A DNA stretch of 27,732 nt from a virus, in IMG/VR virus record IMGVR_UViG_3300049845_000248, positions 1 to 27,732 of that record. The stretch is one strand, 5' to 3'. Shown in pieces: positions 1 to 27,732 of this stretch. A program made the translations under genes and the position numbers. The notes beneath the pieces are model-generated. The model did no database searches and was not told the origin of the DNA. It was given only the letters and a program-made list of their open reading frames with translations. Within the stretch, counting starts at the first letter, position 1, and every line of letters starts with the position of its first letter.

Positions 1-2
1 CC

Positions 3-23
3 GGGGTGCGCACGGCCGCGTAG
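3..23 (+). CDS. Possible 3' end of an upstream gene
   Basis: Six codons (GVRTAA) precede a TAG at 21-23, in the same frame as the next gene. In such a tightly packed virion operon this may be the last part of a gene that begins before the window. The other two plus frames stay open past this point (one until 64-66), so assignment is uncertain and nothing can be said about function. Confidence 0.25.
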   Translation, partial: GVRTAA

Positions 24-44
24 TCGGCCATCGACGCCGACCTC

Positions 45-449
45 GTGTCCCGCAGCGCGAAGATGATCGCGGAGAAGATGCAGCAGGCAAACTACGCGCT
101 GGCCAACTTCGACTCCGCAGTGATCAACCCGCTGTTCGATCCCACCGCTGCACCGGGCGTGGCTCCGCTGGGCTACGGGGATCCCTCGACCAGGACATCC
201 ACCTACGACCAGCAGATGGAGGACTGGATGCAGCGGGCGTATGCCGAGCTCCAGTCACCCACCGGCAAGGTGGATCAGGTGTTCGGTGAGATGGACGAGT
301 TCCAGTTCACACCGGAGGATCGCCAGCAGTTCCTCGACTACGTGAACCAGCGCTCGCTGACCGAGAACCAGTACGGCCTGCCCGAGGGCAGCAACACCCA
401 GCTGCGATCTTCGGACGAGATCCGCAAGCTCGTGGGAATCGGAGGCTGA
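45..449 (+). CDS. Hypothetical virion-operon protein (134 aa)
   Basis: I do not recognise this protein. It is a soluble, mixed-charge, mostly helical 134-residue protein with no signal peptide, membrane segment or cysteine motif. The start is uncertain: GTG at 45 follows the TAG at 21-23 but has no clear ribosome binding site, and ATG at 63 (MIAEKMQQ) is an alternative. The stop is one base before the ATG of the next gene, which places it in the same operon as the virion genes downstream. A small virion or assembly protein is the natural guess from context only. Codon use is typical of the window. Confidence 0.7.
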   Translation: MSRSAKMIAEKMQQANYALANFDSAVINPLFDPTAAPGVAPLGYGDPSTRTSTYDQQMEDWMQRAYAELQSPTGKVDQVFGEMDEFQFTPEDRQQFLDYVNQRSLTENQYGLPEGSNTQLRSSDEIRKLVGIGG

Positions 450-450
450 C

Positions 451-1467
451 ATGGCACGCAAGATCCTGCCGACAAGGCCCACCAAGCCTGCACCGGCCAA
501 GTCGACCAAGGTCTCGACCAAGGCCCCGAGCAAGGGTCCGGCCAAGAGCTCGACCAAGAGCTCGACCAAGACCGCGGCCAAGAGCAACGTCAGCTCCGCC
601 GAGAAGCGCGCAGTCAAGCGCGAGAACGACGCGAAGAAGGCGGCCGGCAAGAAGTACCTCGAGGGTGCGTCCAATCTGCAGAAGCAGGCGCAGGCCATTC
701 GGCAGGCGCTCGATGTGGACTTCGCCTCGGCCCGCGACAACAACCTCGGCGACATCTCCAAGACGCTGACCGAGCAGCTGGCCGCACTGAAGACAGGGCA
801 TGCCCAGCGCGCCAACCAGTTCCTCCTGAGCGGTCAGGACGCGGAGAAGGCCACCGGGGACACGGCCGAGCGCGGCCTGACCAACGCTGTCCGGGAGCGC
901 CAGGACGCGCTGACCAACATCCTGGAGCAGGGCGCAGGCGAGACGGACACCATGAAGGCCATGCTCATGTCCGCCCGGAACTGGAGCTCCAATGCTGGAG
1001 AGGCGAACCGCGCGTACTTCGACTCCATGCGCTCGATCAACACCGGGATCGTGGACCTGAACCTCGACACCAAGAGCGCACTGGCCGGCGCCGCCACGTC
1101 AGCAGAGGGTGAGCGCGACCGGATCTGGCAGGAGTACTACAACAACCGTTCCCAGGCGTTCACCCAGCTGGGCAACGTCAAGGGCCAGGAGGCCGACTTC
1201 TACGCCCAGGCCAAGGAGATGGGCGTGAAGCCCAAGAAGGGTGCGGAGAAGGACGCCGAGGCTGCCATGAAGAAGGCGTTCGCCGACTCGGCCGTGGAGT
1301 CCGGCAAGGGCTACACCCAGCAGGCCCTGCCCGAGTGGATCTCCGACTTCTCCGGGCAGGAGCAGCTGCGGGCCAAGCAGTCCAACACCGATCTTGCGGC
1401 TGCTGTCACGATGGACAAGGTCGCCAAGGCTGAAGGCGCCACGCTACGGAAGTGGGAAGCGGCATGA
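451..1467 (+). CDS. Virion-associated helical protein with lysine-rich H1-like N-terminus
   Basis: The protein has 338 residues. Residues 1-70 are low complexity, rich in Lys, Ser, Thr, Pro and Ala with repeated KSSTK/PAKS units resembling histone H1-type tails. The DNA has matching short direct repeats around 545-575. The rest is charged, alanine-rich and predicted helical, with no Cys or membrane segment. GGAGG at 441-445 supports the ATG at 451, and the end overlaps the next gene by ATGA. Its position just before the probable tail adaptor suggests a structural or internal (ejected, DNA-contacting) virion protein; that is inference, and no family was recognised. The basic tail would suit contact with DNA or with an acidic surface. 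Confidence 0.8.
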   Translation: MARKILPTRPTKPAPAKSTKVSTKAPSKGPAKSSTKSSTKTAAKSNVSSAEKRAVKRENDAKKAAGKKYLEGASNLQKQAQAIRQALDVDFASARDNNLGDISKTLTEQLAALKTGHAQRANQFLLSGQDAEKATGDTAERGLTNAVRERQDALTNILEQGAGETDTMKAMLMSARNWSSNAGEANRAYFDSMRSINTGIVDLNLDTKSALAGAATSAEGERDRIWQEYYNNRSQAFTQLGNVKGQEADFYAQAKEMGVKPKKGAEKDAEAAMKKAFADSAVESGKGYTQQALPEWISDFSGQEQLRAKQSNTDLAAAVTMDKVAKAEGATLRKWEAA

Positions 1468-2225
1468 GCAGCATGAGCCCCGAGCTCCAGGTCTCGCTCG
1501 ACGATACCGTCGGGGAGGTGCTCGGCCTGCTGACCGGGCTGGACCTCACCTACGAGCCGGAGCTCGAGCGGTACCGCTCCATCACCCGGCAGATCAACAG
1601 GGCCCTGCGCAACAACGCGCTGGAGCAGGAGTGGTCCTACTACTCCGCACTGCTGTCACTGGGCACACTGTCCGAAGGCGACCGGGAGATGCTGCTGCCC
1701 ACCCAGCAGCGTCCCCGGATCATCAACGACGATGCGGTGCGGCTGCTGGATGACGAGCAGCGGACTGTGAAGTGGGCGTACTACCTGCCCCGGGACTCCC
1801 TGCACAAGTACGAGCGGCGCCGCGGACTGTGGGTGTCGGTCACCCGCAAGAGCCTGATGTTCTCCCGGCCCATCTTTGAGTCCGAGGCGGGCCTCGAGGT
1901 CGTGCTGTCGGTGATGCGCGAGCCCAGGATGTTCCGGCTCCCGGCGGCCGGCAAGACCGTGCCGACCTCGGTGCGCAAGCAGCTGCTCGACTTCCCGTAC
2001 CCGGACGCGATCATCTCGCGCGCTGCGTTCTACTACGCGCAGACCGACCCGGTGATGCAGCCTCGGGTGCCCACGCTCGAGGAGGGGTACAAGGACATCA
2101 TGTACCAGCTGATCGAGCGCGACGTGAGCAACACTGACACGCCCTACCAGAACACGTTCACCCTGCCCATCCAGAGCGGGCTCGTCGACGACAGCGGTTA
2201 CCGGCCGCCGCTTGCTGACTACTAG
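1464..2225 (+). CDS. Probable head-tail adaptor / tail tubular protein A-like
   Basis: The protein has 253 residues, starting at the ATG that overlaps the previous stop as ATGA; an in-frame GTG at 1452 lies four codons upstream and is less likely. It begins with a helical, acidic region and has a middle stretch rich in aromatic and Arg residues (about 100-150). Near residue 180 there is a FPYPDAIISRAAFYYA segment, similar in style to the helix of T7 gp11-type adaptor proteins. Its place directly before the nozzle-like protein matches the gp11-gp12 gene order of T7-like phages. Sequence evidence for the family is weak; gene order carries most of the call. If correct, it forms a ring between portal and nozzle. 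Confidence 0.55.
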   Translation: MSSMSPELQVSLDDTVGEVLGLLTGLDLTYEPELERYRSITRQINRALRNNALEQEWSYYSALLSLGTLSEGDREMLLPTQQRPRIINDDAVRLLDDEQRTVKWAYYLPRDSLHKYERRRGLWVSVTRKSLMFSRPIFESEAGLEVVLSVMREPRMFRLPAAGKTVPTSVRKQLLDFPYPDAIISRAAFYYAQTDPVMQPRVPTLEEGYKDIMYQLIERDVSNTDTPYQNTFTLPIQSGLVDDSGYRPPLADY

Positions 2226-2233
2226 GAGCGGGC

Positions 2234-5200
2234 ATGCCCCCCAAGAAGAAGACGCCGCCGCCGATCGACAGGCCACTGTCGAGGGCGTACCTGCGCGCGT
2301 TCACCGGCTGGTCCACGGCGTACCCTCCGGGCACCTCTGAGCCGACCTCGCTGCGGATCATGGAGAACATGATGGTGAACCGCAACCAGGCGCTACAGGT
2401 GCGCCCAGGGTTGCGGTACCTGTCCTTCGCCAACTCCCCGGACATCAACCAGGTGACCGACAAGGTGCCCGGCAAGGCCGTGGGTCTGCCGATGGTTGGA
2501 ACGCAGGAGCCGTTCTACACCGCCACCGGGGACAAGGCGCTGCTGTTCGGAGTGCGGGAGCTGGACGGCACGGTCGGGTTCCGGGCCATCCTGTTCTCCG
2601 ATGGGCAGACGGTGGTGCACGCGCTGACCTCCTCGAAGATCGGGTTCTCGATCCCGCAGGGCACGTCGGTGCTGAACTTCAGCTCGAAGACCACGCACAT
2701 CGAGTACCTCCAGATCGACAACAAGATCGTCGCCATGTCCGACGCCGGCGAATCCATCCGGGTGTTCTTCGTGGGCGCCGAGAAGGTGGCCAAGAAGATC
2801 AACTCGATCGGCGTGCCGGGCTGGAAGGACAGCCACAAGCTGAGCATCGTCCACCCCAGCAAGACGTGGATCGACAAGCAGGCGTGGTCGGTCACCCGCA
2901 ACGAGATCCCGAACCCGTCGTTCGAGAGCGGCGTCACGAGCTGGTCGCTGACCAACTGCACGGCGGAGATCTCCGGCCCGGACTGGGCCATCGCGGGGTC
3001 CGGGTCCCGGGTCCTGAAGCTGAAGTCGGCACCGACCAAGACCAACCTTCAGACCTCCCCGTTGGAATCGGTCGACATCAACGGCTATCCGGGTTGGCAT
3101 CCGCACAAGGACTGGGGCGACCCGGACCTGAGCAAGAGCACCGGCTACATGAAGATCACGGACAAGAAGGGCAAGGGCACGTTCCTGGCCTACGGCTCGA
3201 AGCTCACCTATGGCGTGGTGCCGGGCCAGCGGTACGTGGTCGCACTGGACTACAGCAACGGCACCAACGTGCAACCGATCGTGGTGCTCACGTTCTACAA
3301 CGCTGCGGGCGCGAAGATCGGCGCGAGCACCTCGCTCGAGATGCCGGCCAGCGCCACTGCCCAGCGGTACGTGAGCCCCGCTGTGACGGCCCCTGACTCC
3401 ACGGTGGCCATGCGAGTGTCCGTGGGTGGTCGCAACCAGGCCACGGCTGGCACGTACGTGAAGGTGAAGAGCATCGTCCTGTGCAAGGAGGGCGAGGACA
3501 CCGCGGCCTACGACGGCAACTCGGGCACCGGCTACTACTGGATGGGCGCCCAGCGCGAGTCGGCCTCGGTGTACCACCCCGGCGTGGCCATCTCGATCTC
3601 CACCCCGCGCCTGCCGATCCCGGCTGCAGCGGCTGTGTGTGGCTCTGCGTACGTCCGAGGCGGTGGGCAGACCACCACCATCACGGTGATCCAGTACGAC
3701 AAGAACGGTGTGCAGCTGGACTCCACGAACACGGCGGTGGACAACACCGCGTCGTGGGCTAGGTACTCGGAGGGCGTGGCCTCCACGCATGCACAGGCTG
3801 CGCTGGCCGTGGTGAAGATCACCGTCGACCAGGTGTTCAAGGACGCGGCCGTCTACGTCGATGCGACGATGCTCGAGACCGGAGTGTCCGTCCCCGGCAC
3901 GTACTACGACGGCGACTCGACGCCCACGTCTGGGGTCCAGTACGGCTGGGAGGGCACGCCCCACCAGTCGGCCAGCATCCGCTCCACCTACACGGTGGTG
4001 CCTGACCTGCCGGTGGCCAACACCCCGGCGGCCACATCGCTGGTGAGCTCGGACACGACGAAGAACGTCTACAAGGTGGCGGCCTTCTACACCTTCGAGA
4101 ACGAGGTGGGGGAGTCCGCGGCCAGCATGATCGGGGAGATCCGTGTCATGCGCCCGTGGTCGAACTGGTTGTGGCAGTTGCCCTCGGCCACAGGTGAGCC
4201 CTCAGGTGGAGCCACCACGAACCCGATGCTCTGCTCCGACCAGCTGACGTTCACCGTCCCCTCCGGTGTGTACGCCCAGGCGCTGGTCGAGGGTGCGACG
4301 AAGTGGAACCTGTACGTCATGTCCTGGTCGGATCAGGAGCCAGTGCCGGTGGTGGCCACACTGGCGGCCACTGCTGACCTGCGCGGCGCTCCGCTGCACA
4401 AGGACGCCGGCTGGCTGACGATCACCCCGCAGCGCAAGATCGGGCTGAACGACGCCATGCTGCCGACCGAGAGCAACCGGGAGAACTACTCGAGGCCCCC
4501 GAAGGCCCGCTCGGGTCTGGTGGCCGGTGACCGGCTGATCATGGTGGGCGACCCGAACGAGCTGGCCACCATTCGGTGGACCTCGAACCGGCCGGGGGAG
4601 TACCTGAACTTCACCCCGTCGCGCGGTGGTGGGGCCAAGACCCTGACCACGGGCAACCTGCACATCCCCGCGGACGTGGTGTTGTGGCAGAACCCGCAGT
4701 CCGTGGACACGCTGGCGATCCTGTGCATGGGGTCGGATGGTCGGTCGATCAGCTACTACATGATGCCGGCCAACATCAACGGCCAGTCCGGTTCGACCTC
4801 TGTGATGGGGTTCGAGGAGACGACCTCGACGCCCGGCACGCTGAGCCCGTACGGCAACGAGGTGCTGAACAACTCGCTGTACCGTCCGCTGGACCGGGCG
4901 CTGCTGAAGTCGACCGCCTCGAACTACAACATCAACCACAAGACGCAGACCGACAAGATCGCCAACATGTGGCAGCGGCTCTGGTCGAAGCACTGGATCA
5001 TGTCGGCGCAGCTGGACAACCGCCTCTACTACCTCGTGCACAACCCGCTGGGCGAGGTGCTCGAGACCGGGTGCAAGGGCAACGAGATCTGGGTCTTCGA
5101 CATCTCGACCGAGGGCGGACACTGGTCGCGCTTCCTGATCCAGGGCAACGCGCTGCGGGTGTTCAACGTGGGGCCCAGCGAGGTGCTCGGGATCACCCGG

Positions 5201-5728
5201 CCGGACGGTCTGTACTACCTGGACCCGACCGCACGAGTGGACGACTACGTCGGCGCCAATGCGGACGTCCTGCAGCGGCCGATCCCCTGGCGGTTCGAGA
5301 CGAACACGCAGGGCGCGAACCGAGCACACGATGCGTGGGCCCATGTGCAGCAGGTGGGTGTGACCCTCGGGAACTTCCTCGGCACCATGCGCTACGGGAT
5401 CCGCGGACACGACCTGCACGGCCAGCACCTGACTGTGGAGAAGGAGTTCACGGCCACGGGCGTGGACGAGAACGACGGCTTCACCTGGGACGTGGACGAC
5501 ATCCTGCTGATCCGTCGGGACATGAAGGAGTGGTTCCTGTTCGGATCCTCGGTTGATGGTGCAGAGGGCTGGGGCTCGCTCAGCTATGCGCAGTACCGCT
5601 ACACGCCGGTCAGCGTCAACGTCGGTTACGAGTTCGGATCCGTGGAGACCTTCGAGTACGGGAGCAATCCTGTCGGCTACACCGAGAACGGGATCCCGCT
5701 GACGTACATGGACTACAACAGGCCCTGA
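2234..5728 (+). CDS. Tail nozzle (tail tubular protein B-like) with carbohydrate-binding-type inserts
   Basis: This 1164-residue protein is the largest complete one in the window; AGGAG at 2225-2229 precedes ATG 2234. Three parts are visible. Residues 1-215 start with a Lys/Pro-rich tip and continue as a beta-rich domain. Residues 220-600 hold two jelly-roll-like modules: the first opens with NPSFESGVTSW, the signature of CBM4/9-type carbohydrate-binding folds. Each module ends in an AYDGNSG / YYDGDSTPTSG motif followed by a W/G/SAS stretch, a pattern common in actinophage minor tail proteins. Residues 600-1164 contain GDRLIMVGDPNELATIRW and a GEYLNF sequence near 765-795, which resembles the T7 gp12 nozzle fold. 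I infer a tail nozzle that carries host-surface-binding modules. A plain minor tail protein is the alternative. Confidence 0.7.
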   Translation: MPPKKKTPPPIDRPLSRAYLRAFTGWSTAYPPGTSEPTSLRIMENMMVNRNQALQVRPGLRYLSFANSPDINQVTDKVPGKAVGLPMVGTQEPFYTATGDKALLFGVRELDGTVGFRAILFSDGQTVVHALTSSKIGFSIPQGTSVLNFSSKTTHIEYLQIDNKIVAMSDAGESIRVFFVGAEKVAKKINSIGVPGWKDSHKLSIVHPSKTWIDKQAWSVTRNEIPNPSFESGVTSWSLTNCTAEISGPDWAIAGSGSRVLKLKSAPTKTNLQTSPLESVDINGYPGWHPHKDWGDPDLSKSTGYMKITDKKGKGTFLAYGSKLTYGVVPGQRYVVALDYSNGTNVQPIVVLTFYNAAGAKIGASTSLEMPASATAQRYVSPAVTAPDSTVAMRVSVGGRNQATAGTYVKVKSIVLCKEGEDTAAYDGNSGTGYYWMGAQRESASVYHPGVAISISTPRLPIPAAAAVCGSAYVRGGGQTTTITVIQYDKNGVQLDSTNTAVDNTASWARYSEGVASTHAQAALAVVKITVDQVFKDAAVYVDATMLETGVSVPGTYYDGDSTPTSGVQYGWEGTPHQSASIRSTYTVVPDLPVANTPAATSLVSSDTTKNVYKVAAFYTFENEVGESAASMIGEIRVMRPWSNWLWQLPSATGEPSGGATTNPMLCSDQLTFTVPSGVYAQALVEGATKWNLYVMSWSDQEPVPVVATLAATADLRGAPLHKDAGWLTITPQRKIGLNDAMLPTESNRENYSRPPKARSGLVAGDRLIMVGDPNELATIRWTSNRPGEYLNFTPSRGGGAKTLTTGNLHIPADVVLWQNPQSVDTLAILCMGSDGRSISYYMMPANINGQSGSTSVMGFEETTSTPGTLSPYGNEVLNNSLYRPLDRALLKSTASNYNINHKTQTDKIANMWQRLWSKHWIMSAQLDNRLYYLVHNPLGEVLETGCKGNEIWVFDISTEGGHWSRFLIQGNALRVFNVGPSEVLGITRPDGLYYLDPTARVDDYVGANADVLQRPIPWRFETNTQGANRAHDAWAHVQQVGVTLGNFLGTMRYGIRGHDLHGQHLTVEKEFTATGVDENDGFTWDVDDILLIRRDMKEWFLFGSSVDGAEGWGSLSYAQYRYTPVSVNVGYEFGSVETFEYGSNPVGYTENGIPLTYMDYNRP

Positions 5729-5730
5729 AT

Positions 5731-5888
5731 GTAGACATGTAGACAGCCTGTAGACAGGGCTGTTGTCTACAACTTTCGTGCTCAGAATGACCGTTGTAGA
5801 CATGTAGACAGTACTTCTCTACCTATTAGGTATGGTAGTAAAAGAGGTAAATAGGGGAATCGGTGTCTACACCCGTCTACATGTCTAC
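5731..5888 (+). promoter_or_regulatory. Left nine-site GTAGAC control element (copy 1, plus orientation)
   Basis: Six-base GTAGAC sites start at 5731, 5739, 5750, 5796 and 5804. Reverse-complement GTCTAC sites start at 5765, 5865, 5875 and 5883. Between the two groups lies an AT-richer core with the palindrome TACCTATTAGGTA (5820-5832), TATGGTAG (5831-5838) and AAAAGAGGTAAATAGGGGA (5840-5858). An inverted homologue with the same site order is at 24898-25072. The element is between the nozzle gene and the next plus operon, so an operator-controlled promoter firing to the right is likely; TATGGT would be the -10. An iteron or partition-type site is the alternative. The binding protein is not known. 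Confidence 0.8.
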
Positions 5889-5927
5889 ATCCACCCCGCC
5901 ACACCGCGCGCAGGGCCGGTCTCCAAA

Positions 5928-5945
5928 ACACCCCGTGCAGGGTGT
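5928..5945 (+). repeat. Small hairpin in leader of the 5994 operon
   Basis: ACACCC and GGGTGT form a 6-bp stem with a 6-nt loop, between the nine-site element and the ribosome binding site of the next gene. There is no U tract, so it is not a convincing terminator. The rest of 5889-5993 shows only this structure and the GGAGGA site at 5982-5987. Confidence 0.4.
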
Positions 5946-5993
5946 ATGGTCATCCAGAAGACCGCGCATAGCCACCTATCCGGAGGACCGCAG

Positions 5994-6731
5994 ATGTCGC
6001 AGAAGTCAGACCTCTACAACGCGCTCAAGGCCAGCGGCCACCCACTGAGCACCACGTACGCCCTCTACACCGTCGACCAGCTGCAGGCGGAACTGGCCTT
6101 CTACCAGGTGCCGGTCGTCACCATCGAGGAGAAGCCGGAGCCGGAAGCTCCGGTGACGCCCGAGGAGCAGGCAGTCGCTGACCAGTACGCGAGGTTCGAC
6201 ACAGCACAGACTCCAGCCCCGGCGCCCCGCCCGCAGGATCCCGAGGAGATGCCGGGCCAGCGGCTGAATACCAAGGCCGAGGACGAGCCGATCCGGGTCG
6301 ATGAGCAGGGACGGCTCTGGTACCAGGAGGAAGTCCTCAAGCCTGCGTACCCGAAGCCTCGTGGCCGTCGCGTCCTGACCTACATGGACCGCGGTGTGGT
6401 CACCGAGACCGTCCAGAACGGCGAGTACATCGAGACGTTCGAGGTCGCCGGCAAGGGTGCAGGCAAGCCGGCCGAGGTGAAGATCACACTCCCCTCGTAC
6501 CAGGTCGGGATCTACAAGGACCCGCGCTTCCCGTTCCGGATCCACTGCTACAACGGCCGCGAGGGCTTCAACCTGTTCGAGGTGGCCGAGTACTTCGGAG
6601 GGACCGAGCTGGTCCCCGAGGAGTGCAAGCGGGTCTACATCGAGAACGACCTGTGCTACGACATCCGGACAGTGATCCGGGCCATCCAGACCGAGTACCG
6701 CCAGCTTCAACTGACAGGGAGAGTCAAGTGA
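5994..6731 (+). CDS. Hypothetical late protein (245 aa)
   Basis: The start is ATG 5994, with GGAGGA at 5982-5987. The reading frame is open back to 5832, but that extension crosses the repeat element and would be non-coding. Residues 1-40 look like a small helical domain (LYNALKASGHPLSTTYALYT). Residues 45-100 are a Pro/Glu/Ala-rich linker, and residues 105-245 form a beta-containing domain with several Tyr and two Cys. I recognise no family. It is the first gene after the control element, and its stop overlaps the next GTG start as GTGA. A capsid-assembly role is plausible from the scaffold-like protein two genes on, but this is inference. Confidence 0.8.
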   Translation: MSQKSDLYNALKASGHPLSTTYALYTVDQLQAELAFYQVPVVTIEEKPEPEAPVTPEEQAVADQYARFDTAQTPAPAPRPQDPEEMPGQRLNTKAEDEPIRVDEQGRLWYQEEVLKPAYPKPRGRRVLTYMDRGVVTETVQNGEYIETFEVAGKGAGKPAEVKITLPSYQVGIYKDPRFPFRIHCYNGREGFNLFEVAEYFGGTELVPEECKRVYIENDLCYDIRTVIRAIQTEYRQLQLTGRVK

Positions 6732-7294
6732 GCGAGACCACGATGCCCGAGTTCGACACCGTCGAGGACATCCTCGAGCAGGCGAACGCCGCTCCGTACC
6801 ACAGCATCCTCGAGGTGTGGCGCGAGGTGCTCAAGCCGGCACACAAGGAGCGGAAGGCGAAGATCACCCCGCAGTGGGCGAACCGGATCGTCACCACGTA
6901 CGCAGGCGTCGTCTTCAACGACATGCACTACTTCCGCGATCGGTACTTCGACAAGATCGCCGAGCTCGAGAAGGTGCTGCTCACCGAGATCGAGCTCGAC
7001 GACGAGTGCCTGAACGTCACATCCCCCGAGGAGGACGTCGAGCACAACAGCCACCACTACATCAACGTCCTGACCGACTGGCAGAAGACGTTCCTGTCGT
7101 GGGAGATCGAGTGGTCCGCGGCTGCATCGGACGCGGCCGTCGAGCTCGCGGCGATCTCCGAGGTTCACCGCATGTTCTTCGACCAGAACGGGCTGACCGC
7201 CCTGCTCGACCAGATCAAGTTCGAGTTCAGCGACGCCGACCGCGACCTGCTGGCTGCTGAGCTGCAGGACCTGCGCGGCGCACAGGAGGACTGA
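6728..7294 (+). CDS. Hypothetical helical late protein (188 aa)
   Basis: GTG 6728 is the start: it overlaps the previous stop (GTGA) and follows AGGGAGA. The protein is 188 residues, acidic (many Asp/Glu) and predicted almost fully helical, with aromatic-rich segments (HYFRDRYFDK; NVLTDWQKTFLSWEIEW). There is no membrane segment, zinc motif or recognisable enzyme motif. It ends on the first base of the next ATG (TGATG). It is translationally coupled to the scaffold-like gene. Its role is unknown; a virion morphogenesis protein is a guess from the operon. Confidence 0.8.
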   Translation: MSETTMPEFDTVEDILEQANAAPYHSILEVWREVLKPAHKERKAKITPQWANRIVTTYAGVVFNDMHYFRDRYFDKIAELEKVLLTEIELDDECLNVTSPEEDVEHNSHHYINVLTDWQKTFLSWEIEWSAAASDAAVELAAISEVHRMFFDQNGLTALLDQIKFEFSDADRDLLAAELQDLRGAQED

Positions 7295-8343
7295 TGAGTG
7301 TCCAGCCAGACGAGAAGGAATCGGTTGACATCCCGCATCACGGCGACATGGCATTCGTGGCTCTCATGGATGCGCTGGCGCCAGAGGCGGGAGCTGATCC
7401 GGGTGCAGCGGGAGGAGATCCTGCTGGCACGCCTGCAGGCGACGCTCCAGGTACTGCTGCGGGAGCAGCTGTGGGAGCTGGGAATCCCGATGGCGGAAGC
7501 GCTGGGACGGTTGGATCACCACCAGCAGCTGACCCGAAAGCGGGTGCAGGTGATGCAGGCGCAGCAGGTGGAGATGCGCAACCAGCAGGAGGAGCTGCTG
7601 CTGGAGGTGCTGAACAGCCTCCAGCCGTCAGCACGGACCCAACTCTCCCCACTTCTTGGACAGCCGATGCCGCCGCTCTTCTCCCCGAGCTCGGTTCGCT
7701 CAGCACCAAGCTAGAGGAGAACGTCTCCAAGGCGTACCAGCAGCAGGCGTACGACCAGGCGCGCGAGGACTACGGCAACTACTTCGAGGCCCTCGAGAAG
7801 CACCCCCGCCTGCTGGTGGGCACCCAGGTGCCGGCCATCGGCAAGGAGGGCATGGAGACCCTGCGTGACTCCAAGGACGCCGCCGAGTGGCAGGAGGCGG
7901 TGAAGGCCCTGCTGGTCGCGGAGATCCGTGAGCAGGCCACGGCCAAGATGGAGGAGTCGGCCGACTTCATGCAGACGGTGCACGCCAGCATCGACCTGTT
8001 CAAGAACAACCCCGACCTGATCCCCGGGACCAAGGGCTTCAACCGTCCACTGGCGGACTCGTTCGCCAACATGATGGAGCCCTACGAGGTGCGCGTCGAT
8101 GGCAAGCTGCAGGGGTACAGCATCCCCGTGCAGCCGATCATCGAGAAGCTGCGCACCAACCTCAAGGCTGCCGCTCCTGCTCCCCCCGTCGCGGGCGCGG
8201 CACCTCCTGCGGCGGCTCCTGCTGCTCGACCCGCTCCGGAGCCGCCGCAGGCCGGGATCCAATCCAAGGCAAGCAGTGGGGCGGAGCGTGAGGATTTCTC
8301 CACGTTGTTCGGCACAATAGGACTGCCCAACCTTCAAATCTGA
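7294..8343 (+). CDS. Scaffold-like protein with Gly/Ala/Pro-rich region
   Basis: The protein has 349 residues and is acidic. Residues 28-115 are almost entirely Gly, Ala, Pro and Asp. Residues 120-290 form a charged helical domain, and residues 290-330 are a second Ala/Pro-rich linker before a short C-terminal tail (FSTLFGTIGLPNLQI). Acidic, helical, linker-rich proteins upstream of capsid and terminase genes are typically scaffolds, so I infer that role; no family motif was recognised. In the Gly/Ala region third positions are mostly A/T/G rather than the C usual in neighbours (GCA/GCT and GGA/GGT dominate), and the +1 frame is open from GTG 7298 to TAG 7714. The overlap with the upstream stop implies coupled translation. 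Confidence 0.75.
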   Translation: MSVQPDEKESVDIPHHGDMAFVALMDALAPEAGADPGAAGGDPAGTPAGDAPGTAAGAAVGAGNPDGGSAGTVGSPPAADPKAGAGDAGAAGGDAQPAGGAAAGGAEQPPAVSTDPTLPTSWTADAAALLPELGSLSTKLEENVSKAYQQQAYDQAREDYGNYFEALEKHPRLLVGTQVPAIGKEGMETLRDSKDAAEWQEAVKALLVAEIREQATAKMEESADFMQTVHASIDLFKNNPDLIPGTKGFNRPLADSFANMMEPYEVRVDGKLQGYSIPVQPIIEKLRTNLKAAAPAPPVAGAAPPAAAPAARPAPEPPQAGIQSKASSGAEREDFSTLFGTIGLPNLQI

Positions 8344-8353
8344 GGAGCCAGCC

Positions 8354-8776
8354 ATGCCGCACGACGCAGCAACCTTCGCCACATCCGTCCAGCAGCGGAG
8401 GTCTCCGGCCGAGACCGCCGCTGACAACGCCACTGCAGTCACCGCTGCCCGGACTCAGTACGCCAACAGCGAGGCCCAGACCGTCGAGGACTTCGGGGAG
8501 CTCACGCTGCTCACCCCGCAGATCTCGACGATCAGCCCGACCACCAAGGCGGCCGGCGCTGCTCAGTTCACGCTGACGGTCAACGGCTTCGACTTCGATG
8601 CCGACGCCAAGATCCGCTGGTCCGGCACCCAGCAGACCACCACCCGGGTGTCTGCGAACCAGCTCACCTGCTTGATCACTGCCGGCCAGGTGGCCACCGC
8701 AGGGACTCGCACCATCACGGTGATCAACGGGTCCAAGAAGATCAGCAACGGCGTGACCTTCACGATCACCGCCTGA
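8354..8776 (+). CDS. Small protein with Ig-like (IPT/TIG-type) C-terminal domain
   Basis: The protein has 140 residues, starting at ATG 8354 with GAGGAG at 8342-8347. Residues 1-50 are Ala/Thr-rich and helical. Residues 52-140 have the alternating strand pattern of an IPT/TIG Ig-like fold: ISTISPTTKAAG, FTLTVNGFDF, KIRWSGTQQTT and GTRTITVINGSKKISNGVTF. Such domains decorate capsids and tails of many phages and mediate weak surface binding. The position between the scaffold-like gene and terminase fits a head decoration protein. It is too short to be the major capsid protein, which is otherwise missing from this stretch. Confidence 0.75.
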   Translation: MPHDAATFATSVQQRRSPAETAADNATAVTAARTQYANSEAQTVEDFGELTLLTPQISTISPTTKAAGAAQFTLTVNGFDFDADAKIRWSGTQQTTTRVSANQLTCLITAGQVATAGTRTITVINGSKKISNGVTFTITA

Positions 8777-8792
8777 CGAAGGGAGGCCGGTA

Positions 8793-10253
8793 GTGCCTAC
8801 GTTTCCGGTGCACTACCGGCCTCGGCCGTACCAGGTTGAGCTCCACAAGATGTGGCGCACCAAGCGCTACGGCATCGCGGTGCTCCCGAGGCAGACCGGC
8901 AAGGACGTAGCCGCCTCGATGGAGCAGTGCGATGCCAGGCTGCGCACACCCAAGACGACGGGCGTGTACATCAGCCTGAGCAACCCGATGATCCGCGACA
9001 TCCTCTGGGACAAGACGTACATCGACCCGAACTCGGGCGAGTACATCCAGGGTCTGCAGGACAACGTGCCTCCGGAGCTGGTGGACTGGAAGGCCACCGT
9101 CATGGAGGGCCGCTTCTCCAACAGCAGTCGGCTCAAGCTGCAGGGCTACTTCCAGTCGGGCCAGGACAAGGCCGGTGTCGGCACGTCCTACCAGGACTAC
9201 ACCGTCACCGAGCTGGCACTGTTCAGCCGGGAGGATCCGATCCCCCGCATCATGCCCATCCTCGAGAACCGAGCTGAGCAGAAGCGCCTGATGGTGGTGA
9301 GCACCCCGCGTGGGAAGCGGCGCAATCCACTGTGGCAGCTGATGGAGTCCATGAAGGACAACCCGGAAGCGCAGGTCATCATCCGGACGATCGACGACCT
9401 GAACGCCATGATGAAGCGGGAGGGCCTGCCCCCGGTCCTGACGGCCGAGGAGCTCGAGCGGATCCGGGACACCTACCTCAAGCGGTTCGGCAACGACCGC
9501 ATGTTCGAGCAGGAGTACCACGTCTCCTTCGAGGAGATGGACGCCGCGGCTGTGTACGGCGAGGCGTATATGAAGATGGTCGCGGACAAGCGGATCTACG
9601 ACTTCAACCTCGACCCCGGTCACCCGGTGTACGTGGTGTTCGACATCGGCGCCTCGGGCATCCAGTCGGACGCCACGGCGTGGATCGCGTTCCAGTGGAT
9701 CAACGGCCGGCTGTTTCTGTACGACGCCGACGAGGGCCACGGCAAGGCGCTGCCCGAGTACGTGGACGTGCTGCAGCCGAAGCACTACTTCAACAAGATC
9801 GGCGCGCTGATCCTGCCGTGGGACGGTGATCACCACGAGAAGGCGGTGAACACCACGCCGGCCGACATGATGCGCCAGCGGTTCCCGAACGTGGCGGTGC
9901 TGGCCAAGTCGAACAAGGTGTGGAAGATCCCCGGATCCAGGAGCGGGGACTTCAACATCATCACGGATATCCAGCAGACACGGATGCAGCTGTACAACAC
10001 GATCGTCCACGAGACGAACTGCCAGTGGTTGCTCGAGTGTCTCGAGAACTACAAGTACGAGTTCAACACTCGGCTCCAGATGTGGACACAGCAGCCATTG
10101 CACGACAAGCACAGCCACATGATGGACGCTCTTCGCTATGCCGTTCAGGCTGTGAAGGAGCTCGACTTCTTCCAAGGAAAATTTTTCGACAACCCAGCCC
10201 AGGGGACAGGCTCTGTCGATTACGAGCAGGACTACACAGGAGTGTGGGCATGA
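8793..10253 (+). CDS. terL: Terminase large subunit
   Basis: This is the ATP-driven DNA packaging motor and headful/cutting nuclease, 486 residues. Residues 31-38 (LPRQTGKD) are the Walker A of phage terminases. TVTELALF (137-144) supplies the Walker B region with Glu140 as probable catalytic residue, and VVSTPRGK (168-175) is the coupling motif. The RNase H-like nuclease is seen from FDIG (Asp284) to HMMDALRYA (Asp445). GTG 8793 is chosen because GGGAGG at 8781-8786 is well spaced and it follows the previous stop closely. The stop overlaps the next gene as ATGA. Length is normal for the family. Confidence in the family is high. Confidence 0.95.
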   Translation: MPTFPVHYRPRPYQVELHKMWRTKRYGIAVLPRQTGKDVAASMEQCDARLRTPKTTGVYISLSNPMIRDILWDKTYIDPNSGEYIQGLQDNVPPELVDWKATVMEGRFSNSSRLKLQGYFQSGQDKAGVGTSYQDYTVTELALFSREDPIPRIMPILENRAEQKRLMVVSTPRGKRRNPLWQLMESMKDNPEAQVIIRTIDDLNAMMKREGLPPVLTAEELERIRDTYLKRFGNDRMFEQEYHVSFEEMDAAAVYGEAYMKMVADKRIYDFNLDPGHPVYVVFDIGASGIQSDATAWIAFQWINGRLFLYDADEGHGKALPEYVDVLQPKHYFNKIGALILPWDGDHHEKAVNTTPADMMRQRFPNVAVLAKSNKVWKIPGSRSGDFNIITDIQQTRMQLYNTIVHETNCQWLLECLENYKYEFNTRLQMWTQQPLHDKHSHMMDALRYAVQAVKELDFFQGKFFDNPAQGTGSVDYEQDYTGVWA

Positions 10254-10540
10254 AGATCGTGACGATTCGCCAGGCGCTGCAGCATGTGGCAGACAACCCT
10301 ACGCTCAAGACCGACGTGCTCCTCGACGTGCACACCCACGAGCTCGTCGCCCGATCGCTGTTCGAGATCGCCAACGGTGTGCAGATCAGCGAGCGAGGAT
10401 CCCTGACGCGGGCCAACGTCGCGCGCAACATGATCTTCAACCGACTCGTCGGTCGCAGGCGTGCAGGTTCACACCCAGCCTCCGGCCAGAAGGTGGAGCT
10501 GGAGTTCATCGACCTCGTCGGAGGGGAGCTCGAATCATGA
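10250..10540 (+). CDS. Hypothetical small basic protein after terminase (96 aa)
   Basis: ATG 10250 overlaps the terminase stop (ATGA), and its own stop overlaps the next ATG the same way. The protein is 96 residues with a helical N-terminal half and an Arg-rich stretch near residues 63-75 (ARNMIFNRLVGRRRAG). There is no recognised domain. Coupling to terL suggests a packaging-related or late accessory role, which is inference only. The coding signature and tight spacing make the gene itself likely. Confidence 0.8.
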   Translation: MKIVTIRQALQHVADNPTLKTDVLLDVHTHELVARSLFEIANGVQISERGSLTRANVARNMIFNRLVGRRRAGSHPASGQKVELEFIDLVGGELES

Positions 10541-10821
10541 CCGAGGTCATTCTTGCTCGGAAGTTCCGCAACCAGGTGCCCGACGATCATCGGGAGAGCC
10601 TTGACACCCGGCTGCTGTGGCTGTGGCACCAGCGGTTCGGCACCGTGCAGACGGTCTACTCCAACAGCCCCGACATCCTCGATGTCACGGCGGCCACGCT
10701 CATCCTGCAGGCTGTCATGGCCCGTGACCTCAAGAGCATCCAGCAGCTGTTCCAGCGGCTCGAGGGCAGCTCGGTGTACGACGAGCAGGTCAGAGCTCAG
10801 GTGGCGGCGGTGCGGATCTGA
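10537..10821 (+). CDS. Hypothetical small protein, possible terminase-small-subunit-like
   Basis: The protein is 94 residues and the last gene of the plus operon. Its C-terminal half (AATLILQAVMARDLKSIQQLFQRLEG) has the spacing of the oligomerisation helices often seen in small terminase subunits, where a helix of small residues is followed by a GD/ARDLxxIxxLxxRxEG-type end. This is suggestive, not diagnostic: the N-terminal DNA-binding domain is not clear, and the gene lies after rather than before terL. Its last 32 bases overlap the 3' end of the minus-strand gene at 10790-11128, so the two operons meet tail to tail with no terminator between them. Confidence 0.75.
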   Translation: MTEVILARKFRNQVPDDHRESLDTRLLWLWHQRFGTVQTVYSNSPDILDVTAATLILQAVMARDLKSIQQLFQRLEGSSVYDEQVRAQVAAVRI

Positions 10822-11128
10822 GGGCCATCTCACGCCACCTCGACGCCTCGGGGCGCTGGCACACCAGGCACCGGCACTTCCTCGGCTTGAAGGCGTGCAG
10901 GTAGGCGTCCGTGTCAGGGCGTGTCTCCGGCCACAGGCGTTGATCTCCGGGCAGGAGAGACAGCGGTGGGAGCCAGAGCCCACCCCAGCGGACAGCCCCG
11001 TCAGCGGCCTCAGGAGGCGGCTTCCTGACCCCGTACTTCCGCTCGCCCGGAGCCTTCGGCTTGTACCTTGTGCCGTTCGAGTAGACCCGGGTGCCGTCAG
11101 GGAGGACGGTGATCGGGTGATGGGTCAT
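10790..11128 (-). CDS. Hypothetical Cys-containing protein, last gene of minus operon (112 aa)
   Basis: ATG 11128 overlaps the stop of the upstream gene (ATGA), which fixes the start. The protein is 112 residues, basic and proline-rich, with a CRCLVCQRPEASRW stretch near residues 86-100 that could hold one half of a metal site. It begins with a HPITVLPDGTRVYSNGTRY strand-turn-strand segment. I recognise no family. The 3' end overlaps the convergent plus-strand gene by 32 bases, so transcription of one operon may interfere with the other. The gene is supported by coupling and codon use. Confidence 0.7.
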   Translation of the reverse strand: MTHHPITVLPDGTRVYSNGTRYKPKAPGERKYGVRKPPPEAADGAVRWGGLWLPPLSLLPGDQRLWPETRPDTDAYLHAFKPRKCRCLVCQRPEASRWREMALRSAPPPPEL

Positions 11129-11679
11129 GGATTGAGCACACCTTCGACGTACTCGGCGTAGAGCGTCAGGGTGAGCGGCCGGTGCCGGCGGATGTAGTAG
11201 CCCGGCTTCACCCGGTACGTCTTGGGCACCTTGCGTCCCATGATCCAGGTCATGTACGGCTTGCCGAAGTAGAACTCGAGCACCTTGTTGATCTTGCGCA
11301 GGTCGCTGCGCCAGTTCTGCTTGCCGGGTGCGAGGGCCTGCTGGTCCTTCATGATGTCGACCATCTGGATCCCGGTCGCCCACTCGTAGATCATCACCGC
11401 GGACACGCGATGGCCGTGGTCGGGCGACAGTTTGCGGAGGAACTTGCGCACCTCACGCTCCCACTGCACCAGGTGAGGGTTCTCCCGGATCAGATACTTG
11501 TCCTTGGTGAAGGGCATCTTCGCCCTCATCTCATCTGGCAGCACCAGGGAGTCGACCCGCTCGGACGGGCGGGGGGCGGCGGCCGTTGACGGCAGCCGCC
11601 TCTTGTCAGCCTTCTCCTTGTTGAACTTCTTCTTCAACTCTTCTTCGACTTCAGACAGGCGAGAGGTGTCATCGAGCAT
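11125..11679 (-). CDS. Hypothetical basic protein (184 aa)
   Basis: The protein has 184 residues: a charged helical N-terminus (SEVEEELKKKFNKEKADKRR), a Pro/Ala linker (about 29-45) and a compact basic domain from 50 on, rich in Arg, Lys, Trp and Tyr (MIYEWATGIQMVDIMKDQ; NKVLEFYFGKPYMTW). It could bind nucleic acid, but no helix-turn-helix or enzyme motif is clear. The first ATG at 11679 has a poor ribosome binding site and lies only 17 bases after a strong terminator. An internal ATG at 11529 is an alternative start. It is coupled to the next gene by ATGA. Its expression must depend on read-through or an unseen promoter. Confidence 0.75.
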   Translation of the reverse strand: MLDDTSRLSEVEEELKKKFNKEKADKRRLPSTAAAPRPSERVDSLVLPDEMRAKMPFTKDKYLIRENPHLVQWEREVRKFLRKLSPDHGHRVSAVMIYEWATGIQMVDIMKDQQALAPGKQNWRSDLRKINKVLEFYFGKPYMTWIMGRKVPKTYRVKPGYYIRRHRPLTLTLYAEYVEGVLNP

Positions 11680-11695
11680 GGCTGAAGTCTGTCAC

Positions 11696-11732
11696 AAAAA
11701 AGAGAGAGTCGAGGCCAGTGGCCCCGACTCTC
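11696..11732 (-). terminator. Rho-independent terminator of the early operon
   Basis: Read on the minus strand, GAGAGTCG+GGCC arms (8 and 4 bp around one mismatch, loop of 3, stem 11704-11732) are followed directly by six T (11701-11696). It begins 11 bases after the stop of the HicA-like gene. This is the only early-operon hairpin with a full T tract. It stands immediately before the gene at 11125-11679, so it is either the operon end or an attenuator for the last two genes. Confidence 0.85.
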
Positions 11733-11742
11733 CCTCCCTTCC

Positions 11743-11940
11743 CTATCCCTTGTACCCGATGGCAGCCAACTGCTTGAGGGTCTTGTGGTTGGCCGTGCTC
11801 GTCGGCGAGAACGCCATCAGCACGACACCCTCGCGGTTCGGGTTCGTCACCTTCCAGTGACCCGAGCCGGTGCGCTCCACGATGAAGCCGGCGCTCTTGA
11901 GACGACGGACCAACTGCATCCGTTCGGATCGCCCGCTCAT
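11743..11940 (-). CDS. HicA-like RNA-binding toxin-family protein (65 aa)
   Basis: The protein is 65 residues with the HicA mRNA-interferase pattern: a first helix (MQLVRRLKSAGF), strand with ERTGSGHWKVTNP (His28 at the place of the catalytic His in the GSHH-type motif), then strands and a final helix (TANHKTLKQLAAIGY). HicA proteins fold like a double-stranded RNA-binding domain and cleave mRNA. No HicB antitoxin gene adjoins it: the neighbours are a zinc-ribbon mini-protein and a terminator. ATG 11938-11940 overlaps the upstream stop (ATGA). It may be a non-toxic RNA-binding protein or a phage toxin or regulator. Family call is from pattern only. Confidence 0.7.
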   Translation of the reverse strand: MSGRSERMQLVRRLKSAGFIVERTGSGHWKVTNPNREGVVLMAFSPTSTANHKTLKQLAAIGYKG

Positions 11941-12074
11941 GGTCGGATCTCCATGAGTCCGCAGCGTGAGCACCGGACCAGAGTCCATCCGGCACCACCG
12001 TAGCCACGGTCCACCCAGACATGCTGGCAGGCGGGACGCTTGAATCTGCTGAGGAACTTCCTGATCCCGTTCAC
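11937..12074 (-). CDS. Zinc-ribbon-like mini-protein (45 aa)
   Basis: GTG 12074 overlaps the previous stop as GTGA and the gene ends inside the next ATG (ATGA), so it is locked into the operon at both ends. The 45 residues are basic at the start (GIRKFLSRFKRP) and then carry C-x-H (ACQHVW) and, 17 residues later, C-x2-C (VRCSRCGLMEIRP), a plausible single zinc site. Such ribbons bind nucleic acid or protein. The longer upstream extension of this reading frame lies over the neighbouring gene and is rejected. Function is unknown. Confidence 0.65.
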   Translation of the reverse strand: MNGIRKFLSRFKRPACQHVWVDRGYGGAGWTLVRCSRCGLMEIRP

Positions 12075-12190
12075 CAGGACACCTCGGTGAGCACCTTCTC
12101 CAGCCGCTGCACACCCTGCTGGTCGATGTGGCCTGAGTCGAGCAGCTGCCACACGACAGCACGGATCCTCTCAACCTCAGCCGCGGCCAT
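12071..12190 (-). CDS. Mini-protein downstream of primase-polymerase (39 aa)
   Basis: ATG 12190 shares a base with the stop of the primase-polymerase gene (TGATG), and the gene ends with TGA at 12073-12071 overlapping the GTG start of the next gene. The product is 39 residues, one amphipathic helical hairpin (MAAAEVERIRAVVWQLLDSG then DQQGVQRLEKVLTEV). No family was recognised. It is supported by the perfect head-to-tail coupling on both sides. Confidence 0.6.
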   Translation of the reverse strand: MAAAEVERIRAVVWQLLDSGHIDQQGVQRLEKVLTEVSW

Positions 12191-13038
12191 CAGTTGTACC
12201 GCCTCACGTTGGACACCAGCTTGTCGGCCTCGTCCTTGTCCAGTCCGACGGCCATCGCCCTGGCGTGCAGATGCGTGTCCCAGTCGGGGACCTGCGCCAG
12301 CTTGAGCTGCTGCCCGATGGCGAACAGCGTGTTGTTCCGACGACCTGCGGGGATCGGCTTCTTCAGGTCGATCAGCAACTGGTCCTGCATGACTACCACC
12401 TCCAGTGGATCTTCTGCCTCGATCGTCTTCACGATCGCTGCGGTCTGAGCAGCGGCTGTCTGCCGGTGCTTGATGAGCCTGTCCTTCAGGTGCAGCGGGA
12501 GCTCGGCGATGTGCCGGTGGTTCCAGCGCTGGGACGGGTAGTGGTAGACACAGCCCGTCGCCCTGAAGTCCACGCCCTGTTCGATTCCGATGCGGTCTGC
12601 GAACTCGGCGAACCCGAGCTCGTCATCCCACTCGTCCTCGGACGTGGTGTAGAACAGGTGGTACCCGTCGCCACTCTTGCTGGTCTCGGCCAGCGTGAGC
12701 GGCAGCATGCCGAGCTTGCCGGCGTGCAGGTTGCCACCGTTCTTCCCGTCGATGTCGATGCATACGACCTTCATCGAACGCATGACGAACGCGAAGGCGT
12801 GCAGCCCCTTGTCGTACCCAGCCAGGACCGGGCTCATGCTGAACGCCCGGCGGTTGTACCGCTTCATGAACGCGGGCTTGCCGTCCTTGGACTGCAGGCC
12901 CCACCCGGGATCGGTCGTCCCGTCCTTCCAGGTACGCACGAGTGCGATGCCCTGCGGGCCAGCGTGAGGCTCGAGCTGTCCGACTGGGACAGCCATCTGC
13001 TCGTCGTACGTGTCAGTTGTCCACCACGGTTGTGGCAT
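12190..13038 (-). CDS. Primase-polymerase (PrimPol, bifunctional DNA primase/polymerase domain)
   Basis: This enzyme makes primers for phage DNA replication and may also polymerise DNA. It has 282 residues. The archaeo-eukaryotic-primase-type core is seen as VVCIDIDG (Asp95 and Asp97, metal ligands), SKSGDGYHLFY (His127 in the sxH motif) and GVDFRATGCVYHYPS (about 155-169, third acidic position). Residues 195-282 form a helical extension with no helicase, because the SF3 helicase is a separate gene directly upstream. AAGGAGGAAGCAG precedes ATG 13038, which overlaps the helicase gene by 26 bases. The family call is strong from the three motifs and the partner gene. Confidence 0.88.
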   Translation of the reverse strand: MPQPWWTTDTYDEQMAVPVGQLEPHAGPQGIALVRTWKDGTTDPGWGLQSKDGKPAFMKRYNRRAFSMSPVLAGYDKGLHAFAFVMRSMKVVCIDIDGKNGGNLHAGKLGMLPLTLAETSKSGDGYHLFYTTSEDEWDDELGFAEFADRIGIEQGVDFRATGCVYHYPSQRWNHRHIAELPLHLKDRLIKHRQTAAAQTAAIVKTIEAEDPLEVVVMQDQLLIDLKKPIPAGRRNNTLFAIGQQLKLAQVPDWDTHLHARAMAVGLDKDEADKLVSNVRRYN

Positions 13039-14404
13039 CTGCTTCCTCCTTCATCGACTGGAGGACGCTGAGTGCGTCCTTCTTGAGCCCGGTGACGTAC
13101 TTGACCTTCACCGGGTTCTTCTTGCCTGAGACACGGGCCGACTTGCGATCGGTGTAGATCAGGGGCGCGAACAGCTGGAGCACCCCCGGCGTATCCCATG
13201 CCGTCATGTCGCCCTGCTTCAGGCGCCACGACTTGAACTTCGCAGCGAGCTCGTCGAGCGTCATGTCGGTGAGCGTGTCCACCGCACCGAGAGGCTCGTT
13301 GACCTCCATCTCCTGCAGGAACTGCAGGGCGTAGCTGTTGTTCACCATGTGCTCGAGCTGTGCTGCGAGGGCCGCGGCCGTCGGAGCCAGCATCACGGCC
13401 ACGTCTTCGTGCCGGACGTAGTGCTTGATCAGCAGGGCCAGCAGTGCGCCCAGCATCTTCTCCGAACGCATGGACTGCATGAACACCAGGTCGTCCTCGT
13501 ACTTGTTCGGGAACATGAACCTGATGAGCCGGGCCTGCAGGGCGCTGCTCTTGTCCCGGGACTTCGGCTCCTGGTTCAGGCCCTCGATGAACAGCGCGTT
13601 GGTCTGCACCGTGGTGAGGGTCTGCGAGTAGAGCTTCCGGATGCCGATGGACTCGCCCGTGATGAGCGACTTCTCGGCGCCCGAGTCCTTGACGAACTCG
13701 GCCGGCCCGTCCTTCACGATGTTGAGCAGCTTCCCGTTCAGGTCGCAGGTTGCCACGCTTCCCTCACTGATGAGCTGGCGCGTGACGTGCGAGCAGTTGT
13801 TGCGACCGAACAGATCCTCGAGCATGGTCATGAGCACGGACTTGCCGTTGCGACCATCGCCGATGAACAGGACGTACTTGCCCGCGGACCAGTGCGGAGC
13901 CAGGGCCGTGGCCAGGTAGCGCAGCAACGAGGTTGCGATCTCGTCATCCCCGCCCACCCATTCGGTGATCGTGGACAGGAGCGCGGCCTGATCCTCTGGG
14001 TCCTCGTTGAGGGTCCAGCTGATGGTGTTCGGGATGAACGTGCCATCGGGATCCTGCAGTGTGCCGTCGACCTCGAGGACCTTCAGGCCCGCTGCCGTCT
14101 TGATGAGCAGCCGTGCACTGGTGTGGTCCATGAACTGTGACTCCTGCTCCACCATGTTGATGAAGCTGCGCAGCTCATCCTCCTTGCGGAACAGGGTGTC
14201 GAACTGTGCGCGGGCCACACGCTGGATGGCACGCTGGTTCATCGGCACCCAGACCTTGCGGTCGTCAGGTGGGATCACCGTCATGTCACCACTGAGGTAG
14301 TCCATCGGTGCGTAGAGAATGCCACCGTGGTACACGTACTCGAAGCTGGATGCGAGCGTGACCGCATCTGTTGCCAGTTCCTTCGGAGTCTTCGTTGTTG
14401 CCAT
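13013..14404 (-). CDS. SF3 replicative helicase (D5/primase-C-terminal type)
   Basis: The protein has 463 residues. Residues 1-165 contain the helical D5_N-like region. The SF3 ATPase follows: Walker A GDGRNGKS (182-189), an acidic Walker B region near 225-235 (LLNIVKDGPAE), and a TTVQTNALFIEGLN stretch near 260 at the motif C position. The C-terminal part may be a winged-helix domain. Such hexameric helicases unwind DNA at phage origins together with PrimPol, which is encoded immediately after with a 26-base overlap. ATG 14404 is chosen because AAGGAGA sits 8 bases before it; an in-frame ATG at 14440 overlaps the intergenic hairpin and is rejected. Confidence 0.88.
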   Translation of the reverse strand: MATTKTPKELATDAVTLASSFEYVYHGGILYAPMDYLSGDMTVIPPDDRKVWVPMNQRAIQRVARAQFDTLFRKEDELRSFINMVEQESQFMDHTSARLLIKTAAGLKVLEVDGTLQDPDGTFIPNTISWTLNEDPEDQAALLSTITEWVGGDDEIATSLLRYLATALAPHWSAGKYVLFIGDGRNGKSVLMTMLEDLFGRNNCSHVTRQLISEGSVATCDLNGKLLNIVKDGPAEFVKDSGAEKSLITGESIGIRKLYSQTLTTVQTNALFIEGLNQEPKSRDKSSALQARLIRFMFPNKYEDDLVFMQSMRSEKMLGALLALLIKHYVRHEDVAVMLAPTAAALAAQLEHMVNNSYALQFLQEMEVNEPLGAVDTLTDMTLDELAAKFKSWRLKQGDMTAWDTPGVLQLFAPLIYTDRKSARVSGKKNPVKVKYVTGLKKDALSVLQSMKEEADATTVVDN

Positions 14405-14425
14405 ACTCTTCTCCTTGTGTGAGTG

Positions 14426-14460
14426 GGAGGTGGCCGGCACTCACAGGACCGGCCACCTCC
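14426..14460 (-). repeat. Post-stop hairpin between 42-aa gene and helicase
   Basis: GGAGGTGGCCGG (14426-14437) pairs perfectly with CCGGCCACCTCC (14449-14460), 12 bp with an 11-nt loop. It starts six bases after the stop of the 14467-14595 gene. There is no T tract, so it more likely protects or attenuates the transcript than ends it. Confidence 0.75.
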
Positions 14461-14466
14461 TCCTTG

Positions 14467-14595
14467 TCAGCTCTCGAGATCGAGAGCCTTGAGTGCGCGG
14501 ACACGCTCGACGAGATCGTCGAACTCATCCCTTGTGATCGTTGGAGACGTCATTCGTCTGAGGTATCCGTCGATCACTTCCTGCGTTGTCGCCAT
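14467..14595 (-). CDS. Hypothetical mini-protein (42 aa)
   Basis: ATG 14595 follows AAGGAGGAAGCA, the commonest ribosome binding site in this operon. The 42 residues (MATTQEVIDGYLRRM, then ITRDEFDDLVERVRALKALD) look like two helices, acidic overall. The first four residues match the start of the helicase (MATT). I recognise no family. The gene sits between SF2 and SF3 helicase genes with a hairpin after it. The intergenic region before it (14596-14646) has weak inverted repeats only. Confidence 0.7.
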   Translation of the reverse strand: MATTQEVIDGYLRRMTSPTITRDEFDDLVERVRALKALDLES

Positions 14596-14646
14596 TGCTT
14601 CCTCCTTGTCACAGCCAGCCGGGTGGCTAGCCCCTCCCCGGTTGTG

Positions 14647-15807
14647 TCAGGAGATCGGCTTCAGACGAATGACCTGCTTCGCCGTGGTGGACACGAAGTC
14701 CCCTCTCGGCATGATCCTTCCGACCAGCTGACGCCGGAGTGCGTCGTCCTCTGTGTCGTCGATGATCAGCAGGGTGTCGCACACCCTGTCCATACCGTCA
14801 GTGCCGGTGGCCAGAGTGGCGGTCCCGATCAGGACCTTGTGGATCCCACCCAGGAACTCGTGGATGATCCGTGCCTTGTCGTTCTTGGACGTCTTGCCAG
14901 TCACGATGGCGTGCTCGATGCCCAGTTCGTAGAACGCACGGGCTGTGGCCTCGGCGATGGTGGCATGGTCCGAGTAGATCAGGACCCTGCCGCTCGTCCG
15001 AAGCACGTCTTCGATCGTGTCCATGATGTGCGGGTACAGCCAGCCCTCGTCATCGACGAGACCTTGGAACCTGACGACATGCTTCATCTCGATCTGACTC
15101 GCCACCATCTTGTGAGCGCGGCGGTTGTAGCTGTAGTCGAGCAGCTCGTCAGAGATGTTCTCGTCGTACGGGATGTCCTTGATCGTGTAGACCAGGTCAT
15201 CTGCCAGGTGGAACACCTGAGGCAGGGCGGCCAGGTACTCCGCTGCTGACTGGTGGTTCCGGAACCCGAGCACGTTAGGCGTCTGCGAGAACGGGTTGTG
15301 CTCTGTCTCGCAGTGCTTGTACAGGAACTCGAGGTACCCGCCCTTGCACGACTGCGGGTCGAGGATGTGCTGCACGCAGTACACCCGCTCCGCGTCGTTG
15401 TAGTTGGGCGTGGCACTGAGCAGGAACAGCGGTGCCTTGAGGTGCCGGGCCAAGGTGTCGAGCTTCTTCCACCCCTGGCCCTGCTGCCCGCCGAACATGT
15501 GGAACTCGTCGGCGATGATGGGCACAGCCCGGCTCAGCTTGTAGTCCTTCATCCGGAACTTGGCGTGGCTGATCGTGACGATCCCCATGCCGAGCGACCG
15601 ACCCAGATCCAGCCACTGCTTGTGGGTGGACGGAGGTGAGATCACCAGCACGTAGTTGTAGCCCAGCTCCTTCATCCCGAGCATGGCCGTCAGGCTCTTG
15701 CCGGACCCTGTCTTGTAGTAAAGGCAGGCCCGTGCAGGAGTTGCCAGATCAGGCGCTGCCTCCAGAAAATTTTCCTGGTGTGCGAACAGGGTCGGCAGCT
15801 CAGACAT
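14647..15807 (-). CDS. SF2 DNA helicase / ATPase (SNF2-like)
   Basis: The protein is 386 residues with two RecA-like domains. Motif I is YKTGSGKS (31-38), motif Ia region VISPPSTHKQW (55-65), motif II DEFH (100-103), motif III SAT (131-133) and motif VI QLVGRIMPRG (360-369). DEFH rather than DEAD/DEAH and the QxxGR ending fit the SNF2/RecG-like phage helicases that accompany family A polymerases. It probably remodels forks or recombination intermediates. It is short for SNF2 proteins and has no accessory nuclease. It overlaps the RuvC-like gene by 8 bases, implying coupled expression. Confidence 0.9.
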   Translation of the reverse strand: MSELPTLFAHQENFLEAAPDLATPARACLYYKTGSGKSLTAMLGMKELGYNYVLVISPPSTHKQWLDLGRSLGMGIVTISHAKFRMKDYKLSRAVPIIADEFHMFGGQQGQGWKKLDTLARHLKAPLFLLSATPNYNDAERVYCVQHILDPQSCKGGYLEFLYKHCETEHNPFSQTPNVLGFRNHQSAAEYLAALPQVFHLADDLVYTIKDIPYDENISDELLDYSYNRRAHKMVASQIEMKHVVRFQGLVDDEGWLYPHIMDTIEDVLRTSGRVLIYSDHATIAEATARAFYELGIEHAIVTGKTSKNDKARIIHEFLGGIHKVLIGTATLATGTDGMDRVCDTLLIIDDTEDDALRRQLVGRIMPRGDFVSTTAKQVIRLKPIS

Positions 15808-16294
15808 GAGCCACCGTCCACGGCTTGCCCTCGAGGTGATCTCTCACCACGTCGGCAGTCACGGTGTTGAGCCGAGTGTCCTTCACCATGCCGAGCAGGG
15901 CGATACGCGCGGCCGATCGCAGGTCCTGATGATGCGTGACTGTCGGCCACTTCCAGACACCGAACACCTCCATCAGAGTCTGCGGGATGATCCGCTTGAT
16001 CCCCATGTTCTGCAGGAACTGAGCGTCGGGCAGCGCTCGCTTCAGGTCCTGCTCAGCCTGCACCATCCGGATGTCTGAGTCCAGCTTCAGCCGCGGCCGG
16101 TAGCGCTCGACGAAGATGAACGGGTTGTGCGAGCCATGCTGGTAGATCCAGTCTTGCAGGCCGATGAAGTCGGTGCCTGGGTAGACGGTGTGCTCGATGT
16201 GCAGGGTCTTGAGGTTGGGCTTGAACGTCAGCCGTACGACACCCGTGTCCACCAGACCAGGGTCGATGCCGATGACATGTGCTACGTTGAGCAT
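15800..16294 (-). CDS. RuvC-like Holliday junction resolvase
   Basis: The protein has 164 residues, near the usual RuvC length. The RNase H-like fold is visible from GIDPG (9-13, catalytic Asp11), VERYRP (catalytic Glu63) and the C-terminal THHQDLRSAARIAL (120-133, Asp124). It should cut four-way junctions or branched replication products before packaging. ATG 16294 is preceded by GGAAGGAAG. Three acidic residues in the right order make the call firm; sequence elsewhere is divergent. It follows the polymerase gene and overlaps the SF2 helicase gene by 8 bases. Confidence 0.85.
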   Translation of the reverse strand: MLNVAHVIGIDPGLVDTGVVRLTFKPNLKTLHIEHTVYPGTDFIGLQDWIYQHGSHNPFIFVERYRPRLKLDSDIRMVQAEQDLKRALPDAQFLQNMGIKRIIPQTLMEVFGVWKWPTVTHHQDLRSAARIALLGMVKDTRLNTVTADVVRDHLEGKPWTVAHV

Positions 16295-16312
16295 GCTTCC
16301 TTCCTTCCGGTG

Positions 16313-16348
16313 TGGCCGGGCCCTCGACTTGCGACGGGGGCCCGGCCA
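16313..16348 (-). repeat. Post-stop hairpin after DNA polymerase gene
   Basis: TGGCCGGGCCC (16313-16323) pairs perfectly with GGGCCCGGCCA (16338-16348): 11 bp, 14-nt loop. It begins four bases after the polymerase stop codon. No T tract follows on the minus strand. Confidence 0.75.
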
Positions 16349-16352
16349 TCAC

Positions 16353-18404
16353 TCACTTGGTGTATCGGTAGTCGTGCTTGATCTCCGCAGCCAGAGGGAA
16401 CTCCGGCAGCTTGGTGCGGGACATGCAGTCGTTGAGCATGGCCTTGGTCGACTCGAGTGCGACAGCACCAGGCGACCAGTCCAGAACGATCTCGTCGTGG
16501 AACTGCCCGACGAGCTGGACGTTGACACCGGGGAACGGTGACAACCTGTCGTACACGTCGCGCAGGCTGTCGAAGAACACCTCGCGGCACAGGCTCTGCG
16601 TCAGCAGGCCAGACAGCTTGCCGCCGTAGACCGAGAACGGCTGCTGCCGCTTGGTCTTCGGGTTCATCCAGGTGTCCACCCACAGGTCGCCAGTCTTGCG
16701 CTCACTCGGCTTCCAGTAGTGGATGTTGCGGCCCACGATGTGGGTGCCGTGGATCACACGGTTGACCATCACCGTGCCGTCGGTCAGGATCAGCAGGATC
16801 CTCAGTGACAGCAGACCCTGGTTCTTGGTCTGATCCCGCAGGGACTGCGGTGCAGGCTGGGCTGTGATCACGACCCGGCCGTGCTTGATGCGAGCATCAC
16901 CACTGCCGAACTCGATCGCATCGTGCAGCGCATCGTCGAGCCTGCGCCAGTAGTCCACGATCTCGGGGTTCGCACCCCTCCAATCTCGGACCAGCTTGGC
17001 CGACTCGACCTCGGTCATGACGACGCCCATCTTGGCGGCGAAGTCTCGCACTGCATCTGAGCCTGCACCGTAGCCACAGGCCAGCTCGCCCACCTTGCCG
17101 ATCTGACGCTCGGGCTTGGTGACATGGGCGTGGTGCTTGCCGAAGATCTTCCCGGCCTGCACCTTGTACAGATCCTTGCCGTCGAAGTAGGCGTCGATCT
17201 TCCACTGCTCACCTGCCTGCCACGCCAGACCCCGTGACTCCACGGAGCTGAAGTCACCCACGATCAGGAACCCATCAGGGTCCGTGGCCGTGAAGACCTG
17301 GCGCAGGTTGGATGCCAGCTTGGTGTTGTCCCACTCTACGTCCTCGACCCAGAGCTCGGACATGTCGTTGCCCTCACCATTGAGCCGCTTCAGGTTCTGC
17401 ATCTGCACACCCCGTCCCGTGGTGCGGAACGTGGCACCAGCCCCGATGTGCAGGTACTGGTCGTGCAGCCGACCGTCAGTGCCGGTCGTGTCGATGATGG
17501 TCTGCAGCTTCTTGAGACTGCTGCCTCCCATGATCTGCTTGGTCCACAGCAGCTGACGCACGTCGAGGTACTTGGCCCTCTTGTCGTGGTCAGCTACACC
17601 AGCACTGAGCTTGCGCTCGATGGTGGCCAGCAGCTTCTCGACATGTGCCTCGTCGAACGACGTGGCCCTGACTCCACGCTTGGCACACCACTCTTTGAGC
17701 TGGGTGCTGCTGTTGAGGTTCAGGTCCTCGGCGTCGCACTCCTTGCGGAACTCGGCCTCGGCGTTGGCCACGTTGGTCAGGTACCGCAGCTGCATGTTGC
17801 GGACCAGGTCCATGTCCACGTTCCAGCCGAGGCTGTTCATGTCCATCGTGACCGCGGTGTTGGCCAGCTCCTTGCTGCTGACCGGATACTTCAGTGCCAG
17901 CTTGAGGCTGAGCTCAGCGTCGATCGCGCAGTAGTGGATGAACTCCGCCCACTGCGCTGGATGCTGTGCCTTCATGGCTGGATCGAATGGACCAGTGCCG
18001 ATGCTGAACAGCTTGATCAGCTCCCAGCCTGAGGCCAGCTTGTCCACACCCAGCAGCTGGGGTGCAGCAGCCTCGAGCTTGCCCGCCGCACCTGCGGCGC
18101 GGGCGAGCACGGCGCTGTCGATGAACCTCCAGCTCGGGTAGTTCAGGCCCATGCTCTTGAGCACGGCCTGCTCGAAGCCGGCGTTGTGCGCGACGATGAG
18201 GTTGTCACCGATCGCTTCGGCCAGACTGTGCTTGGCCTCGGTGTAGTCCGACACGAAGTCGAACAGCTCCTTGACCCCTGACTCCCACGCTGCCACCGCG
18301 ATGAGCGGGGTGAAGTGTGGGCAGTTGATGTACCTGTCCAGGCCATGCTTGGTCAGGTCCACCTCTGCGTAGGTCTCGAAGTCGAGACCGATGTAGCCCG
18401 TCAT
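16353..18404 (-). CDS. Family A DNA polymerase with 3'-5' exonuclease
   Basis: This is the phage replicative polymerase, 683 residues. The proofreading domain shows Exo I DFE (8-10), Exo II AHNAGFE (72-78) and Exo III YCAIDAE (about 173-179). The polymerase domain shows motif A GDFSSVESR (Asp384), the finger helix RQIGKVGELACGYG (Arg433, Lys437, Tyr445) and motif C HDE (636-638). No 5'-3' exonuclease domain is present, as in most phage PolA. Both active sites look intact. The gene starts at ATG 18404, overlapping the Cas4-like nuclease stop by four bases. The order nuclease-polymerase matches a widespread phage replication cassette. Confidence 0.96.
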   Translation of the reverse strand: MTGYIGLDFETYAEVDLTKHGLDRYINCPHFTPLIAVAAWESGVKELFDFVSDYTEAKHSLAEAIGDNLIVAHNAGFEQAVLKSMGLNYPSWRFIDSAVLARAAGAAGKLEAAAPQLLGVDKLASGWELIKLFSIGTGPFDPAMKAQHPAQWAEFIHYCAIDAELSLKLALKYPVSSKELANTAVTMDMNSLGWNVDMDLVRNMQLRYLTNVANAEAEFRKECDAEDLNLNSSTQLKEWCAKRGVRATSFDEAHVEKLLATIERKLSAGVADHDKRAKYLDVRQLLWTKQIMGGSSLKKLQTIIDTTGTDGRLHDQYLHIGAGATFRTTGRGVQMQNLKRLNGEGNDMSELWVEDVEWDNTKLASNLRQVFTATDPDGFLIVGDFSSVESRGLAWQAGEQWKIDAYFDGKDLYKVQAGKIFGKHHAHVTKPERQIGKVGELACGYGAGSDAVRDFAAKMGVVMTEVESAKLVRDWRGANPEIVDYWRRLDDALHDAIEFGSGDARIKHGRVVITAQPAPQSLRDQTKNQGLLSLRILLILTDGTVMVNRVIHGTHIVGRNIHYWKPSERKTGDLWVDTWMNPKTKRQQPFSVYGGKLSGLLTQSLCREVFFDSLRDVYDRLSPFPGVNVQLVGQFHDEIVLDWSPGAVALESTKAMLNDCMSRTKLPEFPLAAEIKHDYRYTK

Positions 18405-19120
18405 TCGCTCTCCAACATCTCGTCGTAGTTGACGGCCGGCTGTGGATACAGCAAGCCCATCATGGCTGGGCAGTACGGCTTGCCCTTGGCCCCCCTGCCA
18501 TGCGGGTTGGCCGGGCAGAACTTGCAGTGATCACCAGGGCTGAAGGTCGTCGACCCGCCCAGGATGTGCGCCTCTGCCACCTGGGCATCGGCCATGAACT
18601 GCTGCAGTCGAGCCGTGTCAGCGAACCACGTCTCGATGTTGTCGGCCCACGGCTGCACGATGTGCAGGTGGACGCCCGCTGCCTTGGGAGCGAGCGCCCC
18701 ATAGGTCACGGCGTAGTACAGCATCTGCTCGTTCTCGACAGCGGAGACGGGGATGGTCCCGGTCTTCCAGTCGATGACGTGGATCTCGTCAGCCACGAAC
18801 AGCACCAGGTCGGCGCAGGTGTTGGGCCCTGACTTGAGCCAGGTGGCTTGCACCACCTCCTCGATCAGGGACTTGAACCTGCGCCTGCTCCGGATCTCAG
18901 CCACGTAGGCGATGGCCTCGGCCATGCGCCGTGCATCCTTGGCGGACAGGCTCATGATCTCGGCGAGCATCCGGTGCATCTCGGTGCCCCGGTTGGCTGC
19001 GTTGTCCGCAGTGGGATCCACCTCAGGTGGCGTCCAGTGCGGGATGGCCAGGTCCAGGTTGGCACTGGCGTGGCAGTTGATGTGCTTGCTTGCGACGCTC
19101 GCACTGAACCGTTCGGTCAT
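18401..19120 (-). CDS. Cas4/RecB-like PD-(D/E)xK nuclease with Fe-S cysteines (DUF2800-type)
   Basis: The protein has 239 residues from ATG 19120, chosen because AAGGAGGA lies six bases before it. The nuclease core is seen as GPNTCADLVLF (Asp104) and VIDWKTGT (Asp117, Lys119), with QMLYYAVTYG (132-141) as the following helix. Cys16 and the C-terminal Cys199, Cys202 and Cys217 have the spacing of the four cluster-binding cysteines of Cas4/AddB-type nucleases, so a [4Fe-4S] cluster is likely. Phage members of this group work with an ssDNA-binding protein and PolA in replication and recombination, exactly the neighbours seen here. No CRISPR array is present in the window, so a role in adaptation is not suggested. 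Confidence 0.85.
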   Translation of the reverse strand: MTERFSASVASKHINCHASANLDLAIPHWTPPEVDPTADNAANRGTEMHRMLAEIMSLSAKDARRMAEAIAYVAEIRSRRRFKSLIEEVVQATWLKSGPNTCADLVLFVADEIHVIDWKTGTIPVSAVENEQMLYYAVTYGALAPKAAGVHLHIVQPWADNIETWFADTARLQQFMADAQVAEAHILGGSTTFSPGDHCKFCPANPHGRGAKGKPYCPAMMGLLYPQPAVNYDEMLESE

Positions 19121-19131
19121 GCTGTCCTCCT

Positions 19132-19251
19132 TCAGGACTTGATGAGCCACCAGAACAGCAGACCTCCGATGATCCAGAACGGAGCCACGATGAGCAGCCC
19201 GTTCACGCATCCTCGGAAGGGCATGCCCTGATTGGCATTGCGGTCGTACAT
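19132..19251 (-). CDS. Single-pass membrane mini-protein (39 aa)
   Basis: The start is ATG 19251 with GGGAGGGA nine bases upstream; the stop (19134-19132) lies just before the ribosome binding site of the nuclease gene. After a polar N-terminus of about 14 residues (MYDRNANQGMPFRG), residues 15-37 form one long hydrophobic, Trp-rich segment (GLLIVAPFWIIGGLLFWWLI) ending in Lys-Ser. It is too small to assign. Possible roles are membrane anchoring of the replication complex, superinfection exclusion or a holin-like protein. The start context and coding gap support a real gene. Confidence 0.65.
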   Translation of the reverse strand: MYDRNANQGMPFRGCVNGLLIVAPFWIIGGLLFWWLIKS

Positions 19252-19272
19252 GTTGCTCCCTCCCGGCAGCGA

Positions 19273-19300
19273 AGAGGGGGTGACCGAAGCCACCCCCTCT
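19273..19300 (-). repeat. Post-stop hairpin after the ssDNA-binding gene
   Basis: AGAGGGGGTG (19273-19282) pairs with CACCCCCTCT (19291-19300), 10 bp with an 8-nt loop. It lies eight bases after the TGA at 19311-19309, not after the in-frame stop at 19389. That spacing matches the other genes in this operon and argues that 19309 is the functional gene end. Confidence 0.75.
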
Positions 19301-19308
19301 CAGACTGC

Positions 19309-19401
19309 TCAGTCCATGAAGATCTCGGACTCGTCGATGCCGACGCTCCCGCCGAAGCGGTCGTCGTCAGCGCGGAACACCGCGACGCTCACGCCTGCGT
19401 T
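19309..19401 (-). other. Acidic C-terminal tail of the ssDNA-binding protein in the -1 frame
   Basis: Thirty codons in the -1 frame relative to the gene at 19389-19928 encode NAGVSVAVFRADDDRFGGSV and then GIDESEIFMD before TGA. This continues the preceding beta strand (IYAGCQVAA) naturally and ends in the acidic, aromatic tail expected of phage ssDNA-binding proteins. A hairpin follows the stop directly. The switch would lie near 19401, in GCAGCAACG, which is not a classic slippery heptamer. Either a frameshift event, a mutation or a one-base sequence error joins the two parts, giving about 206 residues. Confidence 0.6.
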
Positions 19402-19928
19402 GCTGCGACCTGGCACCCCGCGTAGATCTGGTGCGTGGTGGCAGCGATCGGCTTGATGACCGGGAAGGACAGGATGTCCGGGTCCGGCACAGCCAGCTCG
19501 CTCTCGTCGTTGACGATGGCCTTGAGCTCGATGTCCGTGCCCTTGCCACCGATGCACTTGACTGCAGCGACAGCGTCGGGACGCAGGACCGCGGTCTTGT
19601 CGCTGATCACCTTGAACGGCGTGTTGACCACGGCGCTCGCGGGATCCTCGATCGCAGCCAGGAGCAGCTTGACCTCGGCCGGCGACAGGGCATCCTTCTT
19701 CTCGCCCTTCTTGTGCTGGTTCTCCACGTACGGGAGGAACACGTCCTCGACGTGCTTGCGGAACTTCTCCGCCTGCGTGTCGTTGAGCAGCAGCAGGAAG
19801 TTCGGGCTTGCACTGGCCACGTCAGCGGCAGGGTACGTGCCCTTCTGGCTCTGGGTGTACGCACCCTGTGCGGTGAACTCCGGGAAGGAGATCCAGCCCC
19901 ACACTGTGACGGTCTTCTCGTTCGCCAT
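19389..19928 (-). CDS. ssDNA-binding protein (DUF2815 / gp2.5-like)
   Basis: The protein has 179 residues in the uninterrupted frame, from ATG 19928 after GAGAGAAG; an in-frame ATG at 19958 overlaps a hairpin and is rejected. It is beta-rich: VTVWGWISFPEF at the start, a charged helical insert (about 55-95), then TPFKVISDKTAVLRPD and SFPVIKPIAATTHQIYAGCQV. Strand pattern, length and position (VWA gene before, Cas4-like nuclease and PolA after) fit the DUF2815/gp2.5-type OB-fold proteins that coat ssDNA in phage replication. The expected acidic tail is missing in this frame but present in the -1 frame to 19309. Family call is moderate; the neighbourhood supports it. Confidence 0.7.
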   Translation of the reverse strand: MANEKTVTVWGWISFPEFTAQGAYTQSQKGTYPAADVASASPNFLLLLNDTQAEKFRKHVEDVFLPYVENQHKKGEKKDALSPAEVKLLLAAIEDPASAVVNTPFKVISDKTAVLRPDAVAAVKCIGGKGTDIELKAIVNDESELAVPDPDILSFPVIKPIAATTHQIYAGCQVAATQA

Positions 19929-19955
19929 GCTTCTCTCGTTTCTCTTGTGATGGCC

Positions 19956-19973
19956 CACCCCATTGTTGGGGTG
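19956..19973 (-). repeat. Post-stop hairpin after VWA gene
   Basis: CACCCCA (19956-19962) pairs with TGGGGTG (19967-19973), 7 bp with a TTGT loop. It begins six bases after the VWA stop codon. No T tract follows. Confidence 0.6.
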
Positions 19974-19979
19974 AGTGGT

Positions 19980-20903
19980 CTAGTAGCAGAGGTTGCGGTC
20001 TGCGATGAGCAGCGGACGCACCTCATCAGCCAGCTGGCCCAGCACCTCGGCGAGGAACGTGGGCCTGTTGACCAGGCTGATGTCGAGCAGTTGCTGGATG
20101 TGTCCGGACCTGGCCTTGATGGCACCCATCGCGTTCCACGACGAGTCGTAGTCAGCGATGGTCACGACCACGCCCCAGTCCTGATCCATCAGGGCAGCCA
20201 GCGTCTCGTAGTGCGTGCCCGAGTACTCGGCCACGTTGAGCACGGCCTCGACCGTGGACTCACCTGGACCCCAGTGGGTACTGGTGTCGGACACGATGGC
20301 GAGGTGTGCGTTGGCCATGTAGGTCAGGGCCAGCACGTCCTCGACGATGGTCTTGATCGTGGCCTCGGACATCGAGCCACTCACGTCCAGCACCACGAGG
20401 TTCTCTCGCTGCGGTGCGTGATGGATGAACGCCTTGTGGTCTCCGAGGATCGGGCGACGTGCGTTCACCTTCATCATGGACTGGAAGACCATCTCGCCCT
20501 GCTTGCCGGGCATGTGACCAATGACATCCTTGAGCTTCTCGGCCACCTCCAGGATGGACGAGGCGATCTCGACCTCGAGACTCTTCCACAGTTCGGGAAG
20601 GATCTCGCCCTTGGGCGGTGCCTCACCGAAGATGATGGCACCGGACTCGATGAGGGACTCGTAGCCCAGCTCGAGCAGGTAGTCCTGCAGGTCGTAGCTG
20701 TGCGTGTGGTCCTCACCCATCAGCGCCTGCACCAGCTCACGCTGGTCGAAGACCACGCGCAGCAGGTGACCCAGCTGGTAGGCGTTGAGCTTGTAGAGCT
20801 TGGCCAGGAACAGCGCCGTCTCCGTGTCGGGCAGTGCACGCCTCAGCGTGCCCAGGCTGAACCTCACGCCTGGCTTGATCTCGATGATCTCGAGGTCGTT
20901 CAT
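19980..20903 (-). CDS. Von Willebrand factor A (VWA) domain protein, partner of MoxR ATPase
   Basis: The protein has 307 residues. The C-terminal half is a VWA domain with a complete-looking metal-ion-dependent adhesion site: LDVSGSMS (Asp173, Ser175, Ser177), a Thr in SGTHYETL (Thr230 or Thr234) and ADYD (Asp251). The N-terminal half (1-165) is helical and unassigned. VWA proteins encoded next to MoxR AAA+ ATPases act as the substrate adaptor in metal insertion or protein-remodelling pairs such as RavA-ViaA and CbbQ-CbbO. ATG 20903 overlaps the MoxR stop by four bases, so the two are made together. No signal peptide is seen: it is cytoplasmic. Its role in the phage is unknown. Confidence 0.88.
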   Translation of the reverse strand: MNDLEIIEIKPGVRFSLGTLRRALPDTETALFLAKLYKLNAYQLGHLLRVVFDQRELVQALMGEDHTHSYDLQDYLLELGYESLIESGAIIFGEAPPKGEILPELWKSLEVEIASSILEVAEKLKDVIGHMPGKQGEMVFQSMMKVNARRPILGDHKAFIHHAPQRENLVVLDVSGSMSEATIKTIVEDVLALTYMANAHLAIVSDTSTHWGPGESTVEAVLNVAEYSGTHYETLAALMDQDWGVVVTIADYDSSWNAMGAIKARSGHIQQLLDISLVNRPTFLAEVLGQLADEVRPLLIADRNLCY

Positions 20904-21820
20904 GCTTCATCCTCCTCAGTGGATGCGATCGCCATGTCCATGAGCTGAATGTTCATCTCGATGTTCAGGGCTTGGACGGGTGACAGCTTCGGGTTGCCCC
21001 TTAGCTTCTTGGCAGCAGCGACGTACCCGGCGGGAACGTTCGTGCCCTTGAGCAACAGCACGTACTGAGCCTTCTGCTCGCTCATCGCACGCTGGTTGTT
21101 GGCGTCGATCAGCTCCTTCAGATCGGAGCTCTTGACCATGCGCATCTGCGCCTGGCCCAGCAGGTTGCGCACGCTGGAACCAGTGGCAGCCGTGCCCACC
21201 TTGACGCCCTTCTTCTTGAAGGAGTCGAGGATGGCGTACGTGGGCAGGACCTCACGGTCCAGCAGGTAGCCCATCTCGTAGCTGGCAGCCATGCTGGGCA
21301 GCAGCCCGAGCACGTCGCAGATCAGCTTGGCCAGATGCTCCTTCTCCACCTTGGACTTCCTCGGGTCAGGCACTGCGATGTGCAGCAGCCTGTCTTCCAG
21401 CGCCAGGTCGTAGGACGTGACGCTGTTGGATGCACCGATGATGAAGACCTCGGGCAGTCGGAAGGCACCAACCCTGCGGCTGGTGAAGATGTCGAGCAGC
21501 CCGTTGTACACCTCGGGGAATCCACGCAGGAACTCGTCGAACAACAGGATGTCTCCCTGGTTCAGCTGAGTCCAGAACGTGGCCGGCAGCATGCGCAGAT
21601 GCATGTCTCCGTCTTTGCCGTGTGGCATCTGCACACCCTCCACCTCGAGAGGTGACAGGCGTGAGACGTTGATGATGTGCAGCTCGACGCCGAGGATCTC
21701 GGCCAGCTGCTCGATGTACGTGGACTTGCCGCAGCCAGCAGGACCCACGAGGTGGGGCATGGGACTGCGTACCTTGTAGGCCATGCTCATGGCGTAGAGA
21801 CTGAGCAGCTTCTCGATCAT
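20900..21820 (-). CDS. MoxR-type AAA+ ATPase
   Basis: The protein has 306 residues, normal for MoxR. Walker A is GPAGCGKST (26-34), Walker B ILLFDEF (91-97, Asp95-Glu96) and sensor 1 IIGASN (127-132). An LSPLEVEGV stretch (55-63) matches the region after the first strand where substrates are gripped. An arginine-finger-like segment lies in ALEDRLLHIAVPDPRKSK (about 140-157). These ring ATPases remodel proteins with a VWA partner, encoded next here. The gene overlaps both neighbours by four bases (DUF3310 before, VWA after). Placement inside a replication operon is unusual and suggests remodelling of a phage or host complex during early infection. Confidence 0.92.
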   Translation of the reverse strand: MIEKLLSLYAMSMAYKVRSPMPHLVGPAGCGKSTYIEQLAEILGVELHIINVSRLSPLEVEGVQMPHGKDGDMHLRMLPATFWTQLNQGDILLFDEFLRGFPEVYNGLLDIFTSRRVGAFRLPEVFIIGASNSVTSYDLALEDRLLHIAVPDPRKSKVEKEHLAKLICDVLGLLPSMAASYEMGYLLDREVLPTYAILDSFKKKGVKVGTAATGSSVRNLLGQAQMRMVKSSDLKELIDANNQRAMSEQKAQYVLLLKGTNVPAGYVAAAKKLRGNPKLSPVQALNIEMNIQLMDMAIASTEEDEA

Positions 21821-22050
21821 GTCTGACCGCCGAGCCGCTCGATCTCACGGTTGATGTACCACCGTGCCTTGAGCAGATCCTCGATCTCACTGGCCCTGTC
21901 CTTGCGGCCAGCCCGAGCGATGTACTTCACCGCGTTGCCGCGGCAGAAGTTCAACTGCTCGGTCAGTTGGATGACCTCGACTCCGTTGGCCAGCTTGTAG
22001 TGCGGTGGATGATTGACCAGATCCACGGTGGTGTGGTCTGCGAGACCCAT
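21817..22050 (-). CDS. DUF3310 family protein (phage nucleotide kinase-like)
   Basis: The protein has 77 residues that nearly match the family pattern from end to end: VNHPPHY, GVEVIQLTEQLNFCRGNAVKYIARAG, RK, then DLLKARWYINREI. DUF3310 proteins are common in phage replication regions and are annotated as nucleotide kinase-like; the biochemical role is poorly defined. ATG 22050 follows GGAAGGGGGAAGC. The stop overlaps the MoxR start by four bases, making it the first gene of a three-gene coupled block with MoxR and VWA. Confidence 0.9.
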   Translation of the reverse strand: MGLADHTTVDLVNHPPHYKLANGVEVIQLTEQLNFCRGNAVKYIARAGRKDRASEIEDLLKARWYINREIERLGGQT

Positions 22051-22082
22051 GCTTCCCCCTTCCGAAGGGATGAGACGGCAGA

Positions 22083-22121
22083 GGTGGCACCTACTGCAAC
22101 GATGTGACAGTAGGCGCCACC
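22083..22121 (-). repeat. Post-stop hairpin before DUF3310 gene
   Basis: GGTGGC-A-CCTACTG (22083-22096) pairs with CAGTAGG-C-GCCACC (22108-22121): 13 pairs around one A/C mismatch, loop of 11. It lies ten bases after the stop of the gene at 22132-22518. No T tract follows. Confidence 0.75.
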
Positions 22122-22131
22122 CCTGACAGAA

Positions 22132-22518
22132 CTACGGCTGGATGGCGACGAGCACGTCCTCGCCGATCCACCGCAGCATCGAGCCGTCGGTCTCGTCGAG
22201 CAGACGGAGGATGACCCCGTCCATGTCGAGGTGGATGACCTCAGCCTCGACGCCCTCGGTGGCCTCGGACAGGACGACGCGGCCCCAGTCCTCGGTCTCG
22301 GGGTGAGCGATGGCCGTGGCCTGCGCAGCGGCGTCGGTGAGGGGCTTGAAGAACTCCTCCACCTGTGCGTCGAAGACCTCGGACGCAGCCTTGTGTGCGC
22401 GGACGGACTGCAGCATCTCCCACTTGTCGGAGATGAGGATGGTGCGGCCCTCCTTGCCGGTGACATCGGTGCCCTCGACGAGAGTGCCGGGCCCCATCAG
22501 CTTGGTGACAGTGAACAT
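22132..22518 (-). CDS. Hypothetical acidic early protein (128 aa)
   Basis: ATG 22518 is chosen because GAAGGGAAG precedes it; an upstream in-frame ATG at 22590 lies inside the neighbouring gene. The 128 residues begin with a beta-rich segment (FTVTKLMGPGTLVEGTDVTG). A helix follows (about 40-80), then another beta-rich acidic part (EAEVIHLDMDGVILRLLDET). No motif for catalysis or DNA binding is clear. It has no Cys and no membrane segment. Context is the block upstream of DUF3310-MoxR-VWA; function is unknown. Confidence 0.78.
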   Translation of the reverse strand: MFTVTKLMGPGTLVEGTDVTGKEGRTILISDKWEMLQSVRAHKAASEVFDAQVEEFFKPLTDAAAQATAIAHPETEDWGRVVLSEATEGVEAEVIHLDMDGVILRLLDETDGSMLRWIGEDVLVAIQP

Positions 22519-22552
22519 GTGCTTCCCTTCTGGTTGTGTCGCAGGCTGTGGA

Positions 22553-22882
22553 TCAGCCAGCGTACGCGGTCTGAGGCGTGACGAGTCCACGACTCTTGGC
22601 CTTGCGGTAGAGGTCGGCGAGCGTGGTGGTGTTGGCTTGCGCCACCATCACCAGATCGGCCGCCTCCATGTGGTCCGGGTGGATGCAATCCGCAGCCCCG
22701 CAGGTGGGGATCGCAGTACCCCATTCTCCCGTGCTGAGGTAGCCGGAAGCCTGCTGGGCAGAGCGCAGTGATCCCTCCGAACGGATGAACTTGGAGTAGT
22801 CCATCTGTACTAGGTGCTCACCATCCTCCGACGTGGCGGTGGAGGTGGACACCAGTTCGATGAGTGCGTCGTAGTCGAACAT
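22553..22882 (-). CDS. HNH-like / treble-clef protein (109 aa)
   Basis: The protein has 109 residues. Residues 61-74 (CGAADCIHPDHMEA) reproduce the C-x4-C-x-[NH]PxH core of HNH endonucleases and related treble-clef zinc folds; His68 occupies the usual Asn position and His71 is conserved. The upstream catalytic His of a full HNH site is not obvious, and the protein is short, so it may be a DNA-binding relative or a reduced nuclease. Residues 1-50 are acidic and helical. ATG 22882 is four bases from the preceding stop. A role in nicking or packaging is possible but unproven. Confidence 0.7.
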   Translation of the reverse strand: MFDYDALIELVSTSTATSEDGEHLVQMDYSKFIRSEGSLRSAQQASGYLSTGEWGTAIPTCGAADCIHPDHMEAADLVMVAQANTTTLADLYRKAKSRGLVTPQTAYAG

Positions 22883-22886
22883 GTGT

Positions 22887-23675
22887 CTACTCCAGCGCTT
22901 CGAGGATCAGCTCGAGGCTGTCCTTGAAGTCGAGAGTCTTGTAGCTCTCGGCCAGCTCGTCGATGTCGCCGGCCTCGATCTTGAAGGCCAGCGTCTCGTA
23001 GATCTCGGCGAGCAGTTGCTTGTCCTCGTCGAACGAGGTCCGGTGGTAGGCAGCCACCATGTGGTAGCCCATCACCAGGTCAGCACTCACGGAACTCAGG
23101 TCGTAGCCGTAGGAGTGGTACTTGGCATAGCGACCCGCCTCCCTCAGTCCGTTGTACTGGCTGATGAAACCGGAACGCCAGGCGTTGCGCTTGCCTGGCA
23201 TCAGGGGCAGTGGACCGTTGATGTCGTAGCCCGGGAATAGGTAGGGACGCATGTCCCTGTAGGTGTCGGTCTCCATGTCGTAGCCCACACCCAGCAGTCC
23301 GAAGTCGAAGGACTCCAGGACCTGGGCAAGGGATGTGGTCGGGTGCCCGTCGACGATCTTGTAGACGACGTTCACCTCGATGCCATTGAGAGACTCCATC
23401 TTCATGGAGTTGGTGTGCCAGCCCTTGAATCCGTAGCGGAGCCAGCGCTCCCAGACACGGGAGAAGCGATCGTCCATGACGTAGCCGTTGTTGAGCAGGG
23501 TCTGGATCGTGGAGATCAGCACCTGCTCAGTGGGGACGAAGACGTCAACGTCTGAGTATCCGTCAGGCATGCCGTGCGCCTGCGCTGCTACACAGGAGCC
23601 GGCGATGAACACCGGACTCCTGTGCAGCAGCGGCTGGACACTGGCAAGCGCCTGACCTGGGGTCAGGTGCGCCAT
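22887..23675 (-). CDS. Nucleotidyltransferase-fold protein (262 aa)
   Basis: The protein has 262 residues. FIAGSCVAAQ (23-32) followed by GYSDVDVFVP (39-48) is the GS-x(n)-DxD signature of the polymerase-beta-type nucleotidyltransferase fold, with Ser27, Asp42 and Asp44. A third acidic residue may lie in GIEVNVVYK (about 97-105). The C-terminal part (170-262) is helical. Such enzymes transfer a nucleotide to RNA, protein or small molecules; substrate cannot be read from the sequence. GAGGAGG precedes ATG 23675. The gene is three bases from the upstream coiled-coil gene. Possible roles include modification of a host target early in infection. Confidence 0.8.
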   Translation of the reverse strand: MAHLTPGQALASVQPLLHRSPVFIAGSCVAAQAHGMPDGYSDVDVFVPTEQVLISTIQTLLNNGYVMDDRFSRVWERWLRYGFKGWHTNSMKMESLNGIEVNVVYKIVDGHPTTSLAQVLESFDFGLLGVGYDMETDTYRDMRPYLFPGYDINGPLPLMPGKRNAWRSGFISQYNGLREAGRYAKYHSYGYDLSSVSADLVMGYHMVAAYHRTSFDEDKQLLAEIYETLAFKIEAGDIDELAESYKTLDFKDSLELILEALE

Positions 23676-23678
23676 TGG

Positions 23679-23999
23679 TCAGACCTCCTCGGCCTCAACG
23701 GGCTCGTCGAAGGTCAGCTGGCTGGCGTCGACGGACTCGACAGCCAGATCAGCCAGCTCCGCGTCGAGATCGGCGCGCTTCTCCTCGAGCTTGGAGATGC
23801 GGCCATCGCGCAGGGCCTGAGCCTTGGCGACAGCCTCGTCGAAGGCGGAGTCCGCCTTGGCGATCTTCTCGTCGATGGTCTTGATCGCCTCGACCAGGTA
23901 GGACACGCGGGTCGTGGCCTTGGCCGCTTCCTTGGCACGAGCCTCGGCCAGCTTGGCCTCGAGTGCAGCGATCATGTCGCTGTTGGACTTGCGGGGCAT
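23679..23999 (-). CDS. Coiled-coil protein (106 aa)
   Basis: ATG 23999 follows GAGGAGGAAGCA; the in-frame ATG further up at 24077 lies in the hairpin region and is rejected. The 106 residues begin with a short basic tip (MPRKSN) and then form a long Ala/Glu/Lys/Asp helix (IAALEAKLAEARAKEAAK through RISKLEEKRADLDAELADL). They end in an acidic tail (EPVEAEEV). It is a coiled coil with no enzyme motif. It may be a scaffold or an anti-host protein; no family was recognised. Confidence 0.78.
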   Translation of the reverse strand: MPRKSNSDMIAALEAKLAEARAKEAAKATTRVSYLVEAIKTIDEKIAKADSAFDEAVAKAQALRDGRISKLEEKRADLDAELADLAVESVDASQLTFDEPVEAEEV

Positions 24000-24025
24000 T
24001 GCTTCCTCCTCATGAGATGGATCCA

Positions 24026-24091
24026 CCCTCGGGTCGAGGGAGGTTGTGGCCCAGCCTGCACCCAGTGCTGAAGACATAGGTGCAGGCTGGG
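24026..24091 (-). repeat. Two post-stop hairpins after lipoprotein gene
   Basis: CCCAGCCTGCACC (24050-24062) pairs perfectly with GGTGCAGGCTGGG (24079-24091): 13 bp, 16-nt loop, 13 bases after the lipoprotein stop. A second hairpin, CCCTCG (24026-24031) with CGAGGG (24035-24040), loop GGT, lies closer to the next gene. Neither has a T tract. They may limit expression downstream or stabilise the transcript. Confidence 0.7.
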
Positions 24092-24104
24092 AGTCTTGTG
24101 TTGA

Positions 24105-24440
24105 TCAGCACATGTTGCTGAAGAAGGCGTTGAACGCCGTCTCGTTGATGGTGCCTGAGCTGCCGTCATCGAATGCCTCGAAGGCAGCCTCGGTGTCCAT
24201 CCAGTAGAAGTTGCACATGGACTCCTGCTCGTCGGCGTCGTAGTTGTCCCAGATGCCAACGAGCAGGGAGACCTGAGCCTCCTCGCTCTGGGTCAGATCG
24301 GGGTACTCGTCGGTGGGCTCCGGCTCCTGTGCAGGAGCGGTGACCGTCACGACAGGAGCAGGCTCCGGATCGGACGGGACGGTGCAGCCGGCCAGGACGA
24401 GCAGGGCAACGGCAGCGACGATGGTCTTGCGCTTGAACAT
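24105..24440 (-). CDS. Secreted lipoprotein (111 aa)
   Basis: ATG 24440 follows GAAGGGAAG. Residues 1-18 are a signal peptide: MFKRK, hydrophobic VAAVALLVLAG, then the lipobox LAGC with lipidated Cys19. A Pro/Glu/Thr-rich linker (20-50) leads to an acidic domain with two further Cys (76-111, MCNFYW and SNMC). After export it would be anchored to the outer face of the host membrane. Phage lipoproteins made early often block superinfection by DNA of related phages. That role is inferred from location and timing; no family was recognised. Confidence 0.85.
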   Translation of the reverse strand: MFKRKTIVAAVALLVLAGCTVPSDPEPAPVVTVTAPAQEPEPTDEYPDLTQSEEAQVSLLVGIWDNYDADEQESMCNFYWMDTEAAFEAFDDGSSGTINETAFNAFFSNMC

Positions 24441-24464
24441 GGTTCTTCCCTTCGGGTTGGTTGG

Positions 24465-24692
24465 TCAGTGCTGGTGCTTGAGGTACCAGGAGATCGCGCA
24501 GACACGTTCGTCGTGCGGTGAGTGAGGTGACGGCAGTGGGCAGGCAATGGACGGTGGAGCATCCGTCCACGGCTTGGCAGATGGCGCATTCTTCCGCACG
24601 CTTCTGCGGTAGAGGAAGTCACGGACCTCGACGATGGCATATGGAATGCCAACACCGAGGATGACTCCAAGACTGAATGAGAACATATCCAT
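24465..24692 (-). CDS. Small membrane protein, first gene of the early operon (75 aa)
   Basis: ATG 24692 is chosen because GAGGAG lies seven bases before it; the frame also has an ATG at 24707 without a better site. Residues 1-25 (MDMFSFSLGVILGVGIPYAI) form one membrane segment. A basic stretch (RDFLYRRSVRKN) follows, then a Pro/Ser/His-rich cytoplasmic tail with two Cys. It precedes the lipoprotein gene by 24 bases, so two membrane-targeted proteins are the first products of the operon. The AT-rich stretch before it (24690-24735) is the 3' end of the structured leader. Confidence 0.7.
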   Translation of the reverse strand: MDMFSFSLGVILGVGIPYAIVEVRDFLYRRSVRKNAPSAKPWTDAPPSIACPLPSPHSPHDERVCAISWYLKHQH

Positions 24693-24740
24693 TCTTTTAC
24701 TCCTCAATCTTTGATTGAACTCTTTCTTTCTCCCTATATC

Positions 24741-24827
24741 ACAACAGTCTCTTCCTGTTGTAGCGACGCATCGCTACACCCGACGCATCGGGTAGGAAGC
24801 CGCAGCTTCAGGTGCCACGCCTGGCAC
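24741..24827 (-). promoter_or_regulatory. Phased hairpin array in the early-operon leader
   Basis: Four hairpins lie side by side on either strand: 24759-24778 (TGTAGCGA/TCGCTACA), 24778-24793 (ACCCGA/TCGGGT), 24796-24809 (GAAGC/GCTTC) and 24812-24827 (GTGCCA/TGGCAC). Their four-base loops are CGCA, CGCA, CGCA and CGCC (TGCG and GGCG on the minus strand), with centres at 24768.5, 24785.5, 24802.5 and 24819.5, exactly 17 apart. A fifth dyad (ACAACAG/CTGTTGT, 24741-24761, 7-nt loop) continues the row. The array lies about 50-135 bases upstream of the first early gene, so it would be in the leader RNA of a transcript from the element at 24898-25072. Loops are conserved while stems differ but still pair, which points to a folded RNA or ssDNA. 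Confidence 0.8.
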
Positions 24828-24897
24828 GAGGTGGAGGAGGAACGACAGAGAGAGTGGTAACTGTGAGTGAGAGTGTTGTTGCTGAGAGTCCTGAAGT

Positions 24898-25072
24898 GTA
24901 GACACGTAGACAGGTGTAGACACCGGATCCCCTATTTACCTCTTTTCTCTCTCTCCCCTCTTCTACCATATATATATAAGGTGAAGAAGTACTGTCTACA
25001 TGTCTACAAGGGTAGAGATGAGCACAAAATCTGTAGACATGAGGGGTGTCTACATCGTGTCTACATGTCTAC
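24898..25072 (-). promoter_or_regulatory. Right nine-site GTAGAC control element (copy 2, inverted)
   Basis: Sites on the plus strand: GTAGAC starts at 24898, 24906, 24916 and 25033; GTCTAC at 24994, 25002, 25048, 25059 and 25067. Read on the minus strand, order, orientation and spacings (8, 11, 15, 31, 8, then core, then 10, 8) equal those of copy 1. A 25-base stretch (24985-25009) is identical to 5794-5818 reversed, and a 19-base core block (24928-24946) to 5840-5858. The central core is 17 bases longer here and contains an alternating TA run (24969-24977). A promoter for the early operon, firing leftward and controlled by the repeats, is the best reading. Confidence 0.8.
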
Positions 25073-25156
25073 ACACCCACGCAAGCGCGCATGGCGCTGC
25101 ACATCAACCTGCCTGCACAGTCTGAATCGAACAGATGTTCGGTAGAAGAATGTGAA

Positions 25157-25324
25157 TCTTTCACGCCATTCCAAAAGTAAATACGTACACATGACTCGTC
25201 AGTGGATGCCGGCCGCTCGGTAGCCCGAGACGCAAACGTCACGCGACTAGACGAGTTGGAGTTGTTCTAGTCGAATCAAGTCGTCAACATGTGTACGTAA
25301 TGAAAAAGGAATGGCTGTGAAAGA
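25157..25324. repeat. Large imperfect inverted repeat enclosing three hairpins
   Basis: The outer arms are 25157-25193 and 25288-25324. They include a perfect 12-bp match (TACGTACACATG, 25182-25193, with CATGTGTACGTA, 25288-25299) and a 16-17 base match with one bulge at the ends (25157-25172 with 25308-25324). Inside are CTCGG-TAGC-CCGAG (25216-25229), GACG-CAAA-CGTC (25229-25240) and CGACTAGA with TCTAGTCG (25244-25251, 25266-25273). It has no open reading frame of note. It could be a structured RNA, an origin with cruciform potential, or a remnant small mobile element. Confidence 0.7.
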
Positions 25325-25328
25325 AGAG

Positions 25329-25360
25329 AGAGCCCAAGACCTGTGAAGGTCTAGGACTCT
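25329..25360 (-). terminator. Probable terminator of the 96-aa gene
   Basis: Thirteen bases after the stop of the gene at 25373-25663, arms AGAG-CC-AGACCT and AGGTCT-GG-CTCT form an interrupted stem with a four-base loop. On the minus strand it is followed by the pyrimidine-rich CTCTTCTTTC. This would isolate the gene from the early operon. The T tract is broken, so efficiency is uncertain. Confidence 0.65.
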
Positions 25361-25372
25361 GTCTTCTTCTAG

Positions 25373-25663
25373 CTAGCGCTTGCCGAGCTTGACGATGCGG
25401 TTGGCCCAGGCGTCTTCGACTACTGCCTGCAGCTTGGACTGACGTGCCAGCTGTGCGTCCCGCTCGTCGGACTGTGGCTGCTTGAGCAGGGTAGTGATGC
25501 GATCGTGGAACGGATCGGTGACCTCAACGAGTGCCTCGGTTGCGGTCTTGAGTGTGGCAGTGCCCATGTCGTCCGTGATGGTGGTGACCATGGTGCGTTC
25601 GCCACTGGACTCGCTGAGCTTGTTGAGCACTGCTTGCTGTGTGATGTCCTGCATGAAACCCAT
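25373..25663 (-). CDS. Hypothetical protein, isolated gene in the non-coding region (96 aa)
   Basis: ATG 25663 is chosen because AAAGGA lies nine bases upstream; the frame is open further up through the repeat region, which is low complexity and non-coding. The 96 residues are mostly helical and mildly acidic (MQDITQQAVLNKLSESSGE; LLKQPQSDERDAQLARQ), with a basic end. No family or DNA-binding motif was recognised. It has its own upstream repeats, its own terminator, and lies next to a promoter-like AT-rich region, so it may be expressed alone and early. A regulator is possible but not supported by motif. Confidence 0.75.
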   Translation of the reverse strand: MGFMQDITQQAVLNKLSESSGERTMVTTITDDMGTATLKTATEALVEVTDPFHDRITTLLKQPQSDERDAQLARQSKLQAVVEDAWANRIVKLGKR

Positions 25664-25695
25664 GATGGGTGTTCCTTTCGGTAGGTGATGTGTGT

Positions 25696-25746
25696 GCGTG
25701 AGGTGTGACTGACTGCGTGAGGTGTGACTGTGTGACTGTGTGACTG
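25696..25746. repeat. TGTGACTG direct repeats upstream of the 96-aa gene
   Basis: GCGTGAGGTGTGACTG occurs at 25696-25711 and 25715-25730 (period 19), and the eight-base TGTGACTG at 25704, 25723, 25731 and 25739. They lie 33-83 bases upstream of ATG 25663, in its leader or promoter. Tandem 8-mers are operator-like; simple slippage is the alternative. Confidence 0.6.
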
Positions 25747-25749
25747 TTG

Positions 25750-25885
25750 TTGAATCCAAAATCAAAAATGAATCAAGAAAATCAAATGTTATAATCTAAT
25801 CAAATGTATATTATCCCTACTATATACATATATAATGTATAGGGGGTATAGTATGTTTCTTTTGTATTTATTGTATTTGTTGGAA
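25750..25885. promoter_or_regulatory. AT-rich region with TATAAT boxes and palindromes
   Basis: In a GC-rich genome this stretch is strongly AT-rich. It contains TATAAT at 25790-25795 and 25831-25836, AATCAAAT repeats (25780, 25798) and the palindrome TATACAT-ATATA-ATGTATA (25823-25841). It separates the minus-strand 96-aa gene from the plus-strand virion genes, so divergent promoters are likely. A DNA-unwinding region of an origin is also possible. No -35 box at good distance could be fixed. Confidence 0.5.
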
Positions 25886-25968
25886 CCTCTCACAAAAGTT
25901 TCCATTTTCACACCCTCCACCTACGTTCATCCCTCACAACCGTAGTCCAGAGCCCCCTGAAGCAGTCC

Positions 25969-26065
25969 CCACCCAGGTTGAACCTGAGTGGAGACCCGTC
26001 CCCATCGACTCCGACTCACACTTCCGACCCCGCCAGTAGGCGTCGACCTGGGTGGACACAGGTCG
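25969..26065. repeat. ACCTGRGTGG dyads upstream of the late virion genes
   Basis: A near-perfect palindrome, CCAC-C-CAGGTT-G-AACCTG-A-GTGG, lies at 25969-25991. A second dyad CGACCTG...CAGGTCG is at 26044-26065. Both contain ACCTG[AG]GTGGA, giving two direct and one inverted copy. They are 85-180 bases before ATG 26152 and may be operators. The rest of 25886-26151 is GC-rich without other clear structure, except TGCTCG...CGAGCA around 26114-26138. Confidence 0.45.
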
Positions 26066-26151
26066 CCACTGAGCTCCAACCCCGTCAGGGCTCGACACCA
26101 CTGCCATCCCCTATGCTCGACGAGGTCGAACACGAGCAGTAGGCTCACCTC

Positions 26152-26286
26152 ATGCCCTCCCCCAGTGAGCTCATGAAGAAGGCACCTCCGCGCAAGGGCA
26201 AGGTTCTCGGAGCCGCGAAGAAGAAGCCAGGACCGCCCTGGATGCAGAAGAAGAAGATGCTCAACAAGGGGAAGAAGGGCAACTAG
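26152..26286 (+). CDS. Lysine-rich mini-protein (44 aa)
   Basis: ATG 26152 to TAG 26286 encodes 44 residues, about a third of them Lys, arranged in runs (APPRKGKVLGAAKKKPGPP; MQKKKMLNKGKKGN). It ends two bases before the GTG of the following virion gene. A clear ribosome binding site is missing upstream, and an internal ATG at 26173 is possible. Such a basic peptide could bind packaged DNA or act inside the head. It is not a known family by eye. Coding is supported by position and codon use, but moderately. Confidence 0.6.
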   Translation: MPSPSELMKKAPPRKGKVLGAAKKKPGPPWMQKKKMLNKGKKGN

Positions 26287-26287
26287 C

Positions 26288-27732
26288 GTGGCGGACTTCA
26301 CGAAGCCCAGCGAGCTCGGGCGTGCAGCGGACAACCCCGTCGCCCCTTCTGGACTGAGGCAGACGGCTGACCGGATGAAGACGGGTCAGGAGCGCTTCCT
26401 GGCCGGCGAGTCGAAGCTGGCGCCGTGGCTGCCGAAGGACAGCATGCTCGAGACTGCGTCCTCCTGGTACGGGGGCCAGAACACCGAGGGCGTGAAGAAC
26501 GGGTGGGACAGCAACTTCTACGCCACGATGTTCGCCCAGCGCGATGAGTGGGTGAACCGGGCTGCACAGGAGAACAACAACCAGCGCTTCTACGACTGGC
26601 TCAACCCGGAGAAGAACCCGACCGCCACCGGTGTCGTGGCCTGGGGTGCAGACCCCACGAAGACGGACAAGAACTACCAGGGCGATCGTTTCGGTGACGT
26701 CTACCAGAACGGCAAGAAGGTCGCCAACGTCTACGACGACTACGACATCCCCACCGCGGACACGCTCATGGGTGAGTACCTGTTCACCAACGACGAGAAG
26801 GAGCGCATGTTCCGCGACTCCGGGTCGCGTACGGAGACGGTCACCGAGAACGGCGAGACGCGGACGGTCAACATCCCCGGGTCGTGGGACCAGTACCGGG
26901 CGAAGGTCGAGGGGTACCGCCAGCAGAACACCGAGGCCAAGGAGTTCGGCGCCAGCGCCCAGTCGTTCCAGCGGGACACCGAGGCGCGGGAGCGCGCCAT
27001 CCATGAGGGCTGGGGCAACGAGGCGCTGATCGGTGGAGCTGCAGTCGCCACGGGCGCCACGGTGCTGGGGACGGCGGCGACGGCCGCGGCTGTTGCGGGC
27101 ACCGCGTTCTCCTGGACGGGTCCTGGCGCGCTGCTGGCCGCTGGTGGTGCTGCACTGGTCTCCGGCGTCGCGGCCTGGATGAACCAGGATCAGCTGGTCG
27201 AGCTCACTGCGCGGGCGCAGGAGGTCACCGACCGGAGCACCGGGTTCTGGCAGACCACGGGATCCGCGCTCGAGGGCATCGGCACGGTCGGCTCGAAGCT
27301 GGCGACACCGTTCTCCAACTCGGTGCAAGGCATCTACGAGGTGAGCAAGGGTCTCGACAAGGTCGGCGACCACACCTCCGAGTTCAACAAGGTGGTCGAC
27401 GGCGAGCGGCAGGCCCCGGGTTGGGTGCAGGGCGCTGACATCGCGGCGAGCCTCGCGGATGGGGTGCTGCAGTTCGCGTCCCCGACCGGGCGCTGGCTGT
27501 ACATGGGCACGATGGGCACCACGATCGCCGGCGATGTCGCAGGCATGACCAGTGGTGCAGGCTTCAACTACTCGCGCGGCCAGTTCGACAAGTACGAGAA
27601 CTGGAAGGAGTGGTCGGCTGCGATCGGCGGCACCACGATCGACGCGGTGCAGATGGGGATGGCGGGCGCCCTGGCCTCCGCAAGCCGCACGGCCCGCACG
27701 GCGGCGGGCATGGAGTCCAGCCGGGCGGCGAC
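26288..27732 (+). CDS. Large virion protein, N-terminal part (cut by window end)
   Basis: The frame is open from GTG 26288 (AAGAAGGG nine bases upstream) to the window edge, 481 codons, no stop. Residues 1-240 are polar and rich in Asp, Asn, Tyr and Trp (SSWYGGQNTEGVKNGWDSNF). Residues 247-298 are two adjacent hydrophobic, Gly/Ala-rich segments (GGAAVATGATVLGTAATAA; ALLAAGGAALVSGVAAWM), enough to cross a membrane. More Gly/Ala-rich stretches follow near 400-480. Large virion proteins with hydrophobic hairpins are typical of internal ejection proteins of short-tailed phages, or of tape measures in others. The likely role is genome delivery through the host envelope. Confidence 0.8.
   Translation, partial: MADFTKPSELGRAADNPVAPSGLRQTADRMKTGQERFLAGESKLAPWLPKDSMLETASSWYGGQNTEGVKNGWDSNFYATMFAQRDEWVNRAAQENNNQRFYDWLNPEKNPTATGVVAWGADPTKTDKNYQGDRFGDVYQNGKKVANVYDDYDIPTADTLMGEYLFTNDEKERMFRDSGSRTETVTENGETRTVNIPGSWDQYRAKVEGYRQQNTEAKEFGASAQSFQRDTEARERAIHEGWGNEALIGGAAVATGATVLGTAATAAAVAGTAFSWTGPGALLAAGGAALVSGVAAWMNQDQLVELTARAQEVTDRSTGFWQTTGSALEGIGTVGSKLATPFSNSVQGIYEVSKGLDKVGDHTSEFNKVVDGERQAPGWVQGADIAASLADGVLQFASPTGRWLYMGTMGTTIAGDVAGMTSGAGFNYSRGQFDKYENWKEWSAAIGGTTIDAVQMGMAGALASASRTARTAAGMESSRAA

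Follow-up and report, generated by a model that had tools for sequence, protein, structure and literature searches.

Why does the noncoding gap ahead of the early genes of an actinobacterial podophage carry a row of evenly spaced hairpins, and what might read them? The stretch of DNA analysed here (the window, 27,732 bases, covering the entire IMG/VR record) represents 27.7 kb of the ~54 kb genome of an actinobacterial podophage, whose relatives are Burrovirus and the Eekayvirinae. Its nearest isolates, all of ~54 kb, are the Microbacterium phages Burro and Araxxi (Burrovirus) and the Arthrobacter phage MissAmericana, with Eekayvirinae such as TinyTimothy and Akoni as more distant relatives; Burro and the phages of cluster EK are podoviruses (PMC7302621). 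Structural genes of the window lie on the + strand and replication genes (Prim-Pol, a DUF5906 protein, helicase, PolA, exonuclease and an AAA-ATPase) on the - strand. The genes that occupy Burro positions 25 and 26 are separated by a noncoding gap, ~670 nt long in the window and 800-1,000 nt in relatives; the hairpin array sits in this gap, on the coding side of the leftward early block. This gap and the gene beyond it contain the following features:

24465 to 24707, - strand: first gene past the array, 80 aa, Burro gp25 by position, heading the leftward early/replication block
24729 to 24741, - strand: start-like element TGATATAGGGAGA, at the position of T-run-GG and purine tract in most relatives, 25±1 nt past the last loop
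24741 to 24761, no strand assigned: terminal (fifth) dyad, ACAACAG-TCTCTTC-CTGTTGT, with a 7-nt loop, outside the 17-nt phase
24759 to 24778, + strand: hairpin 1, TGTAGCGA-CGCA-TCGCTACA, which comes last when read in the direction of the early operon and has the loop TGCG on the - strand
24778 to 24793, + strand: hairpin 2, ACCCGA-CGCA-TCGGGT
24796 to 24809, + strand: hairpin 3, GAAGC-CGCA-GCTTC
24812 to 24827, + strand: hairpin 4, GTGCCA-CGCC-TGGCAC
24896 to 25074, no strand assigned: copies of TGTAGACA pointing either way, resembling iterons or operators, on both sides of an AT-rich stretch
24960 to 24982, no strand assigned: the AT-rich stretch, TATATATATA, between two repeat clusters

The four tetraloop hairpins are exactly where the first-pass annotation placed them, with loop starts 17 nt apart. 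It had also proposed that a fifth dyad extends the row: the dyad at 24741-24761 is present, but its long loop is out of phase and it is only loosely attached, and a weak AT-rich dyad is frequent at this place in relatives. When the window's 600-nt leader was dinucleotide-shuffled 300 times, no shuffle attained the three-hairpin score of the real sequence at any of the phases 14-30. An exact-motif search of viral contigs with CGACGCATCG pairs returned one useful match, the near-identical contig L028, whose hairpin 3 reads GAAGA-AGCA-TCTTC, a compensated change relative to the window's GAAGC-CGCA-GCTTC; the other matches of that search that were scanned held no array. Rfam covariance models gave no meaningful match within 24400-25800, no description of the array was found in the literature searched, and the word "hairpin" is absent from the main text of the phage genome paper (PMC7302621).

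When homologous gaps are read on the early-operon strand, the same array is found in the same gap of about 25 relatives. Nearly all share one architecture, with three to five hairpins, loop starts 17 nt apart, loops of the form [T/G/A/C]GC[T/G] and stems unrelated in sequence, as in Burro (e.g. TCACGC-TGCT-GCGTGA and ACTGGC-TGCT-GCCAG), L010 (e.g. GGCTCA-TGCG-TGAGCC and TGGTTA-TGCG-TAACCA) and TinyTimothy (e.g. GGTCAT-GGCT-ATGACC and TAACAT-GGCT-ATGTTA). Phases from 14 to 30 were scanned in the 600-nt leaders of 20 lineages with dinucleotide shuffles as control: the summed score at phase 17 was 311, against 210.6±3.9 in shuffles (z = 25.7), every other phase scored between 226 and 243, and in 19 of the 20 related leaders no phase outscored 17. 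To follow pairing, two units from 20 phages were aligned without gaps (240 cells); 92.1% of cells pair (41.4±2.9 in shuffles) with a covariation score of 1.21 (0.214±0.034 in shuffles); sliding the partner by 1-3 columns lowers pairing to 28-42%. Stem pairs covary across all four Watson-Crick types, the GC loop core is invariant in canonical arrays, and most genomes use a single fourth loop base throughout, either G or T, as if a cognate protein coevolved with it. The array is real, phased, selected for structure and conserved across the phage group. The earlier view that selection acts on structure, rather than simple duplication having made the row, is borne out by stems that differ and covary around conserved loops; a check for loops that vary freely or stems that fail to compensate found neither, save for drifting loops in one side clade.

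The first-pass annotation took the row to be the 5' leader RNA of the early operon, transcribed leftward and bound repeatedly through its RNA hairpins by a protein, for antitermination, translation control, RNase shielding or sequestration. The array does lie directly upstream of the first early-block gene on the coding strand, it covaries strongly, and its loops (UGCG, GGCG, UGCU or GGCU if transcribed) are conserved and uniform inside most genomes. RNA hairpins are familiar from early phage leaders, where lambda boxB and HK022 put occur as one or two hairpins with no phasing; the array shares their location, but lacks the G·U wobble covariation expected of an RNA element of the boxB, put or translation-operator kind. 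The 240 cells show no one-sided (G·U) change, whereas terminator hairpins after gene 26 of the same genomes, used as an RNA control, have 32 G·U and 2 A·C beside 304 Watson-Crick pairs (32 G·U in 356). In a count made without filtering for pairing, 194 of the 200 inner pairs in the two units nearest the start are Watson-Crick and none is G·U; the difference from the terminators is significant by Fisher's test (p=4e-7), an optimistic value that treats related phages as independent, and it persists, with the same optimism, when the control is limited to the five loop-adjacent pairs (7/120 by hand count; p = 0.001). The third unit is less well paired and has 4 G·T in 100. One must consider that short stems may avoid G·U for RNA reasons too.

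The breaks in the stems speak to the strand. In 11 of 15 hairpins broken at pair 4, the sense strand carries TC facing TC, which on the + strand becomes a tandem 5'-GA/GA. Facing 5'-GA-3' steps stack as stable sheared pairs, so these mismatches, which destabilise the leader strand, point to the window + strand, the template for leftward synthesis. Folding under DNA parameters makes the hairpin row the best structure for most lineages; RNA parameters do so for fewer, and favour other structures in several. An exact linear phase is also hard to explain for a folded RNA. From the missing wobble, seen in terminators of the same genomes, and from a commonest double mismatch that fits only the opposite strand, we infer that the array acts as DNA rather than RNA, on the template strand; the leader-RNA interpretation has lost ground accordingly and now appears improbable.

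Two further explanations were weighed. The palindromic sites of the row could be recognised as duplex DNA by a repressor or activator that acts as a dimer, and the regular spacing just upstream of a start-like element would suit such an operator. Neighbouring sites, however, have no common stem sequence, stems change with compensation even among the close relatives Araxxi, Arete and Casino, and 17 bp does not correspond to an integral number of turns of the helix, all of which makes duplex recognition very unlikely. Alternatively, tandem duplication followed by template-switch correction of quasi-palindromes could have left perfect hairpins that serve no function. Template-switch repair makes perfect palindromes without wobble, and the absence of wobble is just what is seen here; but such a relic, which we consider more improbable still, leaves the invariant GC core, the uniform loop type of each genome, the fixed distance to a start element and the single conserved location per genome unexplained.

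That fixed distance leads to the adjoining sequence. When the sequences are aligned without gaps, with the last loop as sole anchor, T is conserved at +27 to +30 (1.4-1.7 bits at the best columns) and GG at +31/+32 (1.1-1.3 bits), followed by a purine-rich tract, while most of the ~20 nt between the last loop and the T-run-GG are little conserved. The spacing from last hairpin to T-run-GG is 24-26 nt (25±1) in most lineages, with the hairpin upstream on the early-operon strand, and a GC-loop hairpin with a start-like element at 24-25 nt occurs only at the array locus in the phage regions scanned. The window carries TATAGGGAGA where relatives have T-run-GG, and so departs from the consensus. 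A sigma-type -10 scan was also made: lineages with NGCT loops often have a -10-like hexamer at +21 to +25, those with NGCG loops a poor one, and a host promoter was therefore not taken up as a general rule; no common promoter in the other direction appeared in the scan.

Our preferred explanation, to which we assign a probability of about 0.4, is that the array may be a DNA-level initiation platform on the template strand, for early transcription or for origin priming. The four palindromes of 5-8 bp would fold into tetraloop hairpins in single-stranded or supercoil-extruded DNA, probably on the window + strand as template for leftward early synthesis; a phage-borne polymerase or loader would bind the GC loops, guided by the 17-nt phase and the ~25-nt distance, and leftward RNA would start near the T-run-GG (TATAGGGAGA in the window), serving expression of the early operon, priming at the adjacent repeat-rich region, or both. 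A start of synthesis at the array-linked element is suggested by its fixed offset across mostly unconserved sequence. Conservation of place and phase in ~20 lineages, covariation with no one-sided change beside terminators that do show G·U, the tandem GA/GA breaks, the hairpin row as best DNA fold and the uniform fourth loop base all favour such a platform; the off-consensus start element of the window counts against it. Among the readings offered at first pass, a single-stranded primase or polymerase site fits best.

A precedent exists in phage N4 (Schitoviridae), whose promoters are template-strand DNA hairpins in which stem bases that are not contacted are free if paired (PMC4496689). The likeness extends to short hairpins ahead of early genes, a template-strand location (which here is our reading of the mismatches), largely free stem letters with conserved loop bases, and a giant virion protein in a podovirus. 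The differences count against the platform: an N4 promoter consists of one hairpin, its stem 4-7 bp and its loop 3 nt long, about 11 nt away from the start (at about -11), whereas the array has three to five hairpins with 4-nt loops at a 17-nt phase, a row 28-80 nt upstream whose last member is ~25 nt from the start element, and its candidate polymerase is of a different class. That candidate is encoded beyond the gap:

26288 to 27732, + strand: giant virion-protein gene, 5' part, running off the window

Giant proteins of the relatives have been described as virion-associated and as unlike the N4 virion RNA polymerase (PMC7302621), and the giant protein has no match to the N4 gp50 family (T7-like, single-subunit) in PHROGs, Pfam or PDB. 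Full-length relatives, of ~4,430-4,490 residues, carry an RxP...DxDGD signature at ~830-876 (relatives with the signature include L098, L112 and L083), and the window ends before this motif. One invariant DxDGD with RxP ~40 residues upstream is present in five aligned full-length proteins, and both are kept in all further lineages whose giant protein reaches the region. As the catalytic signature of beta'-type RNA polymerases, the motif is suggestive of an RNA-polymerase-like protein. The giant-protein profile aligns with E. coli beta' 420-467, ending NADFDGD (hhalign P = 0.0057), and a PDB-wide profile search aligned the polymerases of phages AR9 (beta', E = 0.02) and PhiKZ (E = 0.41) at DxDGD, at scores that unrelated proteins reach similarly; these alignments speak for the initiation platform. 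No Pfam polymerase matched the giant protein, and AlphaFold (AF2) models of the region, at pLDDT 56 and 67.5, are of low or middling confidence, the better one having no PDB fold match and no polymerase fold, which weighs against the platform. The DxDxD catalytic motif of two-barrel virion polymerases such as P23-45 gp96 and crAss gp66 is present as sequence and may sit in a double-psi beta-barrel (DPBB).

The same kind of signature led to recognition of gp96 of phage P23-45 as a virion polymerase, the closest precedent for a polymerase fused to a tape measure, and P23-45 uses AT-rich linear promoters (PMC10770324). Here too there is a giant virion protein with RxP...DxDGD in its N-terminal region, but the reported P23-45 promoters come with no mention of hairpins, the podophage protein is a putative polymerase, and hhalign found no significant similarity between the two (P = 0.18). 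The P23-45 promoter thus also argues against a hairpin platform, and the present phages offer a rival for the role: most relatives have a highly conserved AT-rich block, GGAAACTTTTG..GAGAGGTTCC...ACTATACCCCCTATACATTATATATGTATA (window ~25800-25925 in - strand sense), upstream of gene 26, in the interval that separates this gene from the giant gene. This block is probably a divergent promoter, and as a candidate for the promoter of a virion polymerase it is no weaker than the array. An injected RNA polymerase that reads the array is only a lead.

The other candidate reader is a primase:

12190 to 13038, - strand: Prim-Pol, an archaeo-eukaryotic-type primase/polymerase and candidate hairpin reader

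If the hairpins were single-strand initiation sites at an origin, at which Prim-Pol, with the DUF5906 helicase-primase, laid the first primer, no early transcript need start there. The gap is origin-like, with bidirectional repeats around an AT-rich stretch and an adjoining block of replication genes, and the phage encodes Prim-Pol (Pfam PF09250), the DUF5906 protein, a helicase and PolA. Prim-Pol is a candidate reader because of these surroundings. Plasmid RSF1010 offers the parallel, since its RepB' primase, likewise archaeo-eukaryotic in type and acting on single-stranded DNA, recognises a DNA hairpin with a start trinucleotide nearby (PMC4434180). Its ssiA and ssiB sites are, unlike the array, single hairpins with specific flanks and no phased row; the start of ssiA is close by, whereas the array of three to five hairpins has its start-like element ~25 nt away, and no GTG-like start shows conservation. 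The iteron call for the repeats was made by eye, with no initiator identified, and a search of the literature on cruciforms and origins found nothing relevant. Pure origin priming is on balance unlikely.

The repeats themselves change between phages, relatives having others of different sequence where the window has its TGTAGACA sites. A second repeat cluster lies in the structural region, where 5840-5889 (-) matches the repeat block 24897-24946 at 92%, a copy that lies ahead of the ORF 5832-6731 or inside it. A further element of the gap, CTAGTCGCGTGACGYTTGCGYTCRGGNTACYGAGCGRCCGGC (25208-25251 in - strand sense), is deeply conserved in the same gap of nearly all relatives and is structured: its upper hairpin covaries, its lower stem tolerates G·U, and a large internal loop lies on one side only; in the window it is flanked by a 12-bp inverted repeat (25182-25193/25288-25299), and it has no Rfam match. 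Elsewhere, a small ORF at 11743-12174 (-) matches a PHROGs toxin family weakly, with a HicA-like C-terminal part, and C2H2 zinc-finger matches, which are uncommon in phages, were obtained for Burro gp23 (L012:11805-12839), a 'DNA binding protein' encoded a short way downstream of the array region.

Going one step further than the initiation platform, one may tentatively propose a class of promoter or origin, doubtful as yet, at which a phased row of template-strand hairpins would position either a phage primase or a giant two-barrel RNA polymerase delivered by the virion; the enzyme would read the row by shape and a two-letter loop core. If true, a whole subfamily of actinobacterial podophages would use a DNA-structure code, where very few systems are known to use DNA hairpins to signal initiation (N4 promoters and RSF1010 primase sites). 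The phased row is conserved over ~20 divergent lineages that include the isolated phages Burro, Araxxi, TinyTimothy and Akoni, and its role is testable at once; the array also raises the question of whether the ~4,400-residue virion protein, which has had no explanation since 2020, could be an RNA polymerase that is injected.

The exceptions fall in a side clade (L043, L045, L111, L114 and L116) whose loops have drifted or whose array cannot be recognised. L045 shows GACTA-CGCA-TAGTC and AGGTCA-CACA-TGACCT, while L111 keeps the 17-nt phase with loops read by eye as TGCT, CGTC, (A)CGCT(C) and CGCT. No row of GC-core (NGCK) hairpins is present in the homologous gap of L043. DxDGD is found in L043, and probably in L114 and L116, with no recognisable GC-loop array, so the canonical array does not accompany every DxDGD phage, a point against the initiation platform. 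L046 has two TGCG hairpins 17 nt apart with TTTGG 26 nt further on. In L100, ACGG and TGCA loops stand at the 17-nt phase in a different place, and side lineages whose loops leave the GC core (L111, L045, L043 and L100, with loops such as CGTC, CACA and ACTA) are useful for tracing how the loop code changes.
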